From positions 1-64,000 of the forward strand of contig CANGOX010000004.1 of NCBI GenBank assembly GCA_947455605.1: a stretch of 64,000 nt of DNA, read 5' to 3'. The DNA is from Chitinophagaceae bacterium (lineage in GTDB: Bacteria > Bacteroidota > Bacteroidia > Chitinophagales > Chitinophagaceae). Positions 1 through 64,000 of the stretch are shown here, piece after piece; within the stretch, counting starts at the first letter, position 1, and each line of letters opens with the position of its first letter. The notes under the pieces were generated by a model that was not told the DNA's origin, did not search any database, and saw only the letters and a program-made list of their open reading frames with translations. A program made the translations under genes and the position numbers.

Positions 1-1
1 A

Positions 2-34
2 AAACTGGGTGCGAGCGGAAAAGGCAGCGGTTAA
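2..34 (+). CDS. C-terminal end of a lysine-rich histone-H1-like mini-protein (cut by window start)
   Basis: Frame reads KLGASGKGSG*, matching the KLGxG...G C-terminal signature of the downstream copies; stop TAA at 32-34. Confidence 0.5.
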   Translation, partial: KLGASGKGSG

Positions 35-57
35 TACATTTAAAAAAACAACAACTT

Positions 58-177
58 ATGGCAACAGCAAAGAAAGCAGCACCCAAAAAGAAGGTGGCAA
101 CCAAGAAAACCGCCGTTAAGAAAGCGGCCAAAAAAGCCCCATTAAAACTGGGTAAGGGCATTGGCAATACGGGGTAG
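58..177 (+). CDS. Lysine/alanine-rich histone-H1-like mini-protein, 39 aa
   Basis: ATG at 58, stop TAG 175-177; translates to MATAKKAAPKKKVATKKTAVKKAAKKAPLKLGKGIGNTG. Not in the ORF track (too short) but shares start context, composition and PLKLGKGxxNTG tail with 244..453. Confidence 0.7.
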   Translation: MATAKKAAPKKKVATKKTAVKKAAKKAPLKLGKGIGNTG

Positions 178-243
178 TATAACCTTCGGGTAATTCAGAT
201 CAGGCCTGTATAGCAAATAGTTTTATTTACTAAATCCACTTAT

Positions 244-453
244 ATGGCAAAAGCAAAAAAAGCAGCAAAGAAAAAAGCTGCCCCCAAAAAGAAAGCGGCC
301 CCTAAAAAGAAGGCTGCCGTAAAGAAGAAAGCGGCTCCTAAGAAGGCGGCTAAGAAAAAAGCAGCACCTAAAAAAAAGGCGGCACCTAAAAAGAAAGCAG
401 CCACCAAGAAAAAACCATTAAAACTGGGTAAAGGCACAGCTAATACCGGATAG
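244..453 (+). CDS. Lysine/alanine-rich histone-H1-like protein, 69 aa
   Basis: (A)KKKAAPKKK repeats, tail KPLKLGKGTANTG; histone H1/Hc1-like low-complexity basic protein. Confidence 0.75.
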   Translation: MAKAKKAAKKKAAPKKKAAPKKKAAVKKKAAPKKAAKKKAAPKKKAAPKKKAATKKKPLKLGKGTANTG

Positions 454-489
454 TATACTAAACAGTATTGTTTTCTAAACCCCACTCAT

Positions 490-600
490 ATCGTAGAAGT
501 AAAAAAACCGACTAAAAAAAGCTGCGCAAAAAAAGCAGCCACCAGGAAAAAGACCGCAAAGAAAAAGAGTATTAAGTTAGGTAGCGGCGGCGGAGGATAG
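490..600 (+). pseudogene. Fourth H1-like copy lacking an ATG (ATC at the aligned start position)
   Basis: Frame open from 490 to TAG 598-600: I/M-VEVKKPTKKSCAKKAATRKKTAKKKSIKLGSGGGG*. Aligned start context is catATCGTAGAAG versus tatATGGCAAAAG in the previous copy. Confidence 0.5.
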
Positions 601-609
601 TAAGAAAGA

Positions 610-654
610 ATTAAAATACAATGGCCCTCCAAAAGAGGGCCATTGTATTTTAAT
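610..654. terminator. Bidirectional terminator-like hairpin
   Basis: Perfect 20-bp inverted repeat ATTAAAATACAATGGCCCTC (610-629) / GAGGGCCATTGTATTTTAAT (635-654), 5-nt loop, between convergent genes. Confidence 0.8.
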
Positions 655-676
655 AGGGTTCAAGAGAAGGTACCTT

Positions 677-1468
677 TTATACATCGTCTTTTTTCAACTC
701 GGCAATATCTTTTTTCAGTGAATTCACATGTATACCTGCCGGATTTTCATTATTCTTGATAAAGTCATCACTAAAAATGGCATAGGATTCATCTCCATAA
801 GCATCCCAGAACTCCCAGGTCATAAATAATTCCTTTCCCCAGGTGATCACACGTACCCCTTCTTTGTTGTACCCTGTTATCAGAACGGCATGACCACCGG
901 ATGAGTTAAATGCACCATCTCCCTTTAAACCTTCTTTAGGCACAACCCATACATTCTGGTTCAAAGATGATTTCGGAAGGCCCAATCCTGCGAAACATCC
1001 ACCAAACAGAAATATGGATTGTTTTATCTCAAGGCGTTTTTTATGATCAACAGCCGCAAAAGCAAAGATCTTATGACCCTCAATATCATTCTTGCGCCAG
1101 TGCTTTAAAACATCCAGCGCATAGGCACCGGTATTGTTCTCACCGGTTTTGGGGTCATACCCGGTAATAGCGGAATAGGTTTGCACGATCGCTTTATCGG
1201 AAGGTTTAAACAGCTTGCCGGTGTTGGATGTCCAGGTCATGATTAAATGTCCGGCAGCGGCACAGGTACAGTTTTCCAATTTTCGATTAAGCATAACACC
1301 CCATTTATCGGGTGCGATCTTGTGTCCCCAGTTCCATTCTTCGGGTAACGGCGGCAATTCGTCGTGGTGTAGATAAGCGTCCAGCCGAAAAGTACGATCA
1401 TCCTTTTTAGGCGGATGTTTACCAAGTTTCATTTTTGAATGATCAACGGGCTTCTGCTTTTTTTCCAT
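677..1468 (-). CDS. Papain-like (C1 family) cysteine peptidase-like protein
   Basis: 263 aa; candidate Cys region NCTCAAAGHLI and His region GGHAVLITGYN typical of C1-like peptidases. Confidence 0.6.
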   Translation of the reverse strand: MEKKQKPVDHSKMKLGKHPPKKDDRTFRLDAYLHHDELPPLPEEWNWGHKIAPDKWGVMLNRKLENCTCAAAGHLIMTWTSNTGKLFKPSDKAIVQTYSAITGYDPKTGENNTGAYALDVLKHWRKNDIEGHKIFAFAAVDHKKRLEIKQSIFLFGGCFAGLGLPKSSLNQNVWVVPKEGLKGDGAFNSSGGHAVLITGYNKEGVRVITWGKELFMTWEFWDAYGDESYAIFSDDFIKNNENPAGIHVNSLKKDIAELKKDDV

Positions 1469-1545
1469 TTGCTGTTTCTGAATTAGAAAGACAAGATACC
1501 GAATTAGGCAAATACATTTTAATAGTATCTTTAAAAAAACCTTCT

Positions 1546-3993
1546 ATGCGAATTGCTTCCATCTGCTTCCTGCTATGTATTGTTACCAATGTTTTTGCGC
1601 AGGTTACCAAAGCTCCCGCTTATCCGCTGATCACACATGATCCGTATTTCAGTATCTGGTCATTTACAGATAACCTGAATGCCTCTTCTACCAAACACTG
1701 GACGGGTGCTGATCATTCCATACAGGGCATTATTAAAGTGGATGGAAAAAATTATCGTTTTCTCGGAGCCGAAGAAAAAGCCTATGAAACACTCTTGGCA
1801 TCGGCCGATGAAAAGACCTATCAATGTAAATACTCAGAAGAACAACCCGCTGATGGCTGGATGAATAAAACCTTTAATGATGCAGCCTGGAAATCCACCG
1901 AAGCACCCTTCAGCAACCGGAAAAAAGAAGCCAAAACCTTATGGAAGAGTAAAAACCTATGGATGCGTCGCAGCTTTGTTGTGAATGAGATCAGTTCTGA
2001 CAGACTGTTTTTAAAACTGCGTCATGATGATAATGTGGAAGTATACCTGAATGGTGCATTGATCTATACCTGTGATTGCTGGAATAATAAAGCGGAGTTT
2101 TTTCCGATGACCGATGAAGTTAAAAGTAAACTGGTAAAAGGAGAAAACATACTGGCCATACATTGCGCCAACACAGTTGGCGGAGCCTATTTAGATGCCG
2201 GTTTGTCTTTTGAAAACAAACCTGCAACTGAAGGAGAGATGATGAACGCGGTTCAACGGTCGGTAGAAGTAAAAGCCACACAAACGGTTTATGCGTTTAC
2301 CTGTGGCGGAATAGATCTTTCCCTCACTTTTACTTCTCCGTTGATCATGAGTAACCTGGATCTGCTTTCCAGACCGGTTTCTTATGTATCAATGAAGGCT
2401 AAGTCGAACGATGGAAAAGAACACGATACGCGTTTGTATATGGGTATATCTACCGGACTTTCTGTAAATACCGCTACGCAGACCGTGGTGGCAGAAAAAA
2501 TAAAGATGGATGGTTTCTCCACCTTAAAAGCAGGTAGCCAGGAACAACCGGTTTTAGAAAAGAAAGGAGATGACCTGCGGATAGACTGGGGTTATCTGTA
2601 TGTATCCGTTCCCAATTCAATGAAAGCGGTGCAGAGTATAACACCGGTAGCTGATTATCTCACTGCGTTTAGCAAAGCCGGCGCAGAAACAAAAACAGGA
2701 AAACAATTCAGTTTGAATACAGCGTTTGATCTGGGGAAAGTAAGCAACCAAACACAAGAGCGTATGATGCTATTGGGGTATGATGATCTGTACTCTGTTC
2801 AGTATTTTACCCAGAACCTGAAAGCCTGGTGGAAAAAAGATGCCTCCTCTTCTATTGAGAATGAGTTGCGCAAAGCATCAGCCGGCTATCAAACAATATT
2901 GAAGCAATGTGATTCGGCCAATAAGCGTGTTTATAGCGATGCGCTGAAAGCGGGTGGAGAAGCCTATGCAAAATTGTGTGTGCTGGCTTACCGTCAATCG
3001 ATTGCGGCGCATAAATTATTAAAGAGTCCTTCGGGTGAGATCCTGTTTCTCTCCAAAGAGAATTTCAGCAATGGTTCTATCAATACCGTAGATGTTACCT
3101 ATCCATCAGCACCATTGTTTCTTATGTATAACCCGGATATGCTGAAAGGAATGCTGAATGGTATTTTCTATTACAGTGAAAGCAGTAAATGGACAAAACC
3201 TTTTGCGGCACATGACCTGGGTACTTATCCGTTGGCCAACGGACAAACCTACGGAGAAGATATGCCGGTAGAAGAATGTGGTAACATGATCATCTTAACG
3301 GCGGCTATCGGAAAAGCAGAAGGTAATGCAAAATATGCAGAGAAGCATTGGCAAACATTAACTACCTGGGCCGAGTATTTAAGTAAAGAAGGTTTTGATC
3401 CCGCCAACCAATTGTGTACGGATGATTTTGCCGGCCACCTGGCACGCAACGCCAATCTTTCGGTAAAAGCGATTGTAGCATTGGGTGGTTATGCAATGCT
3501 TGCCGAAAAACTCGGGAAAAAAGAAACAGCAGAAAAATACAAGACCATGGCCAAAGAGATGGCCATAAAATGGATGCAGATAGATGATGCCGGCGACCAC
3601 TATGCACTCACATTTGATAACAAGAACAGCTGGAGCCAGAAATACAATCTGGTTTGGGATAAACTATTGGGATTGGAATTATTCCCGGTAACTGTATACA
3701 ATAAAGAAGTGGCCTACTATCTGACCAAACAAAACGATTTTGGTTTGCCGCTGGACAGCCGCAAGACATACACCAAATCAGACTGGATCATGTGGACGGC
3801 CACGCTTTCCAATAACCAAAAAGATTTTGAATCCTTTATACAACCCCTGCAAAAATTTACACAACAAACCCCAACCCGTGTTCCGCTAAGCGACTGGCAT
3901 GAGACCACCGATGGAAAACAGGTAGGCTTTCAGGCGAGAAGTGTGGTGGGTGGATATTTTATTAAGGGTTTGGAGGGGAAGTGGAAGAAATAA
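1546..3993 (+). CDS. Secreted glutaminase GtaA-like protein (DUF4964/DUF5127/DUF4965/DUF1793 family)
   Basis: Signal peptide MRIASICFLLCIVTNVFAQ; YPLITHDPYFSIWSFTDNLN and the C-terminal GYFIKGLEGKWK match this family. ORF opens at 1435 but the ATG at 1546 with the signal peptide is the likely start. Confidence 0.8.
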   Translation: MRIASICFLLCIVTNVFAQVTKAPAYPLITHDPYFSIWSFTDNLNASSTKHWTGADHSIQGIIKVDGKNYRFLGAEEKAYETLLASADEKTYQCKYSEEQPADGWMNKTFNDAAWKSTEAPFSNRKKEAKTLWKSKNLWMRRSFVVNEISSDRLFLKLRHDDNVEVYLNGALIYTCDCWNNKAEFFPMTDEVKSKLVKGENILAIHCANTVGGAYLDAGLSFENKPATEGEMMNAVQRSVEVKATQTVYAFTCGGIDLSLTFTSPLIMSNLDLLSRPVSYVSMKAKSNDGKEHDTRLYMGISTGLSVNTATQTVVAEKIKMDGFSTLKAGSQEQPVLEKKGDDLRIDWGYLYVSVPNSMKAVQSITPVADYLTAFSKAGAETKTGKQFSLNTAFDLGKVSNQTQERMMLLGYDDLYSVQYFTQNLKAWWKKDASSSIENELRKASAGYQTILKQCDSANKRVYSDALKAGGEAYAKLCVLAYRQSIAAHKLLKSPSGEILFLSKENFSNGSINTVDVTYPSAPLFLMYNPDMLKGMLNGIFYYSESSKWTKPFAAHDLGTYPLANGQTYGEDMPVEECGNMIILTAAIGKAEGNAKYAEKHWQTLTTWAEYLSKEGFDPANQLCTDDFAGHLARNANLSVKAIVALGGYAMLAEKLGKKETAEKYKTMAKEMAIKWMQIDDAGDHYALTFDNKNSWSQKYNLVWDKLLGLELFPVTVYNKEVAYYLTKQNDFGLPLDSRKTYTKSDWIMWTATLSNNQKDFESFIQPLQKFTQQTPTRVPLSDWHETTDGKQVGFQARSVVGGYFIKGLEGKWKK

Positions 3994-3998
3994 TCAAC

Positions 3999-5012
3999 CT
4001 ACCCTTCCAACAAGACCTTTGCATACTCAAAACATTTCCTCGTTTCTTTCACCGCATCTGAACCTGCGGGGATATCATATTCGAGTTCAATGGATGCAGG
4101 GATCTTGTATTTCTTTTCTTTTAATAAAGTAAGGATCTCTTTTAAAGGGGTTTCACCTTGTCCCCAAGGCATGTTGATACCGCCGTTGGTTTTGCTTTTA
4201 CGGTCCTTGATATGCATACTGGAAATGCGATCGTGTTTGGCTTCGATCAATGCCAATAAACTGTCTTTGGTATTGTTTCCGCCGGCCGCAATATAATGGC
4301 CGCAATCGAGGTTCATGGAATTGTAGGGTGATTGACCCAAAGCAATATCCCAGGCAGTATCCGTTGCCTGTGTATGTGCGTGATAGCCGATATATACTTT
4401 GTGTTTTTCACCCAGATCGCCCAGGCGTTTGGAATGGGCAATATCTGCAGGTAACTCAATCGTTACAGATCTGGCCCCTAAGGCTTTGGCGGCTTTTAAT
4501 GCATATTCGATCTCACCATCTGTATTATTTGGATTGAGAGCATTGGGTTTAAAAGCATAAATACTTACGCCGGCTTTTTGATACATTTTTCGCAAGGCTT
4601 CAAATTTATCCATCGAAACCGTGGCACGCCAATCGGCCACCTGTTTCTGCCATTCTTTTACCTGTGCTTTTTGTTCATCGGTCATTTGATTCGGTTGTCC
4701 CGGCACACGTGGCGGCATTTTTACCGGATTTACGGGAATACCCGCAAAAGCTTCTGCCGCTTCACCCATTAATTCGATAGCACTGATACCGGAATCCACA
4801 CAATATTGCAGGATCTGCTCTGCACTTCCGGGCAGGCTTCTGAAAGAATAGGTAATAGCGCCTATCTGCACTCCTTTGATCTTTGAATCTGGGCTCAATA
4901 AAAAAGAACCCATACCCATGGTGCTTTTGCCGGCTATAAAAATACCCAGAGAAGCCAAGGTTGTCTTTTGTAAAAAATCGCGGCGGGAATGGTGTTTAGA
5001 TAGGGCAGGCAT
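3999..5012 (-). CDS. Sugar phosphate isomerase/epimerase (xylose isomerase-like TIM barrel), exported
   Basis: Tat-like N-terminus SRRDFLQKTTLASLGIFIAG; motifs GYHAHTQ, MNLDCGHYIAAG, SMHIKDR. Confidence 0.8.
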   Translation of the reverse strand: MPALSKHHSRRDFLQKTTLASLGIFIAGKSTMGMGSFLLSPDSKIKGVQIGAITYSFRSLPGSAEQILQYCVDSGISAIELMGEAAEAFAGIPVNPVKMPPRVPGQPNQMTDEQKAQVKEWQKQVADWRATVSMDKFEALRKMYQKAGVSIYAFKPNALNPNNTDGEIEYALKAAKALGARSVTIELPADIAHSKRLGDLGEKHKVYIGYHAHTQATDTAWDIALGQSPYNSMNLDCGHYIAAGGNNTKDSLLALIEAKHDRISSMHIKDRKSKTNGGINMPWGQGETPLKEILTLLKEKKYKIPASIELEYDIPAGSDAVKETRKCFEYAKVLLEG

Positions 5013-5085
5013 GATGAGGTTTTTAGATTGAACAAAACGGGTGCTTCTTATGAGTGATAAATATAATCAAACTCCAGAGTAAACC

Positions 5086-5146
5086 AACCGTGCCTTTGTG
5101 CCTATGTGTGCAAATATTTCCCGCAAGAAGGCACAAAGGCACGGTT
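5086..5146. repeat. Intergenic palindrome of the cgcaaaggcgc/ggcacaaaggcac type
   Basis: Perfect 17-bp inverted repeat AACCGTGCCTTTGTGCC (5086-5102) / GGCACAAAGGCACGGTT (5130-5146). Confidence 0.75.
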
Positions 5147-5543
5147 AAAACAGGAATGCATGAGTGATCGCTGCTTACAAGCAGGCTTACGATCCGGGCT
5201 TTAACATTTTCTTGATAACAAACAGCCTGGTTTTTGCATCTAAGGATTGAAATAAGCATTTACCAACTTAAAAACAGCGCCCATACACAATTCTACTCAA
5301 TCGTATTACTGAAAAGAAAAACATTGTTATGAATTGTCCCTTGCGTTCAAACCCGCCCTTACTGGCCCTGTTCAGTTTACCTATTCCCGAATTTGCTTTG
5401 GCACTTGTTACATGCCATAGACTTTTCCTAAATGATCAAACCGCATATCGTTAAAGAAAAGCAAACAATCGGTTTTTGAAAAGATCGTTGGCAACAGAAT
5501 AGGTCGAGACCGTATCTAACCCACATAAAACATTTTCTGCTTC

Positions 5544-5876
5544 ATGAATTCACTGCTGAGCATATTTCATCTTTTAATGATGCTAACGCATAATCCGTTC
5601 TTGCCGGATATGGGTTCTGTATGGAAACAATCTGCATCAGTAGAAAGGATCATAGCAGTAGTAGCTCAACCGGGAATTGAAGCACCCACAGATAAACCGC
5701 AACATTTTAAAACCGAAGCCATTCGGGAAGAAGACAAAGAGATACTTACCCCCATCTTATATAGCCGGGAAACCATCCTGTTCCTGTTGGCAAGGCAACA
5801 CACAGGATGGCCCAGGCGCCAATCACACAGTCTCAAACGATACCTGGTGTTTTGCCAGTTAAAAACAGAAGGCTAA
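5544..5876 (+). CDS. Hypothetical protein
   Basis: 110-aa ORF with no recognised motif; isolated. Confidence 0.3.
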   Translation: MNSLLSIFHLLMMLTHNPFLPDMGSVWKQSASVERIIAVVAQPGIEAPTDKPQHFKTEAIREEDKEILTPILYSRETILFLLARQHTGWPRRQSHSLKRYLVFCQLKTEG

Positions 5877-5891
5877 GGGGGGCTGAAGCCC

Positions 5892-5943
5892 ATTAAAAAT
5901 TAGAAATTAAAAATTAGAAATTAAAAATTAGAAATTAAAAATT
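5892..5943. repeat. 14-bp tandem repeat (ATTAAAAATTAGAA, about 3.7 copies)
   Basis: Direct reading: copies at 5892, 5906, 5920 and a partial at 5934. Confidence 0.9.
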
Positions 5944-6008
5944 GAGGAACACCCCGTTTCACTAAAGCGTAACCAAATCGGAACATAACCTATTAAAAAG
6001 ATAACAAC

Positions 6009-6953
6009 ATGAAAAAGCAATTGAAAACAACCTACACTTATTTTATAGCGGCGGCCTTGTTAATTATCGGCGCAACATCTTGTCAGAAAGATCTTTCAAG
6101 CAGAACCACAGCCAATACAACGGGCATCCCGGTAACCACAGCTACTTCTTCTACCATTACTGTTGCAGTAAACGGCGGAACTACTACAACCGGAGGAACC
6201 ACCACTACAGATTCTGTATTGGTAGTTCATAATTGTGAAAAAGGACAGCATCGTGATTCAGTAGCCGCATCTGCCCTGCCGGTAACCATACAAGCTTATC
6301 TGACGGCCAACTATACAGGCTTTACATTCAATAAAGCGTTTGCAGTAAAAGACACAACCGGTGCAGTGAAAAGTTATGTAGTGATCATTAATTATAACGG
6401 AAAACCGGTTGCAGCCCTGTTCAGTGCCGACGGAACTTTTGTAAAAGTGCTGGAACAGCGTGAAAAAGGTGATCTCGATGGTGATGGCTGGCACCGTGGC
6501 GGTCGTTTCGACAACCGTGATGGTCAACACCGCGATACATTGGCGTTATCTTCCTTGTCTGCAACCATCACAACCTACTTAACTACGAATTTTGCAGGTG
6601 ATACTTTAACGAAAGCGTTTACCACCAAGGAGGGAAGTATTCTGGTGATCACTAAGAACAATGGTTTGTTTGCCACTTTGTTTACCAGTGCCGGTGTATT
6701 TGTAAAACGTGTGGCATTGCCATTGCAGGAACTGAAAGCTAAATTCGCCGATCTAGCACAAACCGCTTTACCATCCAATGTGCAGGCCTACCTGAGTACT
6801 ACTTATACTAACTATGTATTTGATAAAGCGGATAGCGTAACCCTGAATGGTGTATTGAAAGGATATATTGTACTGATCAATTCAAACAATACCCGTTATT
6901 GTGTGGCATTTGATGCAAGCGGAAACTTTGTAGCTGTAAAAGCGATCTGGTAA
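6009..6953 (+). CDS. Lipoprotein with three PepSY-like (BLIP-like) repeats
   Basis: Lipobox-like IIGATSC; three repeats of the form LPxxIQAYLxxNYxxxxxxKA...VxFDxxGxFVKV. Confidence 0.65.
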   Translation: MKKQLKTTYTYFIAAALLIIGATSCQKDLSSRTTANTTGIPVTTATSSTITVAVNGGTTTTGGTTTTDSVLVVHNCEKGQHRDSVAASALPVTIQAYLTANYTGFTFNKAFAVKDTTGAVKSYVVIINYNGKPVAALFSADGTFVKVLEQREKGDLDGDGWHRGGRFDNRDGQHRDTLALSSLSATITTYLTTNFAGDTLTKAFTTKEGSILVITKNNGLFATLFTSAGVFVKRVALPLQELKAKFADLAQTALPSNVQAYLSTTYTNYVFDKADSVTLNGVLKGYIVLINSNNTRYCVAFDASGNFVAVKAIW

Positions 6954-6969
6954 TTGTTTGAAACACCCC

Positions 6970-7031
6970 GATTTATAACGGCAAAGCCGTGATAAATCAA
7001 CCCTCTCTACTTTGTAGAGAGGGTTTTTATT
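6970..7031 (+). terminator. Double hairpin, second is a strong terminator
   Basis: Near-perfect GATTTATAACGGC/GCCGTGATAAATC (6970-6998) followed by AACCCTCTCTAC (6999-7010) TTT GTAGAGAGGGTT (7014-7025) and a T-tract. Confidence 0.8.
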
Positions 7032-7178
7032 TTACCCCTTTTTGCTCAGCAGAGAACGGCCGGGAGGTGAATAAATGTGAGAATGTTATAATAATTTGCA
7101 TAATAACTGTAAGCGAACTCACGCAAAAGACAGGAACTTTATAAACGCTGATCCCTGTATAAAACCGAATCAGACCTG

Positions 7179-8180
7179 TTGTTTATGCGAGCAAAGGCAC
7201 TTATCTACTTATTGATCGTTTTTGTTCTTCCTTTTATTGTAACCATTCCCGTATCATGTTATGCTCAACAGGCAGATACACTAATTAAAAAACTGGATAG
7301 CTTACAACTGAAGAAAGACAGCATCGGAAAACCTCAGTTAAATAATATTACTCCCGAAGCGTATAATGAGGATACCAAACTAACACCTTCATCCTATCTT
7401 ATTTTGATTGGCAGCGATCTGAAACAGGCATTTACCAAACCCTTTCATATGAAGAAAAAGGATTGGCTTAATGCAGGTGGTTTTGTTTTGCTGGAGGTTG
7501 GATTATCATTTGCAGACAGATCAATACAGTCTAATGCTTTACAATTAAGAACCAATAGTAAGACCGTAAGAGATATTAGTAATTATGTAACACAGTTCGG
7601 TGGATTATATGAAGTGTATACGCTGGTTGGATTGGGAGCTTATGGTTATATATTTAAGAACAACAAACTGGTTACCACAACATTCCTGGCTTCGCAGGCA
7701 TATATAACAGGAGAAGCTATAACCAGTGTGGTAAAATTTATTACAGGCAGGCAGAGACCTGATTATTATATTTCAGCAACCGCAAACCCCGAACCCAATT
7801 TTCATGGCCCCTTTTCAGGTGTGAAGGACCTGAGTGGTAATAAGATCAACAGTTCCTTTCCTTCCGGTCACACCACGGTAGCTTTTGCAGCAGCAACGGT
7901 ATTTGCTATGGAGTATAAAGACAAACCGCTGATTCCTATTCTTTCTTATACAGCGGCTACTCTAATAGGTCTTAGCCGGGTTACAGAAAACAGGCACTGG
8001 TTTACAGATGTATTGGCAGGGGCAGTATTGGGTTATTTTACCGGCAAACAGGTATCAGATAATTATCACCGGTATGCCAAATTGAAAGCCCCTGCGCAAA
8101 AAAAGAATACGGTGGTGTTTCATCTTGATTACCGTTTTGGCACCCCCATGCCCGGTTTTATATATAAGTTTCATTCATAG
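7179..8180 (+). CDS. PAP2-superfamily membrane phosphatase
   Basis: ITGRQRPDYY, SSFPSGHTTVAFAAATVFA, GLSRVTENRHWFTDVLAGAVLG: the three PAP2 motifs. Confidence 0.9.
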   Translation: MFMRAKALIYLLIVFVLPFIVTIPVSCYAQQADTLIKKLDSLQLKKDSIGKPQLNNITPEAYNEDTKLTPSSYLILIGSDLKQAFTKPFHMKKKDWLNAGGFVLLEVGLSFADRSIQSNALQLRTNSKTVRDISNYVTQFGGLYEVYTLVGLGAYGYIFKNNKLVTTTFLASQAYITGEAITSVVKFITGRQRPDYYISATANPEPNFHGPFSGVKDLSGNKINSSFPSGHTTVAFAAATVFAMEYKDKPLIPILSYTAATLIGLSRVTENRHWFTDVLAGAVLGYFTGKQVSDNYHRYAKLKAPAQKKNTVVFHLDYRFGTPMPGFIYKFHS

Positions 8181-8351
8181 TTATTCTTAGCGGTCCCTTG
8201 CTTTTTAGCACCTTTGCGGTTGAGCATTCATAGACAATAACGTAATGTTTATTTTAAGTGAATCATGTAAATAATTCAAGCAAAAATGTAATAGCCATGG
8301 AACACATAGAGCCTACTTTTAATAGTTACGTTAAAGTAACCATCCTGTTCT

Positions 8352-9893
8352 ATGAAAGCGTTCTATTTATTTTTTTTCTGCTCTTTTTTTTCAATTGTCC
8401 TGATGGCACAAGTGCCTCCGGCTAAGGATACGATCGTGCCTGCAAAAGGCAATCCTGATGCACAATTAAAAGAGATCAAAAAAGAAAAAGATGCATTAAA
8501 AGATTCCACAGGAGGTCAGCCCAAAAAAGCCGTAACGGTGGATACCACCATCAACAATAAATATGGCGACCTTTTGAATGATGACACTGCTTTTAATAAA
8601 AGATCGCATTGGTTAAAACCGGTTGCACAGATCTTCGGACTCAATCTTTTACAGGTGGGGTTCGACAGGTATATTTTAAAAGAAGATTATGCACGGGTAG
8701 GACTTACATCATGGGGCGATAATATTCGTGGCGGTTGGGAATGGGATACCGACAGGTTTGGCGTAAACTTTATGGGTCACCCATATACAGGATCCATGTA
8801 TTATAATGCAGCCCGTTCCAATGGATTTACTTATGTGCAATCCATTCCTTATACAATAGGAGGCAGTCTGATGTGGGAATATTTTGGAGAAAAAACAAAA
8901 CCTTCTTATAACGATATCATCAATACGCCTATCAATGGGATCTTCTTTGGAGAAATATTATATCGATTAAGTTCCAATATTCTTGATGATCGTACAAGAG
9001 GTGGTGAAAGAGTGTTTCGCGAAATCCTTGCCGGACTGATCAGCCCCATGCGCGGGTTTAACCGCTTAATGCAGGGGAAAACCAAACGTTTATTAAATAA
9101 AGAGGTTTACCAGAAAGAACCCCTGAATATTACTTTGAATGCAGGATTGCATAAGATCAATGAAGACAAAACCTTTTTTGGTCAGGGGCCAACCAATGAA
9201 ATGATCAATATACAGCTGGATTATGGTAATCCGTTTGAGGACCGTATTCGCAAACCCTTTGATCTGTTCAGGTTGCGAGGCGGATTTAGTTTTGGTGTAG
9301 GAAGAAAGATACTGGATCATATCAATGGTTACGGGATCCTGTTTGGCAGGAATCATCAACTCGGTAAGCTATCCATGCTTATCGGTGCCTTTCAATATTA
9401 TGATTACTGGGATAATAAATCCTTTGAGTTAGGCGCGATCGGTTTGGGTGGAGGAGCATTCTTTAAATATCCATTGAGTAAGAACACTATATTTTATACC
9501 AATATTCATGTGGCAGCAATTCCCTTTGCAGGTAACAGTACGCGGTTTGGACCGGATACCTCACAGCTGCGTGATTACGATTTTAGCGGTGGTGCAGAGT
9601 TCAAGATCGAAAGCAGTATCTCGTTTGGAAAATATGTTACGGCATCTGTTTTGTATCATAACTATATGCTACGCACCTATGTGGGGATCTCGGGAAATAA
9701 TTTTATTGGCATCCTGGAGCCGCGCCTTACCGTGCATCTCTTTGATAAGCTGAGTTTAGGTTTTGAACAATCCGGATATGCCGATAACCGACACCCTGAT
9801 GGCTCAGTTAATGTTCGATCTGTAAGAACAGAGCAGAAGATTTTCTTAAACTTATATCTGGAAGATTCACAGCGAAAAGGGCTCTACAAATAA
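8352..9893 (+). CDS. DUF3943-family outer-membrane-like protein
   Basis: Signal peptide; NTPINGIFFGEILYRLSSNILDD...REILAGLISPMRGFNRL motif typical of DUF3943. Confidence 0.75.
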   Translation: MKAFYLFFFCSFFSIVLMAQVPPAKDTIVPAKGNPDAQLKEIKKEKDALKDSTGGQPKKAVTVDTTINNKYGDLLNDDTAFNKRSHWLKPVAQIFGLNLLQVGFDRYILKEDYARVGLTSWGDNIRGGWEWDTDRFGVNFMGHPYTGSMYYNAARSNGFTYVQSIPYTIGGSLMWEYFGEKTKPSYNDIINTPINGIFFGEILYRLSSNILDDRTRGGERVFREILAGLISPMRGFNRLMQGKTKRLLNKEVYQKEPLNITLNAGLHKINEDKTFFGQGPTNEMINIQLDYGNPFEDRIRKPFDLFRLRGGFSFGVGRKILDHINGYGILFGRNHQLGKLSMLIGAFQYYDYWDNKSFELGAIGLGGGAFFKYPLSKNTIFYTNIHVAAIPFAGNSTRFGPDTSQLRDYDFSGGAEFKIESSISFGKYVTASVLYHNYMLRTYVGISGNNFIGILEPRLTVHLFDKLSLGFEQSGYADNRHPDGSVNVRSVRTEQKIFLNLYLEDSQRKGLYK

Positions 9894-9951
9894 AAATCAC
9901 AGATCATTGTAATGATTTTGCCGGTGCAGCTACCTATGTTAAAAAAGCACA

Positions 9952-10212
9952 ATGGTAAAAGAAATCACTAAACCCCGTACCATTCCCAAAAACATTAACC
10001 GGTTCGGTTATATCGGTTTTCTGATCGCCGGCATCACTTTTGCCTGTATGGGTAAATTTGCAGACGCTGCTATGTTTGCCGGATTGGCATTGGTATTTGA
10101 CCCTTTTGATGCTGGCGTACCCTTCCCGAAAAGACCTTTATACCAGCAAGCCATACTGCTGGCCAATGTAATAGGTACAATGGTATTTTTCGTGCTGGCC
10201 CTGTTGAAGTAA
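9952..10212 (+). CDS. Small membrane protein, hypothetical
   Basis: 86 aa, two to three hydrophobic segments. Confidence 0.6.
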   Translation: MVKEITKPRTIPKNINRFGYIGFLIAGITFACMGKFADAAMFAGLALVFDPFDAGVPFPKRPLYQQAILLANVIGTMVFFVLALLK

Positions 10213-10274
10213 TTCAATGTTCACTGGCCTACCTTATATGTTTTCTGTAGTATTGCAGTATACCCGCTAGAAAC

Positions 10275-10712
10275 ATGTATCAGAAAAAATCCGGTATTGA
10301 TATTATTGGCAAGATACTCGACGCCTGTTATACCTATAACCCTAACGCGTTGTTTGTAATGAGCCTTATGCATCAGTATGAGGAACGGGGCAGCCTGAGT
10401 AAAAAACAACTGGAGGGTTTGTTATCCAAAGCAAAGAAAGTAAAAGACATGCCCCAGAACTGGCTGGGTACTTTGGAAGCAATTATTTTGAAAATGCCCA
10501 CCCGATATAAATCGGAAGAGCCCATAGTGGCAGCATCTGTTTATGAAAAAGGTGCCGAAGCGGGTAAACTCATCGAATCAATCCTTTCCAAATATCCCGA
10601 ACATAAGCGGGTATTATATCTACAACTCAAATACAACAACCGCGAACAGATCTCCCAGGATGAAATCAATGAACTGAAAAGGTTTTACAAAGCCCTAAAG
10701 ATTAATGATTGA
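10275..10712 (+). CDS. Conserved-looking hypothetical protein
   Basis: 145-aa ORF in a plus-strand run; charged helical composition. Confidence 0.55.
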   Translation: MYQKKSGIDIIGKILDACYTYNPNALFVMSLMHQYEERGSLSKKQLEGLLSKAKKVKDMPQNWLGTLEAIILKMPTRYKSEEPIVAASVYEKGAEAGKLIESILSKYPEHKRVLYLQLKYNNREQISQDEINELKRFYKALKIND

Positions 10713-10829
10713 TTAAAAAATGCTAATAATCAGCAGGTTAGCTCACTTGTTTAGCGAATTAGTTATAATATTATGCGGAACTAAGGCATTATCCCAATAT
10801 GCCGGCTGTTTACGCCAAAACTAATTTGC

Positions 10830-11561
10830 ATGGAGGTTTGTAGGATCCTCGTTGTTGAAGACGAGTCATTGGTTGCTATGGATATGGTGGATATGTTAAC
10901 CCGTATGGGTTATGAATTATTACCCAATGCCATGGGTTTTAACGATGCCGTTGCTATTATGGATACCCAAATACCCGATTTGGTTCTGGTTGACATTAAC
11001 CTCAGCGGTTCAAAAACAGGGATCGATCTTGCGCAACTTTTAAAGGATAAGTATAAGGTCCCTTTTATTTTCATCACTTCCCATTCTGATAAGCAAACCG
11101 TAAATACCGCCTCAGCCACCTTACCCAGCGGTTATCTGGTAAAGCCTTTTGATTCGGAGGATCTATTTACTTCCATTGAAGTAGCATTGGCCAACCATGC
11201 GGCAAGGGGCGGGCAGGCTAGAAGTGCAGATGCCGGACTGAAAGTGGATGACAGCATTTTTGTAAAAACGGATAAGAACTTCATCAAAGTAAAGATCTCA
11301 GATATCTGCTGGCTGGAATCGGAGCATAACTATATGTTTATTGTAACCGAAAAAGGAAAATATATTGTGCGTTCCAGTTTTAAAGATTTTCTCGAAAACA
11401 TCCCCAGCGACCAGTTCATACAGGTACATAAATCGTATATTGTAAATATTAATAAGGTAGAATCCTTTTCGCATTCAGAACTTATGATCAATGGCAAAGA
11501 AATTCCCCTGAGCCGTAACTGTAAAGACGATTTTTTAGCAAGAATTAACCGGGTTCTATAA
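10830..11561 (+). CDS. Response regulator, REC + LytTR DNA-binding domain
   Basis: ILVVEDESLVAMDM, PDLVLVDINL, GYLVKPF (REC); ICWLESEHNYMFIVTEKGKYIVRSSFKDFLENIP..FIQVHKSYIVNINKVESF (LytTR). Confidence 0.93.
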   Translation: MEVCRILVVEDESLVAMDMVDMLTRMGYELLPNAMGFNDAVAIMDTQIPDLVLVDINLSGSKTGIDLAQLLKDKYKVPFIFITSHSDKQTVNTASATLPSGYLVKPFDSEDLFTSIEVALANHAARGGQARSADAGLKVDDSIFVKTDKNFIKVKISDICWLESEHNYMFIVTEKGKYIVRSSFKDFLENIPSDQFIQVHKSYIVNINKVESFSHSELMINGKEIPLSRNCKDDFLARINRVL

Positions 11562-11578
11562 GTTTTAGCCCCGAAAAT

Positions 11579-11612
11579 CCCTTATCGTACCCGTTTTCCT
11601 GCATTTGGTACC
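11579..11612. promoter_or_regulatory. Putative LytTR-type direct-repeat site upstream of the kinase gene
   Basis: CCCTTATCGTACC (11579) and TGCATTTGGTACC (11600), offset exactly 21 bp, both ending in [CG]GTACC. Confidence 0.4.
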
Positions 11613-11620
11613 TAATATTT

Positions 11621-13711
11621 ATGGGTGTAATAGCTTTCCCGATATTTGTTGAGATGAGAAAGGCATTGTTAGCAATAACCGATGCCCGGTGCTGTTTTTT
11701 TGCCGGTGAACGAAGAGGATCTTTTCGGAAGACATTAGTATGTGTGGTTTGGATACTTGTTCATTTCTTCTCAACATCTAAATTGCAGGCTCAATATGTT
11801 CCGCTAAATGTGGCTAATCTTAAGGAACAGATCAAAAATGCACAATCAGACACTGCCAAAACCCGATTGCTGAGCATGTTGGGTTGGGAACTGCGTTTTA
11901 CCGATCACAAAGAATCTGAAAAACTGGCTGATGAAATTATCCGTATCGCCGCCGGTACCGATAATTATTTACGCCTGGCAGAAGCTTACCAGATCAAGGG
12001 ATTTGCCCGGGTACTGGAACAGAAACTGTCTGAAACCCTAGACCAGTATGGTATAGCCATCGAATATGCTAAAAAAGCCAATAGCGGATATGTGCATGCG
12101 CATTTGCTGAGTCTTATTGCGGGTATGTACCAGGATAAGGGCGATTTTGATAAAGCCATCAAATATTATCTCGAAGGGTTACAGGTTGCAGAAGCGTATA
12201 AAACTCCCGAAATGATCGCCACGCTTGCCAATAATCTGGCAGAAGCGTATTCGGATGCGGGCCGCAGCATCAGCGTTACCCTTCCCTACTACGAAAAAGC
12301 CTTAAAAGAAGAAACTGCCATGGGTAACTGGCAATATGTGGGCATGATCTTTTCCAATATTGCCAAAGAACAGATGCTGGCAGGTAACAAAACCGAAGCT
12401 GAAAAAGCAGCCAGACTTTCACTGGAAAATATCCATAAGAAGAACGACCGCGCTTATGTGTATGGAACCGTAGCCTCAGACCTGGGCGAAGTCTATTCCG
12501 GTCTGGGTAATTATGATGAGGCCGAAAAACTGTTGAAAGAGGGTTTTAAAATACTCGACAGTATTGGTACCAAAGACAATAAACTGATACCGCTATCTGC
12601 ACTGGCCAAACTTTATATAAAAAAAAGTGAAAGCGGTAAGGCAGAGAATGCAGCCAAGCAGTTATTGCAACTGGCAACGGCCTATAAAACCAAACTCTTT
12701 CTCCGCGATGCCAACCAGGTATTATATGAAGTGGCTAAAAAGAATAACCGCTCCGCAGATGCACTTCGCTTTTTTGAGCAGTATAAAAACTGGAACGACA
12801 GTGTTTTCAATGATAATAAAGAGAAAAGCATTGCCAATGTAGAAAGCCGGCTGAAGCTGCAGCAGAAAGACGTGGAGATCAAATATGAAACCGAAAAGAA
12901 AGCCAAAGAGAACCTTGCATTGAAACAATCCAATGTAGGTTTGCAGAACCGGTCCGTGGCCATTCTGATCATTACGGTCATACTATTGGTACTTGGGATT
13001 GTGATGGTGGCTTCTAACCGCACCATGGGAAGAAAGAATGTGGAACTGGAAAAGCAGAAACGCATCATCCAGAAACAATCTGAAGAAAAAGATACGTTGA
13101 TCCGCGAGATCAACCATCGTGTGAAGAACAACCTCCAGATCATTTCGAGTTTATTGAACCTGCAGGCCAATTCATTGACTGATGAGAAAGCGATGGATGC
13201 CCTGCGCGACAGCCACAAAAGAGTTAAAGCCATCTCGCTCATACACCAGAAACTGTATGGTTTTGAAGATATCGCGTCTATTCCGCTGGAAGAATACATC
13301 AATGCCTTGTTTGCCGACCTGAAAATGGTGTATGCCGCCAATCATATACACATGGAATGTACCACACAACCGGATGGGATCCGTTTGGATATGGAATCTG
13401 CCGTACCGGTGGGACTGATCTTAAATGAAGCCATCACCAATGCACTCAAGTATGCGTTCACGAACACCCTATCGGGAAAACTGCAGATCAATTTTACTTC
13501 CGGAACCGATGATCAGTATACATTAACCATCAGGGATAATGGCATTGGTTTGCCAGAAGGGTTTGATCCTGAAAAATCCGGTTCATTGGGTTTTCGCATT
13601 ATTAAAGAACTTACCCGGCAGCTCAGAGGCAAGTTTGCTTATACCACCGATAACGGTACTGTTTTCTCCCTCAATTTCCCCAATACTTCTGCCCGCCAGA
13701 AAATGGGTTGA
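11621..13711 (+). CDS. TPR-containing sensor histidine kinase (HisKA_2 + HATPase_c)
   Basis: TPR repeats, one TM (VAILIITVILLVLGIVMVA), REINHRVKNNLQIISSLLNLQ (HisKA_2 H-box), NEAITNALKYAF, RDNGIGLPEGFD. Confidence 0.93.
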   Translation: MGVIAFPIFVEMRKALLAITDARCCFFAGERRGSFRKTLVCVVWILVHFFSTSKLQAQYVPLNVANLKEQIKNAQSDTAKTRLLSMLGWELRFTDHKESEKLADEIIRIAAGTDNYLRLAEAYQIKGFARVLEQKLSETLDQYGIAIEYAKKANSGYVHAHLLSLIAGMYQDKGDFDKAIKYYLEGLQVAEAYKTPEMIATLANNLAEAYSDAGRSISVTLPYYEKALKEETAMGNWQYVGMIFSNIAKEQMLAGNKTEAEKAARLSLENIHKKNDRAYVYGTVASDLGEVYSGLGNYDEAEKLLKEGFKILDSIGTKDNKLIPLSALAKLYIKKSESGKAENAAKQLLQLATAYKTKLFLRDANQVLYEVAKKNNRSADALRFFEQYKNWNDSVFNDNKEKSIANVESRLKLQQKDVEIKYETEKKAKENLALKQSNVGLQNRSVAILIITVILLVLGIVMVASNRTMGRKNVELEKQKRIIQKQSEEKDTLIREINHRVKNNLQIISSLLNLQANSLTDEKAMDALRDSHKRVKAISLIHQKLYGFEDIASIPLEEYINALFADLKMVYAANHIHMECTTQPDGIRLDMESAVPVGLILNEAITNALKYAFTNTLSGKLQINFTSGTDDQYTLTIRDNGIGLPEGFDPEKSGSLGFRIIKELTRQLRGKFAYTTDNGTVFSLNFPNTSARQKMG

Positions 13712-13718
13712 TGTCTTT

Positions 13719-13752
13719 TGCATTTGGTAACCTTTTTATTGCAGTTGGTACC
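13719..13752. promoter_or_regulatory. Putative LytTR-type direct-repeat site upstream of the secreted-protein/adhesin cassette
   Basis: TGCATTTGGTAACC (13719) and TGCAGTTGGTACC (13740), start-to-start 21 bp; same word as at 11600. Confidence 0.5.
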
Positions 13753-13974
13753 ATTTGTTAAAAAAACGTTGGCGCCTTTTCTATTTTAACAGTGTGATTA
13801 TCTACAAGCCATTGTAGATGATCAACATAACTCTTGTATTCTGATAACTACAGGTACTCGAGCATCCCCCTAAATCCAACCATCCGTATCCAATTATCCG
13901 TTGTTACCTGTCTGCAGGCTTTGTGTGCTGTCTGCAGGTATTTATTTATATGCATACAACCAAAACTGATTATT

Positions 13975-14358
13975 ATGAAAAAAATGCTACTCAAGCAATT
14001 CGTATTAACCGCATGCCTTACTTCTTTTATGTGTTTGGCAGGTACTGCGCTGAATGCCCAATGCAAATACAGCGTTGTTAACTTAGGAAACGATACAACT
14101 ACCTACACGGTTCCTTGTGATTTTCCTGTTATGGCCAATAGCGGCGACGCCACTTCTGACCTGAATGCTTTTATTACAGCGTTCCAGGCATGGAATCAAA
14201 CCATTGTTTCTCTAAACGGGCTAACTCTGCCAACGGTGGCAACTACAGGAATAAAATCTGTTTTCTTTACCATTTCAGGGGCAGATTATACGCTGTTTAC
14301 AGACGAGAAGAAAAATGCACTGAAAGCTTATCCTCAATTATATCAGATCAATAATTAA
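13975..14358 (+). CDS. Small secreted protein, hypothetical
   Basis: Signal peptide MKKMLLKQFVLTACLTSFMCLAGTALNAQ; ORF opens at 13834 but ATG 13975 is the likely start. Confidence 0.65.
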   Translation: MKKMLLKQFVLTACLTSFMCLAGTALNAQCKYSVVNLGNDTTTYTVPCDFPVMANSGDATSDLNAFITAFQAWNQTIVSLNGLTLPTVATTGIKSVFFTISGADYTLFTDEKKNALKAYPQLYQINN

Positions 14359-14430
14359 TTGATTTATCAAGCAGGTTATCCTGCCGGTATCCTACGAAAA
14401 CCTATTTAAGTCTTTATTTAATTTTTTTAT

Positions 14431-17400
14431 ATGATTAAGCATAACCCCTTCAGACATTTATACAGTATGTTATGTATAATGTTACTGACTTTCCCCGTTC
14501 TCGGCGTTATTGGCCAAACGTATAGTTTTACCAATGCCGGCGCATCCGGTATTTCGGGTCCGTCGCAGACACAGGTGAATTCGGCATATACTTCCACTAC
14601 GCTTGCAGGCAAGGTAACCATTACCGGTTCGGGTATACAACAGTGGGTTGTTCCTGCAAACGGAACTTACTCAATTACCGCAGCAGGTGCACAGGGAGGT
14701 TCTACGCCTAGTGCAACAGGCGGTAGAGGAAGGATAATTGTAACTCAGTTAAATCTTACAGCGGGTACCGTACTGAACATACTTGTGGGACAAAGAGGTG
14801 GTTATGCTGAGTTTGCTGCTCCCGGTTATGTTGGCGGCGGCGGAGGCGGATCTTTCGTTATTAATCAAACTACAAATACGCCCATCCTAATCAGTGGTGG
14901 TGGTGGTGGTGCCGCGCAGGGAAATGCTTCATGGGGTTCTCCTGTTTTAAACGGAATAGATGCTCCTGAATATAATATAACCAGTGGCGCAAATGGTATT
15001 GGATATGCCCAAAGCTGGTCACAGGCAGGTTTAGGTGGTGTTAATGGTGGTGGTGGAACCAGACCAGGAAGTGGTGGAGCCGGCGGCGGTGGGTACACTG
15101 GAAACGGTGCAGGCGGAGGTTCTTATGCCGGAGATCCCGGTATTAGCTACCTAAATGGTGGTTTGGGCGGCGTGAACAGAGATTATTTTGGCGGCGAAAC
15201 CGTAAATACACCAGGAGGTTTTGGTGGTGGCGGTGGTGCTGCTACGCACTCAAACTATGAAGCCAATGCCGGCGGCGGTGGTGGATATTCCGGTGGTGGC
15301 GGTGGTAATACCCGTGTAGGCGCCGGTGGCGGTGGCGGTAATTTGTATACGGGTACTTTTGTTTCTTCTTCTTTAAATACCGGAAACGGTTTTGTAACCA
15401 TTACGAATTTATTAACGCCTGCAGGTGCTTTAAATTTTGTAAAATCAACTCCCTTATCAGGAAACTATATCAGTGTGCCGCATAGCAGTTCATTGAATCT
15501 CGGTTCAGATTTTACTATAGAAGCATGGGTAAATTATACCGGAACGGATAATACAATTATTGATAAAGGTGATTATGATTACTTACTGCAGATTAATTGC
15601 AGTAACCCGGGCTTTGCGCCAAATAAAATAGATTTTTACAATCGCAATACAGGTGCATGGGTACATTCAACAGGCACCCTTTCTCCGGGAGTGTGGAATC
15701 ATGTGGCTATTACATTAACGGGTGGGGTAATGACATTCTATATTAATGGTGTTGCTTCCGGTACAGCTAACGTAACATATACACAGGATAACGGCCCTGT
15801 GAATATCGGGCGACAGAATCCTATCAATTGTCTGTGTAATACATTTAACGGAAGCATGGACGAATTGAGGATCTGGAACAGGGCACTTCCTGCCTGTGAG
15901 ATTGCATCTACAAAAGATTGTGAACTATCTGCTGCAGGTGCAACTGGAATAGCAGCTTACTATAAATTTAATCAGGGCAATGTTGGTAGTGATAATACAT
16001 CCATTACTACCTTAACGGATGCCAGTGCAAATAATAATACCGGAACATTAGTTGGGTTTACAAAAACAGGTAATACCTCAAACTTTGTTGCGGGCCAGAT
16101 TGGCGGAACCTGTTCAGTATTTACAACGCCTGCTATATCTGCCGGAAGCAATAGTCCGGTAAATGCGGGTGGTTCAATCAATTTAACCGCATCAGGTACG
16201 AATGTAACAACGTATTCATGGGCCGGTCCAAACAGCTTTACTTCATCTACTCAGAATCCGACCATTTCAACTGCAAGCGCAGCCAATGCCGGAACGTATA
16301 CCGTTACCGGAACAAATGGAATTTCAAGCTGTACGGTAACAGCAACTACTTCTGTTTCCATCAATGCCCCTGCAACTGCTTTGAATTTTGATGGCGCAAA
16401 TGATTTTATTAATGTTCCTGCAAATGCGGCATTCAATACAGTAAACTATACTGCAGAGTGTTGGATCAACCCTAAATCTGTAGGTATCAATTTCCAGCAT
16501 ATTTTAGGTAAGCGTACATCTACAACAGGTTGGAACATTTTCCTAACCGGCGCTAATATTGTTCTTTGGAATGGGTATGGTCAGGTGATTACCGGACCAA
16601 CGGTTCCTGTAAATACCTGGACGCATATTGCCGTAACCGGTGATGCAAGTGGCCAGAAATTATATATCAATGGGCTTCCGGTGGGTTCAACAAATGCTGT
16701 TGTTAATCCGGCTACCCTACAGAATTTCAGGGTAGGTCTTACATCGGATGATAATTCATGGCCTTTTGGTGGAAGCATAGATGAGGTTCGTTTCTGGAAT
16801 CGCGCACTTTGTCAGAGCGAAATTCAGAATAATATGAACTGTAATCTTGCTGCTGCCGGCCAAACCGGATTGGTGGCATTGTATCATTTAGATAATGGTT
16901 TTGTGAATGGTACTAATACAGGTATCGCAAATATTACTGTGGCATCTGATGCAAGCGGCAATGGTTTTAACGGTACGCTTACCAATTTTGGTTTAACGGG
17001 TGCAAGCTCTAACTATGTTGCGGGCAATACCAGTGGAACCTGTTCTGTATTTACCACAACGAACTTTCCTGTTACCGGTTCAACTACTATTTGTGTAAGT
17101 GCTACAACACAATTAGCCAATGCGAATAGTGGTACATGGTCAAGTAGTAATACAGCTATAGCTACTATCAATGCATCTGGTTTAGTTACGGGTATTTCTG
17201 CAGGAACAGTTACCATAACCTTTACAAGCACATGCGGTAGCGTATCAACTGCCAGTGTAACAGTGAATGCATTACCTAATGCAGGTATAATAAAAACAGA
17301 TGTTAGCTGTGCCGGAAATAATGATGGGTCCATTACGGTTACTGCTACCGGAGGATCATTACCTTATCAATATTCCAGTAATGGTGGTGCAACCTATCAA

Positions 17401-20400
17401 TCTGCTAATATATTCAGTGGATTGGCTCCCGGCACTTATAGTATCGTTGTAAAGGCGGCCAGTGGTTGTGCAACAACGGCACAATCTATAACCATTATTA
17501 ACACGCCTGATGTAACTCTGCCGGTAGTAAGTACCCAACCGGTTACCGTAAGCCTTGATGCAAACGGTGCTGCCACTATAACTGAAGCGCAGGTAGATAA
17601 CGGAAGTTCTGATAATTGCGGAATTGCCAGCATAGTTGTTTCAAAAACCAATTTCAGCTGCGCAGACTTTGGTCCAAATACTGTTACCCTTACCGTTACA
17701 GATAAAAGTGGAAATGTATCAACTGGTACCGCTGTTGTAACTGTAATAGATAATATTCTTCCTTCCATAACAGCACCGGCAAATGTAACAGCTGTTGCCA
17801 ATAGTAGTTGTGTGGCACCGAATGTTACTTTAGGAACACCGGTTACTTCGGATAATTGCGGTATACTCAGTGTTACCAATGATGCACCTGCACAATTTCC
17901 AGTAGGTACAACCACTGTAACCTGGACCGTTACTGATACATATAACAATATCAATACGGCAACACAAACGGTTACTGTTAGCTATCAGCCAAACACAGTA
18001 TCGTTCAATACCTTACTTTCTGATACAGATATTAAAAACGAAGGGGCACTGGTTTCTGCCAATAACCTGGGTGCCAACGCAGCACCGGTACAGATAAATG
18101 GTGTATGCTTCTCAAACAGCCCCGCTAATCTTACCAATTTTGCTAATGGAGGCGGTGCATTCTGTGCAGATTGTGTGCCCGGAAGTTTATTGCAACAATT
18201 ATTGAATGCCCTGGTATTCCAGCCAAATGGTAATCTGTCAACCCTTACTATTGGCGGATTAACACCTTGTCACCGCTATCGTTTACAATTGCTGTACAGC
18301 AACGATGTAAACAGTACTGGTAACAATATTAACATAACGGTTAACGGACAAACCTATCATTTCGCTAACTGGATTCCTGCAGCTAAAAATCTGATTGTTG
18401 AGTTTACGGCAACGTCAACCAGCACCGTGGTTAGCTTCCTGGCTAATGATGGAGCAGAACCCAACAGAGCTGTATTGAATGCATATGCAGTGCATGATCT
18501 GGATCTGCCAAACAGCGCACCATGTAATTCGGCACCGGTTGCCAATGCAGGATCAGATATCAGTGTAAATGCAGGCAGCAATTGTTCTGGTACGGTTACA
18601 CTTGATGGAAGTGCAACAACAGATGCAGATGGATTAAATACACTTTCTTATACATGGAAAGAAGGATCAACTATATTAGGCACTGGTGTTACTTTGTCTA
18701 AGAGCTTTAGCTTAGGTACACATACGGTTAGCTTAACAGTAAAAGACAACTGGGGAATTCTTTCAACCGATATTGTAGTGATTACCGTTTCAGATGTAAC
18801 ACCACCATCAATAGTTTGTCCTGGTGATATGAGTGTAATTGCAAGCAGTGCTGCGGGAGCAGTAGTAACTTATGCTACACCTGTTGGAACAGATAATTGT
18901 TCAGGAGTAACCACTGTTTTGACTTCAGGGTTAGCAAGTGGTGCTACCTTCCCGATTGGAACAACGCATGTAACTTATACGGTTACGGATGGTGCGGGAT
19001 TAACTGCGAGCTGTTCATTTGCGGTTACAGTTAGCGGTTTAGCTCCGGTGATTGTATCTCCTGGTAATATTACGGTAAACAATGATCCGGGTCAGTGCAG
19101 TGCAGTTGTAACTTATGAAGCAACCGAATCAACCGGTGTGCCTGCATCAACAATATCTTATTCAATTCCTTCTGGCGGCACATTTGCCTTAGGTACAACA
19201 ACCGTAACGGCTATAGCTAGCAACGCAGTAGGTTCGTCAACTTGTTCATTTACAGTAACGGTGAAGGATGTAACGCCTCCAACTATTGTTTGTGCAGCAA
19301 ATATTACCGTGAATGCTAATGCAAATAATTGCAATGCCAATGTTGTAGTACCCAAACCAACCGTTTCTGATAATTGTGGTGGCTCTTATCCCGCGGCACC
19401 ATTTGCATCTAATAATTCGAATTTGATGCTTTGGATGGATGCAACAAGGTATAATGTTGCCAATGGTGCGAATATGAATGGAATTCTATCGGATATATCT
19501 GGTTATAATCGATCATTGACTACTAATGCAACTTTTGAAACATCAAGTATTAATGGGAGACCGGCTGTACGATACAATAACAATCGTACAATCGTGAACG
19601 CTCCATTCTCTACAAATGGCAATTCCTTCATTTATCTGGCGGTTCAGGTAGTAGCGGCTGGTACTCAGTGGGCATCTATACTTGACCATCATAGTAGGGA
19701 TATGGGTTTGGCTTTGGAACAGAGTGGATTTAAGTCTAGTAATGTATATCATTTCCAAACAGGTAATGACAATGCCAATGTAGAACAGAGTCTTACATTC
19801 GGTACGAATTATATTATGGCTTGTTCAATTATAGGGGGTAATCTGAGGTCATTCACTTTATATAAAGACAATAACGGAGTACTCCAAAACCTTGGAACAT
19901 CTACCAACAATACATTTAATGTTCAAATAGGTAATAACCACCTATATATTGGAAAGAGTGATGCGAATGAATATGCGAATATGAAATTGGGAGAGTTCAT
20001 TTATTTTCAGAACAGTCTTCCTGTTTCAGAAAGTAATGTGGTAAATTATTTATATAATAAATGGTTTGGCAATCAAATTTCTGTTACGAATAGTTTTAAT
20101 GGCACTAGTGATGCATCAGGTATTTATCCTGTAGGAAATACGAATGTTATCTGGACTGCAATTGATGCGGCGGGCAATTCGTCAACATGTGCGCAAAAAG
20201 TTACTGTAATAGATGCAACACCACCATCAATAGTTTGTCCTGGTGATATGAGTGTATTTGCCAGCAGTGCTGCTGGAGCAGTAGTTACTTATGCTACACC
20301 TGTTGGAACAGATAATTGTTCCGGAGTAACCACTGAGTTAACGGAAGGTTTAGCCAGCGGATCAACATTCGGGATTGGAACTACAAAAGTTACGTATACA

Positions 20401-23400
20401 GCAACAGATGCTGCGGGATTAACTGCGAGCTGTTCGTTCAATGTAACGGTATCGGGTTTAAAACCGGTAATTGTTGCGCCTCAGAATATTTCTGTTAGCA
20501 ATGATGCGGGTAAGTGTGGAGCGATGGTAAGTTATGCAGCTACTGATAACACAGGTATCCCTGCTTCAGTAATTACGTATTCAATACAACCAAACAGTTT
20601 CTTCCCGATTGGTTCAACTGATGTTGTAGCAACGGCTACAAATGCAGTGGGTACTTCAGTAGCAACATTCACAGTAACTGTTACAGACGATGAATTACCA
20701 ATTGTTATTACGAAGCCAATAACGATTCAGTTAAATGCTACGGGTAAGGCAAGTATCACTGTGGCAGACGTTGACAATGGTTCAAAAGATAATTGTGGTA
20801 TTACATCCTACAGTCTGGATAAAACAACATTTGATTGCAGCAATGTAGGACCCAATACCGTCACCTTAACGGTCACAGACATTCATAATAATGTGTCAAC
20901 CGGAACAGCGATAGTAACAGTAGAAGATAAGATAGCCCCAATAGTGATCACTAAGAATATCACTATTCAGTTGGATGCCAATGGTAATGCAAGCATCACA
21001 CCGGCTATGGTTGATGGAGGCTCTTCAGACAATTGTGGTATAGCTACAATGAGTATTTCACAAAGCAGCTTTACCTGTGCAGATATAACAGGGGCTGTTT
21101 CAACCAATACACAAACCATTGTTTCAGATGATACCTGGGCAGAGAGTAGTACTACTTATTCTACAGGGAATTATTGTCAAACACAGGTTTGGAACGGCGT
21201 TTCTTCACCAATGCCTACTGTTGGTTCTTATAGCATTGCTCCTACTATGTATGCGTATTCCGTAACACCAATTCCGGGTACAATGGGAATGTATGGACTG
21301 AATGGCGTAAGGTTCTTTAGAAAAACTTTTAACCTGAGTTCGGTGTCAGGAATAAAGGCAACTTTATTGGCTGCGATGGATAATGGGGTTCAGATCTTTA
21401 TAAATGGGGTGGCTGTTGCATATCAAGGCGATATGGCTAATTCTAATTTCAATGGCTTAGTTCCGGACAGGGTTGTTTTAAATTCAACTGGTGCCAATGT
21501 TAATGGCGGAGTAGGGTATCACTCCTATGATAATATAACCAATACCAATGCATCAAGTTTGTTCGTGGTTGGTACCAATGAAATCGTACTTGCTCTTGCA
21601 AATTGTGATGGTGGTGATAGGGGAGCAATAACCTTTAAGGCCATCATTGAAACAAATTCAGGAGGGGCAGGTTCGGTTGTATTAACAGTTACAGATGTAA
21701 ATGGTAATACAGCATCGGCAAATGCACAGGTAACGGTTGTGGATAATATTAAACCGGTTATCACCAGCAATGGAGATCAATCCGTAAACAATGATTTGGG
21801 TAAATGTGGTGCTCAGGTAAGTGTTAGTGCAAGTGCCACAGATAATTGTGGAGTAGGCGTACCAACAGGTGTAAGAAGTGATAATAAAGCCCTGACTGCC
21901 GAGTATCCTGTAGGCACAACTACTATTACATGGACAGTAACGGATAATAATGGTAATGCAGCCTTACCGGTTACCCAAACGATCATTGTAACGGATAATA
22001 CGATCCCTGTGATCACAACCAATGGAGATAAGTCGGTAAGCAACGATGCAGGTAAATGCGGAGCAGCCGTAGTGGTAAGTGCGAGTGCAGCTGATAATTG
22101 CGGAGTAGGCGCACCGTCAGGAGTGAGAAGCGATAACAAACCATTAAGCGATCCTTACCCGGTAGGTACCACAACGATCACCTGGACTGTAACAGATGTG
22201 CATGGTAACAATGCAGTACCGGTTACCCAGACCATCGAGGTAACAGACAATGAAAAACCAGTTATCACCAGCAATGGTAATAAGTCGGTAAACAATGACC
22301 CAGGTAAATGCGGAGCCACATTAGTGGTAAGCGCAACTGCTGCAGATAATTGTAGTGTAGGTGCACCGTCAGGTTTGAGAAGCGATGCTTTGGCATTGAC
22401 AGATCTTTATCCTGTAGGAACCACAACGATCAGCTGGACAGTAACGGATATCCATGGTAACATAGGTGTACCTGTAACCCAGACCATCGTGGTAACAGAT
22501 AATGAAAAACCAGTGATCGCCTGTGCACCGGATGTAGTGTTCTGTGCCAATTATGGCGGAGTAACCACTTATACGATCAACGCGCTTACGGCCGGTGATA
22601 ACTGCGGTATCCTCAGCACCACATACGCTGTAACCGGAGCCACTACAAGAAGTGGATCAGGCAATAATGCCAGCGGAGTATTTGCGGTAGGTGTATCTAC
22701 GATCACCTGGACAGTAACCGATACCCACGGCAACGTGAGTGTATGCAGCACAAAGGTTACGATCAACCCATTACCGGTAGCAAGCTTTGTAAGCAGCAAT
22801 GCAGATGCGTTCTGTAATAAAACAACCTTAACCGCTTCGTCAAACATCAACCCGGCAACGTACAGTTGGACTTCAGGTTCAACGCCTGGCAGCTTTATCG
22901 CCAATGCGGATCTGGTGTTGGGACTGACCAATGCAGATGGTATCTACAAAGTGTTTGTTAAAGCAACAAACACCGGTTGTATCAGTGAGTTTGCAGCATC
23001 GTACAACTACCAGAAACAAAATCTGGCAGGCAACTATACGATCCTTGCATACAAAGAAGTGGAACTGGGCAAATACAACAAGGTACAGACCGGAAGCGTA
23101 GGTGTGATGACGGCGAAAGGAGAAGCTGAGTTCAATGCCTATACATCGGTTAACGGACCTGGCGCTTTTGTGAAATCACCTAAGATCGATAAAGATGGTT
23201 CAGGTATCGTGATCCCAACCCAGATCATCGGATTGGCAAACGTAACCCTGCCAACGATGCAGTACAATACAGCCACCACGAATAACTTACCTAGTTATAC
23301 GGCTTCTGTAAACAATGCAACCTTAACCGGTAGCTACAAGAACCTTACAGTTAAGAAGGGCGTGAGTGTAACAGTAACAGCCAGTACGTTTGGCAGCATC

Positions 23401-24255
23401 CGTCTGGAAGAGGGAGCGAGCATCCGGTTTACTTCATCGGTACTGAATATCGACAACCTGTCGGCCGACAGAGGTGCTAAGAACAACGACTATAGCTATA
23501 TCCGATTTGCACCGAACACCAGTGTGCGGATGAGTGGATATGTAAGCTTCGGCAGTCAGGTATTGGTAAACCCAGAGGCGAACAAGGTAACGTTCTACAT
23601 GGGCGACCTTAGAAATGATGAGGAGAAGTTCACGGTAAAAGGTGGAGACACCAAAGTGATCGCCAATATCATTATGCCTGATGGTAAACTAAGGGTAACA
23701 GCAACTGACTGTGATGATGATAACCACGACAGCTGCGACCATAAAGCGCATGATGCGAGGAACTGTAAACACAGAGGCCATGACCACAATGATTGCGACC
23801 ACAGAGCCCATACAGCGGCCAGTTGTAATGATGATGTGTATATGACCGGACTGTTCATTGCAGAAGAAGTAGAGAGCAAGGGTAATACGGTTATCTGGAA
23901 CAGCTATGATTGCAGTTCACCTGTACCGAGCTATAGTGTAAACGCAGCGGCTACGGCTACCAATGCAACGGTAGAGAGCAAAGAAGCGGGCGTTACCACA
24001 GAAGAGGAACTGAAGATCACGGTGATGCCAAATCCAAGTACTACATACTTCACATTGAAACTGGAGAGCAAATATGCTACACCGGTAAATATGAGAGTAA
24101 TGGACGGAAGAGGCAGAGTGATCGATGCGAAATCACAGATCGGATCCAACAGCACGATCCAGATAGGTCATAATTACAGCAGCGGTACTTACTACGCTGA
24201 ACTGATACAGGGTACTCAACGTAAAGTGGTACAGTTGATCAAAGCAAGAGGGTAG
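14431..24255 (+). CDS. Giant multidomain surface protein (Gly-rich ALK-like domain, LamG-like, Big_2-like, SprB-like and HYR repeats, T9SS type A sorting domain)
   Basis: 3274 aa; signal peptide; Gly-rich 14700-15400; LamG-like segments (FTIEAWVN...WNHVAITL); many HYR modules (FPIGTTxVTYTVTDxxGxxxxCSFxVTV); C-terminus MPNPSTTYFTLKLESK...SSGTYYAELIQGTQRKVVQLIKARG. Confidence 0.9.
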   Translation: MIKHNPFRHLYSMLCIMLLTFPVLGVIGQTYSFTNAGASGISGPSQTQVNSAYTSTTLAGKVTITGSGIQQWVVPANGTYSITAAGAQGGSTPSATGGRGRIIVTQLNLTAGTVLNILVGQRGGYAEFAAPGYVGGGGGGSFVINQTTNTPILISGGGGGAAQGNASWGSPVLNGIDAPEYNITSGANGIGYAQSWSQAGLGGVNGGGGTRPGSGGAGGGGYTGNGAGGGSYAGDPGISYLNGGLGGVNRDYFGGETVNTPGGFGGGGGAATHSNYEANAGGGGGYSGGGGGNTRVGAGGGGGNLYTGTFVSSSLNTGNGFVTITNLLTPAGALNFVKSTPLSGNYISVPHSSSLNLGSDFTIEAWVNYTGTDNTIIDKGDYDYLLQINCSNPGFAPNKIDFYNRNTGAWVHSTGTLSPGVWNHVAITLTGGVMTFYINGVASGTANVTYTQDNGPVNIGRQNPINCLCNTFNGSMDELRIWNRALPACEIASTKDCELSAAGATGIAAYYKFNQGNVGSDNTSITTLTDASANNNTGTLVGFTKTGNTSNFVAGQIGGTCSVFTTPAISAGSNSPVNAGGSINLTASGTNVTTYSWAGPNSFTSSTQNPTISTASAANAGTYTVTGTNGISSCTVTATTSVSINAPATALNFDGANDFINVPANAAFNTVNYTAECWINPKSVGINFQHILGKRTSTTGWNIFLTGANIVLWNGYGQVITGPTVPVNTWTHIAVTGDASGQKLYINGLPVGSTNAVVNPATLQNFRVGLTSDDNSWPFGGSIDEVRFWNRALCQSEIQNNMNCNLAAAGQTGLVALYHLDNGFVNGTNTGIANITVASDASGNGFNGTLTNFGLTGASSNYVAGNTSGTCSVFTTTNFPVTGSTTICVSATTQLANANSGTWSSSNTAIATINASGLVTGISAGTVTITFTSTCGSVSTASVTVNALPNAGIIKTDVSCAGNNDGSITVTATGGSLPYQYSSNGGATYQSANIFSGLAPGTYSIVVKAASGCATTAQSITIINTPDVTLPVVSTQPVTVSLDANGAATITEAQVDNGSSDNCGIASIVVSKTNFSCADFGPNTVTLTVTDKSGNVSTGTAVVTVIDNILPSITAPANVTAVANSSCVAPNVTLGTPVTSDNCGILSVTNDAPAQFPVGTTTVTWTVTDTYNNINTATQTVTVSYQPNTVSFNTLLSDTDIKNEGALVSANNLGANAAPVQINGVCFSNSPANLTNFANGGGAFCADCVPGSLLQQLLNALVFQPNGNLSTLTIGGLTPCHRYRLQLLYSNDVNSTGNNINITVNGQTYHFANWIPAAKNLIVEFTATSTSTVVSFLANDGAEPNRAVLNAYAVHDLDLPNSAPCNSAPVANAGSDISVNAGSNCSGTVTLDGSATTDADGLNTLSYTWKEGSTILGTGVTLSKSFSLGTHTVSLTVKDNWGILSTDIVVITVSDVTPPSIVCPGDMSVIASSAAGAVVTYATPVGTDNCSGVTTVLTSGLASGATFPIGTTHVTYTVTDGAGLTASCSFAVTVSGLAPVIVSPGNITVNNDPGQCSAVVTYEATESTGVPASTISYSIPSGGTFALGTTTVTAIASNAVGSSTCSFTVTVKDVTPPTIVCAANITVNANANNCNANVVVPKPTVSDNCGGSYPAAPFASNNSNLMLWMDATRYNVANGANMNGILSDISGYNRSLTTNATFETSSINGRPAVRYNNNRTIVNAPFSTNGNSFIYLAVQVVAAGTQWASILDHHSRDMGLALEQSGFKSSNVYHFQTGNDNANVEQSLTFGTNYIMACSIIGGNLRSFTLYKDNNGVLQNLGTSTNNTFNVQIGNNHLYIGKSDANEYANMKLGEFIYFQNSLPVSESNVVNYLYNKWFGNQISVTNSFNGTSDASGIYPVGNTNVIWTAIDAAGNSSTCAQKVTVIDATPPSIVCPGDMSVFASSAAGAVVTYATPVGTDNCSGVTTELTEGLASGSTFGIGTTKVTYTATDAAGLTASCSFNVTVSGLKPVIVAPQNISVSNDAGKCGAMVSYAATDNTGIPASVITYSIQPNSFFPIGSTDVVATATNAVGTSVATFTVTVTDDELPIVITKPITIQLNATGKASITVADVDNGSKDNCGITSYSLDKTTFDCSNVGPNTVTLTVTDIHNNVSTGTAIVTVEDKIAPIVITKNITIQLDANGNASITPAMVDGGSSDNCGIATMSISQSSFTCADITGAVSTNTQTIVSDDTWAESSTTYSTGNYCQTQVWNGVSSPMPTVGSYSIAPTMYAYSVTPIPGTMGMYGLNGVRFFRKTFNLSSVSGIKATLLAAMDNGVQIFINGVAVAYQGDMANSNFNGLVPDRVVLNSTGANVNGGVGYHSYDNITNTNASSLFVVGTNEIVLALANCDGGDRGAITFKAIIETNSGGAGSVVLTVTDVNGNTASANAQVTVVDNIKPVITSNGDQSVNNDLGKCGAQVSVSASATDNCGVGVPTGVRSDNKALTAEYPVGTTTITWTVTDNNGNAALPVTQTIIVTDNTIPVITTNGDKSVSNDAGKCGAAVVVSASAADNCGVGAPSGVRSDNKPLSDPYPVGTTTITWTVTDVHGNNAVPVTQTIEVTDNEKPVITSNGNKSVNNDPGKCGATLVVSATAADNCSVGAPSGLRSDALALTDLYPVGTTTISWTVTDIHGNIGVPVTQTIVVTDNEKPVIACAPDVVFCANYGGVTTYTINALTAGDNCGILSTTYAVTGATTRSGSGNNASGVFAVGVSTITWTVTDTHGNVSVCSTKVTINPLPVASFVSSNADAFCNKTTLTASSNINPATYSWTSGSTPGSFIANADLVLGLTNADGIYKVFVKATNTGCISEFAASYNYQKQNLAGNYTILAYKEVELGKYNKVQTGSVGVMTAKGEAEFNAYTSVNGPGAFVKSPKIDKDGSGIVIPTQIIGLANVTLPTMQYNTATTNNLPSYTASVNNATLTGSYKNLTVKKGVSVTVTASTFGSIRLEEGASIRFTSSVLNIDNLSADRGAKNNDYSYIRFAPNTSVRMSGYVSFGSQVLVNPEANKVTFYMGDLRNDEEKFTVKGGDTKVIANIIMPDGKLRVTATDCDDDNHDSCDHKAHDARNCKHRGHDHNDCDHRAHTAASCNDDVYMTGLFIAEEVESKGNTVIWNSYDCSSPVPSYSVNAAATATNATVESKEAGVTTEEELKITVMPNPSTTYFTLKLESKYATPVNMRVMDGRGRVIDAKSQIGSNSTIQIGHNYSSGTYYAELIQGTQRKVVQLIKARG

Positions 24256-24291
24256 TATTGGCGTAATATTCTTAAGCTCAACTGTAACACT

Positions 24292-24325
24292 AAGGGCCGC
24301 TCACATCGAGCGGCCCTTTTTATTT
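24292..24325. terminator. Hairpin terminator after adhesin gene
   Basis: AAGGGCCGCTC (24292-24302) acatc GAGCGGCCCTT (24308-24318) plus T-rich tail. Confidence 0.85.
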
Positions 24326-24375
24326 AATATTTTCAACACAATTATAGGAGAGACCCGCCTGTTTAAGTGGGGTAG

Positions 24376-25473
24376 TTAAAACCAACCTCTTTTGCGGAAT
24401 GCAAAGATCATCCAGATAGGAACGATCACCATCAAACCCACAGCAATAAAGAAACCGTATGGGTGATGTATGTAGGGGAGTTTATCAAAGTTCATTCCGA
24501 ATATGCCTCCAATAACGGTAGCAGGTGCTAATAAACAGGTTACCACGGCCATCACTTTCATTACCTCATTCATTTTCAGGTTTACATTACTAAGGTAGAG
24601 ATCCTGTAAGTTCATCATCATATCCCGATAGTTCTCTGCCAACTCATTCGCCTGTATGATATGGTCATAGATGTCTTTAAAATACTTCATCGTCCTGTCC
24701 TGCAGCAATTCACTATCGCTACGGATAAAACCATTCACCAGATCACGTACAGGACTTACATTTCTTTTTAGCACTATCAGCTCCTTACGTAAACTGTTGA
24801 TCTCGGCTAATGAACGGGTATTACTGCTGCGGATGATCTTTTCTTCCAGCATTTCAATACGCTCTCCAAGTTTTTCCATTACCACATAATAATGATCAAC
24901 GATCATATCCAGCAATGCATAACATAAATAGTCGGGGCCGCTTTGTCTCAGTTTGCTGATATTATTCCGCAGTTTTTCCCTGATCGAATCAAATACATCT
25001 CTGGTGCCGTCTTCCTGAAATGAGATCACAAATCCTTTACCGAGTACAATACCGATCTGCTCAGTTTCCACAGCACCGGTTCTTTCGTTGAAATAAAGCA
25101 TGTTCAACAAACAGAAAAGAACCGGATCCATTTCGTCCATTTTAGGCCGCTGGCCTACACTCAATATATCTTCTATGATCAGTGGATGGATGTTAAAATG
25201 CAGACAGATCGCTTCAATATCTTTTTTTCGGATCCCATCTACATTGATCCAGGTGGTACTATTGCTGTCCTTATACGGATAAGCATCAGCAATACTCTCC
25301 AAAGGTTTCTCATCTACATAATCAGCCGCATAATCAAAAACCGTGAGTTTGGTTGCTATGGCTTCTTCCCTTTTGGGTAAAACGGTTGGGTTTACCTGAA
25401 AAATATCCCGGGTACGTTTGGTATTAAACAGCGAGAAAACCTTTAAATATCTGAGGTATTTGCTTTGCGGCAT
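24376..25473 (-). CDS. corA: CorA-family magnesium/cobalt transporter
   Basis: C-terminal TM region with signature GMNFDKLP; VNLKMNEVMKVMAVVTCLLAPATVIGGIFGMNF. Confidence 0.92.
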   Translation of the reverse strand: MPQSKYLRYLKVFSLFNTKRTRDIFQVNPTVLPKREEAIATKLTVFDYAADYVDEKPLESIADAYPYKDSNSTTWINVDGIRKKDIEAICLHFNIHPLIIEDILSVGQRPKMDEMDPVLFCLLNMLYFNERTGAVETEQIGIVLGKGFVISFQEDGTRDVFDSIREKLRNNISKLRQSGPDYLCYALLDMIVDHYYVVMEKLGERIEMLEEKIIRSSNTRSLAEINSLRKELIVLKRNVSPVRDLVNGFIRSDSELLQDRTMKYFKDIYDHIIQANELAENYRDMMMNLQDLYLSNVNLKMNEVMKVMAVVTCLLAPATVIGGIFGMNFDKLPYIHHPYGFFIAVGLMVIVPIWMIFAFRKRGWF

Positions 25474-25553
25474 AGAATGAAGTTAAAACAAGTTTTCAAT
25501 CCCGTAAACATTTGAAATGGGATTCGTTTTACATTTGCAGCCAACCGCCTCAC

Positions 25554-26546
25554 ATGCCCATACTTTCTACACCAGATTATAAAACATCTCCCTGGCAGTT
25601 CAATGGTCATATACAAACCATTTATCCAAGCCTGTTCAGGAAAATTAAATTTGATTATAATCAGAGAGAAAGACTTGAGCTGCCGGATGGTGATTTTGTA
25701 GATCTGGACTGGTCTTTTGCAACACATAAAAAAAAGAAACTGATCATTATTACCCATGGCCTGGAAGGAGATTCGCACAGGCATTATGTATTGGGAATGG
25801 CAAAACTGTTTACAGAGAACGGATATGATGCATTGGGCTGGAATTGCAGAAGCTGCAGTGGCGAGATGAACCGGCTGGCCCGTTTCTATCACCATGGCGA
25901 TGCCAACGACCTGCGATTTGTGATTGACTATGCGATCAAAAACTTCGGATACGATGAGATCGTGCTTACAGGATTCAGTATGGGGGGCAGTTTAAGTTTG
26001 CGCGCAGTGGCTGAATTTCCTGACCAGGTGCCTGCAGCAATAAAAAAAGTGATCGCCTTTTCTGTTCCCTGCGATCTGCTTAGCAGTGTAAAGATCTTAT
26101 CTCAATCCACCAATAAGATCTACAGCAGCCGGTTCCTGAAAAAACTGGGAGAAAAGATCAAACAGAAAGAAAAGATCTTTCCGGATCAGCTTAGTTATGA
26201 AGGATATGAAAAGATCAAACACTTTGTTGACTTTGATAACCGCTACACCGCACCGCTGCATGGATTTGCTGATGCCTATGATTTTTATACAAAAGCCAGC
26301 GTAAAGCCATTATTGCCAAATATTAAAGTGCCCTCCTTAATCGTTCAGGCAAAGAATGATACGTTTTTATCACCTGAATGTTTTGTGTATGAAGAAGCTT
26401 CACAAAATGAAAACCTGTTTCTGCAGGTAACCAACTATGGTGGTCATTGTGGTTTTATGCTGCCGGGTTCTGAGTTTTCCTGGGCGGAGTTGAGGGCACT
26501 TACTTTTGCCAGCGGTCGGGGTGCTCAAAGCGACCTGAACGCTTAG
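25554..26546 (+). CDS. Alpha/beta hydrolase, YheT-like
   Basis: [52 protein letters not shown] nucleophile elbow; His in GGHCGFM. Confidence 0.88.
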
Positions 26547-28702
26547 CGACCGCTGTACGCCGCCATCATCCTGATCTCCCCATAACTGATCTCTTCGGGT
26601 AAATTATCTTTTAATTGCTTTAGACTTAACCTTCCGTACTTCGTAATCGCAGCAGCAATCAACTCCTGTTTGTCTTCCGGAACAAATTCATGAATATCCA
26701 ATTCGCCGGTAGTGATATAATAACTGAGATGGGTTTCAATAGTGGTAACCGCCAGCTGTCGCTGTTCTGCAATATCTGAAATACTGTTTCCTGCCCGGTA
26801 CATTTCATAACTGGCACGCTTGGTATCAGAAGATCTTTCTTTGGGTACACCTGTACGCCTTAATTTCTTTGGATGCTTTAATTCTATCTGTGTGCTGAGT
26901 TGGTGCTCAAGACAATACTCCTGTATCAGTTCCAGAAATGGCCTTCCGTATTTTTCTATTTTAAACGCACCAAAACCGGAGATCTTCGGAAGGTCATCGT
27001 GCGATAAGGGTAGATAAGTAGCCAGATCCAATAAAGTACTGTCGCTGAAGATCAGGTAAGCCGGCACATTCTCTTCATGGGCAATGCGGTTACGCAGTTT
27101 TTTAAGTTCTTCAAATAAGGGTTTCTGATAATCGTGCTGCTGATAGATCACCGGCTCTTTGGCAATCGTAACCTGTACGGGTGCAGAGAGATATACTTTC
27201 TCTCCCTTGAATAATACATCCTTACTTTTCTCTGTTAAGTGCAAAACAGGATACTGGCCATCGCTGGGTTTGAGGTATCCATAATGGATCAGCTCTTTGG
27301 TGTAATGCATCCACTCTTCCTTAGCCTTGTCTTTGCCGATACCATACACAGATAAACTTTTATGTTCCTCCCTGATCTTTTCACTGTTGCTGCCCCGTAA
27401 AACATCTACCACATAACCTGCACCAAAACTTTGTTTGATCCGATATACTGCACTCAGTATTTTTTGCGCAATAATCGTACTGTCCTGTAATTCGGGCTTG
27501 GTTAAACAGGTATCACAATTGCCACAGTAATCAGGCGCGGTTTCACCAAAATAATTGAGCAGGTATTTTCTGCGGCAGTTCTTGGTTTCGCAGAGCTGTA
27601 CCATCTGGTCTAGCTTCTTCAATAATATTTTTGTCTGCTCAGGATTGCCTTCTACCTGTGCAAATCCTTTCAGTTTCATTACATCACCAGCTCCAAAAAA
27701 TAAAATAGCTTCACTAGGTAATCCATCACGCCCCGCCCTTCCGGTTTCCTGGTAATAGCCTTCAATATTTTTTGGAAGATCGGCATGCACTACAAAACGC
27801 ACATTACTTTTATTGATCCCCATCCCAAAAGCTATGGTGGCCACCATGATCTTGATATCATCTTTCAGAAACAGATCCTGTCTTTCGTCGCGGGTATTTT
27901 TTTCTAATCCTGCATGATAGGCAGCAGCACTAAATCCTTCTTCCCTCAGATCTTCTGCCAGCTTTTCTGTAGCGTTACGACTTAAACAGTAAATGATACC
28001 ACTGTCATCAAGATGCGCATGCAGGTAATCTATCAGGACATCAAAATATCCTTTTTTGGGTTTGATATAATATGCAATATTGGGCCGGTTAAAACTGTTC
28101 TCAAAAACACGATAGTCTTTGATATGCAGCTGCTGTATGATATCGTTTTTGGTAAGCGAATCGGCTGTAGCTGTTAAAGCAATTACAGGTATGCCTGGAA
28201 ATACTTCTTTTAACTGACTTAGTACACGATACTCCGGTCTGAAATCGTGCCCCCATTGACTGATACAATGCGCTTCATCTATGGCAAATAATGAAAGGGG
28301 AATTTCCTGCAGAAACCGCAGAAAAGGAATTTCGCCACCTACCAATCTTTCCGGTGCTACATATAAAAGTTTCAATTCGTTCCTACGCAGCTGTTGCAGA
28401 ATGGCAGCTTGCTCGCCGCTGCTTTGTGTGCTGTTTAAAAAAGCAGCTTTTACCCCACTCAATACCAAAGCATCCACCTGGTCTTTCATTAAGGCGATCA
28501 ACGGGCTTACCACAATAGTTACCCCGGGTAAACACAATGCAGGAACCTGATAGCAAAGACTTTTGCCGCCACCTGTGGGCATCAGTACTACAGCATCTTT
28601 TCCTTTCAGCAACTGGTCAATGATCTCTTCCTGGTTATGGCGGAACGCGGGATAACCAAAAACAGATTCCAATATTTTATGCGGTGTGGCGATGGTCTTC
28701 AT
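26543..28702 (-). CDS. recQ: ATP-dependent DNA helicase RecQ
   Basis: [48 protein letters not shown], zinc-binding [12 protein letters not shown]...CGNCDTC, HRDC-like C-terminus. Confidence 0.97.
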
Positions 28703-28970
28703 GTAAACAGCCCTGTATTTTAATAACCCTGCAAGATAACGTGGAAAAGCCTCATCAGAGAAAGGGTATTTATACGCAAAAAAAGGGGTGTTTTACCCGG
28801 TAGCCAGATCAAGGGTTTTTACTTTTTTTACAGTGTTGATAGTAACGGCAGAGAGCAAACAAGAACCTTCCAGAAACGGGGGCGGTATCCTATGAAAAAC
28901 CAACCGCTCATACAGGAAGCATGCGTAAACAGCTCCTACAATGTCTCATGGCAAGTTTTAGGGTAAATAA

Positions 28971-28999
28971 AAAGCCGGTGAATTTGTTTCACCGGCTTT
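28971..28999. terminator. Hairpin terminator
   Basis: AAAGCCGGTGAA (28971-28982) / TTCACCGGCTTT (28988-28999), 3' of the minus-strand gene at 29017. Confidence 0.75.
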
Positions 29000-29016
29000 G
29001 CTTTTTCTGAGAAGGT

Positions 29017-29508
29017 CTATTTATTGATCAGGTATTTTCTTTGCAGGGTATATAAAATAACAAACAGTACGTAGATGATCGGTCCGATAATATTGAAACC
29101 CGAAAACAGTGCAGCAGCATTTATAAAGATCAGGGTTGTGATCAATGGAAGCGTTTCACCGATCAGCCACAAATAATACCCTTGTGCTTTCAGCTTGCGC
29201 ATCTGTATGGCACCAACCACACATAGTGTGGTTCCTATCAGGCCCAAGATAAAAACAGGCCATTTATTGGCCGCAAGGAGCTTCAGGTTTTCAAGCGCTT
29301 CGGGTGTCATCATTTTTTTGGCAAAATCCGGCATATCCGGGTTAGCCATGTTCTTTTCCATCTCGGTAACACTCGATTCTGCCTTGAAAAAACTCCAGCA
29401 ACTACCCAGGTATGCAAGCGTAGAGCCGATAAACGTTAATACTGTAAGTGTTTTCAGGCTACCGTATTTTATTTCGGTACTGGTTTCGTTTTCAAATGTG
29501 TCTGACAT
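29017..29508 (-). CDS. Multi-pass membrane protein, hypothetical
   Basis: 163 aa, about four hydrophobic segments. Confidence 0.7.
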   Translation of the reverse strand: MSDTFENETSTEIKYGSLKTLTVLTFIGSTLAYLGSCWSFFKAESSVTEMEKNMANPDMPDFAKKMMTPEALENLKLLAANKWPVFILGLIGTTLCVVGAIQMRKLKAQGYYLWLIGETLPLITTLIFINAAALFSGFNIIGPIIYVLFVILYTLQRKYLINK

Positions 29509-29630
29509 AAGATTGGTTTTGGTTAAAGTTTAGGAATATGAATATAAGAATTCTGTTAGTACTTAAAGAGTCCATTTTATTACAGGGGGAGGTGCGGAAA
29601 CATACAAATTGCCTGATCCTTTGAATCCGT

Positions 29631-31049
29631 TCAGCTTTTTTCACGGCTTGTAACCGAGTTACCGGGGATGCCCGAGATCATCCCCCGGCATCCGGCTGCA
29701 CTACAACGGCATTGAAAGGGTTCCATATGTTCATCCAGGAATGAGGCATAGTCGAGGGTTAGCTCCTGCCCTTTTTCTATAGGGCTGATAGCCACAACAT
29801 TAAGTCCGTCGTAGCAAGTATTGGGTTCACAACAATGATTCTGTGGTGCCCATTCGGAAGGATTATTATCCCATAGCAGAAATACCTCATTACTTAAAGG
29901 ATATGCATAACGGGCAAACACCTGTTTCTCTTCATCAGACCAGTTCTCTTCTACAAAACGACGGGTAATGATGCGTTGCGATCGCCCCTCACCGTTAAAG
30001 ATGATTTCTTTGGGATGAATATTACGGGTTGCATAAATTCCATAGCCGGCGATCGCATTGCCTTTGATCGCATAATTTTTTAGTGTGCGACGGTGCCTAG
30101 CTATGCCTTCGGCGATCATATGTTGGAGAAAACCCGACTGACCGATCCCATCGTATTTCAGGATAAAATCGGCCGATCCTTCATATCCATCACTATAAAA
30201 AACAGAACAGGTAAAATTGATCTCAAGAAAGAACAGTTGCCCCTTTTCATTTAAACGAAAGTCGAGGCGGGCATATCCGGCACCATTGAAACCTTTAAAT
30301 ATACGGGCTGCGGATTCGCGCAATTCTTTTTCAATGACCGGATCTGTACAGGGGATATTCGCATCCGGGTGCAGTTCTGATGTTTTTAAGGAATAGGTTT
30401 TGAAAGCAAAGCCTGAAGGAAATATGTATTCTACCGGCTTAAAGGTGGTAGCCGTTTTTCCATCTGGATTGCCGGCGATCAAAACCGTAAACTCGCGTCC
30501 CGAAATATATTCTTCTGCCAGCAGTTGCGGATACTCAGGAAGGATTGACTTCACTTTTTGAATCAACGCTTCTTTGTTATGAACCAGTGAATGTTCATCA
30601 ATTCCCAAACTGTCACCAGCCTTGGCCGGTTTAATAAAAAGAGGAAATTGTAACCGTTCACAGGCGGTATCTATATCGGCTTCTTTCTCTATTAACAGGT
30701 AAGAAGGGGTGGCCACACTTTCGCAATAAGCCACATACTTCATCAGCTCTTTGGGTGGATCGTATAATAAAGTAGTAGGTCCGGTATAGGGAAGGCCTAA
30801 CAATTCCAACGTATAGATCACATCTATCGAGGGTACTTCCCATTCGAGATAACCTTCGCAGAGGTTCACGAAAATATCATATCCCTTATTTTGTAAGGCT
30901 TTGAGTTGTTGATAGGTAGTGAGTTTATTCAGTAACACATGATGTACTTCTGCTTCGGGCAATAAAGCTGAGAGGTCACGTGCAGGATCATAATATTGAT
31001 AATCCACTGCGGTTGTTGAGTAATCGGGTTGTAATACGCAGACTTTCAT
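29631..31049 (-). CDS. ATP-grasp (D-Ala-D-Ala ligase-like) ligase fused to C-terminal SET domain with post-SET Cys motif
   Basis: ATP-grasp: LFIKPAKAGDSLGI, AEEYISGREFTVLIAG, GYARLDFRLNEKGQLFFLEINFTCS. SET (about 29679-30077): AGYGIYATRNI, QNHCCEPNT, GQELTLDYA, FQCRCSAAGCRG. Confidence 0.9.
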   Translation of the reverse strand: MKVCVLQPDYSTTAVDYQYYDPARDLSALLPEAEVHHVLLNKLTTYQQLKALQNKGYDIFVNLCEGYLEWEVPSIDVIYTLELLGLPYTGPTTLLYDPPKELMKYVAYCESVATPSYLLIEKEADIDTACERLQFPLFIKPAKAGDSLGIDEHSLVHNKEALIQKVKSILPEYPQLLAEEYISGREFTVLIAGNPDGKTATTFKPVEYIFPSGFAFKTYSLKTSELHPDANIPCTDPVIEKELRESAARIFKGFNGAGYARLDFRLNEKGQLFFLEINFTCSVFYSDGYEGSADFILKYDGIGQSGFLQHMIAEGIARHRRTLKNYAIKGNAIAGYGIYATRNIHPKEIIFNGEGRSQRIITRRFVEENWSDEEKQVFARYAYPLSNEVFLLWDNNPSEWAPQNHCCEPNTCYDGLNVVAISPIEKGQELTLDYASFLDEHMEPFQCRCSAAGCRGMISGIPGNSVTSREKS

Positions 31050-32197
31050 GAATTGCTGAACGGAATATTTTTTTGATTGATCAAGGCTTCTTTTCTGCGG
31101 AAAGCATCATTCATGATCTCAACAATGAGTTGTGTGAATGATCTTCCGCTTACACGCAAGATAGCACCGATAGAGGTATAATTCTCATCTTCACTTATAC
31201 CACATTGGGCATTTACTTCAAGTACATATAATTGTTTTGAAGCGGCATCCATCCGGATGTCTACCCTTGTATAACCTGTACCTCCCGTGGCTATATAAGC
31301 ATCGAGACTGAGTTGCTTCAATGCGGCATGTAAACAAGGGTGTGGTAATTGGTATTCATAAAAATTTTCATTCTCCGGCATCGGTGTTTCTTCCTCATAG
31401 ATCTCCCATAATCGATCGAAGGACAGGAATTTTTCTTTTTCGGGTAAGGATGGATGGAATACCCTTTCTACGGGCTCATATACAATACATTGATCGGGGA
31501 AAAGGGACGACCCAACAATGAGTGTGGTAAATTCAGGTCCGGTAATAAATTCTTCTGCCACAATTCCGTCTGCAGCCAGGTTCCATCCACGGTAACCATC
31601 AAACATCTGCGCTATCTGCTCATGCAGTTCTTCCGCTGTTGATACCACATTTTTTACCCCCACACCCATACTGCCACCGGATACCGCCGGTTTCACGATC
31701 ACAGGTGTTCCCAGTCGTTCCAACAATCCATCCAGGTTTTGTTCTTTTGATAAAATAGCTTCCCATTTTGCATTGGGTACATGGGCTTTATCAAAAGCCT
31801 GTTTCATCGGGATCTTGGAAGTGGTGATGCGGTAAAAATATTCATCAGACCCGGTATACACCAGTTCTTTTTCTTCCAGCAATTTTACAACCGATATACC
31901 CGGTGTACCATTCACTTCATCGCCATCGCATAAATTCAGTACCAAGGGAAAATGAATACCATTGTTTTTTTCTTCAATGATCCTGTCTATTACTGAAACA
32001 TAATCATGTATCGTTACAGGCTGCCATTGCCAGGTGACACCCAGTTCTGCAAAGGTTTTTGTGTATTCGGCAATGCTTTGCGAAAAATCGTAGTAGTAAT
32101 CAATATTGGCATCCTGTGTTACCAGACTGGGGGCCAGCACCCACACTTTTAAACGGCTTAGTGGTATCGCATCAATCAGATCATCAACAGCAGACAT
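31046..32197 (-). CDS. ATP-grasp (D-Ala-D-Ala ligase-like) ligase
   Basis: VIVKPAVSGGSMGVGVKNV, AEEFITGPEFTTLIVG, GYTRVDIRMDAASKQLYVLEVNAQCGIS; paralogous to the next gene; 4-bp ATGA overlap with it. Confidence 0.9.
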   Translation of the reverse strand: MSAVDDLIDAIPLSRLKVWVLAPSLVTQDANIDYYYDFSQSIAEYTKTFAELGVTWQWQPVTIHDYVSVIDRIIEEKNNGIHFPLVLNLCDGDEVNGTPGISVVKLLEEKELVYTGSDEYFYRITTSKIPMKQAFDKAHVPNAKWEAILSKEQNLDGLLERLGTPVIVKPAVSGGSMGVGVKNVVSTAEELHEQIAQMFDGYRGWNLAADGIVAEEFITGPEFTTLIVGSSLFPDQCIVYEPVERVFHPSLPEKEKFLSFDRLWEIYEEETPMPENENFYEYQLPHPCLHAALKQLSLDAYIATGGTGYTRVDIRMDAASKQLYVLEVNAQCGISEDENYTSIGAILRVSGRSFTQLIVEIMNDAFRRKEALINQKNIPFSNS

Positions 32198-32200
32198 GGG

Positions 32201-32698
32201 TTATTTCTTCTTTCGGGGGTTCATTTTTTCAAGAATAAAATCAGTAAGCCGGTATCTGCCCGCTTCTTCTTTGCTCAGGTAAAAAGCACCCTGTATCCTG
32301 TGCAGGCACTGGTGGGTTCCGCAAAAGCAATCAAATGGCTGTTCCATTTTCCATTCGGTGGAAGGATAGAAGAACATCATTTCATCCCCGGGCTGTATCT
32401 CCTTAAGTGCCACCAGTTCCATAGTGGTTGTATTAAAGAAAACATTGGGGTTACAACTGTGATTGATATACTGTAGAAATTCCGGATCGAGTGTTATGTG
32501 TTTATCCTCGCCGGTTTGTACAGTGAGATAATTAGGTGTATCCAGTATTTTGTTCGCTCCAAATGCGCAGATCGTATCGCCCGCATCAAAGAATGCGGTG
32601 GCATGTAATGATTTTTCACCTGTACTGCTGTTTTGCATAATGTCTGCAAAACCATGCTTACTCAGCATTTTATACGCGGAAGTAACGGCCTGAATCAT
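32201..32698 (-). CDS. Stand-alone SET-domain protein with post-SET-like Cys motif
   Basis: LHATAFFDAGDTI, LQYINHSCNPNVFF, GDEMMFFYPSTEW, FDCFCGTHQCLHRIQG. Confidence 0.88.
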   Translation of the reverse strand: MIQAVTSAYKMLSKHGFADIMQNSSTGEKSLHATAFFDAGDTICAFGANKILDTPNYLTVQTGEDKHITLDPEFLQYINHSCNPNVFFNTTTMELVALKEIQPGDEMMFFYPSTEWKMEQPFDCFCGTHQCLHRIQGAFYLSKEEAGRYRLTDFILEKMNPRKKK

Positions 32699-32705
32699 AT
32701 GCTTG

Positions 32706-32782
32706 GGAGTATTAAAATGGTAATGGGTTTAAATTTCAATAAAATATCACTGTCTATCTATTTTATAGACGTTTAATACTCC
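32706..32782. promoter_or_regulatory. Nested inverted repeats upstream of the SET/ATP-grasp operon
   Basis: Outer 11-bp perfect IR GGAGTATTAAA (32706-32716)/TTTAATACTCC (32772-32782); inner 6-bp GTCTAT (32752-32757)/ATAGAC (32765-32770). Confidence 0.5.
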
Positions 32783-32934
32783 ACATTTAAAGCGTAATTA
32801 TTAACAGATAATAAAATGATGAATTACCCTCATGCAGAAAAATACCGTGTTTTAACGCTTGTTGGGATCAGTTGCGGTTTCTACTTTCGGTATATACCGG
32901 CACTCATTTGTTAAAAACATAAAAACAACTGTAT

Positions 32935-33588
32935 ATGGAAGGAAGAAATATCAGGGTGGTGATCGCTGATGATCATTCCCTTTTCAGAGCAGGGTTAAAA
33001 ACCCTTTTATCACAGGTAAAGAATGTAGAGATCGTTGGAGAAGCGGTTAACGGGCAGGAGCTGATCCGGCGCTCAATAGAACTTTCGCCCGATGTGATCC
33101 TTACCGATATTGGTATGCCCGTAATGGATGGCGTATTGGCCACCAAAGAACTGGCCCGCAGAAAGATCAGTAACCGGGTAATTGTACTTACTGCTTTTGG
33201 CAGAGAAGAACCCGTATTACAAATGCTCGAAGCCGGTGCTTTGGGTTATCTCCTGAAAACAGCGGATACAGATGAGATCTCAGAAGCCATTCAAACCGTT
33301 TACCGACATAAACCCTATTTCTGCAAAGAGATCACTGAACGGCTTACGGATATTGTTGCTAAGAGTTACCAGATGCCCATACGGGTAGACATTGCTTTTA
33401 CAGAAAGAGAAAAAGATATCATACGCCTGATCTGCAGAGAATGCACCAGTAAAGAAATTGCCTATTCGCTTAATCTGAGTAAAAGAACCGTAGAGGGACA
33501 CAGAACAAGGATCATGGATAAGATCGGTGCCAAGAGTATTGCGGGGGTGATCACGTATGCTTTGGAAAGAGGCATTTATAAAAAATAA
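32935..33588 (+). CDS. NarL/FixJ-type response regulator (REC + LuxR HTH)
   Basis: VVIADDHSLFRAGLKTLL, DVILTDIGMPVMDG, LLKTADTDEI; LuxR HTH FTEREKDIIRLICRECTSKEIAYSLNLSKRTVEGHRTRIMDKIGAKS. Confidence 0.96.
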   Translation: MEGRNIRVVIADDHSLFRAGLKTLLSQVKNVEIVGEAVNGQELIRRSIELSPDVILTDIGMPVMDGVLATKELARRKISNRVIVLTAFGREEPVLQMLEAGALGYLLKTADTDEISEAIQTVYRHKPYFCKEITERLTDIVAKSYQMPIRVDIAFTEREKDIIRLICRECTSKEIAYSLNLSKRTVEGHRTRIMDKIGAKSIAGVITYALERGIYKK

Positions 33589-33615
33589 CTCACCCCAACT
33601 TGGATATGCTCATTA

Positions 33616-33640
33616 CCCCTCTCTGCGGAGAGGGGGGGGG
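33616..33640. terminator. Hairpin between convergent genes followed by a G9 run
   Basis: CCCCTCTC (33616-33623) tgcg GAGAGGGG (33628-33635); G run 33632-33640. Confidence 0.55.
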
Positions 33641-33642
33641 CG

Positions 33643-34455
33643 TTATTTATTTACAAGACGAAACTTTTGTTTAAAACTCACTTTCTCAAATAAGGAAGCT
33701 CTATCTGATGCGGTATTATCTCTTTCCATCGTAGCACCGCCACCCCGTCTGCCACCGCCACCCATGCGTCCGCCGCCCATTCCTCCTCCCATTCTTCCCC
33801 CTCCACCGGCAAATCCACGCGAAGCATTTCCACCACCGGCAGAACTACCCTCAGGTTTACTTAGTGCATTAACGGTAATGTCTAATGTGATCAGTTCATT
33901 CAGTTGCAGTTTATCTTCTTCCATTAAGGCCTTAATGGGGATCGCGATTTCATAAACGATCTTTTCGGTACTATCTATGCCGATACCGATATTGATGCCT
34001 TCTTTATTGTTTAAAGGGATATCGCCGTTGCCAGCAAGAAAACCTTTCGTTTTTACAGTGGCCAGATCCATTTTATAAATACTTACCTGGTTTCTGAACT
34101 CGCCGCGCATATTAATATTAGGGTCATCAATTTTCGGGAAAGAGATGGCTGCATCAAATTTTTTTTTCTTTTCTGAAGAGGATAGTTCGAGTGTCCAGCC
34201 GGCTTTCATCATCTTCTCTGCTTTTATGGATTCATTATCGGTAAAACAGAGATAAATGTTCTTGTTATCGTTGGTTAGCGTAAAAACCAAACCACTTTTA
34301 TTATCGAACAAGCCAAAAGGTTGTTCCCATTCATTATCATTCCCGTCTACAATGATCTTGTTTGCCTGCCATTTGGCAGCCGATACATCTTCCTGGGCAG
34401 AAGCAACAAGCGAAAGAACAGCAAAAAATGTTGAACAGAGTATTCTTTTCTTCAT
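33643..34455 (-). CDS. Secreted protein with CBM9/DOMON-like domain and Gly/Met/Arg-rich C-terminal segment
   Basis: Signal peptide MKKRILCSTFFAVLSLVASAQ; IIVDGNDNEWEQPFGLFDNKSGLVFTLTNDNKNIYLCF; tail GGGGRMGGGMGGGRMGGGGRRGGG. Confidence 0.65.
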   Translation of the reverse strand: MKKRILCSTFFAVLSLVASAQEDVSAAKWQANKIIVDGNDNEWEQPFGLFDNKSGLVFTLTNDNKNIYLCFTDNESIKAEKMMKAGWTLELSSSEKKKKFDAAISFPKIDDPNINMRGEFRNQVSIYKMDLATVKTKGFLAGNGDIPLNNKEGINIGIGIDSTEKIVYEIAIPIKALMEEDKLQLNELITLDITVNALSKPEGSSAGGGNASRGFAGGGGRMGGGMGGGRMGGGGRRGGGATMERDNTASDRASLFEKVSFKQKFRLVNK

Positions 34456-34576
34456 ACCATTTTATTTACGGGAAACGTAATGGTACAGCATTTTCTGCTT
34501 GTATAGAAGCAAGGATTTAAAACAAGCGCCTATTTAACAAAGATTTCGTGGTTTCAATAAGAGATGGCCAAAAGAA

Positions 34577-34609
34577 AAAGAGAGTCTACGAATGTAGTAC
34601 ACTCTCTTT
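34577..34609. terminator. Hairpin terminator for the minus-strand gene at 34657
   Basis: AAAGAGAGT (34577-34585) with inner CTAC/GTAG, and ACTCTCTTT (34601-34609). Confidence 0.6.
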
Positions 34610-34656
34610 CCCTTCGTTTTTCTCTTATAGAAACCTTTTAAAAGAAGCTATAAATA

Positions 34657-35571
34657 TTAATACCCCCATTTCTTCATGATCTTCAGATCTTCTTTTGCGC
34701 ATGCTAAGGGAGTTTTGCCCTGGTATGATTCCTGTTCAATAATAAAATGTAAAGTGCCCCCCGATTTTTTACCAAGATCGGTAATGGCTTTGGTATTGGC
34801 TACACCCGAACCGAGTATGGTACTTTCATATCCATCACCCATTTCTCCCTTGGCGGCCTTGATCTCGTCTTTTATATGCATGGATAAGAACCTGCCCGGA
34901 TGTTTCTTTACGATCTCATACGCATCAGCACCGGTTCCAAATAGATTACCCATATCCAATTGCTGGGCAACCAGTGAGGGATCTGTGTTTTCAAGAATAA
35001 TATCATAGATCTTCTTGCCATCAAGCGACTGGCTAAATTCAAAGTTGTGGTTATGATACCCGAATTTCATACCCGATTTTTCACATAGTTGCCCGCTTTT
35101 ATTAAATACCTCCATATACCGTTTCATGTCATCCATGTTCTTACGAAGACCTTCATCCAGCCAGGGACTGATCACAATTTCCTGACCAACCGTTGCCGCA
35201 TCTTCTACCGTATACTTCCATGCCGCAGTAAAATCGTTTTTGGATGCATCCCAATGTTCCTTACCCATTACGGTATGTCCGCTTAACATTTTAAGGCCAA
35301 GATCATCCAGTACTTTTTTAAATTCTGCAGCAGTATACCCGTAAAATTTACGATTGATATAATTGGCATGTTCTACATATTTGTAACCCATTTCAGCAAG
35401 CGCTTGTAAAGTACCCAACGGGTCTTTCTTCATATCATCGCGTACAGAATATAACTGAATGCCTGTAATGGTTCTGGGTGCCGGAGATGCAAATAATGGT
35501 TTTGAAAAAACAGCACTGCCGGCAATCACCATCGCTGTATGCTGAATAAATGACCTGCGTGAACGGTTCAT
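34657..35571 (-). CDS. Sugar phosphate isomerase/epimerase (xylose isomerase-like TIM barrel), exported
   Basis: N-terminus RSRRSFIQHTAMVIAGSAV; GYHNHNFEF, QLDMGNLFGTG, LSMHIKDE. Confidence 0.88.
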   Translation of the reverse strand: MNRSRRSFIQHTAMVIAGSAVFSKPLFASPAPRTITGIQLYSVRDDMKKDPLGTLQALAEMGYKYVEHANYINRKFYGYTAAEFKKVLDDLGLKMLSGHTVMGKEHWDASKNDFTAAWKYTVEDAATVGQEIVISPWLDEGLRKNMDDMKRYMEVFNKSGQLCEKSGMKFGYHNHNFEFSQSLDGKKIYDIILENTDPSLVAQQLDMGNLFGTGADAYEIVKKHPGRFLSMHIKDEIKAAKGEMGDGYESTILGSGVANTKAITDLGKKSGGTLHFIIEQESYQGKTPLACAKEDLKIMKKWGY

Positions 35572-35667
35572 AATGGTTACATTTTATATGATGTATTGAA
35601 ACAGAAGTTTTTTCAATATAAGCAATATTCAGTTGAACAGGAGAGACGGGTACTTATTTTAAAATCC

Positions 35668-35901
35668 TTATTTCTTTTTTAAAGGATCAAGCAGGTAGGC
35701 AAGTCCGTTGAGCTGTATCACATACATGGTTTCCAGGAGTATACCCAGTTTCCCTTTTGGAAATCCTTTGCGCTGAAACCATTCGAGATAGGATACGGGC
35801 AGGTTACAGATAATACGGTCTTTGTATTTACCAAAGGGCATACGCATGGTAACCAGTTCCTGCAATAATTCAGGATGGGGTTGAGATGTGTCGTAGGGCA
35901 T
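35668..35901 (-). CDS. DUF3820-family protein
   Basis: MPFGKYKDRIICNLPVSYLEWFQRKGFPKGKLGILLETMYVI is the DUF3820 signature; internal ATG at 35901 avoids overlap with the divergent gene at 36033. Confidence 0.8.
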   Translation of the reverse strand: MPYDTSQPHPELLQELVTMRMPFGKYKDRIICNLPVSYLEWFQRKGFPKGKLGILLETMYVIQLNGLAYLLDPLKKK

Positions 35902-36032
35902 GATTACAAAACGATAATGATCTGTAAATATAATAAGGCCATTTTTATTGCCACTGAATACACAGGTTAAAACAGAACTTTCTGTTCCAATCTGTGTATT
36001 CGATGGCCAAAAAATGGCAGTAACTTGCAGCC

Positions 36033-36503
36033 ATGAAAACGGCAACGATACAGGAACTGAAACAGGAGCTGCTGGCGGTTAACCAACCCAAACTGCTGGA
36101 GCTATGTCTGCGTTTGGCAAAATTTAAAAAAGAGAATAAAGAACTCCTCACTTTTTTATTGTTTGAAGCACATGATGAAGAAGCCTATATCAATAGTGTA
36201 AAGGAATTGATCGATGAGGGTTTTACTGAAGTGCCCAAGCCCAATTTATACCTCACCAAAAAAACACTGCGTAAAATATTGAGGATCGCTAACCGATATA
36301 TAAAATATGCGGGTTCCAAACAGGCAGAAGTGGCTTTGCTGATCCACTTCTGCCAAAAAATGAAAGGCTCCGGCATCCCTTATGCAAAAAGTACGGTATT
36401 GAATAACCTGTATGAACAACAATTAAAAAAGATCAATACCGCTTTACAAACCCTGCACGAAGATCTTCAATATGATTACCTGCGGGAGATCGATCTCCTA
36501 TGA
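36033..36503 (+). CDS. Hypothetical protein
   Basis: 156 aa, helical; plausible start and coding composition; ends 6 bp inside the convergent gene. Confidence 0.65.
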   Translation: MKTATIQELKQELLAVNQPKLLELCLRLAKFKKENKELLTFLLFEAHDEEAYINSVKELIDEGFTEVPKPNLYLTKKTLRKILRIANRYIKYAGSKQAEVALLIHFCQKMKGSGIPYAKSTVLNNLYEQQLKKINTALQTLHEDLQYDYLREIDLL

Positions 36504-37544
36504 TTCCTCATCGAAATAGAGTTTGTAAAAATGCTTTCCTTTTACTTCATCATAACCTTTTTCGATCAGGTCCTGGCGGCCATGAATGTAAACGTGAAAA
36601 CTTTTATCCAGCTTTAATACACTTTTAAAAACCCGTTGTTGTTTTTTTACGGCCGATAAATGGATATTGAATTCATCTTCAATTGCTACCTGCCGCGCTA
36701 CTTCATAGGTTTGTTTGTATTGAGTAAAACTGTCGATCACTTCCGGATGGTGCAATACTTCTTGGGCAAACTCGGCAAATTTAAAATCTTCCTTTGTTTT
36801 AAAATAGTCCATGCTACGGTTCAGCATGTCAATCTGGTCACTTTTGTTTACGTCAAACTTTTCGGGCAGCTCATTACTGATGAATAATTTACACATCCCC
36901 ATCGCCGCATCGGTAAAATGATAACTGTTGGCGCTCCTGGTTACCTGTAAAAAATCGGTAACCCAATATTGGGCATCATTCTGTTTATTGGTATTGTCTA
37001 CCACACAAACCACATAACCGTTCTCCCGGTCTTTTTTATAGATCAGACAACCCTTATCCAGTTTATTGATATTGATACCGTCTTCTGCGATCACTTCCCA
37101 GCTTTCGCCATGCGGGAATACTTTGAGAAAAGTTTCCTTGGTCTCGCTTTTAAAAATACCGATCGCTTCTGTGTACTCTCCCCCGAACGGAACATTACCA
37201 AACTGCACCACATACAATTCCCCTTCTTTTACCTTGGCATGCGTGCTTTTGCTATAGAGAAACTGCGCCAGCTGTGCGCTTTGCAAGGTAAACTGTTTGG
37301 GATCATCAAACATGGCGTTTACATAATGGTACACTTCGTTCAGTGCCAGATCACTTAAATGCGTAAAATGATACTGTTCATGTTCATTAAAAGGGCCAAG
37401 AAAATACTTAGAAAGCAACCCCCTTACAATTTCATCGTTGAGTGTTAAAGGGTTGGAGGATAGTTTCAGCGCTTCCCCTCTGGTGGGATTGCCTACTTTA
37501 TGAACGATCACTTTCTGTAATTCTACGCTGTCGATGGTTGTCAT
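36498..37544 (-). CDS. Nucleoid-associated protein (NdpA/YejK-like)
   Basis: Starts MTTIDSVELQKVIVHKVGNP; GELYVVQFGNV, DKGCLIYKKDRENGYVVCVVDN, YWVTDFLQVT typical of the family. Confidence 0.78.
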   Translation of the reverse strand: MTTIDSVELQKVIVHKVGNPTRGEALKLSSNPLTLNDEIVRGLLSKYFLGPFNEHEQYHFTHLSDLALNEVYHYVNAMFDDPKQFTLQSAQLAQFLYSKSTHAKVKEGELYVVQFGNVPFGGEYTEAIGIFKSETKETFLKVFPHGESWEVIAEDGININKLDKGCLIYKKDRENGYVVCVVDNTNKQNDAQYWVTDFLQVTRSANSYHFTDAAMGMCKLFISNELPEKFDVNKSDQIDMLNRSMDYFKTKEDFKFAEFAQEVLHHPEVIDSFTQYKQTYEVARQVAIEDEFNIHLSAVKKQQRVFKSVLKLDKSFHVYIHGRQDLIEKGYDEVKGKHFYKLYFDEES

Positions 37545-37721
37545 AGCCCGCGAAGATACTATCCTGTAATGATGGCTCACAGCCATTTTCAGGTCTTATA
37601 TCAGGGGTAAAGGGCTGTTTTGTAAAAGCAAATTCGTATTTCGGCCATAAATAACGCACCTTTACATCAGTTTTGAACTGCCCTGAAGGGCAATTAAGCC
37701 ATAAAAACCCCAACCACCCCA

Positions 37722-38090
37722 ATGTATACACAGATCTGGAGCAAATACCTTCCCATTATCAAGATTTTATTAAAAAGAACCCTTAATGGAGACCAGGTAC
37801 TGGATCTTAATCGTATTGATTTTGAAAGGGCCGGTAGTGGCCGTAAAGCGGGTTATAAGTTTTCGATCGAATTTACCAAGGGCCGTGTGGCCAATATCAT
37901 CAGTGGTTCTGCACTGGCTTCCGATCTGGCTTTTGTAATGCTGGATGATGCCAATATCAAGGCTTTATTACTGGCCAACCATTATGTGGTTTCCCTCAAT
38001 ACCAAATTTCAGCTTAGTCTGAAGAATGTAACCCCTAAGGAAGAAGCAGCCACAGGCGATGCTGCCGGTTCTGTAGAAGCGGCCGATTAG
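37722..38090 (+). CDS. Hypothetical protein
   Basis: 122 aa, good coding composition. Confidence 0.6.
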   Translation: MYTQIWSKYLPIIKILLKRTLNGDQVLDLNRIDFERAGSGRKAGYKFSIEFTKGRVANIISGSALASDLAFVMLDDANIKALLLANHYVVSLNTKFQLSLKNVTPKEEAATGDAAGSVEAAD

Positions 38091-38092
38091 GC

Positions 38093-38944
38093 CTAACGGG
38101 TGATTTTCCGAAGTTTCAGATCAAATTTTTGTCCCTTACTTAAAAAGTAGAACGGGCCCGATGAACTGTTTTGTTCACGCGGACCTTTTGATGCGCCATT
38201 GATCTGGTCAATATCATAAATAGCCACATAGGATGCCCCGATCACTTCAAACAGGTCTTGCTGTACCACAATAGCGGTGCTTTCATCAATACCAATCCCC
38301 AATAGATCGGGATGCAATTTGATCACATCGATCAGATCAAAGATCCTATTACGCCGGAGATGGTGCTGGTCTATGGCCACATGATGCATAAAATCAAAAC
38401 CCGTCAAATGATCGCCGATCATGATACTGTTTCCCTTTGTATCGCCCCTTACCATAAATGAACCGATGATCGTTGCGCCGGCAGAGGTTCCGGCAATCAC
38501 ACCACCCCTGTTCAGCACATTTGTAAATTCTTTTTGGGTTAACGTGTTCAAATAAGCATCGGCCAGTTTCCATTGTCTTCCACCACGAAACCAGATCCCG
38601 GTTGCTTTTTTAAGCGGTGCCACAAAACTATCTGTATTGGCTGTTTTGGGGTTGCGTGTATGCAGAAAACTGATCTGCTGTACACCCATTTTCTGCAAGG
38701 TTTCTTTCTCAACAGAACGGCCACGGGCAATAGAAGAATCCTCATCAGCGGTTGTTACAATAATAATATTGGCGTTGGCAGCACCGCCTGCCAGTTCAAT
38801 AAACTTTGCCCAGATCTCGGGCCCTACATTACCGCCACCAACAATAACCAATGAGCCCTTATCCGGTCCAACAGTAGTTTGCGCATGGGTTTCTGAGGTG
38901 AAACTGAGTGTAAATACAACAAGGCTAAACAGTATCCGCTTCAT
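38093..38944 (-). CDS. Cyanophycinase-like serine peptidase (S51), secreted
   Basis: Signal peptide; LVIVGGGNVGPEIWAKFIELAGG, GIWFRGGRQWKLADAY, GVIAGTSAGATIIGSFMVRG, LGIGIDESTAIVVQ. Confidence 0.88.
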   Translation of the reverse strand: MKRILFSLVVFTLSFTSETHAQTTVGPDKGSLVIVGGGNVGPEIWAKFIELAGGAANANIIIVTTADEDSSIARGRSVEKETLQKMGVQQISFLHTRNPKTANTDSFVAPLKKATGIWFRGGRQWKLADAYLNTLTQKEFTNVLNRGGVIAGTSAGATIIGSFMVRGDTKGNSIMIGDHLTGFDFMHHVAIDQHHLRRNRIFDLIDVIKLHPDLLGIGIDESTAIVVQQDLFEVIGASYVAIYDIDQINGASKGPREQNSSSGPFYFLSKGQKFDLKLRKITR

Positions 38945-39019
38945 CTGAATGGTTTGTTTAAAATATAAAAAACGAGAGTAGTTCTGTGTTTCAATAAATT
39001 GACAGTGCAGGCGGTTGAT

Positions 39020-39802
39020 CTATAACATACTTCTCACTGCACCACCATCTAACGTAATAGTTTCACCGGTAACAAAACGGCTTAGCGGACTTAAAAGCCA
39101 TAGAGCCAAACTCGCAAAATCATCCGCTTCTCCCAGAGCACCCACCGGTATTTGTTTGATCGCATTTTGTTTTACTTCTTCAAAAGACAAACCGGTTTGT
39201 TCGCTTTTCTTTTTGTAGATGCGGTCAATAGCGGGTGTATTATGAGAGCCTGGCCCCATGATATTTAAGGTAACACCCGTTCCTGCAATTTCCTGCGAAA
39301 GTGTTTTTACCATACCTACCACCGCCACCCGCAATGAATTACTCAGTACCAGGTTTTCCAAAGGTTGTTTCACAGAGGAACTCTCTATATATATAACACG
39401 GCCATATTGTTGTGCGATCATTTTCGGTACAAGCGCTTTGGTAAGTTCTACTTTCCAGCGGAGAATGGATCTGTAAGCAGTATCCCAATCTTCCATACTT
39501 GTTTCCAGAACTGTTTTAGCAGGAGGCCCGCCGGCATTCACTACCATACCATGGAGTTCTTTGTCTTTTACGGCAGCAACCACTTTTGCGATCACGGTAG
39601 ATTCAGAAAAATCGCCGGTAATAATGGTTACCTGTTCCGGAGCGGATGATTGTAAAGCTTTCAATTTTTCTTCACCCCTGGCCACAGCAATAATTGCAGC
39701 ACCTTCTCTCAGTAAAGCTTCAGCGATCGCTTTTCCAAAACCGGATGTAGCGCCACCTACGATAAAAACTTTATTTTTTAACTGGAGGTCCATGTAAACC
39801 AT
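39020..39802 (-). CDS. SDR-family oxidoreductase
   Basis: VGGATSGFGKAIAEALLREGA, VVNAGGPP, S...NSLRVAVVGMVKTLSQE, C-terminal GETITLDGGAVRSM. Confidence 0.9.
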   Translation of the reverse strand: MVYMDLQLKNKVFIVGGATSGFGKAIAEALLREGAAIIAVARGEEKLKALQSSAPEQVTIITGDFSESTVIAKVVAAVKDKELHGMVVNAGGPPAKTVLETSMEDWDTAYRSILRWKVELTKALVPKMIAQQYGRVIYIESSSVKQPLENLVLSNSLRVAVVGMVKTLSQEIAGTGVTLNIMGPGSHNTPAIDRIYKKKSEQTGLSFEEVKQNAIKQIPVGALGEADDFASLALWLLSPLSRFVTGETITLDGGAVRSML

Positions 39803-39922
39803 TTTGATATCCTTAAAGATAATAAGTATTGCGTGGCTTTTTTAACCGGAGGATTTTTTAGATCTGCGAGGGATTAAACAGTCTGATTTTTATCATTATA
39901 TTTAAGAACAAAAACAAGCTAT

Positions 39923-40435
39923 ATGAATAACTATCCACTTAAAAAGATTGCTTCATTATTATTCCTTTCTGTTTTACTATTTGCGTTCAGACCGGTTCAG
40001 ATAGTACAGACCGACTTCTCCGGCACCTGGAAATTGAATGAAAACAAAAGTGAACTGGGCCAGTTTGGTGCCCGCGGTGTACCCAGTAAAATTGTGATCG
40101 AGCAAAAAGCAGACGCTATTAGCCTTACCAAAACAGCCACTGGTTTTCAGGGAGATGAATCCACAAGTACTGAACTGCTTTCCTTTGACGGTAAAGAATC
40201 TGAAAGTGTGTTTCTCGGAACGTCTAAAAAGAAATCATCACTTAAATGGTCGGCCGATGGAAAAGAAATGGTGATCAGTGCAAATATTGCTTTTGAAATG
40301 CAGGGACAAACCCTTGATATTTCCAGCGTAGAAAACTGGAGCCTGAGTGCTGATGGAAAAACGATTTCTGTTTCTTCTAAAATCAATACGCCACAGGGAG
40401 AGATCGCTACTAAATCGGTTTTTGATAAACAATAG
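39923..40435 (+). CDS. Secreted lipocalin-like hypothetical protein
   Basis: Signal peptide; FSGTWKLNENKSELGQFG and beta-rich repeats. Confidence 0.55.
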   Translation: MNNYPLKKIASLLFLSVLLFAFRPVQIVQTDFSGTWKLNENKSELGQFGARGVPSKIVIEQKADAISLTKTATGFQGDESTSTELLSFDGKESESVFLGTSKKKSSLKWSADGKEMVISANIAFEMQGQTLDISSVENWSLSADGKTISVSSKINTPQGEIATKSVFDKQ

Positions 40436-40466
40436 ATCCTGTCTCTTCAATGGCGGCAGCCCTCTG

Positions 40467-40495
40467 TCTCTGCGGTGAAAAGATCACCGCAGAGA
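40467..40495. repeat. Intergenic palindrome between convergent genes
   Basis: TCTCTGCGGTG (40467-40477) / CACCGCAGAGA (40485-40495). Confidence 0.7.
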
Positions 40496-40522
40496 ATAGG
40501 GGGAGCAGAGGAAGCCGCGGAG

Positions 40523-41917
40523 TTATATCTTAACTAATTTCCATTTTCCTTTCTTAAAGAGGATCACACTGGTAATGGTAACCATCGATTGTGCGATGAT
40601 GATGGCAATGAAAACACCGGTGGGTCCCATGTGTAATACATTGGCCAGCACATAAGCGAGCGGTATCTGAAATGCCCAGAACCAGAACAGGTTGATCCAG
40701 GTAGGAGTTTTACTGTCACCCGCACCATTGAACGCATTGATCATGACCATGCCCACACCATAGAAAATATAACCCATACTAATGATCCGCAAAGCGATCA
40801 CACCGGTCTTCACTACTTCGGCATCTGTATTGATCAGTTTCACAAAAAATTCAGCACTGCTAACAAACACCAGAGATACAACAGCCATAAAAATGGCATT
40901 GTATTTTGCCGTTAGCCATACAGATCTTTCAGCCCGTTCGGGTAGTTTGGCACCCAGGTTTTGTCCTACCAGTGTTGCCGCCGCATTGCTCAATCCCCAG
41001 GCGGGCATCAGGAAGAAGATCAATAAACGGATAGCGATCGTATAGCCCGCAACTGCATTACTGCCCGAGGAAGAAATGATCCTCGACATAGCTATCCAGC
41101 TGGCTGAAGATACCAGAAATTGCATGGTAGCCGTAGATGCAATACTGAAGATGGATTTCAGCAATACAGGATCCGGTATAAAATGCTGCAGGTGAATTCT
41201 GATAATTCCTTTGCCTTTGAACAGGTGGTATACCTGGTAGCAAACACCAATACCTCTTCCGGTGGTAGTTGCCATGGCCGCCCCTGGCAAACCATAATAA
41301 TGGATCAGTACCGGGCAAAGAATGATATTGCAGATATTGGCCAACCACAAACTGCGCATGGCGATCGTAGCATCTCCCGCACCACGAAAAACACCATTGA
41401 TCAGGAACAATAACATGATCACCACATTACCCGTAAGCATAATGCGGGTATATTCCGTTCCCAGCCGGATCACTTCTTTACTGGCACCCATCAGCTCCAG
41501 CAATTCTCCCGAGAAAAAGAAACCGGTAATGCTGATCAGAATGGTTACCATAAAAGAAAGGATAGCTGCCTGCGCACCGGCTTTGGCTGCCCCATCAGGA
41601 TTTTTTTCTCCCACGCGTCTTGCCACCATGGCACTGGCTGCCATGCTTAAGCCAATGGCCACTGAATATACAATGGCGAGAAAAGATTCTGTTAAGCCCA
41701 CGGTTGCCGCAGCATTAGGGCCGAGTTTGCCAACGAAGAAAATATCCACTACGGCAAAAACAGATTCCATACACATTTCCAGAATCATGGGAATAGCCAG
41801 CATAAAAATGGCTTTCCGTATACTGCCCGTGGTAAAATCCTGGTGCTCGCTCCTGAGCGATTCTTTGAGATAGGTCCAGATAGTTTTATTGCCCTTATGA
41901 TTTGTATAAGTAGTCAT
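40523..41917 (-). CDS. MATE-family efflux transporter
   Basis: 464 aa, 12 TM-like; ILEMCMESVFAVVDIFFVGKLGPNAAATVGLTES, VGQNLGAKLPERAERSVW. Confidence 0.93.
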   Translation of the reverse strand: MTTYTNHKGNKTIWTYLKESLRSEHQDFTTGSIRKAIFMLAIPMILEMCMESVFAVVDIFFVGKLGPNAAATVGLTESFLAIVYSVAIGLSMAASAMVARRVGEKNPDGAAKAGAQAAILSFMVTILISITGFFFSGELLELMGASKEVIRLGTEYTRIMLTGNVVIMLLFLINGVFRGAGDATIAMRSLWLANICNIILCPVLIHYYGLPGAAMATTTGRGIGVCYQVYHLFKGKGIIRIHLQHFIPDPVLLKSIFSIASTATMQFLVSSASWIAMSRIISSSGSNAVAGYTIAIRLLIFFLMPAWGLSNAAATLVGQNLGAKLPERAERSVWLTAKYNAIFMAVVSLVFVSSAEFFVKLINTDAEVVKTGVIALRIISMGYIFYGVGMVMINAFNGAGDSKTPTWINLFWFWAFQIPLAYVLANVLHMGPTGVFIAIIIAQSMVTITSVILFKKGKWKLVKI

Positions 41918-42236
41918 TACAAGAATTTAGTATTGATAATAGGATTGCGTTAAAATCGTTAAAGGGGATTAAAAAAGTAAATAAAAGGGGTACACTACCT
42001 CTTTAACTGCTTTAACTAAAATGATCTACAACAACGTAGTTGCTGCATTGCTCTGTGGAGGTGGAGCTTATCTTACAAAAAGACTAAGCTCTGCTTAGTA
42101 GTTCATGGGCGAAAAGTTGGTAAAAAGATGCTGCCGTTATTTTAGGTGGTTCCGGCTTGCAGGATCGAAAATAGGAAAATGCTTCGGAAAACAAAGCAAG
42201 TAAGTATGAAAATGGATAAGTGGTTGTTGGGAGAGA

Positions 42237-43379
42237 CTAAAACTCTGAAAATGTAGTGATCGTCATGGTCTGGTTATGCAGTTCGCATTTATTGTCCAGA
42301 CTAAAAGGAGATAATTCTCCATAAGAATAGAAACCGGTCATTGCCGTTTTCGGTCCATAAATATTCCTGGCAGCTTTTACTTCTTCGATGGTCCGATCCT
42401 GAAGGATGAGCTTACGCCCTACACAACTGATCAGTATGGCCAGTTCGGGAGATTTTTTCTTGCCTTCGTGCAAAGAAAGTCTTGCTGCAACTGAAGAACC
42501 ATTGATGATCCGGTTGAAATTGGCTTTCATCAGCCTAACCTTACTTCCCTGGGGTAGGTTTCCGGCAAAAGTCATGCTCTTCTCTTCTTCATTGATAGAA
42601 AGGATCGTTCTCACGGGTTTATTCTCAGAATCTTCAACACGCATACTTAAAGGGAAGAAGAGAGCAGACCCGGGAAGATCATTTACATATGGCCCCAGGT
42701 ATTCTTTGTAGAGATCGAGGGCATTACGGCCATCGAGTTCGTAAAGCACATTTTTTTCTGAACGGGTGATCAGTTTTTCGGTACCAAATTCATCCCATCC
42801 ACCAAAAGAGCTGTGGCTGATCTGTAAACGGGTACCATAAAAACCGATGGCTACTACATTACCTTCTTCCGGAACAGCGTCCAGTCCTACCTGAGTTTTC
42901 ATAAAACGATCTGCATCCCCGGCCAGCCCGCCGCTGATCGGGATCTGTTTTCGGTTGGCGGCATTAAGGCCGCTTACCAGTTCGCTTCCATTAGAGAAAC
43001 TGCTTTCTGAGATCACAAAGATGGTTACCAGATCATCTGCATCCAGTTCTTTCATCAGCGATTTACCGGTTTCATAGCTGTTGGTCTCTTTATTAACTTT
43101 TATTCCGGCACAACGAACGGAGGAATGGTCAAACTGAACTGCCATCACTGATACGCTGTTATCAAACACACCCTCATCCATGATCTCGCCCGATGTGGAG
43201 CAGGATACTATACGGGCATTGGGAAATTCTGAGCGGGTATGACCGAATACTTCGGGCTTTGTTACTATGGCTCCGGCGCCAAACATAAAAACCAGCTGGC
43301 AGGTAGCATTATCAAACCCTTCGGATTGCTCCCGGGTTTTCCATTTGTCCTGAATATAATGGTGCTGTGATGTTTTCAT
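42237..43379 (-). CDS. FIST-domain sensory protein
   Basis: LVFMFGAGAIV, PNARIVSCSTSGEIMDEGV, ISGGLAGDADRF, CVGRKLILQDRTIEEV; internal ATG at 43379 (MKTSQHHYIQ) is the likely start. Confidence 0.85.
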   Translation of the reverse strand: MKTSQHHYIQDKWKTREQSEGFDNATCQLVFMFGAGAIVTKPEVFGHTRSEFPNARIVSCSTSGEIMDEGVFDNSVSVMAVQFDHSSVRCAGIKVNKETNSYETGKSLMKELDADDLVTIFVISESSFSNGSELVSGLNAANRKQIPISGGLAGDADRFMKTQVGLDAVPEEGNVVAIGFYGTRLQISHSSFGGWDEFGTEKLITRSEKNVLYELDGRNALDLYKEYLGPYVNDLPGSALFFPLSMRVEDSENKPVRTILSINEEEKSMTFAGNLPQGSKVRLMKANFNRIINGSSVAARLSLHEGKKKSPELAILISCVGRKLILQDRTIEEVKAARNIYGPKTAMTGFYSYGELSPFSLDNKCELHNQTMTITTFSEF

Positions 43380-43654
43380 GTATGGGATCGAAGAGAAATA
43401 GGGCGGCAAGATAGACAATCTGAAGAATTTTAGGGGCCGAAATGGCAAAAACAGGCCCGGATCCCCTTTCCCAAGGGGTAACAAAGCGACACCCAATGTT
43501 TGAAAGGACAGTAAACAGGGGTAACCAGAACTTTCGGTGAACCAATCGCAGAAAGCTTTGTTTTCAGGGAAACGTGCAGGTTGGTTTTAACGTATCTTAT
43601 CTAAATACATATCCTATCAAATCTCTTTGTAAATATATCAACTGGTTTCATGGG

Positions 43655-46600
43655 ATGAAAAAGGTCTATAATACCCCAAGATGTTTTGTAAACATATATT
43701 GGCCTGTCTTATTGATGTGCACGTTGCCGGCTCTTCCGTTTCACTCATTTGCGCAGATCAATGGTGGGATTATTGGAAAGAGTCAATGTGTTACTTCGGG
43801 AGGAACACCTTCGGCTTTTACATCAATACGGGATGCAACCAGTGGTACTATTTCCTGGCAAAGTGCAACCAATAGCAGTTTCACTTCTGGTGTAGTAACC
43901 ATTGGCGGGGCTAGTTCCCAAACATATACTGAAGGAGCTGTTGCAGCAGATAAGTTTTACAGACGTGTGCTAACGAGTGGTGCTACAACTGTATATAGTA
44001 ATGTTATCAAAGTTTCAGTAGTGGGAACTAAAACAGACCCAAGTTTTACACCTACGATATTGGCACTGCCTGAAATCTGTCAGCAAACAACTACTTTTTC
44101 GGTAGGCTATACCACCACAAATGTGCCAGATAAATATTCAATCTTCTGGGATGCAACTGCAAATGCGGAAGGTTTTGTTGATGCAGTAGACGCTACGCTT
44201 GGCGTAACACCAGGTACGCTTAATGTGGCAGTTCCATCAGGTGCATCAGCCAATACCTATAATGGAACACTGGTTGCCTTCATATCCGGCTCAGGATGTA
44301 CTACCTCTAATATTTCGGCAGTTAAAGTAAACTCTTTACCAAACATTTCTATAACAGCACCTACAGCCATCTGTTCGCCCGGCACTATTGATATTACAGC
44401 GCTGGCAGTTACATCTGGCAGCAGCCCAACTTCGGGTATGAATTATACGCAATGGAATAATGCATCGGCTACTTCCTCATTAACAAATGCATCGTCTATA
44501 ACGGTTACGGGAGTATATTATATCAAAGGAACGATCTCCACAACGGGATGTGCTGTAACCAAACCCGTAACCGCAACCATTAATCCTTTACCAACGGTTG
44601 TGGTATCTGCGCAGGTTGCATGTACCCCGGGTACTATCGATCTTACAAGTCCGTCTATTACATCATCCGGGAGTACGGCTAATTTATCTTACACGCAATG
44701 GAACAATGCAACGGCTACTTCCTCATTAACCAATGCTGCTGCCATTACGGCTACCGGTGTATATTATATCAAGGGAACGATCGCTGCCACAAGTTGTTCA
44801 GTTACCAAACCCGTTACGGCTACCATTAATACATCGCCAACGGTTACTATATCGCCACCTTCGGCCATCTGTTTGCCGGGTACTATCGATCTTACAAGTC
44901 CGTCAATTACATCAGCCGGCAGTACGGCAAACTTATCATACACACAATGGAACAATGCATCAGCTACTTCTTCATTGGTAAATGCCAATGCCATTACCGT
45001 TACCGGTGTGTATTATATTAAGGGAACCATTGCTGCAACAGGTTGTGCGGTTACCAAATCTGTAACAGCAACCATCAATTCATTACCAACAGTTGTGATA
45101 ACAACACCTTCAGTTATTTGTGCACCAGGCAGCATCGATCTCACAAACCCTTTGATCACTTCTACAGGAAGTACGGCCAATCTTTCCTACACACAATGGA
45201 ATAATGCATCAGCTACTTCTTCCTTAAGCAATGCGAATGCTGTAACAGCTACCGGTGTGTATTATATCAAAGGAACCATACCTGCCACAGGTTGCGGGGT
45301 AGTAAAACAGGTTACCGTTACCGTGAACCCGATACCAACGGTTGTGATAAGCTCACCTGCGTCCATCTGTTCACCAGGCAGCATTGATCTCACAAATCCA
45401 TCAATCACTTCAGCAGGGAGCACGGCCAATCTCTCCTACACACAATGGAATAATACATCGGCTACTTCTTCCTTAAGCAATGCGAATGCTGTAACAGCCA
45501 CCGGTGTATATTTTATCAAAGGAACCATACCTGCCACAGGTTGCGGGGTAGTGAAACCGGTTACGGTTACCGTTAACACATCACCCAACATGATCATTAC
45601 CAACCCAACGGTTGTGTGTGCACCGTTAACGATCAATCTAACAGCAGCATCAGTTACAAACGGCAGTACGCCAGGGTTAGCCTATACATACTGGTCCAAC
45701 GCAGCTAATACCAATCCTGTTTCAACGCCATCCTCGGTAAATACTTCGGGTGTATATTATATTAAAGGAACCATCCCGGCAACCGGTTGTGCCGTTTCGC
45801 AACCGGTAACCGTTACTGTTAACCCGCAACCTAATGGCATACTTCAGAACCCTTCTGTAAATTATATATGTAATGGTTCTTCATTGCTGTTGAATGCTGC
45901 AAATGCCTTTGCCTATCAATGGTACCGGGATGGACAACCCATAAGTGGTGCTGTTGCAGACAACTATTCGGCAACGGTTGGCGGTGATTATACCGTAAGA
46001 TTTGTTTCGCAAGAGGGATGTATAAAAGATGCAGTCAATACCATTACCCTGAACCTGCTTTCCAAACCTGTTTTACAATACAAATTAAGCAGCAGCTGTG
46101 CGGGGTCTCCCATCAGTTTTACCAATGGATCGGTCATCACATCTTCGGGCAATATCAACTGGCAATGGGATTTTGGAGAGGGCGGTGTTTCAACTATCGC
46201 ATCGCCCGTATATACTTATGCCAATGGAGGTAATTATAGCATAACGCTTACAGCCAACAATACTTCCTGCAGTACCCTTACCGAAAAAACAATCGTACCA
46301 TTCACGATTGAGTCGCCAAGGATACCCACAAGGTATGCTGATGTAATTGCGGTAGGTGGTGTGCCCATTCAACTCACTTCGAGAAATGCCGGTAATGTAT
46401 ATCTATGGCAGCCTTCAACCGGATTGAATAATGCCGCCATGCAATTTCCTACAGCAACCCTGGATAAAGATCTGGAATATACCATCACTATCAACTCCAA
46501 TGCAGGCTGTATGGTTACCGATACTGTATTGGTGAAAGTGGCTCTAGATGGGTTTATTTATGTGGGTCAGGGTTTTACACCCAATGGTGATGGGATGAAC

Positions 46601-46831
46601 GACAGGTGCTATCCGATAACGGCAGGCATTCGTTCGCTCACCTATTTTAAAATATTCAACCGTTGGGGCAACCTGGTATTTCAAACCAATGATGCAACAC
46701 CTCAAAACGGTTGGGATGGAAAGTATAACGGCAAGATACAACCTGCAGGAACCTACCAGTGGGTGGCAGAAGCCATTGATGGTAGCGGTAATATTATTAA
46801 ACGAACAGGCGCTGTTTTATTAATCAACTGA
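43655..46831 (+). CDS. Large repeat surface protein with PKD and gliding-motility-type C-terminal (CHU_C, T9SS type B) domain
   Basis: Six 82-83-aa repeats (44340-45840); PKD WQWDFGEGGVSTIASPVYTYANGGNYSITLT; C-term YVGQGFTPNGDGMNDRCYPI...FNRWGNLVFQTND..NGWDGKYNGKIQPAGTYQWVAE. Confidence 0.92.
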   Translation: MKKVYNTPRCFVNIYWPVLLMCTLPALPFHSFAQINGGIIGKSQCVTSGGTPSAFTSIRDATSGTISWQSATNSSFTSGVVTIGGASSQTYTEGAVAADKFYRRVLTSGATTVYSNVIKVSVVGTKTDPSFTPTILALPEICQQTTTFSVGYTTTNVPDKYSIFWDATANAEGFVDAVDATLGVTPGTLNVAVPSGASANTYNGTLVAFISGSGCTTSNISAVKVNSLPNISITAPTAICSPGTIDITALAVTSGSSPTSGMNYTQWNNASATSSLTNASSITVTGVYYIKGTISTTGCAVTKPVTATINPLPTVVVSAQVACTPGTIDLTSPSITSSGSTANLSYTQWNNATATSSLTNAAAITATGVYYIKGTIAATSCSVTKPVTATINTSPTVTISPPSAICLPGTIDLTSPSITSAGSTANLSYTQWNNASATSSLVNANAITVTGVYYIKGTIAATGCAVTKSVTATINSLPTVVITTPSVICAPGSIDLTNPLITSTGSTANLSYTQWNNASATSSLSNANAVTATGVYYIKGTIPATGCGVVKQVTVTVNPIPTVVISSPASICSPGSIDLTNPSITSAGSTANLSYTQWNNTSATSSLSNANAVTATGVYFIKGTIPATGCGVVKPVTVTVNTSPNMIITNPTVVCAPLTINLTAASVTNGSTPGLAYTYWSNAANTNPVSTPSSVNTSGVYYIKGTIPATGCAVSQPVTVTVNPQPNGILQNPSVNYICNGSSLLLNAANAFAYQWYRDGQPISGAVADNYSATVGGDYTVRFVSQEGCIKDAVNTITLNLLSKPVLQYKLSSSCAGSPISFTNGSVITSSGNINWQWDFGEGGVSTIASPVYTYANGGNYSITLTANNTSCSTLTEKTIVPFTIESPRIPTRYADVIAVGGVPIQLTSRNAGNVYLWQPSTGLNNAAMQFPTATLDKDLEYTITINSNAGCMVTDTVLVKVALDGFIYVGQGFTPNGDGMNDRCYPITAGIRSLTYFKIFNRWGNLVFQTNDATPQNGWDGKYNGKIQPAGTYQWVAEAIDGSGNIIKRTGAVLLIN

Positions 46832-46839
46832 TGTACCGA

Positions 46840-47853
46840 ATGAAGAAAGGGTTCTGTCATATTATTATTGGTGTGGTTCTCGTTTGCACAGGCTTTCCAA
46901 AAGCTCATGCACAGGACCCGCATTTTTCTCAATACTTCAGTTCTCCCTTAACTTTCAATCCTGCGTTTGCCGGGTATTTCGACGGAACAAATCGCTTTGC
47001 AGTAAACATCCGCAATCAATCCGTTAACGGCGGTGATCCTTATATTACCGGAACCTTTTCTTTTGATACAAAGATCCTGAAGAACTCGATCGGCAGCAAT
47101 GACCGCTGGGGCTTAGGAATTCATGCTTTGTACGACCAGTCATCTGGCGGTATTTATAAGAACACATATCTCAGTTTATCAACTTCATTTAATAAAGGTC
47201 TGGATGCAGAAGGTGATCAGAGTATTGGTATCGGTTTGCAGGCAAGTTTTGCAACTAACCGCGTCGACTTCAATAATCTTTCTTTCAACAGCCAGTTCAA
47301 TGGCAGCGGTTTTGATCTGAGCATACCCAGTGGTGAATCAGTAAACAACCGTTCTGTTTCTTATGTGGATCTAAATGCCGGACTATTGTATAATTATAAA
47401 GATGACCTTGGTAACCAGTTTTCTTTTGGTGCGGGGTTGTTTCATATACTGAGTCCCAAACTCAGTTTTTTCAGTAATGCCAATCCTGTATTATCGCCCA
47501 GGTATACCTTACATGCCGGTGCTGCTTTCCCGATAGGTGAGCAGGATAATTTTTTTATCAGTGCACATTTTATGGAACAGAATGGTGCAACAGAATCTGT
47601 GATCGGTGGAGCCTATGGATTGGGTATCGGAGCAACCGATCTGACTCTTTATTTGGGATCCTGGTTCCGGATCAACGATGCGATCTATCCCTATATAGGA
47701 TTACAAACTCCGGCCTACCAGTTAGGACTCAGTTACGATATCATCAAACCCGATCTCAGCCGGGTAAACCGTTTTAGTGGAAGCAGTGAGCTCTCCTTTA
47801 TTTATTTCTTTAATAAAGACAGGAAGAAGAAGGGGATACCGTGCTTTTTTTAG
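46840..47853 (+). CDS. PorP/SprF-family type IX secretion outer-membrane protein
   Basis: QDPHFSQYFSSPLTFNPAFAGYFDGTNRFAVNIRNQ; C-terminal beta-barrel; adjacent to the CHU_C gene. Confidence 0.92.
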   Translation: MKKGFCHIIIGVVLVCTGFPKAHAQDPHFSQYFSSPLTFNPAFAGYFDGTNRFAVNIRNQSVNGGDPYITGTFSFDTKILKNSIGSNDRWGLGIHALYDQSSGGIYKNTYLSLSTSFNKGLDAEGDQSIGIGLQASFATNRVDFNNLSFNSQFNGSGFDLSIPSGESVNNRSVSYVDLNAGLLYNYKDDLGNQFSFGAGLFHILSPKLSFFSNANPVLSPRYTLHAGAAFPIGEQDNFFISAHFMEQNGATESVIGGAYGLGIGATDLTLYLGSWFRINDAIYPYIGLQTPAYQLGLSYDIIKPDLSRVNRFSGSSELSFIYFFNKDRKKKGIPCFF

Positions 47854-47857
47854 AGAA

Positions 47858-47894
47858 GTTAAAGTAGTGAAGACACCCTTCTAACTACTTTAAC
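47858..47894. terminator. Hairpin between convergent genes
   Basis: GTTAAAGTAGT (47858-47868) / ACTACTTTAAC (47884-47894). Confidence 0.6.
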
Positions 47895-47918
47895 CCTTTT
47901 AACCACTTTAACCAATTA

Positions 47919-48209
47919 CTACAAGGTAATCACACTATTGCTGCCACCATAAACATTGGCGTTCAGACCATCTGCTTCGGGCTCGTTCAGCCACTCGTTT
48001 GCGTTTACCAGGTATTTGAATTCGTGCTGTGAATTTTTAGGTAAGGATACATCACAGGTAAAACTGCCGTCTTTTTTCTTGCTCATCACAACTGAATTTT
48101 CCCAATCGCTGTTCAGTCCCAATATCTCAACAGTTTCTGCATTTTCACCGGCAAAGGAGAATTTTACTTTACAATAGTCTTTTGTCTTGAAATAGGTTTT
48201 CTGTATCAT
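47919..48209 (-). CDS. Isoamylase early-set/CBM48-like protein
   Basis: CKVKFSFAGENAETVEILGLNSDWEN..MSKKKDGSFTCDVSLPKNSQHEFKYLVNANEWLNEPEAD; likely start ATG at 48209. Confidence 0.8.
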   Translation of the reverse strand: MIQKTYFKTKDYCKVKFSFAGENAETVEILGLNSDWENSVVMSKKKDGSFTCDVSLPKNSQHEFKYLVNANEWLNEPEADGLNANVYGGSNSVITL

Positions 48210-48570
48210 TTTTGATTTATTTCTATTCTTTAATACGTTTTTCAGCAAAAAGTAACCCTCAATAAAGCTTATGACTGTTAGGATTTTAAACATTTGATAA
48301 ATCATAATATAAAATCTGTTCCTCTCACCCTATCGGGATATCGTGCTCAGGTTCCTTAAAACGGCTGGAGATGGTGGTCTATTCAATTCTTAACACCAAG
48401 GATACACTTCAATTTCCTGTTCTTTATTATAGCTATGGCTTTCATTTTGATGCATAACTGTATTGACCATTGGTCACAAATAATAATGGGTTAACCAGCT
48501 TAGATTTATCTTGATGAGGAAATCTGTAGCTTTATATCGGCCCTGAAAACCATCAAATAAACAAACAAGT

Positions 48571-49092
48571 ATGAAAAAAATGAATCTCATTAAAGGCGCA
48601 TTCTTATCATTGAGTATGCTGCTGATCTCAACGGTAAGCTTTTCACAGGCTAGTCCGGCCGCAACCGCAACCGGTAAAATTGGTGAAGCAAACATTACCA
48701 TTACTTACAACGGCCCTTCTGTAAAAGGAAGACAGATCTGGGGCGGATTAGTTCCATTTGATAAAGTATGGAGAGCCGGTGCCAACCAGGCTACTATCTT
48801 TATGACGGATAAGGATATTAAAGTAGGCGGTAAAGCTTTACCTGCTGGTAAGTATAGTCTTTATGCATTAGTGGGTGAAAAAGAGTGGACCATCATCTTC
48901 AATTCACAAACCGGGCAATGGGGTATTAACAGAGACGGCACCACAACAGAAGATCCTGCAAAAGACGTGATCAGAGTAGCTGTTAAACCAAAAAAATCTG
49001 ATGCCATGAATGAAAGATTGGTATACACCATCAATAACGGGGGATTTGTATTAAGCTGGGAAAATTTAGATGTTCCGGTTTCAATAAAATAA
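48571..49092 (+). CDS. DUF2911-family secreted protein
   Basis: TYNGPSVKGRQIWGGLVPFDKVWRAGANQATIF, LPAGKYSLYAL. Confidence 0.88.
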   Translation: MKKMNLIKGAFLSLSMLLISTVSFSQASPAATATGKIGEANITITYNGPSVKGRQIWGGLVPFDKVWRAGANQATIFMTDKDIKVGGKALPAGKYSLYALVGEKEWTIIFNSQTGQWGINRDGTTTEDPAKDVIRVAVKPKKSDAMNERLVYTINNGGFVLSWENLDVPVSIK

Positions 49093-49106
49093 TAGGTTAA
49101 GAAAAA

Positions 49107-49144
49107 AAGAAAGCCCTGATAGTTTTATCAGGGCTTTCTTTTTT
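49107..49144. terminator. Strong hairpin terminator
   Basis: AAGAAAGCCCTGATA (49107-49121) gttt TATCAGGGCTTTCTT (49126-49140) plus T-tract. Confidence 0.9.
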
Positions 49145-49161
49145 GCAAATCATTACAGTAT

Positions 49162-50325
49162 CTAATTGCAATGAAAACCGGCCGGCGGACAAGGTGCGGT
49201 TACTGTATATCCCCATATTGGATAATTGGCTTCTATAATATTAATACCCAGTATAGAACAATTCACAGAAACATTAAGTCCAATGCCATACGTGCAGGAT
49301 CCTGCTGAGGTAGATTTTCCAACCCCTACTACTGCCGTTCCGCCTGCTGTACAGTTTACGCAGGCATTATATCCCAACGCTCCGGCACAAGCAGTAATAC
49401 TACCCGTTGCCCAGCAAGAACCACCACAACAGGTTATATTATAACCGATATCAATACCGAGTGACAAGCTAAAGGTGAACAGGGTTACATTACCTCTGCA
49501 GGTCCGTGTCCAGTTAGACCAGGTTGGGCACCAGTAAGTGATGTTCACATTGTAATCGTAAGAAGCCTTCCATTCTTTATTAAAATCTCCCGAAGCCAAA
49601 GGTTTGCTGCACAGGTCAGATAAACCGGCTTTAATTGTATCAGAGATAACACTACCGAGAGCTGTGGGAATAGCCAGCAGCCATTCAGTAGTTCGGGATG
49701 CGGTAACGCTAGCGGCATACCCCAAAATTTTTGAGTCGGTTACCGGAGATACTTTTTTATAAGTTCCATTAACTCTCAGATCTAAGCCGGTTTTCTTAAA
49801 GAGTGATACCCAACTGTTCAGTGATTGGTTACTAACCGTTAACCCCGCTTTACTGAATTGGTTGATCGCTTCTTTTGTTATCTGATCCCATTGTTCTGTT
49901 AGTTTCAGTCTCTCAAAGGTCTTTGCTATGGATAGCCGGCTTTCATATTCTTTTTCCAGTTCTATATATTGACTTACAATCTGAGCGGAATAACTGATAC
50001 CTAAAATCCGTTCACTGGTTAACCGTCTGTCTACAAGGTATTTTGCGTCAACCTTTTTGCCAATCAATTGTGCAACAACCCCTATAGTAGAATCGTTGAT
50101 CGGAAGAGCCCTGATGGAAAACTGTGTTGCCTTCTGAATTGCCTTAGGCCTCGAAAGCATTTGTGTGCGGAGGTTTGCCTTAACATCTTTGACAGGTTGC
50201 TTGTCAACGAAACTGAAATTCAATTTGGTTCCGATCTTAGATAAATCGGGGTTCTGGGCATTTGCTGTTAAGCATACCAGCATCAGTAAGAAACTGATAC
50301 CGGTTAGTTTGATTCGGTTTTTCAT
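49162..50325 (-). CDS. Secreted protein with cysteine-rich C-terminal domain, hypothetical
   Basis: Signal peptide MKNRIKLTGISFLLMLVCLTANAQ; about a dozen Cys in the last ~130 aa. Confidence 0.7.
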   Translation of the reverse strand: MKNRIKLTGISFLLMLVCLTANAQNPDLSKIGTKLNFSFVDKQPVKDVKANLRTQMLSRPKAIQKATQFSIRALPINDSTIGVVAQLIGKKVDAKYLVDRRLTSERILGISYSAQIVSQYIELEKEYESRLSIAKTFERLKLTEQWDQITKEAINQFSKAGLTVSNQSLNSWVSLFKKTGLDLRVNGTYKKVSPVTDSKILGYAASVTASRTTEWLLAIPTALGSVISDTIKAGLSDLCSKPLASGDFNKEWKASYDYNVNITYWCPTWSNWTRTCRGNVTLFTFSLSLGIDIGYNITCCGGSCWATGSITACAGALGYNACVNCTAGGTAVVGVGKSTSAGSCTYGIGLNVSVNCSILGINIIEANYPIWGYTVTAPCPPAGFHCN

Positions 50326-50486
50326 AATGTCTTAATTTTTTAATGATAGATCATTTCCTGAACAAACGTAAAAATGCAGTACATCAATTGGTAGGGGATT
50401 TTCCCCGTATTTTTATTGCCAAAAACCCCGTTGGTATTGGTTTTGCGGCGATCATGCCTATGCTGTGGATTTCAGATAGGTGCATA

Positions 50487-50516
50487 AAAAAACCGATGGT
50501 TCAACATCGGTTTTTT
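50487..50516. terminator. Hairpin terminator
   Basis: AAAAAACCGATG (50487-50498) / CATCGGTTTTTT (50505-50516), 3' of the GH3 gene. Confidence 0.75.
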
Positions 50517-50537
50517 GTTATAGAAGGGTTTGATTCT

Positions 50538-52583
50538 TTATTGATAGGTTATACCCTCATCAAACTTAAACAGTGCGTAATCTTTCCCTTTCATAAAACC
50601 GGGTACATCCGATAACTGTTTTTCAACCACCGCTTCAGACACCGGTGTGGTAAATGGCATTTTACCTGTGGGTTTGAATTTGCCCAATACAATATCCAAT
50701 AGCGCTTCATTCGTTGTTCCGAAAGTTGCAATCACGCCTTTGATATTCTTTTTGGTCTGATCATTATAGATCTCATCAATTACCCAGGGGTTTGTATAAT
50801 TGATCGCCAGGATGGTAGGTTTTTTTGCAGAGAGGGTATTGATATAATTTACATCAACAGCATTCTTAGACATAGAAAGATACAGCGGTGAACCATCCGA
50901 CTGGAATAAGGCTTTTGCCCCCGGTGTAAGCCACACCAGAATATAATCTGCTTCTTCCGGTGTTTTTACAAATTCAACATTGTAGGTATTGTTTTTGGGT
51001 TGATACACAACACTCGGGCTGGCTGCACCTCTTCTTTGAAAATATGATTCGAAATAAATTTTTGTTTTAGGTTTTAAAGGAAGTGTTTTTGTCTCGTTAC
51101 GCAGTAACACAACAGACTTACGCATGGCCAGATCTCCCCTGGCCTGGAATTTTGCATTTCCAACAATTTTTTCTGCTGCAGCTTCATCTACATAAGGGTT
51201 TTCAAAAAGCCCCAAAGTGAACTTTTCCATCAACAAACGATAAACGGAATTATCGATCAGTTTCATATCTACCGATCCGGATTTTACCGTTTCTAATAAT
51301 TTTGCGGGATCGCCTGTGCCGGAGAAAATATTTACACCTGCTTCCAATGCTTTTTGATATCGTTGTGTAATGCTAAGGTCTTCCACTCCCCATGGCATCA
51401 TTTCAATAGGGCCGGTATCTGAATTAATAATTCCTTTAAATCCTAAACTATCTCTTAACAGATCTTTGATCACCGCTTTATTATATGCATAAGCGATCTT
51501 CTCATACTTTGTATCCTGCGGAATAGAATAATAAGGCATGATAGCAGAAGTGCCGGCTTTGATGGCTGCTTTAAAGGGGATCAGGTTGTTCTGAAACATC
51601 TTGCCTGGAAAATGTTCATATTTACCCCAGTCGAAATGCGGATCCTGTCCGCCAACACCTGCGCCGCCGCCAGGAAAATGTTTGGTGGTCATGGCTACAG
51701 AAGAGGGAGATAATTTTGTACCCTGAAAACCCAGAACAATTTCTGTGATCATCTTGGCCACCCATTCTGCGTTCTCACCAAAAGTTCCTTCAATTCTTTG
51801 CCAGCGGGGTTCGGTTGAGAGATCGGCCATATACATATATCCTTTGCGTAATCCAACAGCCGCCCATTCCTGGCGGGCAATATCTGCGAACTCGCGAACC
51901 AGTTTCAGATCGCGCATGGCAGATAAACCCAGTTCTCCGGGCCAGGTAGAAAATACCGTAGCGCCCACACTTAAACCGATGGATGCATCTTTGGTAATAT
52001 GGTTTCTGGGATTGGAAGCGATGATAGCGGGGATACCCAACCCATCACTTTCAGAAAGCGCCTGGATCTTATTGGCCCATTCTGCTGTAATCTTTGCACT
52101 CACATTGGCGCGGAATATAAAGTGACGGAGATGAAACTGCTTAATACCCTTGGTAGCACCAACCGAACTCATCATAGGAACGGGTAGCGGTTTGCGATTG
52201 AACATATTGGTATTGGAAACCTGGTCCTCTTCATTCGGATCGCTGGATGGGGCAATTGAATTATCCGTTTGTGCATTCAGCTGCGCAGAACGCTCACTCT
52301 TTAAACGGGCAGTACTGATGAGCATAAAGCCCACTTTTTCTTCAAGACTCATTTTAGAAAGCAGGTCTTTCGTTCTTTCTTCATTGGATAATCGCCAGTC
52401 TTCATACTTATCCAGTTGGCCGTTACGGTTAAGGTCTTTGAATTGAAGGCCATTGACCGTTAATAGTTTAACTGATCGATAACCCAATACCGGTTGTGTG
52501 GTTTTTGTTTTTTGTGCTGGCTGGGTATTGCCGGCAATAACAAGTAATGATGCAAATGCAAAAGCGATTGGTTTTAGCCGCAT
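50538..52583 (-). CDS. Glycoside hydrolase family 3 protein (beta-glucosidase-like)
   Basis: FKDLNRNGQLDKYEDWRLSNEERTKDLLSKMSLEEKVG, TTKHFPGGG, FKGIINSDTGPIE (nucleophile Asp region), GH3 C-terminal domain. Confidence 0.9.
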   Translation of the reverse strand: MRLKPIAFAFASLLVIAGNTQPAQKTKTTQPVLGYRSVKLLTVNGLQFKDLNRNGQLDKYEDWRLSNEERTKDLLSKMSLEEKVGFMLISTARLKSERSAQLNAQTDNSIAPSSDPNEEDQVSNTNMFNRKPLPVPMMSSVGATKGIKQFHLRHFIFRANVSAKITAEWANKIQALSESDGLGIPAIIASNPRNHITKDASIGLSVGATVFSTWPGELGLSAMRDLKLVREFADIARQEWAAVGLRKGYMYMADLSTEPRWQRIEGTFGENAEWVAKMITEIVLGFQGTKLSPSSVAMTTKHFPGGGAGVGGQDPHFDWGKYEHFPGKMFQNNLIPFKAAIKAGTSAIMPYYSIPQDTKYEKIAYAYNKAVIKDLLRDSLGFKGIINSDTGPIEMMPWGVEDLSITQRYQKALEAGVNIFSGTGDPAKLLETVKSGSVDMKLIDNSVYRLLMEKFTLGLFENPYVDEAAAEKIVGNAKFQARGDLAMRKSVVLLRNETKTLPLKPKTKIYFESYFQRRGAASPSVVYQPKNNTYNVEFVKTPEEADYILVWLTPGAKALFQSDGSPLYLSMSKNAVDVNYINTLSAKKPTILAINYTNPWVIDEIYNDQTKKNIKGVIATFGTTNEALLDIVLGKFKPTGKMPFTTPVSEAVVEKQLSDVPGFMKGKDYALFKFDEGITYQ

Positions 52584-52776
52584 AGATTTTCTTTATATGG
52601 TTTACAGATACATTCTTTCATAACAAACCACCGCAGCGGGTTGCTACAAACATTTTTTGGGATAAGCCGGATACTTAACTGTTTCTGCAAGGAAATGAAG
52701 TAATTAAATGTACCCTGTTTTGTTTTTTACAAAAAGAATACCTGCGAAAACGATTTCGGATGGGTCTCCTACATAA

Positions 52777-52837
52777 AACTGCGCCTTTGCGACTCTGCGT
52801 GCATATTGTTTTCACGCAGAGGCGCAAAGGCGCAGTT
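52777..52837. repeat. Long intergenic palindrome (cgcaaaggcgc family)
   Basis: AACTGCGCCTTTGCG a CTCTGCGTG / CACGCAGAG g CGCAAAGGCGCAGTT (52777-52801 / 52813-52837). Confidence 0.8.
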
Positions 52838-52859
52838 GGGTTCGTTTAATTCGGATTGA

Positions 52860-54788
52860 CTATAATTTTCCGTTCTTGATCTCTTCCACAACACCCGGAT
52901 CAAGTAAGGTTGATGTATCACCTAAATTCTCTGTTTCACCTTCTGCGATCTTTCTGAGAATTCTGCGCATGATCTTACCGCTTCTGGTTTTGGGCAGGCC
53001 ACTTACAAACTGGATCTTATCAGGTTTGGCAATGGCACCAATGATACGGGTAACGGTTTGATGAATATCTTTCCGGATAAGGTCGGCTGTGCCGTGTGTG
53101 TTTTGTGCATGAGAACCCTGATAGATCACAAATGCATAAATACCCTGTCCTTTAATATCGTGGGGGTAACCCACAACAGCGCTTTCTACCACACTTGCGT
53201 GCATATTGATCGCATTTTCCACTTCGGCAGTACCAATGCGGTGGCCACTTACGTTCAATACATCATCTACACGGCCGGTGATGCGGTAGAAACCATTTTC
53301 ATCACGCAAGGCACCATCTCCTGTAAAATATAGATTGGGATAGGTAGCGAAATAATTGGTGCGGCATCTTTCATGATCACCATAAGTGGTCTTGATGGTG
53401 GATGGCCAGGGAGCTTTGATGCATAAATTTCCACTTACACTGTTCCCTTCTATTTCCTTACCGCTCTCATCAACGAGTATCGGTTGTACACCCGGCATAG
53501 GCAGGGTTGCGTAAGAGGGTTTGGATGGAGTGATACCTGCAATATTTGAAATAAGAATACCGCCGGTTTCCGTTTGCCACCAGGTATCCACTATCGGGCA
53601 ACGTTTTTTGCCGATATGTTCATCATACCAATGCCAGGCTTCTTCATTAATAGGTTCTCCCACCGTTCCCAATACTTTCAGGCTGCTGAGATCATGACCG
53701 TGTACGGGTCCTAATCCAAATCCCATCAAACTTCTGATAGCGGTTGGAGCGGTATATAAAATATTTACCTTGAATTTATCTATGATCTTCCAGAACCTGC
53801 TGGCATCCGGATAAGTAGGTACACCCTCAAACATCAGTGATGTGGCACCGGCACTCAGCGGGCCATAGATAATATAACTATGGCCAGTGATCCAACCGAT
53901 ATCTGCAGTGCAGAAAAAGATATCTCCGGGTTCGTATTGAAAAACATTCACAAAAGTGTAATTGGTAAACAGCATATATCCCGCACAGGTATGCACAACC
54001 CCCTTTGGTTTTCCGGTTGAACCAGAAGTATATAGAATGAAAAGAGGATCATCTGCATCCATTTCCTCTGCAGGAAAATCATGCAATCCCATGGTCTCTA
54101 CTTTATTGATCTCTTCTTCCCACCAAACATCCCTTCCTTTGATCATAGATACGGGTGTTCGGGTTCTGGTGGCTACGATCACCCTTTTTACAATTCTGTT
54201 CCCTATCAATGCATCATCGATCACAGATTTTAAGGGAATGTCTTTTTGCCCACGGTAAGCACCATCGCAGGTTACAATAAATTCTGCCTGCGCATCATAC
54301 AAACGATCGGCAATACTTTGTGCAGAGAAGCCGCCAAATACAACGGAGTGAATTGCACCTACTCTTGCGCAGGCCAGCACTGCTACGGCCAGCTCGGGTA
54401 TCATACCCATATAGATACAAACCCGGTCGCCTTTTTTAACGCCGTTGTTCTTTAATACATGCGAGAACTGGCAAACCTTTTCATATAATCTTCTGTACGT
54501 AAGAATGCGGTGGTGTTCATCCGGATCATTGGGTTCCCAGATCATGGCAGGCATATCGCCGGATTTCTCAAGATGTCGGTCCAGACAGTTCTCCGTAATA
54601 TTCAGTTTAGCCCCTTTGAACCATTCTACACGAGGCTCTGTAAAATTCCAGTTAAGGGTGGTTTCCCATTTTTTCTTCCAGGTAAAATGTTCGGCAATCG
54701 CAGACCAGAAAGCTGCCGGGTCATCAACACTGCGTTTGTAATCGGCATGATACTGTTCCAGGCTTTTGATTTGGTAGGGGTATGACAT
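52860..54788 (-). CDS. acs: Acetyl-CoA synthetase
   Basis: YTSGSTGKPKGVVHT, TADIGWITGHSYIIYGPL, DTWWQTETGGILIS, SGLPKTRSGKIMRRILRKIA. Confidence 0.97.
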   Translation of the reverse strand: MSYPYQIKSLEQYHADYKRSVDDPAAFWSAIAEHFTWKKKWETTLNWNFTEPRVEWFKGAKLNITENCLDRHLEKSGDMPAMIWEPNDPDEHHRILTYRRLYEKVCQFSHVLKNNGVKKGDRVCIYMGMIPELAVAVLACARVGAIHSVVFGGFSAQSIADRLYDAQAEFIVTCDGAYRGQKDIPLKSVIDDALIGNRIVKRVIVATRTRTPVSMIKGRDVWWEEEINKVETMGLHDFPAEEMDADDPLFILYTSGSTGKPKGVVHTCAGYMLFTNYTFVNVFQYEPGDIFFCTADIGWITGHSYIIYGPLSAGATSLMFEGVPTYPDASRFWKIIDKFKVNILYTAPTAIRSLMGFGLGPVHGHDLSSLKVLGTVGEPINEEAWHWYDEHIGKKRCPIVDTWWQTETGGILISNIAGITPSKPSYATLPMPGVQPILVDESGKEIEGNSVSGNLCIKAPWPSTIKTTYGDHERCRTNYFATYPNLYFTGDGALRDENGFYRITGRVDDVLNVSGHRIGTAEVENAINMHASVVESAVVGYPHDIKGQGIYAFVIYQGSHAQNTHGTADLIRKDIHQTVTRIIGAIAKPDKIQFVSGLPKTRSGKIMRRILRKIAEGETENLGDTSTLLDPGVVEEIKNGKL

Positions 54789-54962
54789 ATCAATCGTTTT
54801 TGGGGCTTGCTGGTTTTCACGAACAAAATTCAGCGGATGCTGTGTGTGAGGGTAAAGTTACTATTTAAACAAAAACGGTAGAAAGCTAAAATGGGTTTAA
54901 TTAGCTATTGTTCCATTTGAACAAGTTAAAAATACTTATCTTAATCACCCAAAAACGGCTGT

Positions 54963-56501
54963 ATGAATAATAATAATGATACCAAAGGTATCTGGAAAGT
55001 GATCGGTGCTTCCTCTCTGGGAACATTGATCGAATGGTACGACTTCTATATTTTCGGAAGCCTTGCCGTAGTGATCGCTAATCAATTCTTTCCCAAGACC
55101 AATCCAACAGCAGCCCTGCTTTCTACACTGGCCACATTTGCAGCCGGTTTCATCGTGCGGCCTTTTGGTGCTTTGGTGTTTGGCCGCCTGGGCGATCTGG
55201 TGGGGCGTAAATACACATTCCTGCTAACACTGGTATTAATGGGTGGGTCTACTTTTGCCATTGGTTGCATACCTAATTACGACAGTATCGGATTTCTGGC
55301 ACCTATTCTGGTTCTTGTGCTTCGTTTGATACAGGGTTTAGCGCTTGGTGGTGAATATGGCGGGGCAGCAACCTATGTAGCAGAACATTCTCCTGCCCAC
55401 AGACGCGGTTATTTCACTTCCTGGATTCAGACAACTGCTACATTAGGATTATTTATTTCATTGGGTGTGATCTTATTAACCCGGCATATGCTGGATGCCG
55501 ATCCTGCAAAATCCATCGCCAAGTTTAACGATTGGGGCTGGCGGATCCCCTTCCTGATCTCAATCCTCCTGGTGATCGTTTCCATCTATATACGATTAAA
55601 GATGGCCGAATCGCCTTTGTATGCCAAACTTAAATCGGAAGGAAAAACTTCTGTGAATCCTTTAAAAGAAAGTTTCGGTCACAAAGCCAATTTAAAAATG
55701 GTCTTGCTGGCTTTGTTTGGTGCTACCATGGGGCAGGGAGTTGTATGGTACACAGGACAATTCTATGCACAATCCTTTATTGAAAATGTTTGTAAGGTTG
55801 AGTTTGATCAATCACGTACCATTCTGATCTGGGCCATATTATTTGCTACGCCCTTCTTTGTAGTGTTTGCTTCATTGAGTGATAAGATCGGCCGGAAATG
55901 GATCATGATCTTCGGAATGTTGTTTGCAGTGGTGTCTTATAATTACCTGTTTACGAATCTGTATACGATCGCAGATGAGAAAACAAAAACCGAGATCGCA
56001 GAAAAACACGAAGTGAAAACAATACTTACACCTATTGCCAGTACAAGTGATTCGGTAAGAAAAACCGTTACAAAGACCTTTTATACCGATGGTATGAGTA
56101 TGGTGCAGACCAAAACAGATACGGCTTATTTTACTCCGGGAAAAATGACAAAGAAGCCTGTTGTTACCACTTCTAAAACCATCAACAGTAGTGATTACTG
56201 GAAAATGGTTGGGATCGTTTTCATATTGATCTTATATGTAACCATGGTATATGGGCCGATAGCTGCCTTTTTGGTGGAGCTGTTTCCAACCAAGATCAGG
56301 TACACGTCTATGTCTTTACCGTATCATATAGGTAATGGCGTATTTGGTGGGCTTACACCTTTTATTGCCACATTGCTCACAACCATCTATGTAGATAATA
56401 AAATTGTAGGACTGATGTATCCCATTATCATCGGAACACTATGTATGGTGATCGGGGCGATATATATCAATAACCGGATTGATCCCGAAGTGGACAGATA
56501 A
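54963..56501 (+). CDS. MFS transporter, MHS (ProP/KgtP-like) family, with long hydrophilic insertion
   Basis: GTLIEWYDFYIFGSLAVVIANQFFP, FGRLGDLVGRKYTF, RLIQGLALGGEYGGAATYVAEH; insertion about 55970-56200. Confidence 0.9.
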   Translation: MNNNNDTKGIWKVIGASSLGTLIEWYDFYIFGSLAVVIANQFFPKTNPTAALLSTLATFAAGFIVRPFGALVFGRLGDLVGRKYTFLLTLVLMGGSTFAIGCIPNYDSIGFLAPILVLVLRLIQGLALGGEYGGAATYVAEHSPAHRRGYFTSWIQTTATLGLFISLGVILLTRHMLDADPAKSIAKFNDWGWRIPFLISILLVIVSIYIRLKMAESPLYAKLKSEGKTSVNPLKESFGHKANLKMVLLALFGATMGQGVVWYTGQFYAQSFIENVCKVEFDQSRTILIWAILFATPFFVVFASLSDKIGRKWIMIFGMLFAVVSYNYLFTNLYTIADEKTKTEIAEKHEVKTILTPIASTSDSVRKTVTKTFYTDGMSMVQTKTDTAYFTPGKMTKKPVVTTSKTINSSDYWKMVGIVFILILYVTMVYGPIAAFLVELFPTKIRYTSMSLPYHIGNGVFGGLTPFIATLLTTIYVDNKIVGLMYPIIIGTLCMVIGAIYINNRIDPEVDR

Positions 56502-56527
56502 AATAGTAGTGAAAAAAAATTAAGTAT

Positions 56528-56791
56528 ATGAACGCGATTAAAAAATATGCAGGCTTACTCTGGATCATTTTGGGTCCCTTAGGTATTCATTACCTTTTAC
56601 AAACCGCCAGCAGCGAAATAGCCAAGAAACCCGGAATTGATACACAGATCCAGTGGGGGGTATTTATTGTGGTGTTTTATCCGATAGCCATTGGGTTTAT
56701 CTTATTCGGATTATATGCACTGGAAGGAAATTACGATCATCTTCCCGAAGCCAGTACCGAACTGGACGATTATGATGCCAAGCCTTTGTAA
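56528..56791 (+). CDS. Small membrane protein (two TM)
   Basis: 87 aa between MFS and D-aminoacylase genes, 26-bp and 20-bp spacing. Confidence 0.75.
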   Translation: MNAIKKYAGLLWIILGPLGIHYLLQTASSEIAKKPGIDTQIQWGVFIVVFYPIAIGFILFGLYALEGNYDHLPEASTELDDYDAKPL

Positions 56792-56811
56792 ACAGATGAG
56801 CATTTAATTCT

Positions 56812-58317
56812 ATGAAAAAATATTTGCTGGTTTTTAGTTTACTGATCTTCACGGTGTCTGTTTGTGCTGCTCCTCCCACAAAACTGATCACCAATGTATG
56901 GGTGATCGATGGTACAGGAACACCGGCACGTAAAGCTTCTGTGCGGATACAGGGAAATAAAATCATCGCTGTTGGAAATCTTCAACCAATTTCCGGTGAA
57001 GAGATCACCGATGGGAAGGGAAAAATATTAGCACCGGGCTTTATTGATAGTCATAGCCATATCGGCAGCTCACTTGAATCTTATCCCGATGCATTGGCCT
57101 GTGTTAGTCAGGGGGTAACCACTATCGTTAGCGGACAGGATGGTGATGGCTGGCCCATCGATACCATAAAAGCCAGTATCCAACATATACCCATTGCGAT
57201 AAATCTGGCAACTTATACCGGCCAGACAATGCTTCGTGATCAGGTTATGAAAAAACCCTTAACCAGAGTAGCCACGGCAGAAGAGATCGGTAAAATGAGC
57301 AAGATCTTACGAACTGAAATGCAAAAAGGATCTTTAGGATTATCTACAGGTTTGGAATATGCTGGGGCTTATTTTTCTACACGCAATGAAGTATTGGAAT
57401 TGGCAAAAATTGCGGCCGCAGAAAAAGGACGTTATATCAGTCATATCAGAAGTGAAGATGTTGCAGAAGCGGATGCATTGGATGAGATCATTACCATCGG
57501 TAGAGAAGCAAAATTACCGGTACAGATCTCGCACATCAAACTGGCATTAAAAGATGATTGGGGAAGATCACCGGAAATTTTAGCGCAATTACAAACAGCC
57601 CGATCACTGGGTATAGATATTACGGCAGACTGTTATCCATACGATTACTGGCACAGCACCTTAAAAGTATTGTTCCCCAAAACGGATTATACCAATGCAG
57701 TAAGTGCACAATATGCTGTTGATCATACATTCGATCCTGCACAATCTGTATTGGTGAGATTTGCAGCGAATACTTCGTATGCAGGTAAAACCATTTCAGA
57801 AATTGCTGCACTGCGAAATGAAAAACCGGCACAAACCATTATGGGATTGATTGCCGAAGCGGATGCCTATGAAAAAGCACGCCCCGATGTAAAAGGATTA
57901 GAAGGCATTATGGGAAAATCGATGACAGATGAAGATGTGGTTAATTTTCTGGCATGGTCAAACACAAATATTTGTTCCGATGGATCCAATGGCGGACATC
58001 CGAGAGGGTATGGCAGTTTTACAAGAGTGCTCGGTCACTATGTAAGAGAAAAAAAGATCATGAGTCTTGAAAGCGCCATACAAAAAATGACCAGCTTATC
58101 TGCTGAGCATACAGGAATTAAAAACAGAGGATTGATCGCATCAGGATATTTTGCAGATTTGGTTTTGTTTGATCCGGAAACTGTAAAAGACAATGCTGAT
58201 ATTAAAAATTCAAAAGCTATTTCAACAGGTATAGAAAAAGTATGGGTAAATGGAGAGATCGTTTTTACAAACGGACGATCCACCAAAATATATCCCGGGG
58301 TTTTTGTAAGCAGATAA
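56812..58317 (+). CDS. N-acyl-D-amino-acid deacylase (D-aminoacylase) family amidohydrolase, secreted
   Basis: ILAPGFIDSHSHIG, QGVTTIVSGQDG, GLSTGLEYAGAYFST, QISHIKLA, D-aminoacylase-like C-terminus. Confidence 0.88.
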   Translation: MKKYLLVFSLLIFTVSVCAAPPTKLITNVWVIDGTGTPARKASVRIQGNKIIAVGNLQPISGEEITDGKGKILAPGFIDSHSHIGSSLESYPDALACVSQGVTTIVSGQDGDGWPIDTIKASIQHIPIAINLATYTGQTMLRDQVMKKPLTRVATAEEIGKMSKILRTEMQKGSLGLSTGLEYAGAYFSTRNEVLELAKIAAAEKGRYISHIRSEDVAEADALDEIITIGREAKLPVQISHIKLALKDDWGRSPEILAQLQTARSLGIDITADCYPYDYWHSTLKVLFPKTDYTNAVSAQYAVDHTFDPAQSVLVRFAANTSYAGKTISEIAALRNEKPAQTIMGLIAEADAYEKARPDVKGLEGIMGKSMTDEDVVNFLAWSNTNICSDGSNGGHPRGYGSFTRVLGHYVREKKIMSLESAIQKMTSLSAEHTGIKNRGLIASGYFADLVLFDPETVKDNADIKNSKAISTGIEKVWVNGEIVFTNGRSTKIYPGVFVSR

Positions 58318-58347
58318 TACCAACACTGACAAAAGAAACAGGAATCT

Positions 58348-59394
58348 ATGAAACCAAGGGCAGTGATATTAACGAATGGACTACTTGCTCATCCCGATGC
58401 GAAAACTGCACACGGACTGATACGCGGAACTGAGCGATTTACCATTATAGGTGTGATCGATCATGCACATGCCGGTAAAGACGCCGGCGAAGTGCTGGAT
58501 GGGATACACAGAAATATTCCTGTAGTAGCCTCTTTGGCAGAAGCGATACAAACATTGTTACCGGTACAATATTGCATTATCGGCATTGCCACGGTAGGTG
58601 GAAGATTACCGGAAGATTTTATGCCGGTGATCCATGCCTGCATCAGTAATGGAATATCCATGGTTAACGGCCTGCATGAGTTTCTGACTGAGAAACCCGA
58701 GTTAGTTAGTTTGGCAGCTGCGAATAAAGTGGAATTGATCGATATCCGAAAACCCAAAATGAAAAAGGACCTTCATTTCTGGGCAGGAAAAATTTTTAAA
58801 ATCAACACGCCTGTGATCGCTGTGATCGGGATGGATTGTGCAATGGGTAAAAGAACCACTTGTCGTATGATCCGGCAAGCATGTGAAGCAGAAGGCCTGA
58901 ATGCACAAATGATCTATACCGGACAAACCGGTTGGCTGCAGGGTGGAAAATATGGATTCGTTTTTGATTCAACTTTAAATGATTTTATTTCGGGAGAACT
59001 GGAACATGCGATCCTTTCCTGTAATGAAGAAACACAACCCGATCTTATTTTACTCGAAGGACAATCGGCTCTCCGCAACCCCAGTGGTCCCTGTGGTTCA
59101 GAATTACTGGTATCGGGAAATGCGAAGCACACCATATTGGTAACCGCACCCAAGAGAAAATATTTTGAAGAAGATCCGGAATGGGGTGAGATCCCATCGC
59201 TTGCTTCGGAGATACAGCTGATCGGCATGTATGGTTCAAAAGTGATTGCCATTGCATTGAATACGGAACATTGTACAACAGACGAGGCATTGGCTTACCA
59301 GGCTTCCTTTGAAGCTGAATATAAAATTCCTGTATTATTGCCATTACAGCAGGGAGTTTCAAAGATCTTACCAGTACTAAAAGAATTATTGTAA
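58348..59394 (+). CDS. dgcN: DUF1611-family protein (DgcN-like)
   Basis: IGMDCAMGKRTTCRMI P-loop-like, GQTGWLQGGKYGFVFDSTLNDFISGELEHAI, LEGQSALRNPSGPCGSELL; adjacent to an enolase-superfamily epimerase. Confidence 0.8.
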   Translation: MKPRAVILTNGLLAHPDAKTAHGLIRGTERFTIIGVIDHAHAGKDAGEVLDGIHRNIPVVASLAEAIQTLLPVQYCIIGIATVGGRLPEDFMPVIHACISNGISMVNGLHEFLTEKPELVSLAAANKVELIDIRKPKMKKDLHFWAGKIFKINTPVIAVIGMDCAMGKRTTCRMIRQACEAEGLNAQMIYTGQTGWLQGGKYGFVFDSTLNDFISGELEHAILSCNEETQPDLILLEGQSALRNPSGPCGSELLVSGNAKHTILVTAPKRKYFEEDPEWGEIPSLASEIQLIGMYGSKVIAIALNTEHCTTDEALAYQASFEAEYKIPVLLPLQQGVSKILPVLKELL

Positions 59395-59401
59395 ACGGAA
59401 T

Positions 59402-60472
59402 ATGAAAATAACAGCTATCAGCTCATACCTGCAAAACCTGCCACTTACCAAGCCGTATACGATTGCGTATAAAGTGACAGCTGATACAGAAATTGTTTTT
59501 CTTGAAATAACTTTAGAGAATGGCGTTACCGGCATAGGCGCTGCCAATCCTTTTGCAGATGTTGTGGGAGAAACCCCTGCGCAAACACTAACCAACCTGC
59601 AATCGGGTTACCTCGATACGTTTATCGGAAAGGATATCCGTGAATTCAATAGCCTGATTGATAAGGCATCCGAACAATTTCCAAAACAACCTGGCACTCT
59701 GGCTGCTATTGATATTGCACTGCATGATCTTTTCGGAAAATATCTGGGAATCTCTGTACTGAATTTTTATGGAAGAAAGAAAGAATCCCTGCTAACCTCA
59801 GTTACCATTGGTATAAAAGGATGGAAAGAAATGCTGGAAGAAGCCGATGGCTATTATCAGCTTGGCTTCCGTATCCTGAAAATAAAAACAGGTATTGATG
59901 TGGAAGCAGATATAGAAAGAGTAAATAAATTGTCAGAAAGATACCAGGGTAAGATGAAGATACGTGTAGATGCCAACCAGGGATATACACTGGAAGATTT
60001 AAAAAAATTTAATCAACAAACCCGCCAACTTAATCTTGAACTGATTGAGCAACCTTTACAATCAGGCCAGGAAAAAATATTGCAGGAATTACCTGAAACC
60101 GACAGAAAACGATTGGTTGCAGATGAATCTTTATTAGATGCTTCATCTGCCTGGCAACTTTCCAATCTTCCGCAACCATACGGTGTTTATAATATTAAAC
60201 TGATGAAATCGGGTGGTATTAAAGGCGCTAAAGAAATTGCCCTGATCGCCAATAATGCAGGCATTGATCTTTTCTGGGGTTGTAATGATGAAAGTATCAT
60301 CAGCATAACTGCAGCATTACATGCAGCTTATTCTTGCAGTAACACAAAATACCTGGATCTGGATGGCAGCTTCGATCTGGCAAAAGACCTGGTGGAAGGT
60401 GGTTTTCAGGTGAAAGATGGCTTTCTGTATCCGAATGAATTACCGGGCTTAGGCTTCACAAAAATACCCTAA
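59402..60472 (+). CDS. dgcA: Enolase-superfamily dipeptide epimerase (L-Ala-D/L-Glu epimerase / DgcA-like)
   Basis: LKIKTGIDVEADIERV (KxK), KIRVDANQGYT, LIEQPL, VADESLLD, NIKLMKSGGI. Confidence 0.85.
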   Translation: MKITAISSYLQNLPLTKPYTIAYKVTADTEIVFLEITLENGVTGIGAANPFADVVGETPAQTLTNLQSGYLDTFIGKDIREFNSLIDKASEQFPKQPGTLAAIDIALHDLFGKYLGISVLNFYGRKKESLLTSVTIGIKGWKEMLEEADGYYQLGFRILKIKTGIDVEADIERVNKLSERYQGKMKIRVDANQGYTLEDLKKFNQQTRQLNLELIEQPLQSGQEKILQELPETDRKRLVADESLLDASSAWQLSNLPQPYGVYNIKLMKSGGIKGAKEIALIANNAGIDLFWGCNDESIISITAALHAAYSCSNTKYLDLDGSFDLAKDLVEGGFQVKDGFLYPNELPGLGFTKIP

Positions 60473-60482
60473 CCCCGCGCAA

Positions 60483-60528
60483 CTTCGCGTATTTGCGGTA
60501 AATCGTTCTTAACCGCTAACACGCGAAG
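60483..60528. repeat. Intergenic palindrome
   Basis: CTTCGCGT (60483-60490) / ACGCGAAG (60521-60528) with inner GCGGT/ACCGC. Confidence 0.55.
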
Positions 60529-60567
60529 ACACAAGGGTTCGCGAGGATCAAATACTAAATAGATATT

Positions 60568-61938
60568 TTGCAAAAACTAATACCCACACTAGGACTCCGC
60601 TCCTCCATCTTTCTTGTGATCAGCCTGATCCTCGGATCGGGTGTGTTCAAGAAAGTGGCTATGATGTCGGCAACCTTACAATCGCCGCTATTGGTTTTAT
60701 TATGTTGGATAATTGCAGGGATCATCAGTTTGGCCGGTGCACTCTGTACTGCAGAAATGGTGGGTATGTTTCCCAACTCAGGAGGAGAGTATTATTATTT
60801 TCAGAAAGTATATAATCGCTTTTTTGCCTTTATCTATGGATGGGCAAATTTTGTGGTGTTAAAGACGGCGGCTATCGCGGCACTGGCTTATATCTTCGCC
60901 CAATCGTTTAACAGTATTTTTCCGTTACCCGTATGTTCGTTTAGTGTGGGTGGTTTATTGATCGAAAATGTATCTGTAAAACTGCTCGCTTCCTTGCTGA
61001 TTATTGTATTGAGCTATATCAATTATCGCGGTATCAAACATGCGGAAAAACTAAGCCGTATCATGACCATCGTTATGCTGTTTGCAGCGGTAGTGATCAT
61101 TATTGCCGGGTTAACTTCTTCTGCAGGCAGTGTAAACAATCTTGTAACACCCGGAGCACATGCCGGTGCAGGATTGAACGGATGGACATTGATCAAAGCC
61201 ATAACACTAGCCAGTCTTGGCGCTTTCTGGGGATATGAAGGATGGAATTGCATTGGCCTGATCGGTGAAGAGATCAAAGATCCCAAACGAAACCTGCCGC
61301 TTTCATTAGGCATTGGCACTTTGGTGATCATGGCAGTTTATGTATTACTCAACCTGGTATACTTATATATAATGCCGGTAGATGAGTTAATTAAAATCAG
61401 TGAACACCCAAATCAAATTGCGGCTGTAGAAGTAATGAAAATTGTATGGGGCAAATGGGGCGAATTGTTTGTGGCCCTGCTGATATTGGTTACAACCTGT
61501 AATGCAACCAACAGCACCATCTTAACTTCGGCAAGAATATTTTATGCTATGGCACGCGAAGGCCATTTTTATAAACCCGCAGAAACCATTCATCCGGTTT
61601 ATCAAACACCTTCGGTTGCTTTATTACTGCAGGCCGTATGGTCTGTTCTGCTGGTTTGGTCGGGTACATTTGACCAGTTAACGGATATGCTGATATTCTC
61701 TGCCTTTATTTTTTACGGGGCAACCGCATTGGCGGTAATGCTGATGCGTAAGCGCGAACCCTTACAACCAAGAACCTATAAAGTGATCGGCTATCCATTT
61801 ACGCCTTTCCTGTTCTGTGCGTTCTGTGTATTACTGATAGGGGTTACTTTGCAAAGTCAGCCGCGTGAAGCATTGGCAGGTCTGGGTTTGATCGCAATGG
61901 GCATTCCATTTTATCTTTACTGGACAAGAAAAAAATAG
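60568..61938 (+). CDS. APC-family amino acid permease
   Basis: LGLRSSIFLVISLILGSGVF, 12 TM-like, GFWGYEGWN-like segment (LGAFWGYEGWNCIGLIGEEIKDPKRNLP). Confidence 0.92.
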   Translation: MQKLIPTLGLRSSIFLVISLILGSGVFKKVAMMSATLQSPLLVLLCWIIAGIISLAGALCTAEMVGMFPNSGGEYYYFQKVYNRFFAFIYGWANFVVLKTAAIAALAYIFAQSFNSIFPLPVCSFSVGGLLIENVSVKLLASLLIIVLSYINYRGIKHAEKLSRIMTIVMLFAAVVIIIAGLTSSAGSVNNLVTPGAHAGAGLNGWTLIKAITLASLGAFWGYEGWNCIGLIGEEIKDPKRNLPLSLGIGTLVIMAVYVLLNLVYLYIMPVDELIKISEHPNQIAAVEVMKIVWGKWGELFVALLILVTTCNATNSTILTSARIFYAMAREGHFYKPAETIHPVYQTPSVALLLQAVWSVLLVWSGTFDQLTDMLIFSAFIFYGATALAVMLMRKREPLQPRTYKVIGYPFTPFLFCAFCVLLIGVTLQSQPREALAGLGLIAMGIPFYLYWTRKK

Positions 61939-61947
61939 CAAACCTTT

Positions 61948-62679
61948 TTAGTGATGCTTATCCAGATACGCCATCAGGTAAACAAGATCTTCCTTGTCTC
62001 TGATGCTTGCAGTATGTGTATCAAAATAGGTTTTGATCACGGCTGCATAAGCGGGCAATGTTTTTTTAATAGCGGGTAATGCCTGCTTCAATACTGCAAT
62101 TCTGTTTTCTTTGGGCAGGTATACATAGAGTTGCTGGTCAAGAAAGAACTCTTTCTCACGGCCGCCTCCATAATTATTGATCTCTTTTATTTTTTTATGG
62201 TTCCATTGCAGTAATTGCAGGTTCTCCCCCTCATACAACAGTTCATACAAACTCTCCGGATCCTGGTTATCAATGAATGGGAAACCGTTCTTGAAATGAT
62301 AAGTTACCGAATCTCCTTCGTCACCAGCATAACTGATATCGAATGAACTAACGGGCTGAGCTACCATAAACAACTTCTTGTTTTGGATATAGAACAATTT
62401 ATTTTCCAGCAATGAAAATGTAATGGCTTTATAGGCAACCGCTGTTCCGTTAAGGTATTGTACAATACCGGTACCCCACCCCGGCCTAAGCAAGGGGGTG
62501 CCGTTGATGCCCAGCTCTCCGGCACTTTTAATACGGTTGCCTTCCGTATCATAGATCTCGAAAAAATTCATAGTGCCGGAATTGCCAATGTATTTGGTTT
62601 GCGCGTTTATCTGTTTGCTGAAAAGCGTTGAAAGCAAAACCATGGTAAACAGCCGGAATGCTTTTTTCATGGTAATCAT
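61948..62679 (-). CDS. Secreted hypothetical protein
   Basis: 243 aa with signal peptide (MKKAFRLFTMVLLSTLFSKQINAQ). Confidence 0.7.
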   Translation of the reverse strand: MITMKKAFRLFTMVLLSTLFSKQINAQTKYIGNSGTMNFFEIYDTEGNRIKSAGELGINGTPLLRPGWGTGIVQYLNGTAVAYKAITFSLLENKLFYIQNKKLFMVAQPVSSFDISYAGDEGDSVTYHFKNGFPFIDNQDPESLYELLYEGENLQLLQWNHKKIKEINNYGGGREKEFFLDQQLYVYLPKENRIAVLKQALPAIKKTLPAYAAVIKTYFDTHTASIRDKEDLVYLMAYLDKHH

Positions 62680-62754
62680 TTTAATGTGTTGTTATAAAGT
62701 TACGGGGTAAAAAAGGGTATAAAAAATGGTTATCCCTGCCTTCAGGCTAACGCT

Positions 62755-63306
62755 ATGGCCCAAAATGTTCTAAATTCGTATCATTCAATTACATATAAAG
62801 TAACCGCCTTGAAAAAAAGACAGGATTATATTTCATGGGATGAATATTTTATGGGTGTTGCCCTGCTTTCGGCCATGCGCAGCAAAGATCCCGGAACCCA
62901 GGTAGGGGCCTGTATTGTAAATGATAAAAATAAGATCGTTGGTGCAGGGTATAATGGTTTTCCAATGGGTTGTGATGATGATGAATTTCCCTGGGAAAAA
63001 CAGGGAGGTTTTCTTGAAACCAAATATGCCTATGTATGCCATGCCGAACTGAATGCCATTCTCAATAATATCGGGATGGATCTGCGGGGATGTAAAATAT
63101 ATACAGCCCTGTTTCCCTGTAACGAATGTACCAAAGCCATCATACAGGCCGGAATTACAGAAGTGATCTACCTGTCTGATAAATATGAGGCAACTGATTC
63201 GGCCAAAGCTTCCCGCCTGATGCTGGAAAAAGCAGGAGTGGTTTGCAGGAAAGTAAAAACATCACTCCCCAACCTGACACTTTCTTTTAATGAATCAGAT
63301 GTGTAA
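62755..63306 (+). CDS. dCMP deaminase (ComEB-like cytidine/deoxycytidylate deaminase)
   Basis: CHAELNAI (HAE zinc motif), FPCNECTKAIIQ (PCxxC), SKDPGTQVGACIV. Confidence 0.93.
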   Translation: MAQNVLNSYHSITYKVTALKKRQDYISWDEYFMGVALLSAMRSKDPGTQVGACIVNDKNKIVGAGYNGFPMGCDDDEFPWEKQGGFLETKYAYVCHAELNAILNNIGMDLRGCKIYTALFPCNECTKAIIQAGITEVIYLSDKYEATDSAKASRLMLEKAGVVCRKVKTSLPNLTLSFNESDV

Positions 63307-63356
63307 CCGGCAGGAATAAAAAAGGTTTGTTATCAAAAAATACAGAACTTTGCATC

Positions 63357-63395
63357 GTGCAACTCTGGAAAAACATTATCAGTCGCCCATCCTGA
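63357..63395 (+). promoter_or_regulatory. Possible leader peptide upstream of the tryptophanase-like gene
   Basis: GTG CAA CTC TGG AAA AAC ATT ATC AGT CGC CCA TCC TGA = (M/V)QLWKNIISRPS*, about 170 nt before ATG 63565. Confidence 0.3.
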
Positions 63396-63564
63396 TCCCT
63401 CTCTGCTAACGGGGTCCTGCATTCCTTTCGCTTATTTACAAACACAATTTACAAACTAAGGTTTGTACCGCTCCGTGTATCTGACTAACATCTTTACGAT
63501 GCCTGTTTTGGCTTTCGTAAACTGCAGGCACCCATCCCGCAGTTCATCTATTTAACTATAAAAC

Positions 63565-64000
63565 ATGAAAACCATCATAGAGCCTTTCCGGATAAAATCC
63601 GTTGAGCCCATCTATTTCAATACAAAAGAACAAAGAACAGAGATCCTGCAAAACGCTTGTTATAACCCCTTTCTCATACATGCCAATGAAGTACTCATCG
63701 ATCTGCTTACCGATAGCGGTACCAGCGCCATGAGCAGCAACCAGTGGGCCGGTATTATGCAGGGTGATGAATCGTATGCGGGTAGTTCCAGTTTTTTTCG
63801 TTTCGAAAAAACCATACAAGAACTAACGGGAATGCCGCTCGTAATACCCACCCACCAGGGCCGTGCTGCAGAAAAGATCCTCTTCAGTATACTGGGGGGC
63901 AAGGGAAAATATTTTGTGAGTAATACACTCTTCGACACAACCCGTGCCAATATTGAATATTCCGGTGCAGAAGGGGTTGATCTTGTTTGTGAAGAAGGGA
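63565..64000 (+). CDS. tnaA: Tryptophanase / tyrosine phenol-lyase family (beta-eliminating lyase), 3' end outside window
   Basis: MKTIIEPFRIKSVEPI...LIDLLTDSGTSAMSSNQWAGIMQGDESYAGSSSF..VIPTHQGRAAEKILF; runs off the window. Trp versus Tyr specificity not resolvable here. Confidence 0.82.
   Translation, partial: MKTIIEPFRIKSVEPIYFNTKEQRTEILQNACYNPFLIHANEVLIDLLTDSGTSAMSSNQWAGIMQGDESYAGSSSFFRFEKTIQELTGMPLVIPTHQGRAAEKILFSILGGKGKYFVSNTLFDTTRANIEYSGAEGVDLVCEEG

Follow-up and report, generated by a model that had tools for sequence, protein, structure and literature searches.

A conserved operon of SET methyltransferase and ATP-grasp ligase genes in Chitinophagaceae that may direct the synthesis of a methylated peptide-like metabolite

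The window analyzed in this study, a stretch of 64,000 nucleotides from the genome of a Chitinophagaceae bacterium (contig CANGOX010000004.1, positions 1 to 64,000), contains three adjoining ORFs on the minus strand. The first (32698-32201) encodes a stand-alone SET/post-SET methyltransferase of 165 aa, P0001, here called SET1 (Pfam SET, 2.9e-9; BurB-like profile and AF2 fold). It is followed by the gene of a Ddl-type ATP-grasp ligase of 383 aa, P0002 or LIG (32197-31046; Dala_Dala_lig_C, 1.1e-15; profile against PDB leading to Ddl), and by that of a fusion protein, P0003 (31049-29631). The N-terminal ATP-grasp ligase domain of the fusion spans residues ~1-322 (30084-31049; Dala_Dala_lig_C, 3.6e-22; AF2 fold) and its C-terminal SET/post-SET domain residues ~326-472 (29631-30074; Pfam SET, 4.8e-9; motifs conserved in 76 orthologues). 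SET1 and LIG are separated by a 3-bp gap, while LIG and the fusion overlap by 4 bp (ATGA). The three-gene operon had been described in a first-pass annotation made from the DNA letters, and its ORFs, gap, overlap and domains were all recovered exactly. No Rfam elements were found in the window. Elsewhere in it, a secreted protein of 3274 aa with HYR, Laminin_G_3 and Ig-like domains and a type IX secretion tail is encoded on the plus strand (14431-24255), and an NA37-family (37-kDa nucleoid-associated) protein on the minus strand (36498-37586).

An element of the form TGTTRATAAYT-N7-8-AAATGTGRASTAYTA lies at 32774-32806 (minus strand) and ends 75 bp before the SET1 start codon. It occupies the same site in close relatives, where it is 33-34 bp long and stands 65-76 bp upstream of SET1. 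Its strict pattern was found once in G000, once in G010 (a genome of the same genus as that of the window) and in none of 35 other genomes; it is unique in the genome, and 0 occurrences were expected in shuffles. A gene for a LuxR-type response regulator adjoins the element in divergent orientation, in the window and its closest relatives only. The element is likely to serve the operon as a dedicated regulator site. In the window, the element and the leader immediately ahead of the start codon also make up an inverted repeat. An RNA stem made of element and leader is present in the window, but its right arm is not conserved in relatives, and a DNA site was therefore preferred.

Pfam SET (PF00856) matched P0001 and the C-terminus of P0003 with 37.7 and 37.0 bits, against a curated cut-off of 22.4, and the cores INHSCNPN and NHCCEPN are both present. 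In SET1, residues N79, H80 and C82, the post-SET cysteines C124, C126 and C131 and the catalytic tyrosine Y111 were invariant (72 sequences); the same holds for N404, H405, C407, C447, C449, C454 and Y434 of the fusion (76 sequences). The NHxCxPN-type cores and post-SET-like cysteine clusters first read in the window are thus features of both families. The N-terminal GxG motif for SAM takes the form G335-Y-G337 in the fusion, while SET1 has G-Q/E-K-S-L and no recognizable GxG. Four aromatic residues preceding the NHxC core of the fusion (W370, Y381, W393 and W400) were invariant in 76/76 sequences and possibly line an aromatic pocket.

Among solved structures, BurB, and not a histone methyltransferase, comes closest to both SET families. 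When the SET1 family profile was compared with the PDB, BurB was the best match (8e-20), followed by a lysine methyltransferase (KMT) at 2e-8. The three top PDB matches to the AF2 model of SET1 (pLDDT 92.9) were three BurB chains, with TM values of 0.66-0.71, and KMTs came next. For the SET family of the fusion, BurB (5e-13) was the only SET chain at E <= 1e-12. In a SET tree whose resolution is limited by the short domain and long branches, SET1 and the fusion SET fell into two distinct old groups, both of which include Chlorobia sequences, and BurB grouped outside both, with SETs of Eleftheria and Sphingomonas; therefore, the chemistry and substrate of BurB are not directly transferable to SET1 or to the fusion SET. 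In Eleftheria, the gene of a close BurB homologue adjoins PKS, dioxygenase, aminotransferase and aldehyde dehydrogenase genes. Another short SET gene was seen overlapping a gene for a QueC-like PP-loop ATPase (L166:5343-6340).

With respect to the ligases, Dala_Dala_lig_C scored 58 bits for P0002 and 79 bits for the N-terminus of P0003 (curated cut-off 24). The catalytic ATP-grasp lysine (K169, K140) and the Mg-binding E-x-N (E327/N329, E276/N278) were invariant across orthologues, 20 of which were checked for LIG, and the earlier reading that both ligases retain them was borne out. The LIG profile matched Ddl in the PDB, and the ligase domain of the fusion model (pLDDT 91.2) had only Ddl enzymes as its top PDB matches. 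Both ligases share with Ddl and Van enzymes the fold, the ATP site, the lysine, the E-x-N and the conserved arginine of the acyl-phosphate site. However, the D-Ala-site motifs HGxxGEDG and PG-x-S are replaced in both by NLCxG and ExNxxC, and the NCBIfam Ddl models gave only 89 and 76 bits, far under their cut-off of 245.65. An ordinary Ddl is encoded on another contig of the same genome. The operon ligases have the D-Ala-D-Ala ligase fold with an altered substrate site; BacD of bacilysin synthesis is a weak match to them (9e-4). Plasmid pTHIMO01 of Thioflavicoccus carries a distant relative of the ligase part alone, together with SbnA-type, diaminobutyrate transaminase, ornithine cyclodeaminase-type and KamA-type genes, and this diaminopropionate-type setting suits the synthesis of a small peptide. 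The region itself (L203:3488-8969) combines diamino-acid biosynthesis genes with genes for a Ddl-like ATP-grasp ligase and a KamA-like radical SAM protein, and has the look of a small-peptide pathway not yet described.

LIG and the full-length fusion were found in the identical 39 of 299 genomes of the order Chitinophagales, a co-occurrence far above chance, although these genomes are mutually related and the nominal p-value is not one of independent observations. SET1 was present in 33 of the 39 carriers and in two other genomes. The exact same-strand order SET1-LIG-fusion was kept in 74 of 111 loci, not all from distinct genomes, with median gaps of 6 and 15 bp. This gene-neighborhood survey established that the triad is conserved well beyond the window. 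The locus of G010 corresponds gene for gene to that of Sediminibacterium magnilacihabitans (loci L038 and L068). The dN values were 0.13-0.30 with synonymous sites near saturation, and the operon is under strong purifying selection. Moreover, SET1 was unlinked from the operon but kept in four genomes (G150, G172, G296 and G326), and in G531 the fusion lies on a different contig from SET1 and the ligase, which indicates co-retention without linkage. SET1-like genes without ligases occurred in G078 and G165, once beside genes for EF-hand proteins. At one such locus (L181:7806-9883) three EF-hand genes and one small ORF stand upstream on the same strand, an arrangement that could reflect protein methylation. 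The carriers are soil and freshwater bacteria and include the named cultured strains Sediminibacterium goheungense DSM 28323, Sediminibacterium soli and Ferruginibacter paludis CECT 8366.

Other forms of the system were found outside the order. In the class to which G534 belongs, 6 of 250 genomes had the ligase region of the fusion, and in four of these six the full fusion stands alone, with neither SET1, a second ligase nor a transporter beside it. In G534 itself it adjoins genes for an FGase-family amidohydrolase, a MATCAP-type peptidase and a GshB-like ATP-grasp ligase. In Chlorobia, the operon comprises SET1, the fusion, a complete ABC exporter and, as its third SET gene, a short one, while the second ligase is missing; genomes of the family with this form encode FMO, the antenna protein of green sulfur bacteria. 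The third SET (~120 aa), at the end of the operon, forms a clade of its own (L150:10756-11112, L151:4812-5174). Since the fusion occurs without LIG in Chlorobia and alone in another class, it is the core of the system, with SET1, LIG and the transporter as lineage-specific additions. Viral contigs contained no relatives of the operon proteins, phages only generic Ddl, and plasmids only BurB-like SETs and one lone ligase.

A gene of ~300 aa for a transmembrane protein of ABC-exporter type without an ATPase domain (PF13748) lies directly 3' of the fusion, on the same strand, in 57 of the 111 loci (for example, L038:9818-10753). It is absent from the genome of the window, where no convincing remnant of an ABC gene was found in the window itself. 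The PF13748 protein and the Chlorobia exporter had no detectable BLAST similarity, for which reason a derivation of the former from the latter was rejected; the lack of similarity suggests that exporter-type transporters may have been recruited twice. Export would not be essential, given that the genome of the window has no such ABC gene and that the fusion stands without a transporter in another class.

We consider that the operon encodes a pathway in which amino acids are ligated and methylated to give a small peptide-like metabolite, independently of the ribosome and of NRPS, a reading to which we assign a probability of roughly one half. The small-molecule substrates, the reaction order and export are what we infer in this scheme. 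The fusion would be the core bifunctional enzyme: its ATP-grasp domain may form the acyl phosphate of an amino-acid-like carboxylate and couple it to an amine, while its SET domain would transfer a methyl group from SAM to the same small substrate or to the product. SET1 would add another methyl group, plausibly to a free amino acid in the way that BurB methylates methionine, and LIG would form a second amide bond in Bacteroidia. The product would probably be exported, by the ABC-exporter-type transmembrane protein in many relatives or by the full ABC exporter in Chlorobia. The first-pass annotation had proposed that the three products act together, and the conservation of the operon, the identical profile of the two ligases, the retention of SET1 where it has moved and the dedicated upstream motif together support this well. 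It had left the choice between a methylated peptide and a modified protein; the nearest solved SET being BurB, the ligases being of the Ddl type that acts on free amino acids, and exporter-type transporters accompanying the operon in two lineages, the small molecule is now favored.

The modification of a protein, in which some cellular protein would have its lysines methylated by the SET domains and would receive amino acids from the ligases as a tag or regulator, is an unlikely alternative. SET/post-SET domains classically methylate protein lysines, and this is the default reading of such domains. KMTs are indeed the next-best structural matches, and SET1-like genes do exist apart from ligases, as in the case with EF-hand neighbors. 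It must be considered, however, that BurB is the better match in both sequence and fold, that the ligases are not of RimK or TTL type, and that no co-conserved candidate target protein was found in the neighborhoods, where exporter-type genes stand; protein lysine methylation is not favored as the leading reading. Human TTLL12, like the fusion, pairs a SET-like domain with an ATP-grasp-class (TTL) ligase domain in one protein, but it is eukaryotic and of TTL type, and is reported not to catalyze histone methylation (PMC3520985). With regard to ribosomal peptides, a graspetide precursor was looked for as well; the genes abut, and the neighborhoods contained no additional conserved ORF of 70 aa or more that might encode one.

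A doubtful variant of the peptide pathway would have SET1 make S-methylmethionine from free methionine, with the ligases building a sulfonium dipeptide or tripeptide. Its attraction is BurB of Burkholderia thailandensis (PDB 9l4t/9l4v), likewise a small bacterial SET/post-SET enzyme, which converts free methionine into S-methylmethionine and holds it mainly by main-chain contacts (PMC12542666). BurB and SET1 have in common the stretch Y-x-S-T-E and the following post-SET cysteines, C-x-C-x4-C. Against the variant, the asparagine of NHxC, kept in SET1, is a leucine in BurB, and M132 and R133 of BurB align with E119 and Q120 of SET1. BurB also falls outside both SET groups of the tree, and none of the DMSP-pathway genes (decarboxylase, aminotransferase, aldehyde dehydrogenase) was found in the conserved neighborhood of the operon. 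Unlike the operon SETs, BurB has neither a ligase fusion nor a ligase partner.

Ddl homology and a transmembrane protein of ABC-exporter type would also suit a role in the cell envelope, in which a modified D-amino-acid dipeptide, destined for peptidoglycan or for a lipid headgroup, would be produced by the ligases, methylated by the SET domains and flipped by the ABC protein. This is quite improbable in view of the normal Ddl elsewhere in the genome, the loss of the D-Ala-binding motifs, the patchy distribution (39/299 genomes) and the conserved neighborhood, which holds no mur, van-type dipeptidase or lipid genes. Chance neighbors or decaying genes without joint function, as the absence of the operon from most genomes of the order and the occasional unlinking of SET1 might suggest, are refuted by the identical presence of LIG and fusion, the strong purifying selection and the invariant catalytic residues.

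Returning to the peptide-like metabolite, N-methyl-bacillithiol, a methylated thiol of Chlorobia, was rejected as its identity, because that compound has a methyltransferase gene of its own, the already described NmbA. The literature and family libraries searched, in which the coverage of surveys of ATP-grasp amidoligases is incomplete, yielded no description of a pathway composed in this way, and the earlier statement that no characterized pathway of this composition is known was borne out to this extent. The pathway is best placed, in our judgment, as a variant of the ATP-grasp peptide-ligase pathways and not as something categorically new. As in the known dipeptide and oligopeptide pathways of this kind, free-standing ligases stand beside enzymes that tailor amino acids; the difference is that tailoring would here be entrusted to SET methyltransferases, one of them fused to a ligase.

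More tentatively, and with less confidence than we place in the pathway itself, the products may form a new class of methylated small peptides, N-quaternary or sulfonium, whose core enzyme is a SET domain fused to an amino-acid ligase and which would be common to green sulfur bacteria, Chitinophagaceae and one more class of the phylum. Discussion of SET proteins in bacteria has mostly centered on chromatin effectors of pathogens and symbionts, and automatic annotation labels such proteins as protein-lysine methyltransferases. A conserved fusion of ligase and SET domains in free-living bacteria that most resembles, in its SET part, an amino-acid methyltransferase would show that the SET fold also serves metabolism. 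If the small-molecule reading is true, it corrects a common annotation and points to an undescribed metabolite; if the class of methylated small peptides is real, the SET domain would have a dedicated role in the biosynthesis of small-molecule peptides.
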